The translations under genes and the position numbers were made by a program. A stretch of 45,972 bases of DNA, from positions 1 to 45,972 of the forward strand of contig NZ_KI518074.1 in NCBI RefSeq assembly GCF_000479045.1, written 5' to 3'. Origin of the DNA: Cetobacterium somerae ATCC BAA-474. GTDB lineage: Bacteria > Fusobacteriota > Fusobacteriia > Fusobacteriales > Fusobacteriaceae. The notes beneath the pieces are model-generated. The model saw only the letters and a list, made by a program, of their open reading frames with translations. It was not told the DNA's origin and made no database searches. This document shows positions 1 through 45,972 of the stretch, one piece after another. Numbering within the stretch: position 1 is the first letter of the stretch; each line of letters opens with the position of its first letter.

Positions 1-2
1 CA

Positions 3-260
3 TATGACACATCTATTGATCAAGTTAAAGAATTATTAACTGATATAGCTAAAAACCATGCTTTAATTCTTCAAGATAAAGATATCTTTGTAAGACTTAG
101 TAAACATAACTCAAGCTCTTTAGACTTCACAATGAGGGTTTGGGCTAAGAAAGAAAATTACTGGGATGTTTTCTTTGATTTACAAGAACTTGTTAAAAAG
201 AGATTCGATCAAGAAGGAATTGAAATCCCATACAACAAACTTGATGTTTATCAAAAATAA
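3..260 (+). CDS. mscS: MscS-family mechanosensitive channel, C-terminal fragment
   Basis: Open frame entering from the left edge and ending in TAA at 258-260; about 85 C-terminal residues are visible. The end contains VRVWAKKENYWDVFFDLQE followed by a segment close to GIEIPYNKLDVYQK. This matches the conserved cytoplasmic C-terminal domain of small-conductance mechanosensitive channels, where a GIEIPYPQMDVH-type ending is typical. The family forms homoheptameric inner-membrane pores that release solutes during osmotic downshock. The transmembrane part lies outside the window. The gene ends 19 bases before bioB with no terminator between them, so read-through into bioB is possible. The family call is firm; the paralogue cannot be decided from this fragment. 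Confidence 0.85.
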   Translation, partial: YDTSIDQVKELLTDIAKNHALILQDKDIFVRLSKHNSSSLDFTMRVWAKKENYWDVFFDLQELVKKRFDQEGIEIPYNKLDVYQK

Positions 261-279
261 TTAAACGAGGTGCATATTT

Positions 280-1269
280 TTGAAAAATTTTATTTTAACT
301 TTAAAAGAAAGCATAATTAATGGAAATAGTATTACTTTTGATGATGCTGAAAAACTTATAAATTTAGATATAGATATTAATAAAAACGAAATTCTTTTTC
401 TATCAGATTGTGCAAATGAAATTAGAAAATTCTTTTGTGGAGAAAAATTTAACTTATGCACTATAATGAATGCTAAATCAGGAAAGTGCCCAGAAGACTG
501 CAAATATTGCGCTCAATCTGCCCACTTTAAAACGGCTTCACCTGTTTATCCTCTAACTAATAAAGAGGAAGCTTTAAATTTAGCTTTAAATGTTGAGAAA
601 GAAGGAGCTAATCGTTTTGCATTAGTCACTAGTGGTCGAGGATTACTTACAGAAAAAGATACCTTAGAAGTTGCAAATCTTTATAAATATATGAAAAGAA
701 ATAGTAATATTCATCTATGTGCTTCACATGGATTACTTACTAAAGAATCTGCAAAATCTTTAAAAGAAGCAGGGGTAAAAACATATCACCACAATTTAGA
801 AACTTCTAGAGATTTTTATGATAAAATCTGTACAACTCATACATATCAAGATAGAGTTGATACAATTCTAATAGCCCAAGAAGCTGGTCTAGAAGTTTGT
901 AGTGGGGGAATTTTTGGTTTAGGAGAAAGTAGAGTCGATAGATTAAATATGGCTTTTGAACTAAAAAATTTAAATGTCAAATCTATACCCCTAAATTTTT
1001 TAACACCTATTGCAGGAACACCTATGGCCGATTATTCTCCTTTAGACCCTATGGAAATTATTAAAACAATCGCTGTTTATCGTTTCATAAATCCAGATTC
1101 TTCTTTAAGATATGCTGGTGGAAGACTTCAACTTGGCGATTTAGAAATTCAAGGAATTAAAGGTGGAATCAATTCAGCTTTAACTGGAAATTTTCTTACA
1201 ACAACAGGAAGCACTATAGCCTCTGATAAAGAGATGGTTGTTAAGGAGGGATTTACCCTTGATAAATAA
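280..1269 (+). CDS. bioB: Biotin synthase (radical SAM)
   Basis: Radical SAM enzyme that inserts sulfur into dethiobiotin to make biotin, the last step of the pathway. The 329-residue length is normal for BioB. The SAM-cluster motif CPEDCKYCAQS puts cysteines at residues 70, 74 and 77; the downstream YHHNLETS and GGIFGLGES motifs are also typical. The start is TTG at 280, preceded by a purine-rich AACGAGG at 264-270; there is no in-frame ATG nearby with a better ribosome site. The gene overlaps bioD by 11 bases, so the two are translationally coupled. No bioA, bioF or bioW occurs in the window. Confidence 0.96.
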   Translation: MKNFILTLKESIINGNSITFDDAEKLINLDIDINKNEILFLSDCANEIRKFFCGEKFNLCTIMNAKSGKCPEDCKYCAQSAHFKTASPVYPLTNKEEALNLALNVEKEGANRFALVTSGRGLLTEKDTLEVANLYKYMKRNSNIHLCASHGLLTKESAKSLKEAGVKTYHHNLETSRDFYDKICTTHTYQDRVDTILIAQEAGLEVCSGGIFGLGESRVDRLNMAFELKNLNVKSIPLNFLTPIAGTPMADYSPLDPMEIIKTIAVYRFINPDSSLRYAGGRLQLGDLEIQGIKGGINSALTGNFLTTTGSTIASDKEMVVKEGFTLDK

Positions 1270-1930
1270 ACTAAAAACAGGATACTTTATTATAGGGACA
1301 GACACTGATATAGGGAAGACGTATGTGTCTTCCCTTATTTTTAAATCTTTAAAAAACTATAATATCGGTTATTATAAACCACTTCAAACAGGATGCTATT
1401 TTGAAAATGAAAAATTAGTTCCATTAGATCCAAAATTTTTATGTGATTTTACTGGAACAACTTTAAAACCTGAAATGACTACTTATCTTTTCAAAACTCC
1501 TGTGTCTCCTCATTTAGCTTCTGAGTTAGAAAATATTCCTATTTCTATGAACTCTATCTTTAATCAATGGGATATTTTAAAATCTAAGTACTCAACAACT
1601 TTTATAGAAGCTGCTGGAGGTATATACGTTCCAATAATACGGAATAAATATTTTATGTTTAATTTTATAAAAGATTTAAATCTATCAGTAATACTCGTTT
1701 GTTCTACAAAAGTTGGAGCTATAAACCACACAATGTTAACTCTTAGCTTTTTAAAAGAAAAACAAATACCTATTCAAGGTATTATTTTTAATAATTATAC
1801 AAAAGAATTTTATGAAGATGACAATATTAAAGTTGTTTTAGAAACTAGTCAAATTAACAATCATCTTATTATCCATAATGGTGATACTATAATTCCTGAA
1901 CAAACTCTCATTTCATTTTTAGAAAAATAA
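1259..1930 (+). CDS. bioD: Dethiobiotin synthetase
   Basis: ATP-dependent enzyme closing the ureido ring of 7,8-diaminopelargonate to give dethiobiotin, the substrate of BioB. The N-terminal P-loop GTDTDIGKTYVSS is diagnostic, followed by YKPLQTGC and EAAGGIYVP, both conserved in BioD. I place the start at TTG 1259 (223 residues), because AAGGAGG at 1243-1249 lies nine bases upstream. An earlier in-frame TTG at 1238 would put that ribosome site inside the gene. It overlaps the 3' end of bioB and is followed at once by a bidirectional terminator, so bioB-bioD ends the rightward unit. Confidence 0.94.
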   Translation: MINKLKTGYFIIGTDTDIGKTYVSSLIFKSLKNYNIGYYKPLQTGCYFENEKLVPLDPKFLCDFTGTTLKPEMTTYLFKTPVSPHLASELENIPISMNSIFNQWDILKSKYSTTFIEAAGGIYVPIIRNKYFMFNFIKDLNLSVILVCSTKVGAINHTMLTLSFLKEKQIPIQGIIFNNYTKEFYEDDNIKVVLETSQINNHLIIHNGDTIIPEQTLISFLEK

Positions 1931-1962
1931 AAGAGGTCAAAAATTTGACCTCTTTTTTATAC
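1929..1962. terminator. Bidirectional terminator between bioD and aspA
   Basis: Inverted repeat AAAGAGGTCAAA / TTTGACCTCTTT, with a T run on the plus strand and an A run on its left side. It can therefore serve the converging bioD (+) and aspA (-) transcripts. Confidence 0.85.
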
Positions 1963-3392
1963 TATCTATTTTTTAATAAACTTTTTCCTGGAATTCCTGG
2001 TTTTGTCATTTCAAAAGGATTTAAAATTATATCTAACTCCTCTTTTGTTAACAATTTTCTTTCTAAAATTAAATCTACCACTGAAACTCCTGTCTTTATA
2101 GATGTTTTTGCTATATCTGCTGCATTTTTGTATCCTATATGTGGATTCAAAGCTGTTATTGTTCCAACACTCATATCAACTAATTGCTGACATCTCTCTT
2201 TATTTGCTGTAATTCCAATTAAACAATTATCTATTAAAGTATTAACTCCATTCTTTAAAATTTCTATCGATTGGAATAAGTTAAAGAACAATACTGGTTC
2301 AAATACATTTAGCTCTAACTGACCTGCTTCTGCTGCTTTTGTTACTGTCTGATCATTTCCAAATATTTGGAAACAAACTTGGTTCATTACTTCAGGAATT
2401 ACTGGATTTACTTTTCCAGGCATTATTGAAGATCCTGGCTGTTGTTGAGGTAAATTAATTTCTGCTAATCCTGTTTTTGGTCCTGATGCCATTAATCTTA
2501 AATCATTTGCCATTTTTGATAAATTTACAGCAGCTACTTTTAATGCTGAAGATAACCATACAAAACTATCTAAATTTCTTGTTCCATCAACTAAGTCATC
2601 AGCTTGAACAAAATCAACATTAGTTACCTCAGACAAAATTCTAACAACATCCTCTACATACTTTGTATCAGCATTAATTCCTGTTCCTACTGCAGTTGCT
2701 CCCATATTAACTGTTTTTAAATCTTCCAAAGCTATCTTTATTCTCTTTATATCTCTAGCTATTGGTTGTGCATAAGCTTTAAACTCTTGTCCTAATCTAA
2801 TTGGCACTGCATCTTGAAGGTGTGTTCTTCCCATTTTTATAACATTATCAAACTCTATACTTTTATCTAACAAAGTTAAATTTAATCTTTCTAAAGTTTT
2901 TAATAACTCTTCTGACATCATTTGTAAAGCTAATTTTCCTGCAGTTGGAATTACATCATTTGTAGATTGTCCATAATTTACATGATCATTTGGATGAACT
3001 TTATCATATTTCCCAAGTTCTCCTCCTAGTAACTCTCCTGCTCTATTAGCAATTACTTCATTCATATTCATATTCATTGATGTTCCTGCTCCACCTTGAA
3101 TAACATCAGTTATAAACTGATCCATAAATTTACCATCTATTATCTCTTCAGAAGCTTTAACTATAGCATTTACAACATCCTCGTCCAGCATTCCTGCTTC
3201 TAAGTTTGCTATAGCTGAGGCTTTCTTTACATATGCTAAAGCTTTAATAAAATCATTTCCTAATTTATACCCCGTAATATGGAAATTATTTTTCCCTCTT
3301 AATGATTGAACTCCATAATAAGCCTCTGCTGGAACTTGTATTGTTCCAATAGAATCACTTTCTAATCTAAACTTTTCCAATTCTTTCACCAT
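1962..3392 (-). CDS. aspA: Aspartate ammonia-lyase
   Basis: Reversibly deaminates L-aspartate to fumarate and ammonia in the cytoplasm. The 476 residues cover the whole fumarase/aspartase superfamily fold. Visible signatures are GGAGTS near residue 103, NYGQSTND near 140, and the flexible catalytic loop GSSIMPGKVNP near 320. The LESDSIGTIQVPAEAYYGVQ start is typical of aspartases and separates it from class II fumarase, which is closely related; a fumarase role is less likely. The gene has its own promoter and sits downstream of a GntR-type regulator on the same strand. In an anaerobe this enzyme would feed amino-acid-derived fumarate into fermentation. Confidence 0.93.
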   Translation of the reverse strand: MVKELEKFRLESDSIGTIQVPAEAYYGVQSLRGKNNFHITGYKLGNDFIKALAYVKKASAIANLEAGMLDEDVVNAIVKASEEIIDGKFMDQFITDVIQGGAGTSMNMNMNEVIANRAGELLGGELGKYDKVHPNDHVNYGQSTNDVIPTAGKLALQMMSEELLKTLERLNLTLLDKSIEFDNVIKMGRTHLQDAVPIRLGQEFKAYAQPIARDIKRIKIALEDLKTVNMGATAVGTGINADTKYVEDVVRILSEVTNVDFVQADDLVDGTRNLDSFVWLSSALKVAAVNLSKMANDLRLMASGPKTGLAEINLPQQQPGSSIMPGKVNPVIPEVMNQVCFQIFGNDQTVTKAAEAGQLELNVFEPVLFFNLFQSIEILKNGVNTLIDNCLIGITANKERCQQLVDMSVGTITALNPHIGYKNAADIAKTSIKTGVSVVDLILERKLLTKEELDIILNPFEMTKPGIPGKSLLKNR

Positions 3393-3470
3393 CCCTTTAT
3401 TTTCCCCAGAACATAAAACATCAAACTATAAAACTTTATTTTCATTTTATTCTTTTTTGAAAATAAACAT

Positions 3471-3496
3471 TTCGTTCTTTATTCGTTCATTCGTGC
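3471..3496 (-). promoter_or_regulatory. Tandem TTCGTTC-type direct repeats downstream of the aspA promoter
   Basis: Three near-identical heptamers, read on the plus strand as TTCGTTC (3471-3477), TTCGTTC (3482-3488) and TTCGTGC (3490-3496), lie just downstream of the aspA -10 box. They could be an operator, with the adjacent GntR protein as the obvious candidate ligand. GntR sites are usually palindromic, so the assignment is tentative. Confidence 0.4.
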
Positions 3497-3509
3497 TTTT
3501 ATGTTTTAA

Positions 3510-3537
3510 AGTATACTGTTTTTTTTATAAAAGTCAA
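3510..3537 (-). promoter_or_regulatory. aspA promoter
   Basis: On the minus strand, -35 TTGACT (3532-3537) and -10 TATACT (3510-3515) are separated by 16 bases. They lie about 120 bases before the aspA start. Confidence 0.75.
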
Positions 3538-3555
3538 GTGTTTTTTATGGATTTT

Positions 3556-4266
3556 TTATTTTAACAATATAAAAGTGTCATCTTTAGTTACTTCTTCTTT
3601 TACCTCAAAATATTCTGGATTCTCAGCTTCTAATTTTTTCAATTTTAGAAGAGTTCTTCCTAGGTGATGTTCTAACATTCCTCTTAATTTATCTATATCT
3701 TTTTTTTCCAAGGCCTCTAAAATTTCCTCATGCTCTTTAACAACTGATATATCACTTGTTTTATTTTTAGCGTTTAGAACTCTTACTCTTTGATAATGAC
3801 CTGTTCCATTTAATGCTAATTCCCACAATCCTGGAATTCCAGCTTTTTCAAAAATCATCTTATGAAAATCATTATCCATTTTATGAAACTCTAGATAATT
3901 ACGGTTTCCCTCACAATAAACCCTTTGCATCTTTATATTTGTTCTTAAATCCTCTATAAATTCTTCATCTAAAGCTTCAATAACTCTTTCAAAAGCTGCA
4001 GTTTCTAAGGCAACTCTCAACACTTTTGCTTCTAAAACTTTTTGAGCGCTAATTTTTGTTACAAATGTTCCTTTTTGTGGAATACTTTCAATCAGTTGAT
4101 CATGCTTTAATAATATCAAAGCTTCTCTAATAGGAGTTCTACTCATTCCCAATTTTTCACCTATTACTTTTTCACTTAATTCACTTCCAGGTTTTAAATT
4201 TAATTCAAATATATTTCTTTTTAATATTTTATATGCGTAAGCTGAGTTACTATTTTCTCTTGACAT
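3556..4266 (-). CDS. GntR-family transcriptional regulator (FCD subfamily)
   Basis: DNA-binding regulator of 236 residues. The N-terminal winged helix spans about residues 5-70, with the conserved LKPGSELSEKVIGEKLGMSR helix-turn-helix followed by TPIREAL and GTFV. The rest (about 80-220) is an all-helical FCD-type ligand domain, with HKMDNDFHKMIF and the late HEEILEALEKKD and EHHLGRTL helices that usually hold a metal and an organic acid ligand. Because aspA follows directly, an organic acid or amino acid such as aspartate or fumarate is a plausible effector, but that is inference from position only. It has its own promoter. Confidence 0.9.
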   Translation of the reverse strand: MSRENSNSAYAYKILKRNIFELNLKPGSELSEKVIGEKLGMSRTPIREALILLKHDQLIESIPQKGTFVTKISAQKVLEAKVLRVALETAAFERVIEALDEEFIEDLRTNIKMQRVYCEGNRNYLEFHKMDNDFHKMIFEKAGIPGLWELALNGTGHYQRVRVLNAKNKTSDISVVKEHEEILEALEKKDIDKLRGMLEHHLGRTLLKLKKLEAENPEYFEVKEEVTKDDTFILLK

Positions 4267-4316
4267 TTTTCCTCCTCGTTTATTTTTTCACATTTAATTT
4301 TAAATAATATATCTTT

Positions 4317-4345
4317 ATAATAAAATATACTAGTTAGTTTGTCAA
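4317..4345 (-). promoter_or_regulatory. Promoter of the GntR-type regulator gene
   Basis: Minus strand -35 TTGACA (4340-4345) and -10 TATTAT (4317-4322) with a 17-base spacer, a near-consensus sigma-70 promoter. The gene also has a good ribosome site (GAGGAGG). Confidence 0.8.
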
Positions 4346-4360
4346 ACTCAATATTTCAAC

Positions 4361-4393
4361 AAAAAAAATAGAGGTGATATACACCTCTATTTT
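4361..4393 (-). terminator. Terminator after cdd
   Basis: Minus-strand hairpin AAAATAGAGGTG / CACCTCTATTTT with a 5-base loop and a following T run. It ends the deoB-deoD-cdd transcript before the GntR gene promoter. Confidence 0.88.
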
Positions 4394-4396
4394 CAA

Positions 4397-4801
4397 TTAA
4401 AGTTCAAATCCATATGGTAATAATTCTTCCATTGTCATTAGTTTATAATCTCTTTTTAGATTTCCTAAGATGATTATTGTATCATCATCTGCAAACTCTT
4501 TTATAACCTGTCTACATGCTCCACAAGGACTTACTGGTCCTGTTGTGTCCGCAACTACAGCTATTAACTTTATTTTTCTCATACCTTTACTTGCCGCTGC
4601 AAAAACTGCACTTCTTTCAGCACAGTTAGAAAGTCCATATGATCCATTTTCAATATTAGCACCTGAAGTTTCATTTCCATTTTCATCTACTAATACTGCT
4701 CCAACTTTAAATTTTGAATAAGGAGCATAGGCATTCTCTCTAGCAACAATAGCTTTATCTACATATTCTAAAATTAACTTTTCATTCAATTCTTTTTTCA
4801 T
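4397..4801 (-). CDS. cdd: Cytidine deaminase
   Basis: Deaminates cytidine and deoxycytidine to uridine and deoxyuridine in pyrimidine salvage. The length of 134 residues matches the short homotetrameric type. The zinc site is visible as NCAERSAVFAAASKG (Cys plus catalytic Glu) and PCGACRQVIKEF (two Cys ligands). NAYAPYSKFKVGAVL near the N-terminus is the usual substrate-binding segment. It starts four bases after the deoD stop, so it is the last gene of a deoB-deoD-cdd unit and ends at a strong terminator. Confidence 0.96.
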   Translation of the reverse strand: MKKELNEKLILEYVDKAIVARENAYAPYSKFKVGAVLVDENGNETSGANIENGSYGLSNCAERSAVFAAASKGMRKIKLIAVVADTTGPVSPCGACRQVIKEFADDDTIIILGNLKRDYKLMTMEELLPYGFEL

Positions 4802-4805
4802 ATTA

Positions 4806-5510
4806 TTACTCCGCTACACTTTCTAATGCTATTTCAATCATATCTGTTAAAGTTGTTTGTCTTTCTTGAGATGTTGTTTCTTCACCAGTAACCAAAGAAT
4901 CTGAAATCGTTAATATCGTCAAAGCTTTTGCATTATATTTTGCTGCTATTGTATACAGTGCTGCTGTTTCCATCTCAACACAAAGCACACCAAACTCTGC
5001 CCATTTTTTATACGATTCAAAATTGTCTCCATAGAACTCATCTGCAGTTAAAACATTTCCACCTTTAACTTCTATTCCTTTTGCCTTTGCAGCTTCAGCT
5101 GCCTTCATAAACAGTCCAAAATCTGCTGTTGGTGCATAATCTGCCCCTCCAAATCTCAATCTATTCATTCCTGATGTTGTTGATGATGACATAGCTAATA
5201 TTACATCTCTTATTTTAACATCTTCTCTATAAGATCCTGCTGTTCCAACTCTAATTAGATTTTTTACTCCATACTCCCTAATTAATTCATTAACATATAT
5301 TGAAATTGATGGAACTCCCATTCCTGTTCCCTGTACAGAAACTCTTTTCCCTTTATAAGTTCCTGTATATCCATACATTCCTCTAACTTCATTATAACAA
5401 ACTACATCTTCTAAAAAAGTTTCTGCTATCCATTTAGCTCTTAATGGATCTCCTGGTAATAATACTGTTTCTGCTATTTCTCCTTTTTTTGCTCCTATAT
5501 GTACGCTCAT
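4806..5510 (-). CDS. deoD: Purine nucleoside phosphorylase, DeoD type
   Basis: Phosphorolyses purine (deoxy)nucleosides to free base plus (deoxy)ribose-1-phosphate. The 234-residue length and the sequences [25 protein letters not shown] and [10 protein letters not shown] are those of the hexameric DeoD class rather than the trimeric PNP or uridine phosphorylase. The final SDSLVTGEE contains the catalytic Asp of this class. The product is passed to DeoB, encoded 21 bases upstream, and cdd follows four bases downstream; the three genes form one catabolic operon. Confidence 0.95.
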
Positions 5511-5531
5511 TTTACCCTCCTAGTTTTCCTT

Positions 5532-6713
5532 TTATTTTATAATTTTATCAGCAAAACTTCCTTTTAAATTAGTTTTTCCTAATAAAAGATCTTCTACAGT
5601 TGCTGCTATTGTTGAGAATCCATTTTGAATTCCTAAATCAACGTTTTCTTTTAACTTCTTTCCATATACTAATAATGGAATATACTCTCTTGTATGATCA
5701 CTACCTTTATAAGTTGGATCACATCCATGATCTGCTGTTAATATAAGAAGTTCATTCTCTTTTAAATTTTCCATAATTTCTGGAAGATAATTATCAAACT
5801 CTTCTAAAGCTAATTTATAACCTTTTGGATCTCTTCTATGTCCATACTTCATGTCAAAATCAACTAAATTTGTAAATATAATTCCTTTTGTATCTTTTTT
5901 TAATTCTTCAATAGTTTTTAAAATTCCATCTAAATTATCTTTGTTAGTTCCTCTACTTTCAGTTATTCCTACTCCAGCAAATATGTCACTAGTTTTTCCA
6001 ATTCCAATAACATCTAAACCAGAATTTTTAACTCTATCTAGCATACTCTCAATTGGTGGCTCAACTGAATAGTCATGTCTATTAGACGTTCTTACAAACT
6101 CTCCAGCTTTCTTACCAGTATAAGGTCTTGCAATAACTCTTGCCACAGGAGATAAGTCACTACAAATTTCTAAAGCTTTTTTACAAGCTGAATAAAGTTC
6201 ATCTAAAGATATCATCTCTTCATTAGCAGCTATTTGAAACACTGGATCAGCTGATGTGTAGACAATCCAAGCCCCTGTTGCTAATTGCTCCTCTCCATAT
6301 ACATCTAAAACATCTGTTCCAGAGTATGGTAAGTTACAAAGCACTTTTCTTCCTGTTGCCTTTTCAAACGCTTCTATTGTTTCTTTTGGAAAACCATTTG
6401 CATAAGTTGGAAATGCTTTTTCTTGAACAATTCCAGCAATTTCCCAGTGTCCTGTCGTCGTATCTTTTCCCTTCGAAAGTTCAGCTGCTTTTCCATATGC
6501 ACCTTTTGCATTCTCAACTTCATCTACACCTAAAATTTCTGTAATATTACCTAATCCTAGCTGCTCCATGTTTTTTAAATTTAATCCACCTGTTGCAAGA
6601 GCTATATTTCCCAATGTATTTGTTCCTTCATCTCCAAACTCTTTTGCATCTGGTAAAGCCCCTATTCCAGCACTATCTAGCACTATTAAAGTAACTCTTT
6701 CTATTTTTTCCAT
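5532..6713 (-). CDS. deoB: Phosphopentomutase
   Basis: Interconverts (deoxy)ribose-1-phosphate and -5-phosphate, linking nucleoside breakdown to central metabolism. The 393 residues are full length for this alkaline-phosphatase-superfamily enzyme. Metal ligands and the active-site Thr are in DSAGIGALPDA (about residue 13), GKDTTTGHWE (about 85), and TADHGCDP with the following SDHTREY near the C-terminus. It lies directly after the binding-protein gene, with a weak terminator between the two, and upstream of deoD and cdd. Confidence 0.95.
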   Translation of the reverse strand: MEKIERVTLIVLDSAGIGALPDAKEFGDEGTNTLGNIALATGGLNLKNMEQLGLGNITEILGVDEVENAKGAYGKAAELSKGKDTTTGHWEIAGIVQEKAFPTYANGFPKETIEAFEKATGRKVLCNLPYSGTDVLDVYGEEQLATGAWIVYTSADPVFQIAANEEMISLDELYSACKKALEICSDLSPVARVIARPYTGKKAGEFVRTSNRHDYSVEPPIESMLDRVKNSGLDVIGIGKTSDIFAGVGITESRGTNKDNLDGILKTIEELKKDTKGIIFTNLVDFDMKYGHRRDPKGYKLALEEFDNYLPEIMENLKENELLILTADHGCDPTYKGSDHTREYIPLLVYGKKLKENVDLGIQNGFSTIAATVEDLLLGKTNLKGSFADKIIK

Positions 6714-6730
6714 AACTACACATCTCCTTT

Positions 6731-6773
6731 TCTATAAGGTAACAAAAGGCTGATCAAAAATGACCAGCCCCTC
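6731..6773 (-). terminator. Hairpin between the binding-protein gene and deoB
   Basis: Minus-strand stem GGCTGGTCA / TGATCAGCC followed by TTTTGTT. The short T run suggests incomplete termination, which would make the binding protein more abundant than the salvage enzymes downstream. Confidence 0.65.
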
Positions 6774-6778
6774 ATTTA

Positions 6779-7744
6779 TTATTTATCGCTTACTTTGATT
6801 TCTCCAGCCATTAATTTAGCTTTGATTTCCTCAAATTTAGCTAGTTTATCTGCACCTATAATCTCTTTTGTAAATTCGAAGTTAGTTACTCCAACTCCAT
6901 TTTCTTTTGCTCCGTAAACAGCTAATCCTGGTACGAATTCACCTTTAGTTAAAGCTTTAACTGTATCGAAAACTCCAACATCAACATTTTTTAACATAGA
7001 TGTTAAAACTGTTCCTGGTTCAACTGCATCTTGATTTGAGTCAACACCAATAGCAAATACACCCTTCTCTTTTGCTGCTGCTATAACTCCCATTCCTGTT
7101 CCACCAGCTGCATGATATATTACATCTGCACCTTGGTTAATTTCAGAAATTGCATTCTCTTTACCTCTTACTGGGTCATTAAATGGATTTGGTCCTGTTG
7201 TATATACAGAGAAGAACTTAACTTTCGGGTTAACATACTCTGCACCCTGTTTAAATCCTACTTCAAATTTCTTAATTAAAGGATTCTCCATTCCTCCAAC
7301 AAATCCTACTGCATTATTTTTAGTCATTAATCCAGCTATAACTCCAACTAAGAAAGATCCCTCTTCCTCTTTAAATACCATAGATTTTACATTTGGTAAA
7401 TCTATTACATCATCAATCATTAAAAATTTAGCATCTGGATAATCTGCTGCTACTGTTCTTGCTGATTCTGTCATTTGGAATCCTGTAGCAATTATTAAAT
7501 CATATCCTGCTTCAGCATACTCTCTTAAGAACTCTTCATCTTCAGCAGGTGATGCTGGTTCTACATATTTAAATTCAATTCCTAAATCCTTTTGTGCTTG
7601 CTCTAATCCTCTGTAAGCAGCATCATTAAATGACTTATCCCCTAATCCTCCAGTAGAAAGAACTATTCCTACTTTAGTTGGTTTCGCTGCAAATAATCCA
7701 ATTGCTAACATCATTGACATTACAAAAGTAACTATTTTTCTCAT
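6779..7744 (-). CDS. BMP-family nucleoside-binding protein (periplasmic)
   Basis: Solute-binding protein of the BMP/Med family (PnrA-like), which normally delivers purine nucleosides to an ABC transporter. The 321 residues begin with a hydrophobic signal peptide ending near AKPTK. There is no cysteine at its end, so it is probably a soluble periplasmic protein rather than a lipoprotein, as fits a diderm. The mature part begins VGIVLSTGGLGDKSFND and carries GVDSNQD and GGTGMGV, typical of the nucleoside-binding pocket. Placement before deoB-deoD-cdd supports nucleoside uptake. No ABC permease or ATPase gene is present in the window, so they must be elsewhere. Confidence 0.88.
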   Translation of the reverse strand: MRKIVTFVMSMMLAIGLFAAKPTKVGIVLSTGGLGDKSFNDAAYRGLEQAQKDLGIEFKYVEPASPAEDEEFLREYAEAGYDLIIATGFQMTESARTVAADYPDAKFLMIDDVIDLPNVKSMVFKEEEGSFLVGVIAGLMTKNNAVGFVGGMENPLIKKFEVGFKQGAEYVNPKVKFFSVYTTGPNPFNDPVRGKENAISEINQGADVIYHAAGGTGMGVIAAAKEKGVFAIGVDSNQDAVEPGTVLTSMLKNVDVGVFDTVKALTKGEFVPGLAVYGAKENGVGVTNFEFTKEIIGADKLAKFEEIKAKLMAGEIKVSDK

Positions 7745-7777
7745 TAATACCCTCCTAAATAACTTTATACTAGTAGA

Positions 7778-7805
7778 ATTTTAACATATTATTTACCTAA
7801 ATCAA
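7778..7805 (-). promoter_or_regulatory. Promoter of the nucleoside-binding protein / deo unit
   Basis: Minus strand -35 TTGATT (7800-7805) and -10 TAAAAT (7778-7783) with a 16-base spacer, just upstream of the GGAGGG ribosome site of the binding-protein gene. Confidence 0.55.
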
Positions 7806-7819
7806 AGAAAAATTTACTA

Positions 7820-8107
7820 TTATTTCATCATTTTTCCTAATGTGTATATTAATTCGTCGATTACTTTGTTCTCTTCATTATTTTTTATCCCTGATACAAC
7901 ACACTTTCTCAAGTGATTTTCTAATATTACTTTTGCTATTCCATCTAATGCCGCTTTTGCTGATGATATTTGATTTAAAACATCATCACAATAAGCATCC
8001 TCTTCAATCATTCTTTTTATTCCTCTAATCTGTCCTTCCACTCTATTAGCTCTAGCGATTAATTTCTTTTTATCACCACAGATTTTATTTGAACAATTAT
8101 CTTCCAT
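7820..8107 (-). CDS. csoR: Copper-sensing repressor CsoR
   Basis: All-helical DNA-binding repressor of the DUF156 family, 95 residues. The Cu(I) ligands of the CsoR class are present as Cys40 (AYCDD), His65 and Cys69 (ENHLRKCV), which separates it from the formaldehyde (FrmR) and nickel (RcnR) branches. The N-terminal arm has two additional cysteines (Cys5, Cys10) of unknown role. It follows copA by 14 bases and is presumably autoregulated from the palindrome in front of copA. Copper binding would release the repressor and switch on export. Confidence 0.93.
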   Translation of the reverse strand: MEDNCSNKICGDKKKLIARANRVEGQIRGIKRMIEEDAYCDDVLNQISSAKAALDGIAKVILENHLRKCVVSGIKNNEENKVIDELIYTLGKMMK

Positions 8108-8121
8108 AAATCCTCCTGTTA

Positions 8122-10611
8122 CTATTTAAACCATTTCAATCTTAAAGCATTCGATACAACAGAAACAGAACTCATAGCCATAGCTGCCCCTGCTATCATA
8201 GGATTTAACAGATGTCCTGTGAATGGATATAATATTCCAGCTGCTACAGGTATTCCTAATCCATTATAAATAAATGCCCAAAATAGATTCTGTTTTATAT
8301 TTTTCATTGTCGCTCTACTTAATTCTATAGCTTTTGGTACATCTTTTATATTTTTACTCATTAAAACTATATCAGCACTTTCTAAAGCTATATCAGCTCC
8401 ACCACCAACAGCTATTCCTATATCTGCTTGAGTTAATGCTGGAGAGTCATTTATTCCATCTCCCACCATTGCAACTTTTTTACCTGCAATTTGAAGCTTT
8501 TTTATTTGCGAGTATTTTTGCTCAGGGGAAACCTCCGCTATCACTCTTGTAACTCCTACCTCTTTAGCTATAGCTTTAGCTGTTCTTTCGTTGTCACCAG
8601 TTAACATTATAACATCAATTCCAATATTTTTTAACTCTTCAATTACACTTTTAGAACTTTCTCTTACTTTATCTGCTATGGCAATCATACCTAAATATGT
8701 ATCTTTAGCAGCTATATATATCACTGTTTTTCCTTGATCAAAAAGTTCCTCTCCCTCTTTTATATGCTCATCTATATTTATAGAATATCTATCCATTATT
8801 TTTTTATTTCCTACAATTACTTCTACATCTCCAACAGGTGTATCTTCTAAAGTCCCTGTTACTCCCTCTCCTGTTATAGAGTTAAAACTTCTTACACTAA
8901 ACATATCTAACTTTCTTAAATTAACCTCTCTTATAACTGCATCAGCCAATGGATGTTCTGAGTTTTGTTCTAAACTTCCCACAACTTTTAAAAGTACATT
9001 TTCTTCTAGTCTATTTGAAAGTATATTTGTCACTGTTGGTTTTCCAACTGTTATTGTTCCTGTTTTATCAAATACAACAGTATCAACTTTACATGTTTTT
9101 TCTAAAGCCTCTCCTGATTTTATTAAAATTCCTAATTCAGCACCTCTACCCGTTCCAACCATTATAGCTGTTGGAGTTGCCAAACCTAACGAACAAGGAC
9201 AAGCTATTACTAAAACAGATATTAATATAGTTAATGCAAATACACTTGGTGTAGCATTTAAAGATACTAATCCTAAACTTCCTACAATATACCAAATTAA
9301 ACTTGATATTATAGCTATCCCTATAACTATTGGTACAAAATAGCTTGATATTATATCAGCCATTCTTGCTATTGGAGCTTTTGACCCTTGAGCATTTTCA
9401 ACAAGTCTTATTATTCTTGAAAGAGTTGTATTCTCACCTGTTTCAGTAACTTTCACTTTCAAGCTTCCTGTTCCATTTATTGTTGCACCATAAACTTTAC
9501 TTCCCTCTATTTTTTTTACAGGAATACTTTCACCAGTTAGCATAGCTTCATCAACACTAGAAATTCCATCTACAACAACTCCATCTGTAGGTATAGATTC
9601 TCCTGGTTTAATTAAAAGAACGTCTCCAACTTCTACCTCTTCAATATCCACAGTTACCACTTTACCATCTCTAAAAAGGTTTGCTCTTTTACTTTGTAAG
9701 CCCATCAATTTTTTTATAGCTTCTGATGTTTTTCCTTTGCTTACATTTTCTAAATATTTACCCAAAGAAATCAAAGCAATTATTACTACACCTGATTCAT
9801 AATAAAGATTATGAACAAACTGAATATCACCTTCGTATATTTTAAACGTTCCATAAATACTATATACAAAAGCTGCTCCTGTTCCTAAAGCTATTAAAGA
9901 ATCCATACTAGGAGCTTTCGATTTTAACTTTTTAAATCCTGATATATAAAAATCTCTCCCAACATAAACAACAGGTATAGAAAGTATTAATTGAACCATT
10001 GCAAAAAGTAATGGATTTACATCATAATGAATTACATTTGGAACTGGTAATCCTATCATACTTCCCATAGATATATAAAAAATTATTGCTCCGAATATTA
10101 TTGCTACTAAAAATTCATTAAACTCTTTTTTTAATTCTAATTTTTTCTCTTCAGCCCTTCTATCAACGACTTCTTCTGTTATTCTTTCTCCAGTATATCC
10201 AAACTTCCCTATCATATGAAAAATTTCTGATAATTTTACTATAGTTGAATCGTATGAAACTGTTGCTTTTTCTGTGGCTAAATTAACAGCTATTGATTCT
10301 ATCCCTTTCATCCCTGAAACAATTTTTTCAACTGTTCCTACACAACTTTGACAATGTAAACCTTTTATAATAAATGTAACTGTTTTTAAATCTTTAATCT
10401 CATCTAAGCTATATCCTAAAGGTACTATTTTATTTTTTACTTCATCTTCTTTTATAACTTTTTCATCAAATTTTACAACTAACTCCTCAGTAGCCAAATT
10501 CACTCTAGCTTCTTCAATACCATTTGTTGATTTTAATATTTTTTCAATTAAAGCTACACAACTTTGACAAGTTACATTTCCAACTCTATATCTTTTTTCC
10601 ACTTTAAACAC
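8122..10611 (-). CDS. copA: Copper-exporting P1B-type ATPase
   Basis: Inner-membrane pump that expels Cu(I). The 829 residues contain two N-terminal heavy-metal domains with CQSC at residues 15-18 and 87-90, eight transmembrane helices, the intramembrane ion site ACPCSLGLATP, the phosphorylation motif DKTGTIT, the nucleotide-domain SEHPLADA, and GDGINDSPALTQADIG. The late YNGLGIPVAAG and MAMSSVSVVSNALRL supply the remaining Cu(I) ligands, so Cu(I) rather than Zn or Cd is the substrate. It is the first gene of a copA-csoR operon with a CsoR-like operator just upstream. Confidence 0.97.
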   Translation of the reverse strand: MFKVEKRYRVGNVTCQSCVALIEKILKSTNGIEEARVNLATEELVVKFDEKVIKEDEVKNKIVPLGYSLDEIKDLKTVTFIIKGLHCQSCVGTVEKIVSGMKGIESIAVNLATEKATVSYDSTIVKLSEIFHMIGKFGYTGERITEEVVDRRAEEKKLELKKEFNEFLVAIIFGAIIFYISMGSMIGLPVPNVIHYDVNPLLFAMVQLILSIPVVYVGRDFYISGFKKLKSKAPSMDSLIALGTGAAFVYSIYGTFKIYEGDIQFVHNLYYESGVVIIALISLGKYLENVSKGKTSEAIKKLMGLQSKRANLFRDGKVVTVDIEEVEVGDVLLIKPGESIPTDGVVVDGISSVDEAMLTGESIPVKKIEGSKVYGATINGTGSLKVKVTETGENTTLSRIIRLVENAQGSKAPIARMADIISSYFVPIVIGIAIISSLIWYIVGSLGLVSLNATPSVFALTILISVLVIACPCSLGLATPTAIMVGTGRGAELGILIKSGEALEKTCKVDTVVFDKTGTITVGKPTVTNILSNRLEENVLLKVVGSLEQNSEHPLADAVIREVNLRKLDMFSVRSFNSITGEGVTGTLEDTPVGDVEVIVGNKKIMDRYSINIDEHIKEGEELFDQGKTVIYIAAKDTYLGMIAIADKVRESSKSVIEELKNIGIDVIMLTGDNERTAKAIAKEVGVTRVIAEVSPEQKYSQIKKLQIAGKKVAMVGDGINDSPALTQADIGIAVGGGADIALESADIVLMSKNIKDVPKAIELSRATMKNIKQNLFWAFIYNGLGIPVAAGILYPFTGHLLNPMIAGAAMAMSSVSVVSNALRLKWFK

Positions 10612-10620
10612 CTCCTATTT

Positions 10621-10640
10621 TATAGGGTACACCCCTATAG
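10621..10640 (-). promoter_or_regulatory. Putative CsoR operator before copA
   Basis: Perfect inverted repeat TATAGGG / CCCTATA with a 5-base spacer, directly between the copA ribosome site and the AT-rich promoter region. GC-rich centres flanked by TA pairs are typical of CsoR operators. Confidence 0.8.
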
Positions 10641-10660
10641 TATGATAATAGCATATTAAT

Positions 10661-10692
10661 AAAAAAAAATCCACTTTTTTTAGTGGATTTTT
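10661..10692 (-). terminator. Terminator after disA
   Basis: Minus-strand hairpin AAAATCCACT / AGTGGATTTT with an all-A loop and a long T run, overlapping the disA stop codon. Confidence 0.85.
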
Positions 10693-11752
10693 ACTTTTCT
10701 AATTCAACAGTTACTTTCAATCTTTTTAAACCTGTTTGAATAGCTTTTATTTTAAATTTACTGATACCTTTAATTTCTAAAAGTTCTTCAGTTGAAGCTT
10801 CTTGAATTTTAGATAAGTTACCATAATTATTTACTATTTTATCTATATCTCTCTTCGTTAATTTTGTTATTTTATCTAAAATTCTATATCCTTTTGGTGT
10901 CACTCTATTTCCTAAAGCTGAATATGTTTTTCCATAATCTAATACTGCTGATAATTTTTCTAACTCTTTTAATTCATCATCTGTAAGTTTAGATAATCTA
11001 TCTGTTATCTCATCTAAATCAAAAGGAGCATTTGAGTAATTCCAATAATCTCTTAAGAAATCCTCTTTTTCACTTTCAATATCCTGAATTAAATCGTTTA
11101 GATGTAATCTAACAAGTCTTCCATCTACTCCTAATTCTGTCATATAGGCATTCATCTCTTGGAATATTCTTGTTACCTTTTCAAATCTTTGAAGCACAAC
11201 AGTTACTTCATACAATGTTACTAAATCATCTAATTCAAGAATTGTTAAGTTTCCTAAAGCTTTATCTAAAACAAAACGATAACGCTCTAATGTATTTAGT
11301 CCTTGAGAAGCTTCTCCCATTAAATCTGAAGTACTTCTAAGTCTATGCTTCATTTCGCCTTTATATATTGTTACAACTTTTTTTCTTTCTGATACAGCTA
11401 TAACTAACTTATCTGTTTGTTTAGCTACTCTTTGAGCGGTCCTATGTCTTGTTCCACTCTCATTTGTAGAAAATCTCATACTTGGTTGCAAATGTACATT
11501 TGCAGAGTGTATTCTTGTTATATCAGAGTCTAATATTATAGCTCCATCCATTTTACAAAGTTCAAATAGTTTTTCTGGTGTATATTCACAATTTATTTCA
11601 AATCCACCATCCATTATTTTCTGAACTTCAGAATCTAAACCGACAACTATTAAAGCTCCCATTTCACCATCTAAAACGTTATATATCCCCTCTCTTAACT
11701 TTGTCCCTGGAGCCAAAAGAGAAAGAATCTCTAAGAATTCTGGGTTATTCAT
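10691..11752 (-). CDS. disA: DNA integrity scanning protein, diadenylate cyclase
   Basis: Makes cyclic di-AMP from two ATP and scans DNA for branched structures. The 353 residues start with a DAC domain: the active-site DGAIILDSD followed by ITRIHSANVHL (about residues 72-92), and TNESGTRHRTAQR with the RHR motif (about 102-114). A helical linker and a C-terminal helix-hairpin-helix DNA-binding domain (EASTEELLEIKGISKFK) follow. The gene overlaps radA by 8 bases. The radA-disA pairing is the classical arrangement, in which RadA can restrain DisA activity. It ends at a strong terminator. Confidence 0.96.
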   Translation of the reverse strand: MNNPEFLEILSLLAPGTKLREGIYNVLDGEMGALIVVGLDSEVQKIMDGGFEINCEYTPEKLFELCKMDGAIILDSDITRIHSANVHLQPSMRFSTNESGTRHRTAQRVAKQTDKLVIAVSERKKVVTIYKGEMKHRLRSTSDLMGEASQGLNTLERYRFVLDKALGNLTILELDDLVTLYEVTVVLQRFEKVTRIFQEMNAYMTELGVDGRLVRLHLNDLIQDIESEKEDFLRDYWNYSNAPFDLDEITDRLSKLTDDELKELEKLSAVLDYGKTYSALGNRVTPKGYRILDKITKLTKRDIDKIVNNYGNLSKIQEASTEELLEIKGISKFKIKAIQTGLKRLKVTVELEK

Positions 11753-13130
11753 CTTTACTCATCCTCTCTAAAAATTCTTCTAAATTTTTTAAATATATTA
11801 TTTTCAATTTATAACTATTTTTTTCAATCTCTTTTCTGTTAGCCTCAGGAACGTACACACCTTTAAAACCAAGTTTTTCAAGTTCTCTTAATCTTCTATC
11901 TATAAAAAATGCTTTTCTAATTTCACCTCTTAACCCCAGCTCCCCTATAGCTGCTATTTTTTGACTAATAGCTACGTTTCTATATAAAGAAACAATTGAT
12001 ATAAGAGCTCCTAAATCAGCTGCTGGATCATTTATAGAAAGTCCACCTGGTATATTTATAAAAAGATCTTTCATTCCCAAATGTAATCCCATTCTTTTTT
12101 CTGCAATTGCTGTTAATATTTGCATTCTATTTCTATCAAATCCCTGAACGATTCTTTTCGGAATTCCAATAGTACAATCAGTAAGCAGTGTTTGAATTTC
12201 CAAAAGAAAAACTTTGGTTCCTTCTAATACTGGTACCACCATACTACCTATATTCTTTTCATCTCTTTCACTTAAAAAAAACTCTGATGAATTCTTTACT
12301 TCGTGTATCCCTGTATCTTCCATACTAAATACTGCTAACTCATTTGTAGATCCAAATCTATTCTTCAAACTTCTCAATATTCTGTAAAAAAGCCCTTCTT
12401 CTCCTTCAAAATGAAACACAGCATCCACCATATGTTCAAGTAACTTTGGTCCAGCTACCTTTCCATCTTTTGTTATATGACCAACTATAAAAAACGAAAC
12501 ATCATTCTTTTTAGCAAGTTCAATTATTTTTAAAGTACACTCTCTTATTTGAGTTGGTGTTCCTGGAATAGAGTCTACCTCTGAATTATACAGTGTTTGG
12601 ATGGAATCAACAATAACTATTTTAGGTTTTTTTGTAATAACATACTCATATATACTTTGGATATCAGTTTCTGACATCAAATATAAGTTTTCTGAATATA
12701 TTCCAAGTCTCTCTCCTCTAGACTTTATTTGAGCAGGTGATTCCTCCCCAGATACATACAAAACATCGCCATACTCTGTATACTCTTTAGCTGTTTGTAA
12801 AAGAAGTGTTGATTTTCCAATACCAGGATTTCCAGTTATTAAAACAACCTCTCCCTTTACTAATCCTCCACCTAAAATCCTGTCAAATTCAGAAATTTTA
12901 GTTTTATATCTAAAGTTTTTTTCTAATTGTACATTGGCAAAAGATACTACTTTTTCCTGTATATTAACAAGGGAATTTGTAGATGACTTTATGCTTTTTG
13001 CTGCAATTGGTGAAATTTCAATCTCTTCTTCAAAAGTTCCCCATTCTCCACAGCCATCACATTTACCCATCCACTTTATCGTTTTAAATCCACACTCACT
13101 ACATACATAAAAACTCTTTGCCTTTGCCAT
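11745..13130 (-). CDS. radA: DNA repair protein RadA
   Basis: RecA-like ATPase that drives branch migration in recombination. The 461 residues contain an N-terminal C4 zinc finger (CSECGFKTIKWMGKCDGCGEW), a Walker A GNPGIGKST, a Walker B-like IVIVDSIQT, the family KNRFG motif, and a C-terminal Lon-protease-like domain (GGLSINDPAADLG, GELGLRGEIR). It lies two bases after coaD and overlaps disA, so it is in the middle of a repair and cofactor operon. Confidence 0.96.
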   Translation of the reverse strand: MAKAKSFYVCSECGFKTIKWMGKCDGCGEWGTFEEEIEISPIAAKSIKSSTNSLVNIQEKVVSFANVQLEKNFRYKTKISEFDRILGGGLVKGEVVLITGNPGIGKSTLLLQTAKEYTEYGDVLYVSGEESPAQIKSRGERLGIYSENLYLMSETDIQSIYEYVITKKPKIVIVDSIQTLYNSEVDSIPGTPTQIRECTLKIIELAKKNDVSFFIVGHITKDGKVAGPKLLEHMVDAVFHFEGEEGLFYRILRSLKNRFGSTNELAVFSMEDTGIHEVKNSSEFFLSERDEKNIGSMVVPVLEGTKVFLLEIQTLLTDCTIGIPKRIVQGFDRNRMQILTAIAEKRMGLHLGMKDLFINIPGGLSINDPAADLGALISIVSLYRNVAISQKIAAIGELGLRGEIRKAFFIDRRLRELEKLGFKGVYVPEANRKEIEKNSYKLKIIYLKNLEEFLERMSKDE

Positions 13131-13132
13131 TT

Positions 13133-13615
13133 TTACTCCTCAAATCTTTTTTTTATCTTCTCTATTACAACTTCATCTAAATAATTATCTAATTTCCCTT
13201 TATATAACGCTAATTCTCTAACAACTGAAGAGCTTACATATAAATATTCTTTTGATGCTGGAATAAAAACTGTTTCAATTTCACCATTTGAAATATCATA
13301 ATTTCCATATGCCAGTGATAGCTCATACTCATAATCAATAACTGCTCTCAATCCTCTAATTATATACTTACAACCTATCTCATTCATATAATTAGCTAGA
13401 AGACCACTGTGTTCAACTACTTCTATATTTTCTATATCTTTTAAAACTTCCTCTACCATCTCTTTACGCTCTTCTAAAGAAAACAAAGTTTTTTTTGTAC
13501 TATTATTTAAAACTGCAACAATTAATTTATCACACATTTTACTTGCTCTTTTTATTATCTCTTTATGACCTTTTGTTATTGGGTCGAATGTTCCTGAGTA
13601 TAAAGCTAATTTCAT
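13133..13615 (-). CDS. coaD: Phosphopantetheine adenylyltransferase
   Basis: Catalyses the penultimate step of coenzyme A synthesis, adenylating 4'-phosphopantetheine. The 160-residue length is standard. The nucleotidyltransferase motif SGTFDPITKGH at residues 7-17 and the late YVSSSVVRELA (SSS..R) are those of CoaD. It starts eight bases after rng ends and stops two bases before radA begins. Physical linkage to the acyl-carrier/fatty acid genes nearby is loose, so no co-regulation is claimed. Confidence 0.96.
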   Translation of the reverse strand: MKLALYSGTFDPITKGHKEIIKRASKMCDKLIVAVLNNSTKKTLFSLEERKEMVEEVLKDIENIEVVEHSGLLANYMNEIGCKYIIRGLRAVIDYEYELSLAYGNYDISNGEIETVFIPASKEYLYVSSSVVRELALYKGKLDNYLDEVVIEKIKKRFEE

Positions 13616-13622
13616 CCTGCAC

Positions 13623-15089
13623 CTAACTTTCTAATAGTATTTCGTAATCTTTTAGTAAATCTCTATTTTTTGTTGTTATTTCTATTGTTTTTCCAGAAGC
13701 TTGCAAAAGAGATTTAATAAAATCAAAATATATCTCCTCTATTTTTTCTTTAACTGAAGATTTTGTGATTATCTTTACATTTTTTATATCTTTTTCACTA
13801 ACTATGTCTTTTAGTTCTTTTATTATATTTTCTACAATAGCTCTACTTCCCTTTATTTTCCCTGTTCCTTTACATAGTGGACATTCGTCTTGAAAATAGT
13901 AACTCAAAGGTTTTCCTAATCTTTTTCTAGTCATCTCTACTAGTCCTAAATCTGTAAAATGAATTATATTTGTTTTAACTCTATCTTTTGCTAAACTCTC
14001 TTCTAATACTTTCAATACTTTTTGTTTATCTTCTTCAACTTTCATATCAATAAAGTCAATAATAATAATTCCACTTAAATTTCTTATTCTCAGCTGTCGA
14101 GCTATTTCTACTGCTGCTTCTATATTGGTTTTAACTACGGTTTCCTCTAAATTCATAGTTCCTATATTTTTTCCAGTATTAACATCTATACTTACCAAAG
14201 CTTCTGTCTTTTCAATTACAATAGAACCACCACACTCTAACATTGTTGTTACTTCTAGTGATTTTTCTATCTCTTTTTGAATACCATATTTATAAAATAT
14301 CTCCTCTTTTTCTGTATAGAGTTTTATTTTCATTTTTGGTATCCCTTCACTAAAAGCTCTTATATAGTCTATGATCTCCCAATAAACATCTTCATTATCT
14401 ACGACTATTTCATCAATATCATTACCTATAATATCACGTAAAACTTTACTAACAATACCATTGTCTTTATATAGTAGCTCACCTGTTTTTGCTTTCTTTA
14501 TTCTAACCTCTATCTCTTCCCATTTTTTTATTAGATATTGCAATTCTTTTTCAAAATGGTAGATACTTTTTCCTTCGGCTGCTGTTCTTATTATAACACC
14601 CATACCCTCTGGAACTATTTCTGAGAATAACTTCTCTAGTCGTTCTCTTTCTGTTTCATCTTTTATTTTTTTCGATATAGCTATATGATTATTATTCGGC
14701 ATTAAAACCAAAAATTTCCCAGGTATAGTATAGTGCGTTGTTACTCTTGCACCCTTACTACCTCTAGGATCACTTAAAACTTGAACAACTACTTCATCTC
14801 CAACATTTAATAGCTCTTCTATTGGTTTTCCGCTATTTACTATTCCAGTTAAATATTTTTCTTCAAAATCTCTCAAATCCTTAACATACAAAAATCCATT
14901 TTTTTCAAGTCCAATATTGACAAAAGCTGATTCCATACCTGGAAGAACATTAGCAACTTTACCTTTGTATATGTTCCCATTTAATGTTCCTTCACCCTCT
15001 CTTTCAATATGAACCTCCATAACTTTTCCATTTTCTAAAACAGCAGCTCTTGTTTTAAATTTATTGGTATTTATTATCACTTGGTTCAT
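13623..15089 (-). CDS. rng: Ribonuclease G/E family endonuclease
   Basis: Single-strand-specific endoribonuclease for rRNA maturation and mRNA decay. The 488 residues correspond to RNase G or the catalytic half of RNase E; no long C-terminal scaffold is present. An S1-like domain near the start (GNIYKGKVANVLPGMESAFVNIG) is followed by the RNase H-like/DNase I-like core with VSIDVNTG, and IIIDFIDM carrying the metal-binding Asp. The zinc-link motif CPLCKGTG lies about residue 410. It overlaps the radical SAM gene by 29 bases, suggesting coupled translation. Confidence 0.94.
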   Translation of the reverse strand: MNQVIINTNKFKTRAAVLENGKVMEVHIEREGEGTLNGNIYKGKVANVLPGMESAFVNIGLEKNGFLYVKDLRDFEEKYLTGIVNSGKPIEELLNVGDEVVVQVLSDPRGSKGARVTTHYTIPGKFLVLMPNNNHIAISKKIKDETERERLEKLFSEIVPEGMGVIIRTAAEGKSIYHFEKELQYLIKKWEEIEVRIKKAKTGELLYKDNGIVSKVLRDIIGNDIDEIVVDNEDVYWEIIDYIRAFSEGIPKMKIKLYTEKEEIFYKYGIQKEIEKSLEVTTMLECGGSIVIEKTEALVSIDVNTGKNIGTMNLEETVVKTNIEAAVEIARQLRIRNLSGIIIIDFIDMKVEEDKQKVLKVLEESLAKDRVKTNIIHFTDLGLVEMTRKRLGKPLSYYFQDECPLCKGTGKIKGSRAIVENIIKELKDIVSEKDIKNVKIITKSSVKEKIEEIYFDFIKSLLQASGKTIEITTKNRDLLKDYEILLES

Positions 15090-16110
15090 TTATCTCTCCC
15101 CTAAGAACCTGTTTCCATGAGTAAATTTTTTCATTTATTTTGATTCTATCTATCTCTAACATATTATTCATTTTTATTACTAAATCTTTTCCTAATTTTT
15201 CTCGATTAATTTTATTTATACCTACAATTTTGGAAACATTCTTTTCATTAATTTCTACTTCTAATTTTTTTTCTCTATCATATATCTCTTTAAGAAAATC
15301 ATAATATATCTCTCCAACCACTAGCTCTCTAAAAGCTGGATGGAAAGGTCCCCCTAAAACATTTTCATTATCATTTAATTCCTCTGTTGGTTGTAAACCA
15401 ACTCTAACAATGTTTATATCATTATAATCTAAAAGCGAATATATTTTTTTACACCTTTTAACAGCCTCTTCTAAACTTAACGGAATATAACTCCCATTTT
15501 TAAACATATCTGCCATTTCAGTTTCTTTTATAACTAAAGTTGGGTAAATTCTTGCAATATCTGGTTTTAATTCAACTGTTTTAATAGCACTAGCTAAATC
15601 ACTTTCATCAGTTGATCCTGGTAATCCCAGCATAAGCTGTATTCCTAATTCAATTCCAGCTTCTTTTATTAATTTTGCAGCTTCATATACTTTTTCCATT
15701 GGATAAAATCTATGTGTTTTTATCAACACCTTTTCATCTAAAGATTGAACTCCTAACTCTACAGTTGTAACTCCGTATCTTTTTAACATATCTACTATTT
15801 TTTTGTCAATATAATCAGGTCTTGTTGATAATCTTATTCCATCAATCAAACCATTTTTTATATATTCAAAAACTACAGATAGATACTCTTCTTGTAATTT
15901 TATAGAAATTCCTGTAAAAGTTCCACCAAAAAAAGCCACCTCTTTCTTGGATTTTTTTGGAAGAGTTTTTAAGTATGTTTCAATTATATTTTTTATATCC
16001 TCTGTGGTTACGTCTGTCTCTCTACCATTTATCTTTTTTTGATTACAAAATACACAATCATTAGGACATCCAAAATGACTTATAAAAATTGGAATATTAT
16101 AATGTTTCAT
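15061..16110 (-). CDS. Radical SAM protein, Elp3/YhcC-like
   Basis: Radical SAM enzyme of 349 residues with the cluster motif GCPNDCVFCNQKK near the N-terminus, the GGTFTG glycine-rich segment, and ELGVQSLDEKVL. This is the COG1243-type domain seen in the radical SAM half of Elp3, but the acetyltransferase half is absent. Related stand-alone proteins are encoded beside rnc in many Firmicutes and Fusobacteria. A tRNA or rRNA substrate is likely from the neighbours (RNase III upstream with a 14-base overlap, RNase G downstream), but no reaction can be stated. Confidence 0.85.
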   Translation of the reverse strand: MKHYNIPIFISHFGCPNDCVFCNQKKINGRETDVTTEDIKNIIETYLKTLPKKSKKEVAFFGGTFTGISIKLQEEYLSVVFEYIKNGLIDGIRLSTRPDYIDKKIVDMLKRYGVTTVELGVQSLDEKVLIKTHRFYPMEKVYEAAKLIKEAGIELGIQLMLGLPGSTDESDLASAIKTVELKPDIARIYPTLVIKETEMADMFKNGSYIPLSLEEAVKRCKKIYSLLDYNDINIVRVGLQPTEELNDNENVLGGPFHPAFRELVVGEIYYDFLKEIYDREKKLEVEINEKNVSKIVGINKINREKLGKDLVIKMNNMLEIDRIKINEKIYSWKQVLRGEINEPSDNKYQ

Positions 16111-16807
16111 AAAGCTTTACTCCTAACTTTTTACAAATATCTTTTGCTGCCGATTGTTCTGCACTTTTTTTATTTTTACCTTTTCCATAACCTTTTAAAT
16201 CATCTTTTATAACTGCAACAACCTCAAAAACTTTTAAATGATCTGGTCCAGCTTCACTAACTACTTGATAAGTTGGAATTATTTTGTATTCTTTTTGACT
16301 ATACTCTTGTAATATTGTTTTAAAATCTAAGATATCCTCATTTTCATTTATATGTTCAATTGGATACTTTAAAAATTTCATAGCTATATCTTTTGCCACT
16401 ATAAAGTCTGAATCTAAATATATAGCACCTAATATTGCTTCAAAAACATCACCTAATATCGAATTTCTTTCTCTTCCACCAGTTAACTCTTCACCTTTAC
16501 TCAGCATTAAATATTGTCCAAAATCTAAACTTTTTGATATTCTTGCCAATACAGGCTCACTTACTACCATAGCTTTTAGTTTCGCTAAGTCTCCCTCTAA
16601 AGCATTTGGGTAACTTTTATATAAATATTCTGTCACAATAAGATCTAGAACTGCATCTCCTAGCAGTTCTAGTCTCTCATTATTTAGTTTTCTATATTTA
16701 GCGTGTTCGTTTCCAAAAGATCTATGGATAAGTGCATTTTTTAACAACTCCTTATTTTTAAAGGCATAACCTATTTTATCCTCTAATTCTAAGTATGATC
16801 TTTTCAC
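16097..16807 (-). CDS. rnc: Ribonuclease III
   Basis: Double-stranded-RNA endonuclease that releases rRNA precursors and processes mRNAs. The 236 residues hold the RNase III domain with NERLELLGDAVLDL (catalytic Glu and Asp, about residues 43-56) and a second metal site DVFEAILGAIYLD, then a C-terminal dsRNA-binding domain (about 165-232) ending with KNKKSAEQSAAKDICKKLG. The start is GTG, with AGGAGAGAG eight bases upstream. It follows fabF by 15 bases, so it may be co-transcribed with the fatty acid genes. Confidence 0.96.
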   Translation of the reverse strand: MKRSYLELEDKIGYAFKNKELLKNALIHRSFGNEHAKYRKLNNERLELLGDAVLDLIVTEYLYKSYPNALEGDLAKLKAMVVSEPVLARISKSLDFGQYLMLSKGEELTGGRERNSILGDVFEAILGAIYLDSDFIVAKDIAMKFLKYPIEHINENEDILDFKTILQEYSQKEYKIIPTYQVVSEAGPDHLKVFEVVAVIKDDLKGYGKGKNKKSAEQSAAKDICKKLGVKLYETL

Positions 16808-16822
16808 TTATCTCTCTCCTTT

Positions 16823-18061
16823 TTACTTATATTTTCTCATAGCGATTACAGCATTGTGTCCACCAAATCCTAATGAACTTGACATTCCAACTTCTATTTC
16901 TCTTTTTACCATTTCATTTGGTGTATAGTTTAAATCTAATGCTGGATCAGGATTATCTAAATTTATTGTTGGAGGCACTACTCCTTCTGCTATTGATAAT
17001 GCTAAAATTACTCCTTCAATTCCTCCAGCTGCTCCTAGCCCGTGACCAGTAGCTCCTTTTGTTGAAGATATATTCATAGTATATGCTGAATCTCCAAAAG
17101 CATCCTTTATAGCTGCAGTTTCATTTCTATCATTTGCAGGTGTTGATGTTCCATGAGCATTAATGTATCCTACTTCTTCTGGTTTTATATTCCCCTCTTC
17201 CATAGCCATAATAAAAGCTCTAGTAGCTCCTTCTCCACCTTCTGCTGGTGATGTAATATGGTATGCATCACAAGTTTCTCCATAACCTACTACTTCTGCA
17301 TATATCTTTGCTCCTCTAGCTTTTGCTGATTCTAACTCTTCTAAAATTAGAACTCCTGCACCCTCTCCCATTACAAATCCATCTCTGTCAGCTGTAAATG
17401 GTCTTGAAGCTTTTTCAGGCTCATCGTTTCTTGTTGATAATGCTTTCATATTTGCAAATGCATTTATTGCAAATTTTGTAATACATGCTTCTGTACCACC
17501 TGTAATCATTGCATCTGTTCTTCCTGATTTTATCATTTCATAAGAATCACCAATTGAATGAGTTCCTGCAGCACATGCTGTTACAACAGCTTTATTTGGT
17601 CCTTTTGCACCAAAATAAATCCCAACATTTCCTGATGCCATATTATTTATCATTGCTGGTATTGTAAATGGAGATATTCTTCTTACACCTTTTTCTAACA
17701 TTGTTCCATATTGATCTTCAAAAATTTCTATTCCACCAATTCCTGATGATACTATTGTTCCAACTTTAGTTGCATTTTTATCATCTATAACAAGTCCTGA
17801 GTCTTCTAATGCCATTTTTGCAGCGGCAATTGCAAATTGTGTATTTCTAGCTAATTTTTTTACTTCTTTCTTTTCTATTCCAAACTCTGTTGGGTCAAAG
17901 TCAGTAACTTCTCCAGCTATTTTAACGGCACTTTCTGTTGTATCAAAAGATTTAATCTCTTTTATTCCACATTTTCCAGCCTTAATAGCTTCCCAAGATT
18001 TTTCCGTCCCAGTACCTAGTGAAGTTATTAAACCAACTCCTGTTACAACTACTCTTCTCAT
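16823..18061 (-). CDS. fabF: 3-oxoacyl-[acyl-carrier-protein] synthase II
   Basis: Condensing enzyme that elongates acyl-ACP with malonyl-ACP. The 412 residues contain the catalytic triad in TACAAGTHSIGD (Cys), NAHGTSTPAND (His) and GATGHGLGAAG (His), so it is an active KAS rather than a decarboxylating relative. It lies downstream of acpP, with a strong hairpin in the gap that may reduce transcription from acpP into fabF. Confidence 0.96.
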   Translation of the reverse strand: MRRVVVTGVGLITSLGTGTEKSWEAIKAGKCGIKEIKSFDTTESAVKIAGEVTDFDPTEFGIEKKEVKKLARNTQFAIAAAKMALEDSGLVIDDKNATKVGTIVSSGIGGIEIFEDQYGTMLEKGVRRISPFTIPAMINNMASGNVGIYFGAKGPNKAVVTACAAGTHSIGDSYEMIKSGRTDAMITGGTEACITKFAINAFANMKALSTRNDEPEKASRPFTADRDGFVMGEGAGVLILEELESAKARGAKIYAEVVGYGETCDAYHITSPAEGGEGATRAFIMAMEEGNIKPEEVGYINAHGTSTPANDRNETAAIKDAFGDSAYTMNISSTKGATGHGLGAAGGIEGVILALSIAEGVVPPTINLDNPDPALDLNYTPNEMVKREIEVGMSSSLGFGGHNAVIAMRKYK

Positions 18062-18090
18062 TATTTATCCACCTCTTCGTTATTTTTCCA

Positions 18091-18126
18091 AAAAATATAA
18101 CTAAAGGGGTACTTTCATACCCCTTT
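18091..18126 (-). terminator. Attenuator-like hairpin between acpP and fabF
   Basis: Perfect 9-bp minus-strand stem AAAGGGGTA / TACCCCTTT with a 6-base loop, followed after AGTTATA by a T run. It probably gives partial termination so that ACP is made in excess over FabF. Confidence 0.7.
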
Positions 18127-18135
18127 AAATTTATC

Positions 18136-18360
18136 TTACTTATTTGACTCAATGTAGTTTACAACGTCTTGAACAGTTTTAATTTTTTCTGCTTCTGTAT
18201 CAGGAATCTCTACGTCGAACTCCTCTTCGAAAGCCATTATTAACTCAACTGTATCTAATGAATCTGCTCCTAAATCCTCTACGAAGTTTGCCTCTAAAGT
18301 TACTTGATCAGCGTCTACTCCTAATTGCTCTACAACTATTTCTCTTATTTTATCTAACAT
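18136..18360 (-). CDS. acpP: Acyl carrier protein
   Basis: Small acidic carrier that holds growing acyl chains on 4'-phosphopantetheine. The 74 residues are full length. The attachment site is the Ser of [18 protein letters not shown] near residue 35. It sits between fabD and fabF, has its own promoter just upstream, and is followed by a partial terminator, consistent with a need for much more ACP than enzyme. Confidence 0.97.
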
Positions 18361-18397
18361 GTGTTTTCCTCCTAATTTTTAAATTATTTATATTAAT

Positions 18398-18426
18398 ATA
18401 TTAGCAAATTTAATATATTTTTTCAA
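18398..18426 (-). promoter_or_regulatory. acpP promoter
   Basis: Minus strand -35 TTGAAA (18421-18426) and -10 TAATAT (18398-18403) with a 17-base spacer, in the gap between fabD and acpP. Confidence 0.75.
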
Positions 18427-18446
18427 GTTTTATAATCTTTAGTATT

Positions 18447-19352
18447 TTATACTAAATCTGAAAGTTTTTCAATATTGATAACTTCAATCTCTTTATCAAT
18501 CTTTTTTATTAAACCATTTAATACTTTTCCTGGTCCAATTTCATATATGGTAGTTACTCCTGCTTCTTTTAAAGCTAATATTGTATCAACCCATTTTACT
18601 GGTCCAAAGCTTTGTCTATATAATTCATCTTTTAATTCATCAACTTTTGTAATCTCTTTTGCTGTTGTATTAGCAATTAAAACTACTGAAGAATCTTCAA
18701 ATTTAAATTCTTCTAAAGCTTCTTTTAATATTTCACCAGCTGGCTGCATTAAGCTTGAGTGAAATGGTCCAGAAACTGATAGTTCCATAGCTCTTCTTGC
18801 TCCTGCTTCTTTTAAAGCTATACAAGCTTTTCCTATCGCTTCTTTTTCTCCCGCTATTACAGTTTGCTTAGGTTCATTGAAGTTAACTGCCTCAGCTATT
18901 CCGTCTACTGATTTTAAAGTTTCAACTATTTTATCAGCATCAAGTCCAATTATCGCTGCCATTGTTCCTGCAACTTCTCCTGATACCTTGCTCATTGCTT
19001 TTCCTCTTAAAGAAGTTAGCTTTACAGCATCTTCCATAGATAAAAATCCTGCTGATCCAATTGCTGCATACTCTCCTACAGAGTGCCCTGCTACATAATT
19101 TGGCTCAATTCCTTTTTCTCTTAACATTTTTTCTAAAACTAAACTCATTGCTACTATTGCAGGTTGAGTATTCTTAGTATCTTTTAATTCTTCTTCACTA
19201 CCTTCAAACATAACTGATTTCAAATCAAAATCTAAATTAGAGAAGATTTTATCAAACTCTTTTTTAGCTAATTCATTATTTTCATAAAGTTCTTTTCCCA
19301 TGCCAACATACTGTGTTCCTTGACCTGGAAAAACAAAAGCTATTTTGCTCAT
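18447..19352 (-). CDS. fabD: Malonyl-CoA:ACP transacylase
   Basis: Transfers malonyl from CoA to ACP, supplying the extender for FabH and FabF. The 301 residues show FPGQGTQYVGMG at the start, the nucleophile elbow AGHSVGEYAA near residue 90, and the catalytic His in SGPFHSSLM near 200. The order fabH-fabD-acpP-fabF is the usual cluster without fabG or fabZ, which must lie elsewhere. A consensus promoter lies between fabH and fabD. Confidence 0.96.
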   Translation of the reverse strand: MSKIAFVFPGQGTQYVGMGKELYENNELAKKEFDKIFSNLDFDLKSVMFEGSEEELKDTKNTQPAIVAMSLVLEKMLREKGIEPNYVAGHSVGEYAAIGSAGFLSMEDAVKLTSLRGKAMSKVSGEVAGTMAAIIGLDADKIVETLKSVDGIAEAVNFNEPKQTVIAGEKEAIGKACIALKEAGARRAMELSVSGPFHSSLMQPAGEILKEALEEFKFEDSSVVLIANTTAKEITKVDELKDELYRQSFGPVKWVDTILALKEAGVTTIYEIGPGKVLNGLIKKIDKEIEVINIEKLSDLV

Positions 19353-19387
19353 ATTAACTCCTTTTTTATAAATAACATGTGTTTTTT

Positions 19388-19416
19388 AATATACCATATT
19401 ATTACTACTCTGTCAA
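19388..19416 (-). promoter_or_regulatory. fabD promoter
   Basis: Minus strand -35 TTGACA (19411-19416) and -10 TATATT (19388-19393), spacer 17, a near-perfect promoter inside the fatty acid cluster. Confidence 0.82.
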
Positions 19417-19424
19417 TTTTAAAT

Positions 19425-20417
19425 TTAGTAAGACCACTTAATTATCATTGAAGCATATGTTAATCCTGCTCCAAATCCTGTTAATGCTATTGTATCTCCT
19501 TTTTTTACAAGACCTTTATCTAAAGCTTCACCTAAAGCTAATCCAATTGAAGCTGATGATGTATTCCCTAATTTATTTAAGTTTAAATAAAACTTATCCA
19601 TTGGAATTTCTAATCTTTTTGAAGCTGCCTCTATTATTCTAACATTCGCTTGATGTGGAAATACCATATCTATATTTTCTGCTTTTAAATTAGCTCCCTC
19701 TAACGCTTCTAATGTTGCTTTTGGAAGAGCTTTTACAGCAAATTTAAATACATCTTGTCCTTTCATTTGTAAGAAATTTGATCTCTCATCTAAAACTTCT
19801 TGACTTAACGGTTTTCTTGTTCCTCCTGCTGGTGTTCTAAGAGCTCCTTTTACATCAGCTTCCGCTCCTAAGAACTGTGATAACATTCCGTATCCCTCTT
19901 CTACTTCAGCTACTACTGCTGCTGCTGCTCCATCTCCAAATAAAACACAAGTATTTCTATCTTGCATATCTACACACTTAGATAGAACCTCTGCTCCTAT
20001 TACTAATATTCTTTTATTCATTCCAGAAGCAATTAAACCTTTTGCCATCGTTAAAGCATAAACAAATCCACTACATGCTGCATTTATATCTACTGCTGCT
20101 GCGTTTATAGCTCCTATTAACTCTTGTACAACACATGCTGTACTTTGAATTGGATAATCAGGCGTTGTTGTTGCTAGAATTATCATATCAATATCTTCTG
20201 CAGAAAGTCCTGCTTTTTCTAAAGCTTTTTTTGATGCTTCTGCTCCTAAGTCTGATGTGGCTTGATCTGCACTTGCAAACCTTCTTTCTTCTATTCCTGT
20301 TCTTGTTCTAATCCACTCATCTGATGTATCTATAATTTTTTCAAAATCAAAATTTGTCATTACATTTTCTGGAACATAAGTTCCTAACCCTATTATACCT
20401 ACATTTTTAAGCTTCAT
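19425..20417 (-). CDS. fabH: 3-oxoacyl-ACP synthase III
   Basis: Starts fatty acid synthesis by condensing acyl-CoA (often acetyl-CoA) with malonyl-ACP. The 330 residues carry the catalytic Cys in NAACSGFVYAL near 113, His in FPHQANVRI near 250, and Asn in LGNTSSASIG near 285. It overlaps the 3' end of plsX by 11 bases with a GGAGG site inside plsX, so plsX and fabH are coupled. Primer preference (straight or branched) cannot be read from the sequence. Confidence 0.96.
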   Translation of the reverse strand: MKLKNVGIIGLGTYVPENVMTNFDFEKIIDTSDEWIRTRTGIEERRFASADQATSDLGAEASKKALEKAGLSAEDIDMIILATTTPDYPIQSTACVVQELIGAINAAAVDINAACSGFVYALTMAKGLIASGMNKRILVIGAEVLSKCVDMQDRNTCVLFGDGAAAAVVAEVEEGYGMLSQFLGAEADVKGALRTPAGGTRKPLSQEVLDERSNFLQMKGQDVFKFAVKALPKATLEALEGANLKAENIDMVFPHQANVRIIEAASKRLEIPMDKFYLNLNKLGNTSSASIGLALGEALDKGLVKKGDTIALTGFGAGLTYASMIIKWSY

Positions 20418-21423
20418 CGCTTCCTCCTTGATTCTGTTTCATTACCTCTGTTAATCTATCTATAAATTTGTCTTCTGCAAACTTATTGGCAACTTTTAAA
20501 GCATTTTTGATTCCTCTAGCTGTTGAGTTTCCATGAGCCTTTATAGAAATTCCATTTATTCCTAAAAAAAGAGCTCCTCCATACTCAGATGAATCCAGCT
20601 TTCCTTTTAATTTTTTTAAAATAGGTTTTAATAAAAGAGCCCCTATTTTTCCTAAAGTACTTTTATTTATTTCTTCTTTTAAAATTGAAAATATAAATTT
20701 AGCAGTTCCTTCTGCTGTTTTTAAAACCATATTTCCAGTAAAACCATCAGCTACAATGACGTCGACTTCTCCATCCATCATCTCTCTACTTTCAATGTTT
20801 CCTATAAAATTTATTTTATCATTACTTTTCAAAAGATGGAAGGCCTCTCTTGTAATTTCATTACCTTTTCCTTCTTCAGTTCCTATATTAAGCAATCCAA
20901 CTTTAGCATTTGAAACACCAAACATCTCTTCATAATATAGAGTTCCCATTGTTGCAAATTGATTTATAAACTCAGGTCTACAATCAGCATTTGCTCCCAC
21001 ATCCATTAAAACAATATCTCTTTTTTTACTTGGAAATATTGTTGTTATTGCTGGTCTTAAAACTCCTTTTATTCTTCTAAGTTTAAGTTGACTAGCACTT
21101 ATTAATGCTCCTGTATTTCCTGCTGAAACTGATGCTTCAACCTCTCCAGATTTCACTAATTCTAACATTCTATTCATAGACGAGTCTTTTTTAGTTCTTA
21201 CAGCTGACATTGGATCATCTGTCATCTCAATAATTTCTCTAGCATCGTAAATTTCTATTCTATTTTTATCATAAGTATACTTCTCTAATTCTTCTTGTAT
21301 TTTTTCTTTTTTTCCAACTAAAACCACAGTTAAACCTTTTAGTTCATCCAAAGCTTGTATAGCACCTTTTACTGTTTCTAAAGGCGCAAAATCTCCACCC
21401 ATGGCATCTAAAGCAATTCTCAT
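20407..21423 (-). CDS. plsX: Phosphate acyltransferase PlsX
   Basis: Converts acyl-ACP to acyl-phosphate, the donor for PlsY in membrane phospholipid synthesis; a peripheral membrane enzyme. The 338 residues start with IALDAMGGDFAPLETVKGA and include SAGNTGALI and DGFTGNMVLKT, the standard PlsX motifs. It starts the plsX-fabH pair, and is separated from rpmF by a terminator. Confidence 0.96.
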   Translation of the reverse strand: MRIALDAMGGDFAPLETVKGAIQALDELKGLTVVLVGKKEKIQEELEKYTYDKNRIEIYDAREIIEMTDDPMSAVRTKKDSSMNRMLELVKSGEVEASVSAGNTGALISASQLKLRRIKGVLRPAITTIFPSKKRDIVLMDVGANADCRPEFINQFATMGTLYYEEMFGVSNAKVGLLNIGTEEGKGNEITREAFHLLKSNDKINFIGNIESREMMDGEVDVIVADGFTGNMVLKTAEGTAKFIFSILKEEINKSTLGKIGALLLKPILKKLKGKLDSSEYGGALFLGINGISIKAHGNSTARGIKNALKVANKFAEDKFIDRLTEVMKQNQGGSDEA

Positions 21424-21481
21424 ATTTTCTCCTCAATCAATATATAATTATTAACTATTATATCATATTTTTGGAAATAAA

Positions 21482-21514
21482 AAAAAGCAAGATTTAACTA
21501 TCCCGCTTTTTTTT
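21482..21514 (-). terminator. Terminator after rpmF
   Basis: Minus-strand stem GCGGGAT / ATCTTGC (with two G-T pairs) flanked by A and T runs. It separates the yceD-rpmF unit from plsX. Confidence 0.7.
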
Positions 21515-21522
21515 ATAAGATA

Positions 21523-21705
21523 TTACTCTACTTCTGTAGCTAATACTTGCTTTCCGTTGTAATCTCCACATGCAAGACAAACTCTGTGCGGTCTTCTTGG
21601 TGCTCCACATTTGTCACAAGTTGCTAAAGTAGAACCTGTTAATGCGTGGTGAGATCTTCTCATGTTTTTCTTAGCTTTCGAAGTTTTCTTCTTAGGTACT
21701 GCCAT
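21523..21705 (-). CDS. rpmF: 50S ribosomal protein L32
   Basis: Ribosomal protein of 60 residues beginning [17 protein letters not shown], with a zinc-ribbon CDKCG...CLACG. This is the cysteine-containing (C+) form of L32, which needs zinc. It follows the DUF177 gene by 36 bases, the usual yceD-rpmF-plsX order. Confidence 0.97.
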
Positions 21706-21741
21706 CTTAGTTTCCCTCCTAATACATTCATATTTAAAAAT

Positions 21742-22224
21742 TTAAAATTTTATGTCTAATAATTGCTGCCATCTTGGGTCAACATCCTCTTTAGAGTATT
21801 TTTCTACTTCAGAAGTATCTGAACACTCTGGAAGACATGCCTCATATTGTGACAAATCAAGTATTATATATTCTCTAACCAGATCAGAGATATCTATTTC
21901 GCTGTTTATAGCTTCTTCAAAATGTTTGTCTCCAAACTCCTCTTCTGGCTTCAGACTAGATATATACTTAGAATATTCTTTTGGATCTAGATATTCTCCT
22001 TTAAATTCTCCTTGAATTAAAGGTTCTATTTCTGCTAAACATCTAACACACTCTAATCTTAGTACTGTTCTATAAGACCCTTCAATTACATAACCATTTC
22101 CCTCTTTATAGGCTTTTCCTTTTATAGTTACACCCTCTGGAGTGTCCATAGAATCCATAGTCTTCTCAACATAATCAAAGGCTACCTCTGATTCATTAAT
22201 AATTTCACTAAGCTTGATTATCAA
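21742..22224 (-). CDS. yceD: DUF177 (YceD) family protein
   Basis: Protein of 160 residues of the YceD/DUF177 family, whose gene almost always precedes rpmF; the family has been tied to 23S rRNA accumulation. Visible features are a beta-rich N-terminal half, LECVRCLAEIEPL (a CxxC pair), a long acidic middle, CLPEC, and the family ending DPRWQQLLDIKF. The two CxxC/CxxxC pairs may bind zinc. A near-consensus promoter is directly upstream. Confidence 0.88.
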   Translation of the reverse strand: MIIKLSEIINESEVAFDYVEKTMDSMDTPEGVTIKGKAYKEGNGYVIEGSYRTVLRLECVRCLAEIEPLIQGEFKGEYLDPKEYSKYISSLKPEEEFGDKHFEEAINSEIDISDLVREYIILDLSQYEACLPECSDTSEVEKYSKEDVDPRWQQLLDIKF

Positions 22225-22256
22225 TGTTATCCTCCTTATAATTACAATACCTTAAT

Positions 22257-22285
22257 ATTTTACTAGTTTTTTTAAAGGTTGTCAA
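22257..22285 (-). promoter_or_regulatory. Promoter of the yceD-rpmF operon
   Basis: Minus strand -35 TTGACA (22280-22285) and -10 TAAAAT (22257-22262) with a 17-base spacer. The -35 box is part of a 9-bp inverted repeat (AAAGGTTGT / ACAACCTTT, 22274-22307) that may also slow transcription arriving from ychF. Confidence 0.82.
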
Positions 22286-22313
22286 GTAATTTTTCTTAAC
22301 AACCTTTTATATT

Positions 22314-23408
22314 TTATACATTAAATAAAAACTCCATTAAGTCCCCATCTTTTACAATGTATTCTTTTCCTTCTAGTCTTAGAACTCCTGCTTCTTGAGC
22401 TCCTTTCCATCCAGAACACTTTATAAAGTCCTCATATCCAACTACTTTTGCTCTAATAAATCCTCTTTCAAAATCTGTATGGATTTCTCCAGCTGCCTTT
22501 GGAGCTGTATCTCCTATCTTTATAGTCCACGCTCTTACTTCTTTTACTCCTGCTGTGAAATAAGTTTGTAGTCCTAATAGTTTAAATCCTGCTCTGATTA
22601 ATCTATTTAATCCTGGCTCTTCTACTCCTAAAGCCTCTAAAAACTCTTTTTTATCCTCTTCTTCCATCTCTTGAAGTTCTGATTCTACTTTTGCAGATAC
22701 TACAACAACTTCTGCTCCTAAACCTGCTGCATATTCTTTTACCTTTTCTACATATTCATTTCCTGTAGCTAATTCATCTTCTGATACATTTGCTGCAAAC
22801 ATCATTGGCTTTTGTGTTAAAAGTTGATATGTTCTCATTAACTCTTGCTCTTCAGGTGTTAATGCAAGTGTTCTTAACATCTTATACTCATCTAAATGTG
22901 CTTTACACTTTTCTAAAACTGGCATTAATGCTAAAGCTTCTTTATTTTTTGCTTTGAACAATTTTGATTGCTTTTCTATAGCTTTTTCAACAGTTTCCAC
23001 ATCAGCTAAAATAAGTTCTCCGTTTATAATTTCAATATCTCTTATCGGATCTACACTTCCACTTACGTGAATAATGTTCTCATCTTCAAAACATCTAACA
23101 ACTTGACAAATTGCAGCAGTAGTTCTAATGTTTGATAGGAATTTATTTCCTAGACCTTCACCTTTTGCTGCTCCTTCAACTAAACCTGCAATATCCACAA
23201 ATTCAACTGTTGCGTGCTGAACTCTTTGAGGATTTATTATTTTTGATAACTCATCTAATCTTTGATCTGGAACTGTTACCATTCCTACGTTTGGTTCTAT
23301 TGTACAGAACGGATAGTTTGCTGCTTCTGCCGCTCCAGCTTTTGTTATTGCGTTAAAAAGAGTTGACTTTCCAACATTTGGAAGTCCTACTATTCCTATA
23401 CCTATCAT
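22314..23408 (-). CDS. ychF: Ribosome-binding ATPase YchF
   Basis: Obg-related P-loop NTPase that prefers ATP and binds ribosomes; linked to stress adaptation. The 364 residues begin [19 protein letters not shown] (G1), followed by [12 protein letters not shown] (switch I), [17 protein letters not shown] (G3), the NVSED-type G4 region, and a C-terminal TGS domain ending in [12 protein letters not shown]. It stands alone between the lysine transporter gene and yceD. Confidence 0.96.
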
Positions 23409-23474
23409 TTTAGAGATTCCTCCTGAAATTTTATTTTACTTTAGATTTTACCATATATAAAACCTTTTGTAAAT

Positions 23475-23506
23475 AAAAAAACCCTCACTTTATTTAGTAA
23501 GGGTTT
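23475..23506 (-). terminator. Terminator after the lysine transporter gene
   Basis: Minus-strand hairpin AAACCCTTACT / AGTGAGGGTTT with one mismatch and a following T run, between the transporter stop and the ychF start. Confidence 0.85.
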
Positions 23507-23512
23507 TAATTT

Positions 23513-24997
23513 TTAAGCTTTTTCACCTACACAATTTTCTACAGTTGCCTTTTTTAATCTTACTTTTGGTTCACTTGGTAATCCAAATCTTGGAATAAAT
23601 CTATCTAATCCTGTTAATGTTGCTATTAAAATTGTTGATACTGCTATTAATGCTAAGAAATTGAATTTGATTATATCCATTGCACTAAATTTATATAATG
23701 GATAAACAGCTTGAGCTATTCCTAAATAAAATCCTATATATACATGCCATGGAATTAGTTGTGATCCAAACACTCCTAGAGCATCACTAAATGTCGCATT
23801 TCTAAGTCTTAATGTTTCAATATCCTCTGGTGAACCTTCAACATTTTTCTCAACAATCTCTCTTATAATTGGTCCCATAGTAACTATCTGAGCCATCTCA
23901 TCTGCTAAACCAGCATTTCCTAATATAGATAGTACTCCATTACAAAACATCAATTGTCTTACATTTTTTGAAACTGCAACCACTATATTTGATAACGGTC
24001 TAAACGCATCCATCAACTTCATTATTCCACCGAATGCTGCAACCCACATCATCATTACAATTACCCAAGATCCTGCACCCTCAAATCCAGAATATAGTAG
24101 ATTTAAAAATGCACCTGTACTTTCAACTGTTCCTGCAAACATACCTAATATATATGCTGCAAATATTCCTATGAACAAACATAAAAGTGTTGTTAATCCT
24201 CTAAACGCTGCTATCAAAACAAGAATTAATGGTATTATCATATAAGTTGGTACACCTGTTTTTACTTGATTTAGTAACGTAACTGCAGACTCTCTTTTTT
24301 CAGCAAGTACTGTCCAAACCTCTTCTGGTATTTGTCCAATAGCTGTTGCTGCATCTCCTGTAGTTGTAGGTAATCCCATTGCTACTCCAGCTACATAAAA
24401 AGCTACAATTCCTAATATTAAAACTAGTCCAGACCAATATCCTTGGTGTCTTATTCTCTTTATTACTTCAACTTTTTGAATTCCAGAACTTACAATTGTT
24501 GTATCTGATATAAGTCCTATGTTATCTCCAAAACATGCTCCACCAGCTATTGCTCCTACTGTTAAAGCAATATTCCCTCCAACAATATGGTTAAGCCATA
24601 AAAATATCGGTGCACAAGCAGCAAATGTTCCCCAGCTTGTTCCTGTTGCTATTGATAAAACTGATGTTACGATTATTCCTACAACTGCTACTGTTCTCCC
24701 TGTCAATCCCACATTTAAAGCTAAATTTATAATAGAAGCTCCAACCCCTGTTGACATGAACACTTCTGCCATAGCATATGCTACCATTAAAATAAAAAAT
24801 GCAACCTGCATCTCTTTTGCATTATTTATAACTGCTTCAATTATATCATTTACTTTCTTCTTTTCAACAAATCCTGCAACTAATGCTGCATATACTGTTG
24901 CTATAGGTGCTGCTATTAAAGCATCATATCCCATAAACATTAACATTGCTAATATAGCAACTGGACTTAATTTTAATAGTTCTGTTATTCTGTTCAT
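23513..24997 (-). CDS. lysW: NhaC-family transporter, probable lysine transporter LysW
   Basis: Integral membrane protein of 494 residues, about a dozen hydrophobic segments, of the NhaC Na+/H+ antiporter family; motifs such as ATGTSWGTFAACAPIF and GACFGDNIGLISDTTI are typical. By homology alone it would be called a sodium/proton antiporter. A lysine riboswitch with an intrinsic terminator fills its leader, and NhaC relatives under lysine riboswitches have been predicted to import lysine (LysW), so I infer lysine uptake. The start is ATG 24997, preceded by TTGGAGG seven bases upstream; an upstream in-frame start at 25036 would lie before that ribosome site. Confidence 0.85.
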   Translation of the reverse strand: MNRITELLKLSPVAILAMLMFMGYDALIAAPIATVYAALVAGFVEKKKVNDIIEAVINNAKEMQVAFFILMVAYAMAEVFMSTGVGASIINLALNVGLTGRTVAVVGIIVTSVLSIATGTSWGTFAACAPIFLWLNHIVGGNIALTVGAIAGGACFGDNIGLISDTTIVSSGIQKVEVIKRIRHQGYWSGLVLILGIVAFYVAGVAMGLPTTTGDAATAIGQIPEEVWTVLAEKRESAVTLLNQVKTGVPTYMIIPLILVLIAAFRGLTTLLCLFIGIFAAYILGMFAGTVESTGAFLNLLYSGFEGAGSWVIVMMMWVAAFGGIMKLMDAFRPLSNIVVAVSKNVRQLMFCNGVLSILGNAGLADEMAQIVTMGPIIREIVEKNVEGSPEDIETLRLRNATFSDALGVFGSQLIPWHVYIGFYLGIAQAVYPLYKFSAMDIIKFNFLALIAVSTILIATLTGLDRFIPRFGLPSEPKVRLKKATVENCVGEKA

Positions 24998-25049
24998 CCT
25001 AAAACCTCCAAGTTTAATTTTATATTTTAGTTTCACTGAAATTTTAGGT

Positions 25050-25080
25050 AAAAAAAACTACCGTATGGAAAATACGGTAG
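25050..25080 (-). terminator. Riboswitch terminator in the lysW leader
   Basis: Minus-strand stem CTACCGTAT / ATACGGTAG with a 5-base loop and eight Ts. It lies between the lysine aptamer and the coding region, so lysine binding is expected to favour termination. Confidence 0.9.
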
Positions 25081-25103
25081 CTAATCTGCAAAATATATCA
25101 CAA

Positions 25104-25280
25104 ATTTTGGATAGCACAACACCAGATTCTATCTGATGACAGTCATATGAATATTTTTCACATGCCCAACAAAGATTTTTGACTTAATCTTCATTTCGGC
25201 GAACTTCCCTTTCTCTCAACTTCAGCGCTCTGTCCAGCTCTATTGAGTTACTCTTGTTATTCGCAACCTCTACCTAAAAT
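25104..25280 (-). ncRNA. Lysine riboswitch aptamer
   Basis: The 336-base gap before lysW holds a structured leader on the minus strand. The five-way-junction core motifs of the L box are present in order: GGTAGAGGTTGCG, AACAAGAGTAA, AAGGGAAGTTCGCCGAAA, GGGCATGTG and ACTGTCA. The closing helix P1 pairs ATTTTaGGTAG (25270-25280) with CTATCcAAAAT (25104-25114), with one A-C mismatch. A terminator follows. L boxes bind lysine and usually switch biosynthesis or transport genes off. No aspartokinase or dapA gene is near; the only target is the transporter. Confidence 0.92.
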
Positions 25281-25333
25281 ATTAAATTTTCGAAACTTTA
25301 AATTATAGTATCATTATTTGTTTTCTCTGTCAA

Positions 25334-26854
25334 TTATTTTTTTATTAAAGAAACTCCATTCATTTCAGCTGGTTTCTCAATATTTAATATTTCTAACATT
25401 GTTGGAGCCACGTCAGCTAACTTTCCATGGTTTAGTTCTCCTTTAAAATTATTAGAAACATATATAAATGGTACCTCATTTGTTGTATGCGCAGTAAATG
25501 CCTCATTTGTTACTGGGTCTACCATTTTTTCAGCATTTCCATGGTCAGCTGTTATTAATACTGTTCCATCTAATTCTAGAACTTTATTAACAATCTCTCC
25601 CACACCTTTATCAACAGCTTTTATTGCTTTTACAGCTGCGTCAAATACACCAGTGTGTCCAACCATATCAGGATTAGCAAAGTTCATTACAATAACATCA
25701 AACTTATCAGAATCTAATGCTTCTAAAACTTTCTTTGTTAATTCTGGAGCTGACATTTCTGGTTGTAAGTCATATGTTGCAACTTTTGGAGATGCAACTA
25801 ATATTCTCTCTTCACCTTTGAATTCAGTTTCTTTTCCTCCGTTAAAGAAGAAAGTAACGTGTGCATACTTTTCAGTTTCAGCTGTTCTTAACTGAGTTAA
25901 GTTGTGATTTGATATAACTTCTCCTAAAGTGTTAGTTATGTCTTTATCTGTATAAATGATTTCTGCATCTATAGTTGAATCATACTGTCTCATGCAGTAG
26001 TATTTAGGCTCTAAATATTCTCTTTGGAATCCTTTAAAGTCTTTATCTGTTAAAGCTCTTGTTATTTGTCTAGCTCTATCTGGTCTGTAATTGAAATTAA
26101 TTACAACATCACCTTTTTTGATTTCTCCAGATTTTGTTAATAAAACTGGCTTTATAAATTCATCTGTTATTTTTTCAGCATATGAATCTTCTATAATTTG
26201 TTCAGGAGTTTTTTCAGTTACTTCTACTTTTCCAACTATAGCATCATAAGCCTTTTCTGTTCTATCCCAGTTAGTATCTCTATCCATTGAAAAATATCTT
26301 CCAGAAATAGTTGCAATTTCTCCTACTCCTATCTCTTTTATTTTTTCTTCTAATTTTTTTATAAACTCTAATCCTGAAGTAGGAGCAGTATCTCTTCCAT
26401 CCATAAATGCATGGATATATACTTTTGTTAATCCTGTTCTTTTTGCCATCTCTAATAATCCAAATAGGTGATTAATATGAGAGTGAACTCCTCCATCTGA
26501 TAAAAGTCCCATGAAATGAATTGCTTTATCATTATTTTTAGCATAGTTAAATGCTTCTACAACTTTAGCTTTTTCAAAAAATTCTCCATCTCTAATCTCT
26601 TTTGTAATTTCTACTAGAGGTTGATAAATAACTCTTCCAGCACCTAAATTTAAGTGTCCTACCTCAGAGTTACCCATTTGTCCTTCTGGTAATCCTACAG
26701 CTTCTCCAGATGCTTTTATTAATGTATGTGGATAAGTATTAAATAATCTTTCAAAATTTTCTGGTTTTGCTTCTGCAATAGCATTTTTTTCTGTTGCATT
26801 TGGGTTGTATCCCCAACCATCAAGAACCATTAACATTAAAGGTTTTTTAGCCAT
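25334..26854 (-). CDS. gpmI: 2,3-bisphosphoglycerate-independent phosphoglycerate mutase
   Basis: Interconverts 3- and 2-phosphoglycerate in glycolysis with a Mn-dependent phosphoserine mechanism. The 506 residues belong to the alkaline phosphatase superfamily: LMVLDGWGYNP at the start, the nucleophile Ser in GQMGNSEVGHLNLGAGR near residue 62, FMDGRDTAP, and the late TADHGNAEKM. It follows tpiA by 21 bases, so the two glycolytic genes are likely one transcript. Confidence 0.97.
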   Translation of the reverse strand: MAKKPLMLMVLDGWGYNPNATEKNAIAEAKPENFERLFNTYPHTLIKASGEAVGLPEGQMGNSEVGHLNLGAGRVIYQPLVEITKEIRDGEFFEKAKVVEAFNYAKNNDKAIHFMGLLSDGGVHSHINHLFGLLEMAKRTGLTKVYIHAFMDGRDTAPTSGLEFIKKLEEKIKEIGVGEIATISGRYFSMDRDTNWDRTEKAYDAIVGKVEVTEKTPEQIIEDSYAEKITDEFIKPVLLTKSGEIKKGDVVINFNYRPDRARQITRALTDKDFKGFQREYLEPKYYCMRQYDSTIDAEIIYTDKDITNTLGEVISNHNLTQLRTAETEKYAHVTFFFNGGKETEFKGEERILVASPKVATYDLQPEMSAPELTKKVLEALDSDKFDVIVMNFANPDMVGHTGVFDAAVKAIKAVDKGVGEIVNKVLELDGTVLITADHGNAEKMVDPVTNEAFTAHTTNEVPFIYVSNNFKGELNHGKLADVAPTMLEILNIEKPAEMNGVSLIKK

Positions 26855-26875
26855 TTTTTAGCCTCCTAATTTTTA

Positions 26876-27634
26876 TTATCTTGCTCCTGCTTTTATAACT
26901 TGAATAAATGTTGGTGCATCTAACGAAGCTCCTCCTACAAGTCCACCATCTATATTTTCCATTGCTAATAACTCTGCTGCATTTTTAGCATTCATTGATC
27001 CTCCATATTGGATTGTCATTTCTGATGCTGCTTCTGCTCCAAACATAGCTATTAATACATCTCTAATCTCTTTATGAGTCTCTTCTGCCATTTCTGGTGT
27101 AGCTGTTTTTCCAGTTCCTATAGCCCATACTGGTTCGTATGCCACAACAACTTTAACTGCCTCTTCAGGTGTTAATCCTGCTAATCCTTCTCTAATTTGC
27201 TTTTCGTTTACTTCAGATGTTTTTCCTGATTCTCTTTCCTCTAATTTTTCTCCAATACATAATATTGGAATTAAATCGTGAGCTAAAGCTGCCTTTACTT
27301 TTTCATTAATGAAAGCATTAGACTCATGGAAATACTCTCTTCTTTCTGAATGTCCTAATATAACGTATTTTACTCCAATTTCTTTTAACATAACTGGTGA
27401 TATTTCTCCTGTGTATGCTCCTGAATCTTTTGGATGCATGTTTTGTGCAGCTATTGCAACATTTGATCCTTCAACTGTTTTTACAGCTGATTCTAAAGCT
27501 GTGAATGGAGCTCCAATTACAATTTCTACTCCTTCTACACCATTTGTTAACTCTTTTAACTCTGATAATGTAGCTTTTGTTTCTGCTACTGTTTTATTCA
27601 TTTTCCAGTTTCCTGCGATTATTGTCTTTCTCAT
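26876..27634 (-). CDS. tpiA: Triosephosphate isomerase
   Basis: Interconverts dihydroxyacetone phosphate and glyceraldehyde-3-phosphate. The 252 residues form a complete TIM barrel: AGNWKMNK (Lys), ILGHSERREYF (catalytic His), AYEPVWAIGTG (catalytic Glu), and the phosphate-binding YGGSMNAKN and GGLVGGASL. It precedes gpmI on the same strand. Confidence 0.97.
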   Translation of the reverse strand: MRKTIIAGNWKMNKTVAETKATLSELKELTNGVEGVEIVIGAPFTALESAVKTVEGSNVAIAAQNMHPKDSGAYTGEISPVMLKEIGVKYVILGHSERREYFHESNAFINEKVKAALAHDLIPILCIGEKLEERESGKTSEVNEKQIREGLAGLTPEEAVKVVVAYEPVWAIGTGKTATPEMAEETHKEIRDVLIAMFGAEAASEMTIQYGGSMNAKNAAELLAMENIDGGLVGGASLDAPTFIQVIKAGAR

Positions 27635-27750
27635 TGATTTCTCCCTCCAAAACTTTTTTATTAATTTTAATTTTATAATAACATAATTTCTAGTTTTTTA
27701 ACACGCACGACATTGTCTATATTTTCATCCTATTTTGAGTATTTTTTTCT

Positions 27751-28341
27751 CTAATTTAGTAATTTTCTTCTACCTTCTTCTTTTAAAACCTCTTTTAGGT
27801 AATCTTTTGAGTTTGCTAATAAATCCTCTAGTAATGGTACTATTGCTCCTTCTAAAAGCTCTATAATCCCTACAAAATCCTCCTTTTTAAAGGCTTCGAA
27901 AATCTCTTCTGCATATTTCTTAAACTCTTCTACATACTCGTTGTAATCAGAGTATAATAAATCTATCGCCGTTGCTTCTTTTAGAGACAGTACTATTCCA
28001 AATACCCACTCAACAAAACTTACCATCTCTATTATTTTTCCAATATCATTCATCTCTTCTTCTACTTCAGATAAATTTTCAAAAAATCTATCAGAATAAG
28101 GCTCTAAAAGATATAAAGATTCTATTAAAATCTCTCTATGTGAACGTGTTGTTAACTCTAAAATCTTTACTTTTTTATTTAAAGGTAAAGATTTACCATC
28201 CACCATCTCTCCATCAAGTTTTAATTCAACAATAACTTCACCATTTTGAATTACATTTGCCTCTAATTTTTCTAATACATTCAATAACTTTGTATTCTTT
28301 ATTCCTATATTTATCTTTTCACCATTTATAAAAATCTCCAT
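27751..28341 (-). CDS. Uncharacterised protein with ThiS-like start and helical body
   Basis: I do not recognise this 196-residue protein. Residues 1-65 (MEIFINGEKINIGIKN, then VIVELKLDGEMVDG and LPLNKKVKILELTTRS) resemble a small beta-grasp-like domain. The rest is strongly acidic and helical, with repeated leucines and aromatic residues and runs such as EEMNDIGKIIEMVSF. There is no signal peptide, membrane segment or cysteine. It begins 22 bases after the comF stop, with a GAGG ribosome site, and is the last gene before tpiA. Its steady codon use matches the neighbours, so it is likely an expressed lineage-specific gene. Confidence 0.7.
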   Translation of the reverse strand: MEIFINGEKINIGIKNTKLLNVLEKLEANVIQNGEVIVELKLDGEMVDGKSLPLNKKVKILELTTRSHREILIESLYLLEPYSDRFFENLSEVEEEMNDIGKIIEMVSFVEWVFGIVLSLKEATAIDLLYSDYNEYVEEFKKYAEEIFEAFKKEDFVGIIELLEGAIVPLLEDLLANSKDYLKEVLKEEGRRKLLN

Positions 28342-28362
28342 TTCTACCCATCCTCATTTTAG

Positions 28363-28986
28363 TCATTTAAAATAATCTCGCACTACAGCTATTGTAAAAA
28401 AAACTACACTTTTTGCCTTCTGATTTTCTAAAAATTCTTTTTCTATCTCTTTTATTGTTGCACCTGTTGTTACAATATCATCAACTATTAATATATTTTT
28501 TTGAAAATAATCTCTTGTTACTTTAAATGCTTTTTTTACATTTTCTTTTCTTTTTTCATGTTCTTTTATCTCATACATATGTTTTGTATTTTTTATTCTT
28601 TCAATATTTTCAAATTTTATATCTGCTGATTTTAGTATTTCATCAACTTGATTATATCCTCTTTCTAGAAATCTCTTTTTATTCACAGGGACAGATATTA
28701 CCACATCAATCTCTTCTTTTATTTGAATCTGTTCTATAGACTCTTTTACATGTCTACTTAGACTGTTTGCAACACCTTTTCTGTTTTTAAATTTTAAGTC
28801 AAAAATTATTTTTTTTACATCTGTATAATAATATAAATAGTATAAGTTTTCTCTTTGTTTTAAGTCACTCATTTTTTCTAGTTTTATAATACATTTAGAA
28901 CACAAATACCCTTTATTTTCGAGATGGCACCCACATAAAGAACAGGTATTATCAAATAATAGTTTTCTAAGGAGTTGCTTTAGCAT
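28363..28986 (-). CDS. comF: ComF-family phosphoribosyltransferase-like protein
   Basis: The 207 residues show an N-terminal zinc finger (CSLCGC with CSKC about 15 residues later) and a PRTase fold with the PRPP-binding loop ILIVDDIVTTGATIKE near the C-terminus; ERGYNQVDEI is the family motif. ComF proteins help move single-stranded DNA during natural transformation and recombination, but they are also found in bacteria not known to be competent. It overlaps the zinc-ribbon gene upstream by about 20 bases. Confidence 0.88.
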   Translation of the reverse strand: MLKQLLRKLLFDNTCSLCGCHLENKGYLCSKCIIKLEKMSDLKQRENLYYLYYYTDVKKIIFDLKFKNRKGVANSLSRHVKESIEQIQIKEEIDVVISVPVNKKRFLERGYNQVDEILKSADIKFENIERIKNTKHMYEIKEHEKRKENVKKAFKVTRDYFQKNILIVDDIVTTGATIKEIEKEFLENQKAKSVVFFTIAVVRDYFK

Positions 28987-29188
28987 ATCTTTTGCCTTTT
29001 TTATTTTTTGCGAACTCTTTATCTACTATTTTCGCTGAATAAAACTCCGTATAACCACATTCTACACAAGTTTTTACATAGTACGTTCCAATCTCTATTT
29101 TTAATCCAGGGCTTTTTTCTGGTATCACTGCAGTTTTGACTATATATCTATCACTTCCACACTTTAAACATTTATAATCCAAGTTCAT
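28967..29188 (-). CDS. Small zinc-ribbon protein
   Basis: Protein of 73 residues containing a classical four-cysteine ribbon: YKCLKCGSDRY and VKTCVECGYTEFY separated by about 30 residues, then a basic tail (KNKKGKRYAKATP). It resembles the COG3478 type of predicted nucleic-acid-binding Zn-ribbon proteins. The start is placed at ATG 29188, inside the 3' end of yraN; a GTG three bases earlier (29191) is possible, but neither has a well-spaced ribosome site. Translation is probably coupled to yraN. Function unknown. Confidence 0.8.
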   Translation of the reverse strand: MNLDYKCLKCGSDRYIVKTAVIPEKSPGLKIEIGTYYVKTCVECGYTEFYSAKIVDKEFAKNKKGKRYAKATP

Positions 29189-29531
29189 CACCCCAAAAAA
29201 TATTCTTAATCCATTCTATTTTTTCACCTAGAAAAACTACTGCATCAAATCTTATTTTTTCATTTTCCAATCTATTTCTTCTTATAAACTCTTTTGCTGT
29301 TATATATATCTTTTTCATCTTTTTTTTATCTATCGCCTCTTGTGGCATTCCAAAAGATAAGTTTTTTCTATATTTAACTTCAAAAAAAACAAGGGTCGTT
29401 TCATCGTATCCGATTATATCTATCTCTCCAAAGGAACCTTGATAATTCATAGCCAACACCTTCACTCCAATGTTTTCTAAGTATTCTTTACCTTTTTCTT
29501 CATAAATCTTACCCTTGCTTCTTTTATTCAT
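29172..29531 (-). CDS. yraN: UPF0102 / YraN family endonuclease-like protein
   Basis: The 119 residues match the YraN family: GKIYEEKGKEYLENIGVKVLAMNY, then GEIDIIGYDE, and FFEVKYRKNLSFG. The Glu, Asp and ExK residues are those of the restriction-endonuclease-like fold, suggesting a DNA nuclease or Holliday-junction-type role that is not established. It lies four bases after rnhB and overlaps the zinc-ribbon gene, the common rnhB-yraN order. Confidence 0.92.
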   Translation of the reverse strand: MNKRSKGKIYEEKGKEYLENIGVKVLAMNYQGSFGEIDIIGYDETTLVFFEVKYRKNLSFGMPQEAIDKKKMKKIYITAKEFIRRNRLENEKIRFDAVVFLGEKIEWIKNIFWGDELGL

Positions 29532-29534
29532 ATT

Positions 29535-30146
29535 TTACTCTCCTAAAATTTTCTTTAAAAAACTTTTTCTATGAACTGTTTCAATAGGTCCTTTTTCTAA
29601 TATCATTTCACGATGAGCTTTTGTTCCATACCCTTTATGTTTTTCAAAAGTATATTCTGGATAAAGTTTTGCTGTTTCAAGCATCATTCTATCTCTAGTA
29701 ACTTTTGCTATTATCGAAGCTGCTGCTATGGCTAAACTTTTCGAATCACCTTTTATTACAGGTTCTTGTTCGCCTTCATATTCTCTAATTTTATGATTTC
29801 CATCTACTAAAACTTTTTCGAATGTTGTTTCTTTTTCTATTTGTTTTATCGCTCTTCTCATAGCTAAAAATGTAGCATTCAATATATTTATTTCATCTAT
29901 CTCTTTAACATCAGCAATTCCTATACCTATATAAAAATTATCCATAATAACATCAAAAAGTTCCTCTCTAACTTTTTCAGTTAATTTCTTAGAATCATTT
30001 ATCTTATCTAACTTCTCATCATACTTTTTTAATTTAGCTACTGCTGCAACTACTGGTCCTGCTAATGGTCCTCTTCCAGCTTCATCTACTCCTATGATAT
30101 CTCCATTTTCTAAATCAAAAAGATACATTGTATTTTTTATATCCAT
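29535..30146 (-). CDS. rnhB: Ribonuclease HII
   Basis: Cleaves RNA in RNA-DNA hybrids and removes single ribonucleotides from DNA. The 203 residues have the metal-binding signature IIGVDEAGRGPLAGPVVAA near residue 17, LVDGNHKI (second Asp) and IIAKVTRDRMM (third Asp). It lies between rluD and yraN on the same strand. The 52-base gap after rluD carries a 7-bp hairpin (ATAGGT / ACCTAT around 30160-30174) of unknown effect. Confidence 0.95.
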   Translation of the reverse strand: MDIKNTMYLFDLENGDIIGVDEAGRGPLAGPVVAAVAKLKKYDEKLDKINDSKKLTEKVREELFDVIMDNFYIGIGIADVKEIDEINILNATFLAMRRAIKQIEKETTFEKVLVDGNHKIREYEGEQEPVIKGDSKSLAIAAASIIAKVTRDRMMLETAKLYPEYTFEKHKGYGTKAHREMILEKGPIETVHRKSFLKKILGE

Positions 30147-30198
30147 TTCATCTCCACTATTTATAGGTTGTACCTATACATCTATATTTTTCCTTTTA

Positions 30199-31149
30199 TT
30201 ATTTCTGCAATCTTGCTATCTTATTTATATCTAATTTTAGCCTCTTTGCCACATCTTTAAAATCCTCTTTCAACTCTCCTAAAACTACCATTTCTTTTCC
30301 TGTTATAGGGTGATTAAATTTCAAATAATAAGAGTGAAGCATTTGTCGTTTTATTAAATCTGAACTACTTCCATAAACTTCATCTCCTAAAATAGGATGG
30401 TTTAAACTTTTCATATGCACTCTTATTTGATGAGTTCTACCTGTTTCTATTCCTACTTCTACTAAAGAGAATCCCTGTACGCTATCTATAACTTCATAAT
30501 TAGTTATTGCTATTTTCCCATTTTCTGTTACAACAGCCATTTTTTTTCTATCTTTAGAATCTCTACCAATTAAAGTTTCTATTCTACCACCTATATTTTT
30601 AAAATTCCCTTTACATATACAAACGTATCTTTTTTCAATAGTTTTATCTTTAAACATATCAGTTAATTTTACATGAGCTATATCATTCTTAGCTATAACT
30701 ATCAATCCACTTGTATCTTTATCCAATCTATGGACAATTCCAGGTCTAATAACTCCATTTATTGTAGATAAATCCTTTATATGATAAAGAACTGCATTAA
30801 CCAAAGTTCCAGTATAGTACCCTTGAGCTGGATGAACAATCACTCCTGGATCTTTATTAATTATAACCATATCTTTATCTTCATATACTATATCTATTGG
30901 AATATTTTCAGGTAACACTTCTAGTACTTCATCTTCAGGAATTTTTACTATTATCGTTTCTTTTCCTTTGAGTTTATTTCCACTTTTCGTTTTAGATTTA
31001 TTATCTATTGCTACATTTTCATTATCGATTAACTTTTGAATATAACTTCTCGTAGCATCTTCAAAAAATTCATTTAGAAAAGCATCCAATCTTTTTCCCT
31101 TATCTTTTTCTTCAACCTTTATTTCTATAACTTCTTTATATTTTTCCAT
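30199..31149 (-). CDS. rluD: RluA-family 23S rRNA pseudouridine synthase
   Basis: The 316 residues have an N-terminal S4 RNA-binding domain (about residues 15-75) and the RluA catalytic domain with GIVHRLDKDTSGLIVIAK (catalytic Asp near 145). The late GRTHQIRVHM and HPILGDEVYG are standard. The S4 domain and length fit RluD (helix 69 of 23S rRNA), but other RluA subfamilies cannot be ruled out from sequence alone. It is the first gene of a rluD-rnhB-yraN cluster. Confidence 0.88.
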   Translation of the reverse strand: MEKYKEVIEIKVEEKDKGKRLDAFLNEFFEDATRSYIQKLIDNENVAIDNKSKTKSGNKLKGKETIIVKIPEDEVLEVLPENIPIDIVYEDKDMVIINKDPGVIVHPAQGYYTGTLVNAVLYHIKDLSTINGVIRPGIVHRLDKDTSGLIVIAKNDIAHVKLTDMFKDKTIEKRYVCICKGNFKNIGGRIETLIGRDSKDRKKMAVVTENGKIAITNYEVIDSVQGFSLVEVGIETGRTHQIRVHMKSLNHPILGDEVYGSSSDLIKRQMLHSYYLKFNHPITGKEMVVLGELKEDFKDVAKRLKLDINKIARLQK

Positions 31150-31336
31150 CTTTCACTTCCTACCTAAACTCTATACTTTCTAAACAAAATTATATCACAA
31201 GTTATTTTCTATTACAAAATTATTACTCAAAAAAAAAGAAATCTATTTTTTTGGAGTATATATGTTACAGAATGGTAAAATTATTAATTCCATTTTTAAT
31301 TTTAGGAGATTAATTAAAACGAGGAGGTTTATTTTT

Positions 31337-32050
31337 ATGAAAAAATTAACACTTTTAGCATGTTCTTTATTCGCTTTTGCTGCTGTTGCTCAAGCAAAAG
31401 AAGTGGCTGCTCCTGTTACAAGTTCTAAAGAAGTTGTAGCTGAGCCTGTTATTATTGAAGAAGTTGTTGTAGCTCCTGTTGTTGAAAACCCTTGGGGATT
31501 TATTAACTTAAGAGCTGGATGGGATTTCTGGAGTGAATACGGAAACTTCAACAGACATGAAAATTATGACACTAATCTTTCTAAGAAAACTAAAGATTTT
31601 GGTGGAGAGTTAGCTATTGAAGCTTACAAATCTTGGGACTACTTTGATTTAGGTCTTGGTGTTGCTTATCAGCATCATATGAAAAGAAAATCTACTGATA
31701 ATGTTTCTGGAGCAGAGTTCTCTTCAGTTCCAGTTTATGTAACTGGTAGATATGATATCAACTACTGGGATTGGGCTGCAACTCCATATATTAAAGCTAA
31801 CGTTGGTTACTCATTTAACTTTAATTCAAAAGATGTTGATGGACCAGACTTTAGCTATGGTACAAAAGTTGACGATGGATTATATTGGGCAGCTGGTGTT
31901 GGAGTTCAATATGAGGACTTTAACGTAGATATCCTTTATGGTGCTAACTATGCTAAAACTAAAGTTAGTGACGGTCCAGACAGTATGAAATTCGATAACG
32001 ACTATGAGAGAGTTACTCTTTCTGTAGGTTATAGATTCAATATCTGGTAA
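31337..32050 (+). CDS. Outer-membrane beta-barrel protein
   Basis: Secreted protein of 237 residues. A clear signal peptide (Lys-rich start, then a hydrophobic core ending VAQAKE) is followed by a proline- and valine-rich linker with repeats such as EVVAEPVIIEEVVVAPVVE, then alternating hydrophobic beta strands rich in Tyr and Trp. It ends YRFNIW, a terminal aromatic typical of outer-membrane proteins recognised by BamA. I take ATG 31337 as start: GAGGAGG at 31321-31327 is correctly spaced. An upstream in-frame ATG at 31262 would put 25 unrelated residues before the signal peptide. A strong terminator follows. Confidence 0.85.
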   Translation: MKKLTLLACSLFAFAAVAQAKEVAAPVTSSKEVVAEPVIIEEVVVAPVVENPWGFINLRAGWDFWSEYGNFNRHENYDTNLSKKTKDFGGELAIEAYKSWDYFDLGLGVAYQHHMKRKSTDNVSGAEFSSVPVYVTGRYDINYWDWAATPYIKANVGYSFNFNSKDVDGPDFSYGTKVDDGLYWAAGVGVQYEDFNVDILYGANYAKTKVSDGPDSMKFDNDYERVTLSVGYRFNIW

Positions 32051-32068
32051 AAAGCATTTTAAATATAT

Positions 32069-32106
32069 AAAAGGAGATAACTAATAGTTATCTCCTTTTT
32101 CTTTTA
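32069..32106. terminator. Bidirectional terminator between the OMP gene and the encapsulin gene
   Basis: Perfect 12-bp stem AAGGAGATAACT / AGTTATCTCCTT with a 3-base loop and flanking A and T runs on both sides. Confidence 0.92.
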
Positions 32107-32892
32107 TTATTTATAGCTTATAACTCTCGTATTATCTAATACTCTAAATGTAAATGTTTCTGTTATAAATAACTCCACTTCTTGATTTGTATGTCCTTGA
32201 TACCCTAAAGAAAAATCTTCTCCTAATACAAGCTCAATATTTTCATTATCATAAGGAACTAATAATCCTCCAGTTATACTATTTGAAACTATTATTGGCA
32301 TCCCTAATATCTTTTCTAATCTTTTTGCTAACGAATCATTTAAATTTACCATATTTAAATATATAAATTTTTCAAGACCTACAACTAATGCATAAGGTCC
32401 TTTACTAAATCCTGTATTTCTTAATTTTGAAACTCCGTACATTAAATTTTTTATTGTTTCTTGTTCTGTTTTTCCAAAATCTAAAGCTTGTTTTTCATCT
32501 TTTAACAACCCTACTATACAAGCTTCATCTAATCCAAAATATACTGCCTCTTCTTCAAATTTAGCTGCATTTTTCAAAGCTTCATCTAAATTTGTATAAT
32601 CAATATCTCTAGCTCCTCTTTCAAAATTGTCTAATTCCCATCTACTTAACTTAAAAGTTATTCTATTTTCTACGAAAGGTTGTGTTTGATAAACACCGTA
32701 ACTTAAATCACCTTTTTTATGTATTGCTAATCTTCCTGTATTTACTCCACCTTTTTCTTTTCCAATAGGTCCTGTTACTCTTACAAATCTTCTAGCTGAT
32801 AACTGAGTTGTTAAAACCTCTTTTGCTCTTTCCTCTATATCTTTCCAAACTTTCCCACTAATTGGTGCTAATTCTTTTTTTAGAAAATCCAT
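32107..32892 (-). CDS. enc: Encapsulin shell protein (family 1)
   Basis: Self-assembling nanocompartment shell with an HK97 fold, 261 residues. The start MDFLKKELAPISGKVWKDIEE, then RRFVRVTGPIGKEKGG, and the later YALVVGLEKF and EDFSLGYQGH, are hallmarks of the linocin-M18/encapsulin family; the ending FRVLDNTRVISYK is typical. It lies 11 bases after the gene for an encapsulated ferritin-like protein that carries a targeting peptide, so the pair is a complete iron-storage compartment. Shell size cannot be read from sequence. Confidence 0.95.
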   Translation of the reverse strand: MDFLKKELAPISGKVWKDIEERAKEVLTTQLSARRFVRVTGPIGKEKGGVNTGRLAIHKKGDLSYGVYQTQPFVENRITFKLSRWELDNFERGARDIDYTNLDEALKNAAKFEEEAVYFGLDEACIVGLLKDEKQALDFGKTEQETIKNLMYGVSKLRNTGFSKGPYALVVGLEKFIYLNMVNLNDSLAKRLEKILGMPIIVSNSITGGLLVPYDNENIELVLGEDFSLGYQGHTNQEVELFITETFTFRVLDNTRVISYK

Positions 32893-32903
32893 ATTATTCC
32901 TCC

Positions 32904-33269
32904 TTATCCTTTTAATGAACCTATATTTAATGATTTTACATCTGCTACTACTTCACTGCTTCCTGAATTTTGCTCATTTCCACCATTTCTTCCCATTAAT
33001 TGAGCTTCTATTCCTACAATTTTTCCCTGTCTAAATATATAATCTTCCATCTCTTTTCCGAATTCAAATTGATTTCTTCTTAGCCATTCAACTATCATAA
33101 CAGCATGCTCCATCTCTTCATTTCTATTATGAATCATAATTTCTTTAAGTTCAGGATCTACTGCCATTTCAGCTCTTTGGTTATAATCATCCACTGCCTG
33201 TAGCTCCTCCTTTAAACTTTGTATTGCATAGTCTAAATCTGTAGCTTTTTTACTAATTCCATCTAACAT
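32904..33269 (-). CDS. Encapsulated ferritin-like cargo protein (EncFtn)
   Basis: Half-ferritin of 121 residues that forms its ferroxidase site at a dimer interface. The helical part (residues 1-95) contains EELQAVDDYNQRAE and NRNEEMEHAVMIVEWLRR, with the ligands Glu34 and the E52xxH55 pair. A flexible Gly/Ser/Asn-rich linker follows, then the short C-terminal SLNIGSLKG, the type of peptide that docks cargo in the shell. Known relatives oxidise Fe(II) and pass it into the encapsulin lumen. It is transcribed with the shell gene. Confidence 0.93.
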   Translation of the reverse strand: MLDGISKKATDLDYAIQSLKEELQAVDDYNQRAEMAVDPELKEIMIHNRNEEMEHAVMIVEWLRRNQFEFGKEMEDYIFRQGKIVGIEAQLMGRNGGNEQNSGSSEVVADVKSLNIGSLKG

Positions 33270-33525
33270 ATTTCCTACACCTCCACATAATAAAATACTC
33301 TTTTAATTTTATTATGTCTTTTCTCTATTTTTCCTTCTTTAATTTTTTATTTATCTAATTTTTAAATTTACAATCCAAATAATAACTGAGTTTTAGAAAA
33401 TTTGAAATATAGATAAGTATAGTTTTTTTTGGTATCATATTAATATAGTATTGTTTTTTATAAGGGTTCTTTTAAATGTTTAGCTTTTTTTATTTTTTAT
33501 TTAATTTCTAGAAAGGTCGGGGGAC

Positions 33526-34122
33526 ATGACTATGATTGAAAAAGAAGATATAATTTTAGCACAAAACGGAGATGAAGAATCAATTGAAAAAATTATCAAA
33601 GAGTATCAAGGAGCAATCTATAAAAATAATCGTTCATTTTTTCTTAAAGGTGGAGATAGTGACGATTTAATGCAAGAAGGATTAATAGGTCTTATTAAAG
33701 CTATTAAATCTTACGACGAAACTAGGAACGCGTGTTTTAGTACTTTTGCAAATCTTTGTATTAGAAGACAAATGATTACAGCTGTTAAAAATCATAACTC
33801 TGATAAATACAAAAATCTAAATCTTGCAATGCAAGGTGAAGGTTATTCTGCACAAGAGGAAAGTATTCATTACTCGCGTCCTTCTCTAGGATTTTATTCA
33901 CCTGAAGATATCTTTTTAGGTAAAGAGTTAGTTAATCTTCTAACTGGTTTCCTTGAAGAAAATCTAAGTACTCTAGAGAAAAAAGTTTTTACGTATTTAT
34001 GCAAAGAGTATACTTATGTTGAGATTGCTGATTTTTTAAATGAACCTCCAAAAAAAATAGACAATACTATTCAAAGAATTAAAAAGAAAATTTTAACTTA
34101 TCTGGGTTCTTACTCAAAGTAA
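33526..34122 (+). CDS. Sigma-70 family RNA polymerase sigma factor (SigH-like)
   Basis: The 198 residues contain region 2 (about 10-85: DDLMQEGLIGLIKAIKSYD, then FSTFANLCIRRQMITAVK) and region 4 (about 140-192: LSTLEKKVFTYLCKEYTYVEIADFLN, then KKIDNTIQRIKKK). This most resembles the sporulation sigma-H group of low-GC bacteria, although sporulation is not expected here. The start ATG 33526 has AAAGG ten bases upstream, with a G-rich run in between. It is divergent from the encapsulin operon across a 256-base gap, and nothing near it identifies its regulon. No anti-sigma gene adjoins it. Confidence 0.88.
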   Translation: MTMIEKEDIILAQNGDEESIEKIIKEYQGAIYKNNRSFFLKGGDSDDLMQEGLIGLIKAIKSYDETRNACFSTFANLCIRRQMITAVKNHNSDKYKNLNLAMQGEGYSAQEESIHYSRPSLGFYSPEDIFLGKELVNLLTGFLEENLSTLEKKVFTYLCKEYTYVEIADFLNEPPKKIDNTIQRIKKKILTYLGSYSK

Positions 34123-34124
34123 AT

Positions 34125-34158
34125 AAAAAGAAGGAGAGCAATTACTCTCCTTCTTTTT
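34125..34158. terminator. Bidirectional terminator between sigma factor gene and proS
   Basis: Perfect 14-bp stem AAAAAGAAGGAGAG / CTCTCCTTCTTTTT with a 6-base loop, usable in both directions. Confidence 0.92.
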
Positions 34159-34163
34159 ATTTA

Positions 34164-35873
34164 TTAGTACTGCTTCATTAATTCTTTTACTTTTGAAACA
34201 ACTTCATCTTTAGAAACTTCTAAAGTTTCATTAGTTCTTCTAATTTTTAACTCAACAATTCCTTCAGCTGCTTTTTTACCAGCTACAACTTTAAATGGAT
34301 ATCCAATTAAATCTCCATCTTTAAATTTAAATCCAATTCTTTCATCTCTATCATCTAAAGCTACATCTATGCAACTGTCTTGGAAATTTTTATAAATCTC
34401 TTCTGCTAATGCCACTTGCTCTTCAGATTTCATATTTGCTGGTATTACTTCAACTACAAATGGAGCTATTGCTGATGGCCAAATAATTCCATTTTCATCA
34501 TTGTTTTGCTCTATTGCTGATGCCATAGTTCTAGAAACTCCTATTCCATAACATCCCATCTCCATAATTTGACTCTTTCCATTTTCATCTAAGAATGATG
34601 CATTTAATGCTTTAGAGTATTTATCTCCTAGTTTAAATATATGTCCACTTTCAATTCCTCTTGCACTTGCAAGCTCTCCTCCACACTTAGGACACTTTTC
34701 TCCAACTACTACCGTTCTTACATCAGCAACTACTTCTGCTTCATAGTCTCTTCCATAATTAACGTTTATATAGTGTGTATCTAATTTATTTCCACCTGCT
34801 GTGTGATTAGATATTCCTACAATACTCTTATCAGCTATAACTTTTATTTTTGTTAAATCAGCACCAACTGGTCCTATAAATCCTTTTATTAATCCTAAAT
34901 CCTCAATTTCTGAGTCAGTTAGTAATACAACATCTATCGTATCAATTATATTTTTTAGCTTAACTTCATTAACTTCGAAGTCTCCTCTTATAAGAACCAT
35001 ATAAACATCATCTGTTACGACATCTTTATACATCATAGCTTTTACAGTTTGCTCTACAGGTACATTTAAATATTCCACAACATCAACAATTTTTGATACG
35101 TTTGGCGTATCTACTAATTTAATATCTAAAGTTTCAGCTTTTGGTAACTCAACTATTGTACTTGTTGCTGTTTCAACGTTTGCTGCATAATCACATGATG
35201 TACAGTAAATGATTTCGTCCTCTCCTGACTCTGCTAGAACATGAAACTCTTGTGATCCGCTTCCACCAATTGCTCCTGAATCTGCTTCAACTGCTCTAAA
35301 TTTAAGTCCACATCTTTCAAATACTCTTGTATAAGCAGCTTTCATATTTTCAAATTCTTCATCTAAAGACTCTTTACTAGCATGGAATGAGTATGCGTCT
35401 TTCATCATAAACTCTCTTCCTCTCATAAGTCCAAATCTAGGTCTTCTCTCATCTCTGAATTTAGTTTGAATTTGATATAAGTTTAATGGTAAAGACTTAT
35501 AAGATGATATATCATTTCTAATAATATCTGTTATTACCTCTTCATGAGTTGGTCCTAATGCAAACTCTCTTGAATGTCTGTCTTGAATTCTCATCATTTC
35601 AGCACCCATTACATCCCATCTTCCACTTTCTTTCCAAAGTTCCGCTGGTTGTAACACTGGCATGAATATCTCTTGAGCTCCTGCTCTATCCATCTCTTCT
35701 CTTACAATGTTTTCAACTTTTTTTAAAGCTTTTAAACCTAAAGGAAGGTATGTATAAACTCCACTTGCTAATCTTTTGATCATTCCTGATCTAAGTAATA
35801 ATTTATGACTTATTACTTCTGCCTCTTTAGGAGTTTCCTTAAGAGTTTTTACATAATATTTACTTAATCTCAT
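34164..35873 (-). CDS. proS: Prolyl-tRNA synthetase (bacterial type)
   Basis: Charges tRNA-Pro; class II synthetase of 569 residues. Visible are LRSGMIKRLASGVYTYLPLG (motif 1 region), FRDERRPRFGLMRGREFMMKD (motif 2), an editing INS domain in the middle (about 225-390), and GIGVSRTMASAIEQ (motif 3). The INS domain marks the bacterial rather than archaeal/eukaryotic type. The start is ATG 35873 with GGAGG five bases upstream; a GTG at 35885 would overlap that ribosome site. Confidence 0.96.
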   Translation of the reverse strand: MRLSKYYVKTLKETPKEAEVISHKLLLRSGMIKRLASGVYTYLPLGLKALKKVENIVREEMDRAGAQEIFMPVLQPAELWKESGRWDVMGAEMMRIQDRHSREFALGPTHEEVITDIIRNDISSYKSLPLNLYQIQTKFRDERRPRFGLMRGREFMMKDAYSFHASKESLDEEFENMKAAYTRVFERCGLKFRAVEADSGAIGGSGSQEFHVLAESGEDEIIYCTSCDYAANVETATSTIVELPKAETLDIKLVDTPNVSKIVDVVEYLNVPVEQTVKAMMYKDVVTDDVYMVLIRGDFEVNEVKLKNIIDTIDVVLLTDSEIEDLGLIKGFIGPVGADLTKIKVIADKSIVGISNHTAGGNKLDTHYINVNYGRDYEAEVVADVRTVVVGEKCPKCGGELASARGIESGHIFKLGDKYSKALNASFLDENGKSQIMEMGCYGIGVSRTMASAIEQNNDENGIIWPSAIAPFVVEVIPANMKSEEQVALAEEIYKNFQDSCIDVALDDRDERIGFKFKDGDLIGYPFKVVAGKKAAEGIVELKIRRTNETLEVSKDEVVSKVKELMKQY

Positions 35874-35927
35874 CTTATCCTCCACTTTTTTTAATTAATT
35901 TTACCTCATATTCTATCATAACCTCTT

Positions 35928-37991
35928 TTAAGAGGTCAAACTTTTGTTAAACTTTTCATCAATATCCCATTGTAGAACTTGATTATTTATTTTACCTTTA
36001 TTTTCTTTTAAGTATTCCATACAAATATCTTTAACTAACTTTATTGTTTTAACATCATGAACTATATCTATAAATTTCAAGTCACTCAATCCACTTTGCT
36101 TTACCCCAAAAATTTCTCCAGCTTTCCTTAATCTTAAATCTTCCTCTGCTATTTTAAATCCGTCTTCAGTACTTTCTAAAACTTTAAGTCTTGCTGCTGA
36201 ATTATCATTTTCTGTATTGGAAAGTAAGAAACAATAAGATTGATGTTCTCCTCTTCCAACTCTCCCTCTAAGTTGATGTAGGGTTGCTAGCCCAAAACGT
36301 TCAGAGTTTGTTATTACCATTATACTTGAGTTAGGAACGTTTACTCCAACCTCAATAACTAAAGTAGAAACTAGTATATCTAATTTATTATTTTTAAAGA
36401 GATGCATAACTTCATCTTTTTCTTTATTCTTCATTCTTCCATGCAAAATTCCAACTCTATATCCTGGTAAGTTTTTTAAAACTTCATTATACAACTCCTC
36501 TGTGGATTTGGCTGAAAGCTTTTCACTTTCATCTATTAAAGAAGCTACAAAATATGCTTGACGTCCCTCTTTTAATTTTTTATCTATGAAGTGATACATC
36601 TTTTCTTCATCCTCTTCTTCACTAATCCATTTAGTTTTTATAGGTTTTCTTCCAGGAGGTAACTCATCTATTACTGCTACATCCAAATCTCCATATATAC
36701 TCAAAGCTAAAGATCTTGGAATAGGAGTTGCACTCATAACAATAAGGTTTGCTAAAACACCTTTATCTCTAAGTCTTTTTCTTTGTAAAACTCCAAATCT
36801 GTGCTGTTCATCTATAACTATTAATCCTAATTTTTGAAATTCAACACTATCCTCTATTATAGCATGAGTTCCTACTACAATATTTGTTTCCCCTGTTTTT
36901 ATTCTACCTAACAATTCAATTTTCTTCTTTCCTTTTACGCTTCCTGTTAAAAGTTCAACTTTTACCCCTAACAATTCTAAAGTCTCATAAATAGAAAGGT
37001 AATGTTGCGTTGCTAAAATCTCTGTTGGAGCCATCAAAACTCCCTGATAACCGTTTTCTACCATATATAAAAGAAGTAGTACAACAACTATTGTTTTTCC
37101 GCTTCCTACATCTCCCTGAATTAAATAATTTATTATTTTTCCAGCATTTATACCTTTATATATCTCTGTTATAACTTTTTTTTGAGCAGTTGTTAGTGAA
37201 AAAGGTAAACTTTCTAAAAACTTTGAAACTAACTTTTTATTTCCCTCAATTTCATATAGTCCAGCATTAGTTAAATCTATCTCAAAACGCTTTTGAAGTA
37301 TTCCCATCTCCAATATTAAAAGTTCTTCTATTGCAAAACGCCTTTTTGCTTCCTCTAAATTTCTTGGATTTGTTGGATAATGAATCTCTTTTAAAGCATT
37401 TTTTCTATTCATAAGTTTATATTTTTTTATTATTTCATCTGGTATATTTTCTTGAAATATATCTAAATAATTTTTTAACGCCTCTTTTAAAACTCTTCTT
37501 AAACTGTTTTGATTCAAGTCTTTTATAGCGCTGTAAATAGGTAATATTTCTCCAGTATTTTCTTGTCCTTTATACAATTTAAACTCTGGATTTACCATTT
37601 GAAATGTATATCCTCTTTTTACATTTCCTATAAAAATATATTCTTCTCCTATTTTTAAACTATTTCTTAAATAAGGCCTTTGAAACCATACAACTTCGAG
37701 AACTCCTGTTCCGTCATTTACTGTTGCTTTTATCATTTTCATTCCTGTTCTTGTAGGAGGAGCAGATATATTCATTATATTTCCTTTTAATACAACATAT
37801 TCATCCCCTCGTAATTCACCTATTTTTTTAATATTTGTTCTGTCGTCATAAGCTCTCGGAAAATAATATATTAGGTCATAGAGTGTTTCTATATTTAATT
37901 TTTTCAACTTCGAATATGTTGCACTCGAAACTCCCTTTATATTAAAAAGTTCTATCTCTTTATAAATATCTTTATATATCTTAATCACCAC
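35928..37991 (-). CDS. recG: ATP-dependent DNA helicase RecG
   Basis: Remodels stalled replication forks and Holliday junctions. The 687 residues have the N-terminal wedge/OB domain (GDEYVVLKGNIM region), then helicase motifs: QGDVGSGKT (I), APTEILATQH (Ia), DEQHRFGVLQR (II), MSATPIPRSLA (III) and HQLRGRVGRG (VI). The start is GTG at 37991 or 37988; the only ribosome-like sequence (AAAGGTG) is close to it, so the exact start is unsure by one codon. It lies about 55 bases before proS on the same strand. Confidence 0.95.
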   Translation of the reverse strand: MVIKIYKDIYKEIELFNIKGVSSATYSKLKKLNIETLYDLIYYFPRAYDDRTNIKKIGELRGDEYVVLKGNIMNISAPPTRTGMKMIKATVNDGTGVLEVVWFQRPYLRNSLKIGEEYIFIGNVKRGYTFQMVNPEFKLYKGQENTGEILPIYSAIKDLNQNSLRRVLKEALKNYLDIFQENIPDEIIKKYKLMNRKNALKEIHYPTNPRNLEEAKRRFAIEELLILEMGILQKRFEIDLTNAGLYEIEGNKKLVSKFLESLPFSLTTAQKKVITEIYKGINAGKIINYLIQGDVGSGKTIVVVLLLLYMVENGYQGVLMAPTEILATQHYLSIYETLELLGVKVELLTGSVKGKKKIELLGRIKTGETNIVVGTHAIIEDSVEFQKLGLIVIDEQHRFGVLQRKRLRDKGVLANLIVMSATPIPRSLALSIYGDLDVAVIDELPPGRKPIKTKWISEEEDEEKMYHFIDKKLKEGRQAYFVASLIDESEKLSAKSTEELYNEVLKNLPGYRVGILHGRMKNKEKDEVMHLFKNNKLDILVSTLVIEVGVNVPNSSIMVITNSERFGLATLHQLRGRVGRGEHQSYCFLLSNTENDNSAARLKVLESTEDGFKIAEEDLRLRKAGEIFGVKQSGLSDLKFIDIVHDVKTIKLVKDICMEYLKENKGKINNQVLQWDIDEKFNKSLTS

Positions 37992-38120
37992 CTTTTTTTA
38001 ATTATAACATACTTATATATCCTTTTGTACAATTTATAATGCGTTTTGTATTTTTGTAACAAACCCTCTTAAAACAAGGCTTTGTGAAAAATATTTCTTC
38101 ATATTTTTTGTAATTTTTGT

Positions 38121-38149
38121 TTGACATTTTTTAGATTTTAATATATCAT
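38121..38149 (+). promoter_or_regulatory. Promoter of the c-di-GMP riboswitch transcript
   Basis: -35 TTGACA (38121-38126) and -10 TATCAT (38144-38149) with a 17-base spacer, about 15 bases before the riboswitch aptamer. A second possible -10 (TATAAT) overlaps at about 38154-38159. Confidence 0.8.
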
Positions 38150-38163
38150 TATTATATAATATA

Positions 38164-38240
38164 AATCGGCAAAGTAGGGGAAATCCTATGACGCAAAACT
38201 ATAGGGTCTTTAAAATGACAGCCAGTTGCAGTTACATTTT
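38164..38240 (+). ncRNA. Cyclic-di-GMP-I (GEMM-I) riboswitch aptamer
   Basis: The 323-base gap between recG and the next gene is mostly this leader. The GEMM-I core is recognisable in order: GGCAAA, a hairpin GTAGG/CCTAT with a GGAAA-type loop, the invariant GACGCAAA, an A-rich joining region and GTC/GAC hairpin, then GACAGCCAGTTGC, which corresponds to the conserved 3' side. The 3' segment GCCAGTTGCA also forms one arm of the downstream terminator. I infer a c-di-GMP-activated switch for the following gene. Confidence 0.9.
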
Positions 38241-38280
38241 GGTTAAACCAAAATATAAGTGCAACTGGCTTTTGTATTTT
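38221..38280 (+). terminator. Riboswitch-controlled terminator
   Basis: Outer stem GCCAGTTGCA (38221-38230) / TGCAACTGGC (38260-38269), inner stem ATTTTGGT / ACCAAAAT, then TTTTGTATTTT. Its left arm is part of the aptamer, so aptamer folding and termination should exclude each other. Confidence 0.9.
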
Positions 38281-38314
38281 ATAAACTTTATGAAATTACG
38301 GGAGGGAACAAATT

Positions 38315-38755
38315 ATGAAAAAATTATTAATACTTTTATCTTTAACTACAGCTATGACAGCTTTTGGAAACAACAATACAAATCCTGCTAATATGAATGT
38401 ATCTGCTACTATTATGGAAACTTTAACAGTTAGGGTTGATCAACCTGCTGAATTTGGAAAAATTGCTAAAGGAACTTCTGGAAATACTGCTATTGGAAGA
38501 TTTTCTGTAAAAGGTCAGGGAAACAATCAAGCTAAAATTACAATTTCCGGATTAACAAATAATGGTAAATTAACTCTAAGAAATATAAGTGGAGCAACTA
38601 TTTCGGCAGATGTTGATCATACTGAAGAGACTTTATCTCTTAAACATGACGAATTTGTTGCTGCAACTCCAATTAGATTCACTTTAAATGTTCCAGATAA
38701 TCAACAAACTGGATTATACGAAGGAAATGTTACAATCCAAGCAAGATATAACTAA
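38315..38755 (+). CDS. Secreted DUF4402-like protein (fimbrial/adhesin-like)
   Basis: Protein of 146 residues with a cleavable signal peptide (about 18 residues, ending near FGNNN). The mature part is a small beta-sandwich: LTVRVDQPAEFGKIAKG is followed by GRFSVKGQG, ITISGL, LTLRN and the final TPIRFTLNVPDNQQTGLYEG then VTIQARYN. This layout resembles DUF4402 domains found in pilin-like and surface proteins; the similarity is by eye and moderate. There is no lipobox, no cysteine and no sorting motif. A GGGAGGG site lies 10 bases before ATG 38315. Its sole visible control is the c-di-GMP riboswitch. A terminator follows directly, so it is monocistronic, without chaperone or usher genes. Confidence 0.8.
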   Translation: MKKLLILLSLTTAMTAFGNNNTNPANMNVSATIMETLTVRVDQPAEFGKIAKGTSGNTAIGRFSVKGQGNNQAKITISGLTNNGKLTLRNISGATISADVDHTEETLSLKHDEFVAATPIRFTLNVPDNQQTGLYEGNVTIQARYN

Positions 38756-38760
38756 AAAAT

Positions 38761-38792
38761 AAAAACTGAGGAAATTACTCCTCAGTTTTTTT
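38761..38792. terminator. Bidirectional terminator between the DUF4402-like gene and the purine permease gene
   Basis: Stem AAAAACTGAGGA / TCCTCAGTTTTT with a 6-base loop, serving both converging genes. Confidence 0.9.
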
Positions 38793-40110
38793 ATGCTACA
38801 GATACCTCTACTTTTTCATTTTTCTTAGGTAATATCAGGTTCATCACAACTGCTAAAGTTCCAGCTACAACAAATCCTGAATCTGTAAATATATATCTTA
38901 TACTTTCAGGGAATGCCTCAATTACTCCTGGAACTAATCCTATTCCATACCCTAGTCCCAGCGAAACTGCTAATATAACTGCATTTCTTCCTTCTAGTGG
39001 TTCTTGATTTATAAGATTTATTCCACTAATTGAAATCATAGAAAAAATCATCACCAAACTTCCACCTATAACACTTTGAGGAACTAATGTAAAAGCTGCT
39101 GCAACCTTTGGTATAAATGCACTTACTACTAAAAACATTGCTCCTATCCCTACAACAAATCGACTCATTACTCCTGTCATAGCAATTATACCTGTATTTT
39201 GACTAAATGATGTTGTTGGCAATACTGAAAATATAGTTGCAAATGCACTCCCTATTCCATCACATATTATTCCACCTTTAAGCTCACTATCTTTCAATTC
39301 TCTCTTAGCGCCACCCATTGTAATTCCTGACATATCTCCCATCGTCTCTATAGCAGACACTACAAACATCATCACCATAGGGATAATTGCCTCTATATGA
39401 AATGAATACCCAAAAGAAAATGGTCTCGGTACACTTACTATATCTGCTTGTAAAAGTGGAGTTATATCTATCTTTCCCATTAAAAAGGCTATTACTGTCC
39501 CCACTATAGTTCCTATAAAAATCGCTCCTGAACTTGTTACACCCTTTGTAAACTCCTTAAAAAATATTACTACTGCTAAAACTATTGTTCCCAAAATTAG
39601 ATTCTCTTTCGATGCAAAATCAGGTGCTCCATATCCTCCAGCAAAACTATTTATTCCAACTGGTAAAAGGTATAATCCTATAGCTAATATTACAGTTCCT
39701 GTAACTATTGGTGGAAAAAATTTTCTTATTCTCTTCATATGAAACCCTAGAAAAGCTTCGAAAATTCCTCCTATTAATGCTGCTCCTAAAACCCCTTCAT
39801 ATCCAAATTTGCTAGCTACCGATATAGCTACCGGTGCAAAAGAAAAGTTTGTTCCTACAACTACGGGCAGTTTAGCTCCCATAGGTCCTAATGTGTAAAC
39901 CTGTACCAAAGTATTTAATCCCGCTACAAGTATTGTTGCTTGTATTAAGTTTATTTTTATATCTTGAGCAAACCCAAGTATTCCAGCAACTATTATTATA
40001 GGAGTTATATTCCCCATAAACATTGCCATAATGTGTTGTAAACCTAAAGGAATCGCCGTATTTAAATCTGGCACTCCATTTAAGTCATAAGGTGATTTGT
40101 TTCTCTGCAT
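38791..40110 (-). CDS. NCS2-family purine permease (xanthine/guanine type)
   Basis: Inner-membrane nucleobase transporter, 439 residues, about 12-14 hydrophobic segments. The family signature QNTGIIAMTG and the substrate-site segment SAIETMGDMSGIT are both present; the glutamate replaces the first signature region typical of uracil permeases, so a purine such as xanthine, guanine or urate is more likely than uracil. A guanine-class riboswitch in its leader supports this. I choose ATG 40110, because GGAGG lies 11 bases upstream; an in-frame ATG at 40128 overlaps that ribosome site. Related to PbuX/XanP. Confidence 0.88.
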   Translation of the reverse strand: MQRNKSPYDLNGVPDLNTAIPLGLQHIMAMFMGNITPIIIVAGILGFAQDIKINLIQATILVAGLNTLVQVYTLGPMGAKLPVVVGTNFSFAPVAISVASKFGYEGVLGAALIGGIFEAFLGFHMKRIRKFFPPIVTGTVILAIGLYLLPVGINSFAGGYGAPDFASKENLILGTIVLAVVIFFKEFTKGVTSSGAIFIGTIVGTVIAFLMGKIDITPLLQADIVSVPRPFSFGYSFHIEAIIPMVMMFVVSAIETMGDMSGITMGGAKRELKDSELKGGIICDGIGSAFATIFSVLPTTSFSQNTGIIAMTGVMSRFVVGIGAMFLVVSAFIPKVAAAFTLVPQSVIGGSLVMIFSMISISGINLINQEPLEGRNAVILAVSLGLGYGIGLVPGVIEAFPESIRYIFTDSGFVVAGTLAVVMNLILPKKNEKVEVSVA

Positions 40111-40135
40111 ATTTAAAATTTCCTCCATATTTTAA

Positions 40136-40172
40136 ATAAAAAAGCATAGACTCATGGATAGAATCTATGCTT
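40136..40172 (-). terminator. Purine riboswitch terminator
   Basis: Minus-strand stem AAGCATAGA / TCTATGCTT followed by a T run, between the purine aptamer and the permease start. Guanine binding would be expected to allow it to form. Confidence 0.88.
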
Positions 40173-40189
40173 AAATGCAGTCAGTTCTA

Positions 40190-40256
40190 CCCATAGTGTC
40201 TTCATTTACGGTAAAGACGTAGAAACTATTGGACCATATTTCCAAAAATATATGAG
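40190..40256 (-). ncRNA. Guanine-class purine riboswitch aptamer
   Basis: The three-way junction of the purine riboswitch is complete on the minus strand: P1 CTCATA / TATGGG, the loop-loop halves ATATGG and ACCGTAAA, and the core GTTTCTAC ... ACTATGGG. The specificity base preceding TATG is C, which pairs with guanine or hypoxanthine, rather than the U of adenine switches. Normally an OFF switch acting through the terminator. Confidence 0.95.
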
Positions 40257-40279
40257 TATGTTTTTTATTGTTTTTTATT

Positions 40280-41026
40280 TTACAGTTGCTCTAATAACTC
40301 ATCTGATATATCAAAGTTTGAATAAACATCATTTACATCATCTAAATCATCTAAACCTTCATATAATGCCATTACCTTTTTAGCAGTCTCTAAATCAGTA
40401 ATTTGTACTTTATTATCTGGAATCATTGCAACTTCAGCTTCAGTTACATTATAACCAGCTTTTTTTAACTCTTCTGCTACTGCATTACAGTCTGCTGAAT
40501 CTGTTAAAACAGTAAACTCTCCATCTTCCTCTTTAACATCTTCTGCTCCAGCTTCTAAAGCGGCCATCATTAGCTCATCTGCATCTACACCTTCAGCTGC
40601 AACTATGATTTCTCCCTTTCTTTGGAACATCCAAGATACAGCTCCATCTGTTCCTAAATTTCCATTTCTTCTAGAAAAAGTTGCTCTAACTTCTGAAGCT
40701 GATCTATTTTTATTATCTGTTACAACTTCAACTATGAAAGCTGTCCCTTCTGGACCATACCCTTCATATCTAATTTCCATATAATCTACACCATCAAGTT
40801 CACCAGTACCTTTTTTAATAGCTCTCTCAAGGTTATCTTTTGGCATATTAGCAGCTTTTGCTTTATCTATTGCAAGTCTTAATCTAGGATTAAAGTTTGG
40901 ATCTCCTCCAGCTTCCTTCGCTGCGATTGTTAACTCTTTTCCTAATTTTGTGAATAGCTTTCCTCTTTTAGCGTCTTGAGCACCTTTTCTATGCTTTATA
41001 TTAGACCATTTACTATGTCCTGCCAC
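40280..41026 (-). CDS. yebC: YebC/PmpR family transcriptional regulator or translation factor
   Basis: The 248 residues begin AGHSKWSNIKHRKGAQDAKRG and include NMPKDNLERAIKKGTGE and YEGYGPEGTAFIVEVVTDN, all universal YebC motifs. Family members act as DNA-binding regulators in some bacteria and have been linked to relief of ribosome stalling at proline runs in others; the sequence does not decide between these. It stands alone after the glycosyltransferase gene. Confidence 0.95.
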   Translation of the reverse strand: MAGHSKWSNIKHRKGAQDAKRGKLFTKLGKELTIAAKEAGGDPNFNPRLRLAIDKAKAANMPKDNLERAIKKGTGELDGVDYMEIRYEGYGPEGTAFIVEVVTDNKNRSASEVRATFSRRNGNLGTDGAVSWMFQRKGEIIVAAEGVDADELMMAALEAGAEDVKEEDGEFTVLTDSADCNAVAEELKKAGYNVTEAEVAMIPDNKVQITDLETAKKVMALYEGLDDLDDVNDVYSNFDISDELLEQL

Positions 41027-41076
41027 AAAAACTCCTCCTTATTTTTTAAATATCTTTTTAAATTTTATCATAACCA

Positions 41077-42129
41077 CTATTTTTTTTCAATATATTTGGG
41101 TACAAGCTCCATTTTTTCCCTTACTTTTTCTAAAACAATATCTGGAGTAATTAATCTATACTTTTCTTCATACGATAAATTATCATATGTTTTATCTGAA
41201 AGTACATCTTTTGGCTCTATCCCCTCATGCCTTTTATTATCTCTTGAAAGCCAATCTCTTTTACTTGAACCTGGACTAAATATAGAGAAGCTTGGAATGT
41301 CTATAGCTTGAGCTAAATGTCTAGGTCCACCTTCATTTCCTACAAATATGTCACAATTAGACAATAATGCTCCCAACTCTCTTATACTTTTTGTATTTAT
41401 ATCTGATATTATTCTTTTATCCCAATTTAACTCTTCATGAAACTTTTTAGCAAACTCTTTTTCATTTGGTGAGTAATATAAAATAATTTGACAATCGAAT
41501 TCATCTAATATTTTTTTTGCTAACTCTTTCATTAAATCTATAGGATAAACTTTACTTTCTCTTCTAGAATTTATAGCTAAAGGTATTATTATTTTGTTAA
41601 AATCCACTCCAGCTTCTTTCATTCTTTTTCTTAAATCATTTTTTTCTTCTGATAAAAATGTTAAAGAGTAATTTTTATCTAGTTTTACATCTACTCCATC
41701 ATCGATAAGTGGTTTTAACATTTTTAAAAACTTTTCAGCTTTATCAAATTCACTTGAAGGTTCCGGTATACTATGTGTATATGTATACCCTCTTTTTGGT
41801 TTCCATCTTCCTATTTTATACTTTGCTTTCCTAGAAAATAATGTAAAGGCTTCACTTTTAGGTGTAGACATTATATCAATAACTATATCATAATCGGTTC
41901 TTGTTACATTCCAAACTTTTTTTAAATATTTAAATGGATTTTTTTGCTCATCTTTTGATATAGATATAACTTTATTTAAATAATCTTGGTGTTCAAATAA
42001 TGGTGCAACGTGATCATATAATACATAATCAACTTTTGCATCTGGATACGTTTCCTTTAAACTTTTACATATTACAGAAGATAATATCGCATCACCAATT
42101 TGTTTAAACCTTACTACTAAAATTTTCAT
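41077..42129 (-). CDS. Family 9 glycosyltransferase (heptosyltransferase-like)
   Basis: Cytoplasmic-face glycosyltransferase of 350 residues, probably adding heptose or another sugar to lipopolysaccharide core. It begins KILVVRFKQIGDAILSS, the typical GT9 opening, and has the C-terminal nucleotide-sugar pocket VGNEGGPRHLAQA and FSPGSS. The presence of a GT9 enzyme supports a diderm. The start ATG 42129 follows the UDG-fold gene stop by one base, with GAGGGG in front; an upstream in-frame start at 42150 lies inside that gene. Substrate not resolved. Confidence 0.9.
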   Translation of the reverse strand: MKILVVRFKQIGDAILSSVICKSLKETYPDAKVDYVLYDHVAPLFEHQDYLNKVISISKDEQKNPFKYLKKVWNVTRTDYDIVIDIMSTPKSEAFTLFSRKAKYKIGRWKPKRGYTYTHSIPEPSSEFDKAEKFLKMLKPLIDDGVDVKLDKNYSLTFLSEEKNDLRKRMKEAGVDFNKIIIPLAINSRRESKVYPIDLMKELAKKILDEFDCQIILYYSPNEKEFAKKFHEELNWDKRIISDINTKSIRELGALLSNCDIFVGNEGGPRHLAQAIDIPSFSIFSPGSSKRDWLSRDNKRHEGIEPKDVLSDKTYDNLSYEEKYRLITPDIVLEKVREKMELVPKYIEKK

Positions 42130-42130
42130 A

Positions 42131-42709
42131 TTAGATCCCCTCGATTGCATTTTTTATAGTTTTTAAATCTCCCCAAAATTCTACTGCTACTTTAGACCTT
42201 TTTCCACCATCATCTCTTGATTTTTTAGCAAAATTAGCATCATATGTTGCCAATAACTTTATATTCCCTCTCCACTCTAAAATCTTTCCTTTTTCTTGAA
42301 GAAATTTAAACTCTCTTTCTAATAATAACTCTGCTACATCTTGGCCTAAAGCTACAATAACTTCTGGGTTCATTAACGATATCTGCATCATTAGATATTC
42401 TTTCAAATCTCTTTTATCTCTTTCTTCTAACTCTCTATAATTTTTCTCAGATTTTGTTAATGTTGTAATATAATAATCTTCTGGTAATAACCCTACTATA
42501 TCACAAAGCTTTATCAAAAACTCACCGCTAGACCCTGGTCTTACTTTTAAATTTTCATCTATATATAAATTAGAATCATCTCCTACAAAAAGTACCTTTC
42601 CATAGAAATTTCCTGTTCCTAAAACTATTTTTTCATTACTATCTTTTAGCACATCTGTAGTTCCTATTTCAAACTTCAATTCTTCTAATAGTTTTTCAAT
42701 CTCCTCCAT
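42131..42709 (-). CDS. Degenerate family-4 uracil-DNA glycosylase-like protein
   Basis: The 192 residues align with family-4 UDG folds: IVLGTGNFYGKVLFVGDDSN (residues 28-47), GSSGEFLIKLCDIVGL, DYYITTLTKS, NPEVIVALGQDVAELLL and KLLATYDANF (151-160). However, the motif expected as GEAPG reads GDDSN at 43-47, and the expected HPA motif reads DAN near 157-159. Only one cysteine (Cys69) remains, so the Fe-S cluster of the family cannot form. It may bind nucleic acid without base excision. The gene lies between walJ and the glycosyltransferase, eight bases after walJ. Confidence 0.8.
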   Translation of the reverse strand: MEEIEKLLEELKFEIGTTDVLKDSNEKIVLGTGNFYGKVLFVGDDSNLYIDENLKVRPGSSGEFLIKLCDIVGLLPEDYYITTLTKSEKNYRELEERDKRDLKEYLMMQISLMNPEVIVALGQDVAELLLEREFKFLQEKGKILEWRGNIKLLATYDANFAKKSRDDGGKRSKVAVEFWGDLKTIKNAIEGI

Positions 42710-42717
42710 AACTCCTC

Positions 42718-43490
42718 CTAAAATTTAATTAACTTACTACATACATCTTGTTGAGCAATCTCTACTGAAATATCAATATTATGTCTTAATAATTCATCTA
42801 AAACTGCATCGATAGCCAATTTGGGATCATTACTATCTTTACTCATATGAGCTAAATAAACTTTTTTTAATTTTTCATGATGTGATTCTCTAATAAATCT
42901 AGCACAATCATTATTTGATAGATGTCCATTTCTACTTTTTACACGAGCTTTTAAATCCCACGGGTATGAACAATCCATTAATTTATGATAGTCGTAGTTG
43001 CACTCTATTACCATAACATCTACCTCTCTAAAAGCTTCTCTAACAGTATTATCAATATAGCCCAAGTCTGTTGCTATCGCAACTTTACTCCCTGAACTTT
43101 CTTCTATTCTAAACCCTATTGTTCTTTCAGCATCATGCATTACATCAAATGGATATACCATACTATCTCCAACCCAAAAAGCATCCTCTATAAACCTTAA
43201 ATTTTCATCTTTTATTTTCCCAATTTTTAATATCCCAGCCTCGTAGCTCTCTTTTGTAATATAGATAGGAATATCATATTTTCTCGATAATATTCCAGCG
43301 CCCTGAATATGATCTCCATGTTCATGAGTTATTAAAATCCCATCTATATTACAAATCTCTATATTTATTTTCTTTAACTGTTCCTCTATTTTTTTCCACT
43401 AAATCCAGCATCGATTAATAAGTTGATATTATCAGTTTCTACAAAAAGAGCATTCCCTTTACTTCCACTTCCTAGTACTGCTAATTTCAT
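42718..43490 (-). CDS. walJ: WalJ/YycJ metallo-beta-lactamase-fold hydrolase, frameshifted at an A7 slippery site
   Basis: Metallo-beta-lactamase fold protein of the WalJ/YycJ exonuclease-like family. The frame starts at ATG 43490 (after AAGGAAG), giving 34 residues (LGSGSKGNALFVE, then NLLIDAGFSGKK) and stops at TAG 43386-43388. A -1 shift at the A7 tract (43389-43395) rejoins the frame that continues IEEQLKKINIE, then ITHEHGDHIQG, and runs to 42718. The combined product of 257 residues is full length, with HxHxDH intact and later metal ligands such as ATDLG and HLSN. The zero frame reads GGA AAA AAA TAG, an exact A_AAA_AAA heptamer. So this is a slippage product, a pseudogene, or a one-base sequence error. 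Confidence 0.85.
43389..43395 (-). other. Putative -1 slippery heptamer A_AAA_AAA in walJ
   Basis: Seven A's on the minus strand, in phase with the zero frame and followed directly by TAG. Reading one extra A restores the conserved walJ frame. Either ribosomal -1 frameshifting or RNA polymerase slippage could produce full-length protein. Confidence 0.55.
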
Positions 43491-43534
43491 GACACTTCCT
43501 TTCTAAATATATATCTTAAGCATATATTATATCA

Positions 43535-43568
43535 TAAAAAAACCTCTTAGCAAATACTGCTAAGAGGT
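43535..43568 (-). terminator. Terminator after the rubredoxin gene
   Basis: Minus-strand stem CCTCTTAGCA / TGCTAAGAGG followed by a T run, ending the perR-sor-rubredoxin unit. Confidence 0.9.
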
Positions 43569-43585
43569 CAGATATTATAAATTAA

Positions 43586-43747
43586 CTAAATTTCTTCAAA
43601 ATGGTCTTTTCCAACATAACATAATGGACAAACCCAATCTTCTGGTACATCTTCCCACTTTGTTCCTGGAGCTACTCCATTTTCTTGATCACCTATTGAT
43701 TCATCGTAAACATAATCGCAAATTACACATCTCATATGCTTTCCCAT
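43586..43747 (-). CDS. Rubredoxin
   Basis: Small electron carrier of 53 residues with one iron in a Cys4 site: MRCVICDYVYDESIGD (CxxC) and DWVCPLCYVGKDHFEE (CPLC), with the usual Gly-rich and aromatic residues between them. The start ATG 43747 has AAGGGGG nine bases upstream. It lies 18 bases after the superoxide reductase gene and would be its direct electron donor. It is too short to be found by a simple length cut-off but has a perfect family match. Confidence 0.96.
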   Translation of the reverse strand: MGKHMRCVICDYVYDESIGDQENGVAPGTKWEDVPEDWVCPLCYVGKDHFEEI

Positions 43748-43765
43748 TTTATACCCCCTTAATAA

Positions 43766-44137
43766 TTAATTACTCCATAACCCGTGAATATTACAATATT
43801 CTCTTGCACATACTGATTTCCCCTTAGGTACTTTAAAATATGCTTCAGGCGCTTCCCCTGGCTTTAAATATTTTCTATATAAAAAGTCATCTACACAGAT
43901 TTCTATCATTTGAATATAATGCTCTTCTGTCATAGGATGAGCCATCTCTTTACCAACTTTTACTAAATATCCATCCTCTTTTTCCTCAACAAATGGAACA
44001 TGTTTTTCTGTTGATGCATCTTGAGTCTTCTCTTTTACCAATTCTAATCCTTCTACAGAAACACCATCTTTATCTGCTACAATTACCTCTAATAATACTG
44101 GGTTTTCTTTCACTTTAAAAATTTCATAAACTTTCAT
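43766..44137 (-). CDS. Superoxide reductase with cysteine-free N-domain (class III type)
   Basis: Reduces superoxide to hydrogen peroxide without making oxygen, a defence suited to anaerobes. The 123 residues end in a complete catalytic domain: TEKHVPF (Glu44, Lys45, His46), AHPMTEEHYIQ (His67, His73) and AREYCNIHGLW (Cys115, His118), the Fe(His4Cys) ligands. Residues 1-40 align with the desulforedoxin domain (EIFKVKENP, then LELVKEKTQDA), but all four iron-binding cysteines are missing. This matches the class III pattern known from Treponema pallidum. It lies between perR and rubredoxin. Confidence 0.92.
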   Translation of the reverse strand: MKVYEIFKVKENPVLLEVIVADKDGVSVEGLELVKEKTQDASTEKHVPFVEEKEDGYLVKVGKEMAHPMTEEHYIQMIEICVDDFLYRKYLKPGEAPEAYFKVPKGKSVCAREYCNIHGLWSN

Positions 44138-44182
44138 GACAACCTCCTCTAATTATTAAACATATTTTTTATAATTTGACAA

Positions 44183-44593
44183 TTATTTATTCTGGCACTT
44201 AGGACAAGTTCCTTTAAAATAAACATGATATTCATCAATTTTGAAATCTTTCATATCCCCTACTATAAGTTGATCTATTGTCACTGGAATATCAAAAACC
44301 TTTTTACAATTTACACACTTAAAATGACCGTGTACATGTGTGTCCACATCATATCTAGTTTCATTTTCTTCTATTGTTATTACTTTAGCAATTCCTTTTT
44401 CTATAAAAAGATTTAACGTATTATAAACTGTAGTTTTAGAAAGAGTGGGAATTTCAGGGCATAAAGCCTTATAAATCTCATCAACTGTTGGATGAGTTTT
44501 ATTCTCTAACAAATATTCAAATACTTTCATTCTTTGATATGAGGGTTTTATATCATGTATTTTTAAATGTTCACTTATATTTTCAATATACAT
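44183..44593 (-). CDS. perR: PerR-type Fur family regulator
   Basis: Metal-dependent peroxide-sensing repressor of 136 residues. Expected PerR ligands are at His34 (HPTVDEIY), Asp82 (RYD), His88 and His90 (HVHGH), and Asp101 (VFD); the Asp rather than Glu at the last position is the mark of PerR over Fur. The structural zinc site CxxC is at 93/96 and 130/133. It is the first gene of perR-sor-rubredoxin, under a promoter with a palindromic per-like box, so it should repress its own operon. Confidence 0.9.
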   Translation of the reverse strand: MYIENISEHLKIHDIKPSYQRMKVFEYLLENKTHPTVDEIYKALCPEIPTLSKTTVYNTLNLFIEKGIAKVITIEENETRYDVDTHVHGHFKCVNCKKVFDIPVTIDQLIVGDMKDFKIDEYHVYFKGTCPKCQNK

Positions 44594-44611
44594 GCTTCCT
44601 CCTTTTGAAAC

Positions 44612-44629
44612 AATTACAATTTTGTAATT
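44612..44629 (-). promoter_or_regulatory. Putative Per box in the perR leader
   Basis: Inverted repeat AATTACAA / TTGTAATT with a 2-base centre, about 15 bases downstream of the -10 box. It resembles the AT-rich palindromic sites of PerR (TTATAAT..ATTATAA type). Confidence 0.75.
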
Positions 44630-44643
44630 ATTCTTTTTAATTT

Positions 44644-44672
44644 AATATACACCTTTTTAGTATTTTTGTCAA
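44644..44672 (-). promoter_or_regulatory. perR operon promoter
   Basis: Minus strand -35 TTGACA (44667-44672) and -10 TATATT (44644-44649), spacer 17. Confidence 0.85.
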
Positions 44673-44676
44673 GATA

Positions 44677-45129
44677 TCATAGTAAATTTTTAATCATCAA
44701 ATATCGATCAATTCCTTTTCCATATTCATCTTTTTGTAGTTCCTCTATTATATAACCAGCTTTTTTATACATATCTATAGCTTTAGCATTAGCAGGATCT
44801 ACTGTTAGATATATTTTTTCCATACCTAATTCTTTTAATCTATTATGACTTTCTTCTAAAAGTATCTTTCCATATCCCTTCCCTCTTTCCTTTAAAGAAG
44901 TTGAAAATCCATATAAAAAAACCTCTTTTTTTCCTAACACACCTTGATATTGAGCAACTGATAACAAATCATTACTTTCATTTAATAGCACGTAAAGTTT
45001 TCCATATCGAATAAAGCTCATAATCATCCACATGTCAGCTCCACCCATCACACCGAAACTTTCAAGTTCATTATCAAATATTTTTTTGATTAATTCTCTA
45101 TTTTTTGCATCAACTTCTATTACTTTCAT
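44677..45129 (-). CDS. GNAT-family N-acetyltransferase
   Basis: The 150 residues form a single GNAT domain: the acetyl-CoA loop is LKERGKGYGKILLEE (R/Q-x-x-G-x-G/A type) around residue 85, followed by KIYLTVDPANAKAIDMYKKAGY, a classic motif B ending. The substrate cannot be told from sequence. The start ATG 45129 is used because AGGAGG lies four bases upstream; the GTG just before it is too close. It follows truA by eight bases and is probably translated with it. Confidence 0.88.
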   Translation of the reverse strand: MKVIEVDAKNRELIKKIFDNELESFGVMGGADMWMIMSFIRYGKLYVLLNESNDLLSVAQYQGVLGKKEVFLYGFSTSLKERGKGYGKILLEESHNRLKELGMEKIYLTVDPANAKAIDMYKKAGYIIEELQKDEYGKGIDRYLMIKNLL

Positions 45130-45137
45130 CACTCCTC

Positions 45138-45872
45138 CTAATATCCTATATCGAATAAATGAAGACCAAAGGGTTCAGCTACTATTTTTGCATACTGAAC
45201 ATTTGGATTTTTTAACATTTCTATTAAATAATTTTCTGGTTTTTTTCCAAAATAAATAGATAAAATTGTTCCCACTATTATTCTAATTTGAGATTTTAAA
45301 AATGCATTTCCTTTAACATACAATTTAATTGTCTTTTCATTCACTCTTTCAAATTTAGCTTCATAAATCTCCCTAATTGTAGTATTACTTCCACAATCTG
45401 AAAGTCTAAAATTTGAAAAATCGTGTTGCCCTACTAAAGGAGAAACTATTTTATTTAACCTTTCTAAATCTAACTGCTCATCTACAAAAGTAACATATCT
45501 AGACTGAAATGGATTTCTATCCTCTCCTATATAATATTCATATGATCTATATGTTGCTGAAAATCTTGAACTAAACTCTAAATCTACCTCTTCAACATCT
45601 AATATAAATATATCATTGGGTATTAAACCATTTATAATTCTTTTTATTTTTTCTAAAGGAATACTTGAAGTAGTATAAAAATTTGAAACTTGTTTTTTAG
45701 CATGAACTCCTCTATCAGTTCTTCCTGCAGAAACTAAATCTATTTTATTTTTAAAAATTGTTCCTAAAACTTTCTCTAGCTCTCCTTGTACAGTTCTAAA
45801 ACCAGGTTGTCTTTGAAAGCCAAAAAATTCACTTCCATCATAACTATATGTCAATTTTATATTTCTTTCCAC
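45138..45872 (-). CDS. truA: tRNA pseudouridine(38-40) synthase TruA
   Basis: Modifies uridines 38-40 in the anticodon arm of many tRNAs. The 244 residues begin IKLTYSYDGSEFFGFQRQPG and contain the catalytic Asp in SAGRTDRGVHAKKQVSNF near residue 52. The ending KNPNVQYAKIVAEPFGLHL is also standard TruA. It lies just after a tRNA gene on the same strand, with the tRNA terminator between them. Confidence 0.96.
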   Translation of the reverse strand: MERNIKLTYSYDGSEFFGFQRQPGFRTVQGELEKVLGTIFKNKIDLVSAGRTDRGVHAKKQVSNFYTTSSIPLEKIKRIINGLIPNDIFILDVEEVDLEFSSRFSATYRSYEYYIGEDRNPFQSRYVTFVDEQLDLERLNKIVSPLVGQHDFSNFRLSDCGSNTTIREIYEAKFERVNEKTIKLYVKGNAFLKSQIRIIVGTILSIYFGKKPENYLIEMLKNPNVQYAKIVAEPFGLHLFDIGY

Positions 45873-45900
45873 ACTATTCTCCTTTTCCTTTTTTCTATAT

Positions 45901-45931
45901 ATAAAAAAAAGTCTTGAATATTCAAGACTTT
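45901..45931 (-). terminator. Terminator after the tRNA gene
   Basis: Perfect inverted repeat AAAGTCTTGAA / TTCAAGACTTT followed on the minus strand by eight Ts. Confidence 0.9.
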
Positions 45932-45944
45932 GTAGTATCTTATA

Positions 45945-45972
45945 TGGTGCGAGAGGAGGGACTTGAACCCTC
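45945..45972 (-). tRNA. tRNA gene, 3' part only (possibly tRNA-Leu)
   Basis: On the minus strand the window opens with a complete T-arm (GAGGG, loop TTCAAGT, CCCTC), then the acceptor strand CTCTCGC, discriminator A, and an encoded CCA. The 5' half and anticodon are outside the window. An acceptor starting GCGAGAG with discriminator A would suit a leucine tRNA, but the isotype cannot be proved here. Confidence 0.9.

What the first reader, a model, noticed from the sequence alone, without database searches (positions are those of the whole stretch)
32107..33269. Complete encapsulin and encapsulated-ferritin iron compartment in a likely Fusobacteriota genome
Cargo with a C-terminal targeting peptide (SLNIGSLKG) and shell gene lie 11 bases apart. 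The operon is divergent from a lone sigma factor gene of unknown regulon. The iron store would complement the PerR/superoxide reductase defence encoded 10 kb away.
Basis: partly seen in the sequence, partly recalled or inferred. Interest (0 to 1): 0.55.

Follow-up and report, generated by a model that had tools for sequence, protein, structure and literature searches.

The report
Iron-storage protein shell in Cetobacterium
A Cetobacterium genome carries an ordinary two-gene iron-storage nanocompartment found across its bacterial family, with a promoter that hints, untested, at control by an alternative sigma factor.

Summary
The two genes are real. A Family 1 encapsulin shell (32107-32892, -) lies 11 bases behind an encapsulated-ferritin (EncFtn) cargo gene (32904-33269, -) ending SLNIGSLKG. 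The nearest named records are Cetobacterium (Fusobacteriota). It is a known kind: all 25 of 98 Fusobacteriota genomes with a full-length shell have EncFtn directly before it, and 24 of 26 cargo tails fit the targeting-peptide form. The ferroxidase ligands are all kept; entry-site residue E34 and neighbouring W38 are replaced in all 11 Cetobacterium copies.

It stands beside the operon in 10 of 11 Cetobacterium genomes, is broken in 2 of those 10, and was not seen beside it in other genera. Yet EncFtn promoters share an AGGA box in 24 of 26 copies (7 of 8 genera), enriched over control promoters. In 4 copies it makes a full SigH-type promoter (AGGA-N17-GAAT); in 6 Cetobacterium copies, this window included, the -10 reads TAAT. 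SigH-type control is plausible; control by the adjacent gene is not shown. PerR and superoxide reductase lie 10.5 kb away with no detected link. Interest: low to moderate.

The parts
32107..32892 (-). Family 1 (classical) encapsulin shell protein, 261 aa
   Evidence: Pfam PF04454 6.7e-67; NCBIfam encap_f1 over cut-off; best solved relatives are Thermotoga maritima encapsulin entries ('Maritimacin'), 1.5e-48, aligned 1-257
32904..33269 (-). EncFtn cargo, 121 aa; ferroxidase ligands E22, Y29, E52, H55; putative exit site H47, E51, E54; entry site E21 kept, E34-equivalent is Q24, W38-equivalent is D28
   Evidence: Pfam PF22277 1.2e-30; alignment to R. rubrum EncFtn 5da5, offset +10; residue roles from PMC5012862; residue counts
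32907..32933 (-). C-terminal targeting peptide SLNIGSLKG (stop codon 32904-32906)
   Evidence: in G000 the strict CLP DNA pattern has 3 matches and this is the only one that ends an EncFtn or any long ORF
33278..33286 (-). ribosome-binding site GTGGAGGTG of encFtn, conserved in at least 10 of 11 Cetobacterium copies
33311..33335 (-). candidate SigH-type promoter of the encFtn-enc operon: -35 AGGA (33332-33335), 17 nt, -10 TAAT (33311-33314)
   Evidence: prediction only, no transcript data
33396..33414 (+). conserved block GAAAATTTGAAATATAGAT, probably part of the sigma gene's own promoter or operator
   Evidence: conserved where the sigma gene is adjacent, degraded in L025 where it is absent
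33526..34122 (+). SigH-like alternative sigma factor, 198 aa, divergent from the operon; not shown to belong to the system
   Evidence: NCBIfam SigH-type models 1.8e-41 to 8e-37, all below their cut-offs; Pfam Sigma70_r2 9.9e-13; paralogues
32069..32099 (-). stem-loop between the convergent outer-membrane-protein gene and the operon; a 14-pair stem. T-rich tail is on the + strand (outer-membrane-protein side); on the operon's strand the tail is weaker

Best explanation
This is a classical (Family 1) encapsulin operon of the EncFtn type. Inferred from relatives, not shown here: the shell protein assembles into a closed icosahedral shell, EncFtn subunits dock inside through SLNIGSLK, oxidise Fe(II) at a di-iron centre formed between two subunits (E22, Y29, E52, H55) and release Fe(III) to mineralise in the lumen. 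Shown here: both genes, the tail, the conserved ligands, and strict pairing of the two genes across 25 Fusobacteriota genomes. The metal entry site is partly eroded in Cetobacterium (Q or I for E34, D for W38), so iron access or oxidation rate probably differs from the Rhodospirillum rubrum protein. Transcription probably starts at an AGGA-N17-TAAT promoter read by a SigH-type sigma factor; whether that is the adjacent paralogue is open.
For: Family matches, solved relatives of both proteins, one-to-one pairing of shell and EncFtn in 25 of 98 genomes, targeting-peptide form in 24 of 26 tails and ferroxidase ligands in 26 of 26 copies, genus-consistent shell and cargo trees, AGGA box in 24 of 26 copies and its enrichment.
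Against: No expression, assembly or activity data. The -10 element fits in only 10 of 26 copies at the 17-nt spacing. The g5 genomes have no AGGA box, look sigma-70-like instead, and have divergent tails. The promoter motif was noticed by eye before it was tested; the k-mer ranking was done to correct for that. Genes next to other sigma paralogues are not enriched for the box (7 of 76 against 12 of 191).
Confidence: 0.93

Rival explanations
1. The operon is controlled by the housekeeping sigma factor, possibly with a Fur or PerR-type regulator, and the AGGA box is a site for something else or an inherited neutral stretch.
For: In g5 the EncFtn promoters look like sigma-70 promoters (TTGACA/TTGACT ... 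TATATT; sequences). Several -10 regions are TATAAT-like (L023, L024).
Against: AAAGGA is the top 6-mer against 251 AT-rich control promoters (6 of 8 genera, p 1.15e-6 before correction for 569 k-mers). AAGGAAA and the ribosome-binding site are the longest conserved runs in the operon-proximal part of the Cetobacterium promoter. No Fur-like site in the window; 26 PerR-like sites with up to 3 mismatches against 33.9 expected, none between 32255 and 36310.
Confidence: 0.35
2. The adjacent sigma factor is a dedicated regulator of the encapsulin operon in Cetobacterium.
For: Divergent and adjacent in 10 of 11 copies; a precedent exists: RpoH-like sigma genes are conserved in enterobacterial DyP encapsulin operons (PMC12140327, passages read); the Cetobacterium -10 (TAAT) differs from the g4 form (GAAT), which could reflect a different reading sigma.
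Against: Broken by a frameshift in G006 and by an IS200/IS605-type element in G010 with the operon intact, replaced by an unrelated 473-aa gene in G012 where the AGGA box persists, and not adjacent in other genera whose operons have the same box. Paralogues could substitute.
Confidence: 0.2
3. The shell-like gene is a prophage capsid and not an encapsulin.
For: Encapsulins share the HK97 fold with phage capsids; PF04454 does match two phage head proteins in this survey (L028, L030).
Against: Full-length match to the encapsulin model and to T. maritima encapsulin, cargo gene with targeting peptide, no phage genes among the neighbours. The two phage proteins match only part of the model and have a PHROG major head protein match.
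Confidence: 0.01

Closest known systems
Encapsulated ferritin (EncFtn) systems of Rhodospirillum rubrum, Haliangium ochraceum and Nitrosomonas europaea (PDB 5da5, 7oe2, 3k6c)
   Same: Cargo sequence family, ferroxidase ligands E32/Y39/E62/H65, exit-site residues H57/E61/E64, C-terminal targeting peptide
   Different: E34 and W38 equivalents replaced in Cetobacterium; AGGA-type promoter; divergent SigH-like gene in 10 of 11 Cetobacterium copies
Thermotoga maritima Family 1 encapsulin shell (PDB 3dkt, 7kq5 and variants)
   Same: Best-matching solved shell, 1.5e-48 to 4e-46, full length
   Different: Sequence level only; shell size (T number), flavin binding and pores were not examined here
Enterobacterial DyP encapsulin operons with an RpoH-like sigma gene (PMC12140327)
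   Same: A sigma factor gene beside a Family 1 encapsulin operon
   Different: Peroxidase cargo, RpoH-like and not SigH-like, part of the conserved gene set; passages read only

Membership tests
Family 1 encapsulin | Shell protein of the Linocin_M18/encapsulin family | tested here: met
Family 1 encapsulin | Primary cargo gene directly upstream of the shell gene | tested here: met
   11-base gap; 26 of 26 copies have EncFtn directly before the shell
Family 1 encapsulin | C-terminal targeting peptide on the cargo | tested here: met
   SLNIGSLKG here; the pattern fits 24 of 26 tails, not the two of g5
Family 1 encapsulin | Assembly into an icosahedral shell that holds the cargo | not testable with these tools
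   needs expression and electron microscopy
EncFtn cargo | EncFtn-like fold family match | tested here: met
   PF22277 over cut-off; TIGR04535 below its cut-off, 114 against 125 bits
EncFtn cargo | Di-iron ligands E32, Y39, E62, H65 | tested here: met
   26 of 26 copies, numbering, roles
EncFtn cargo | Entry site E31 and E34 | tested here: inconclusive
   E31 in 26 of 26; E34 in 10 of 26, Q or I in 11 of 11 Cetobacterium. Not known to be a requirement for membership
EncFtn cargo | Decameric ring and ferroxidase activity | not testable with these tools
   needs biochemistry
SigH (Spo0H) regulon promoter | -35 AGGA, 17-18 nt, -10 GAAT | tested here: inconclusive
   Full form in 4 of 26 copies (g4) against 5 of 459 control promoters; AGGA-N17-(G/T)AAT in 10 of 26 against 6 of 459; in this window the -10 is TAAT
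SigH-type sigma factor (33526-34122) | Match to SigH models | tested here: inconclusive
   best matches are SigH models, 1.8e-41, but below every curated cut-off

The most novel reading that the evidence does not exclude
Across Fusobacteriaceae the EncFtn-encapsulin iron store is expressed from a SigH-type promoter, so iron compartment building is tied to an alternative sigma factor and not to Fur or PerR; in Cetobacterium a SigH paralogue has settled divergently beside the operon and both its -10 sequence (TAAT) and the cargo's metal entry site have changed in the same lineage.
Probability: 0.3. Interest if true: 0.5.

Novelty: new member of a known kind. Interest (0 to 1): 0.3.

Why it matters
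It extends a well-studied iron compartment to a phylum in which the held literature says almost nothing about it. It offers two cheap tests: natural variants at the disputed EncFtn entry site, and an AGGA-type promoter that would put an iron store under an alternative sigma factor.

Tried and rejected
Prophage capsid: rejected for the window gene; it is what two extra PF04454 matches in the survey are. Secondary cargo: a degenerate DNA pattern for the targeting peptide in 12 Cetobacterium genomes gave 23 matches; 11 are the EncFtn tails, and of the other 12 none ends a long reading frame; the exact SLNIGSLK in G005:C3 is internal to a non-coding frame. Viral contigs: no relative of the shell. 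Self-regulation of the sigma paralogues by the same box: not seen (3 of 42 upstream regions). Genome-wide search for a stricter SigH-type pattern in 61 family genomes gave modestly more matches than the reversed control and included all four g4 encapsulin promoters, but no clear regulon was worked out. PerR and Fur boxes: no support (both consensus patterns are recalled). A simple two-block regular expression for the promoter was weak (4 of 26 against 6 of 251) because the spacer was first set wrongly; it was replaced by the spacing from PMC12456013. Replacement of classical ferritin by encapsulin: no sharp trade-off across the phylum. Structure prediction was not run: the homology is close enough that it would not change the verdict.

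Correction to my own notebook: entry 1 says the sigma gene is divergent in '11 of 12' Cetobacterium; the right count is 10 of 11 copies (L002 and L003 are second fetches of G011 and G013).

Full report
WHAT IS THERE. The window holds two adjacent genes on the minus strand. The downstream one (32107-32892, 261 aa) is a Family 1 encapsulin: Pfam Linocin_M18 6.7e-67 over the whole model, NCBIfam 'family 1 encapsulin nanocompartment shell protein' 219 bits against a cut-off of 100, and a full-length match to solved Thermotoga maritima encapsulin chains (1.5e-48). The upstream one (32904-33269, 121 aa) is an encapsulated ferritin: Pfam EncFtn-like 1.2e-30; the NCBIfam ferrit_encaps model gives 3.4e-33 but stays under its cut-off, 114 against 125 bits. 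The gap is 11 bases and the cargo ends ...KSLNIGSLKG, aligned with the tail of a solved encapsulated ferritin-like chain, SLGIGSLKG. The nearest named records are two uncultured Cetobacterium MAGs, so 'likely Fusobacteriota' is right. This is far beyond chance.

DISTRIBUTION. In 98 Fusobacteriota genomes PF04454 matches 26. One of these (G084) and a second match in G053 are 301-aa proteins with only a partial match and are PHROG major head proteins; I dropped them. That leaves 25 genomes with 26 full shells (G044 has two). PF22277 matches 25 genomes with 26 copies, the same ones, and every EncFtn gene lies directly before a shell gene, gaps 2 to 33 bases with ORF starts as called. 11 of 12 Cetobacterium genomes have it; the one without (G014) is 82% complete. 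In family f4, 0 of 33 genomes have it. Shell and cargo trees both put each genus together, with 7 label changes for 8 groups, the least possible; the cargo tree has long branches and should not be read further. Four genera share neighbours: a nagB gene in g2, g4 and g13, nagA in g2 and g13, an integrase-type gene and a pseudouridine-synthase-like gene in g2, g4, g8 and g13 (nagB and nagA named, the integrase; the synthase name is my reading). This speaks for an old family trait with losses and moves; Cetobacterium carries it beside proS instead. No tree with other phyla was made, so the ultimate origin is not tested.

CARGO CHEMISTRY. Aligned to R. rubrum EncFtn (5da5, offset +10) and with residue roles taken from PMC5012862 (passages read), the di-iron ligands E32, Y39, E62 and H65 are present in 26 of 26 copies, as are E31 and the putative exit residues H57, E61 and E64. 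E34 is present in 10 of 26; it is Q in 10 and I in 1 of the 11 Cetobacterium copies, D in all 4 g4 copies, and I in one g9 copy. W38 is present in 9 of 26; it is D in all 11 Cetobacterium copies, V in g4, F in g11, R in one g9 copy. PMC5012862 proposes E31/E34 as an iron entry site, and PMC11202242 proposes another site (passages read). A paper on mutants of this site (Piergentili 2020) is cited there but is not held. Whether the Cetobacterium changes speed up or slow down iron oxidation is open.

TARGETING PEPTIDE. The form (S/T)LxxGx(L/M/I)K fits 24 of 26 tails; the two g5 copies end SD(D/N)IFLK. In 12 Cetobacterium genomes a degenerate DNA pattern for the peptide found the EncFtn tail in all 11 genomes that have the operon and no other long protein that ends with it, so no second cargo of this exact form is seen.

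SIGMA FACTOR. The divergent gene (33526-34122) is SigH-like; SigH models are its best matches but all are below their cut-offs. It is not lone: the same search gives 8 matches in this genome and 1 to 15 in the 12 Cetobacterium genomes, with close paralogues at 55 to 74% identity scattered as single genes; the counts include more distant sigma genes. Most Fusobacteriota outside f4 have a copy, often in a murA-like, rlmB-like, sigma, leuS-like order, names by my reading. The copy beside encapsulin is 85 to 100% identical among Cetobacterium where whole and stands beside the operon in 10 of 11 copies. In G006 it has a frameshift near its end and in G010 it is cut by sequence with a TnpB gene; assembly error cannot be excluded for G006. 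In G012 a 473-aa gene without a Pfam or PHROG match stands in its place. In the 8 stretches of 8 to 11 kb that I read for the 7 other genera it is not present.

PROMOTER. Upstream of encFtn an AGGA box stands at -60 to -99 in 24 of 26 copies, that is in 7 of 8 genera and not in g5. A stricter form, (A/G)NAGGA(A/T)3 at -110 to -50, is in 22 of 26 against 47 of 459 control upstream regions and 26 of 251 AT-rich ones. Because I saw the box before testing it, I ranked all k-mers by the number of genera that hold them: AAGGA, AAAGGA and AAAAGGA come first of 385, 569 and 714 (p 1.8e-5, 1.15e-6, 1.67e-7 before correction). The copies share ancestry, so these are not independent draws. PMC12456013 (passages read) gives SigH promoters as AGGA, 17-18 nt, GAAT. 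All four g4 copies fit this exactly (4 of 26 against 5 of 459 controls); AGGA-N17-(G/T)AAT is in 10 of 26 against 6 of 459, and 17 is the clear peak among spacers 8 to 27 (10 copies, next best 4). Here the sites are 33332-33335 and 33311-33314. The remaining copies have other, mostly AT-rich -10 regions. In L025, without the sigma gene, the AGGA box stays while the block at 33396-33414 near the sigma gene decays, which assigns the first to the operon and the second to the sigma gene.

Encapsulin occurs only in genomes with a good SigH-like match (E below 1e-30: 25 of 59 genomes; 0 of 39 without; counted by hand), but this follows family lines and proves little.

IRON AND OXYGEN CONTEXT. Superoxide reductase and a PerR-like regulator are in the window about 10.5 kb away. 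No PerR-like site lies in the promoter and the window has fewer such sites than shuffles (26 against 33.9); no Fur-like site was found. In PF00210 searches, strong ferritin matches (130 bits or more, counted by hand) occur in 5 of the 25 encapsulin genomes and in none of the 11 Cetobacterium ones. This genome has three weaker matches: a Dps-like protein (below the model's cut-off) and a rubrerythrin (over it) were named; the third was not looked at. So EncFtn is the only dedicated ferritin-type store that I found besides Dps.

LITERATURE. Two searches of the held library, 'encapsulin' with 'Fusobacteri' and with 'Cetobacterium', gave two passing co-mentions and none. PMC8346489 reports Family 1 encapsulins in 31 phyla (passages read); its list of phyla is in a figure not held, so I cannot say that Fusobacteriota is missing there. 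A sigma gene beside an encapsulin operon has a precedent, RpoH-like, in enterobacterial DyP systems (PMC12140327, passages read).

VERDICT. An ordinary, complete EncFtn-encapsulin system, a new member of a known kind. The part worth a specialist's time is the promoter and the changed entry site, both predictions.

Noticed in passing
L073-L112: SigH-like sigma factors are expanded in Cetobacterium and some other Fusobacteriaceae, as single genes beside unrelated genes (for example a YjjI-like glycyl radical enzyme in L094), with broken copies and copies next to a transposase-like gene (L102, L103).
   Followed up: partly
L069:3396-4817, L079:5725-7095, L079:12268-13686, L099:4576-6093: Proteins of 456-505 aa without a Pfam match lie near several SigH paralogues, and one of them replaces the sigma gene beside the encapsulin operon in G012. 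They look like regulators to the eye; their relatedness was not tested.
   Followed up: partly
L026, L027 (g5): Encapsulin operons whose cargo tail is SD(D/N)IFLK instead of SLNIGSLK-like, with a sigma-70-like promoter and the most divergent shells. The docking site may have changed.
   Followed up: no
L068 (G044), 3229-4365 and 4652-5817; L008: G044 has two shell and cargo pairs; the second cargo has I and R at the E34 and W38 positions, and a 378-aa frame with an EncFtn-like start lies just before the first pair.
   Followed up: no
window 43766-44137: The superoxide reductase matches the desulfoferrodoxin model below its cut-off and its ferrous-domain model above; no cysteines are seen in its N-terminal part, so it may be of the one-iron type.
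   Followed up: no
window 31262-32050 and neighbours: Small outer-membrane proteins weakly like FomA (3.1e-06, below cut-off) lie convergent to the operon in most Cetobacterium copies, sometimes in tandem (L015, L021, L025).
   Followed up: no
L040:80-568: TnpB (IS200/IS605-type) gene piece next to the interrupted sigma gene of G010.
   Followed up: partly
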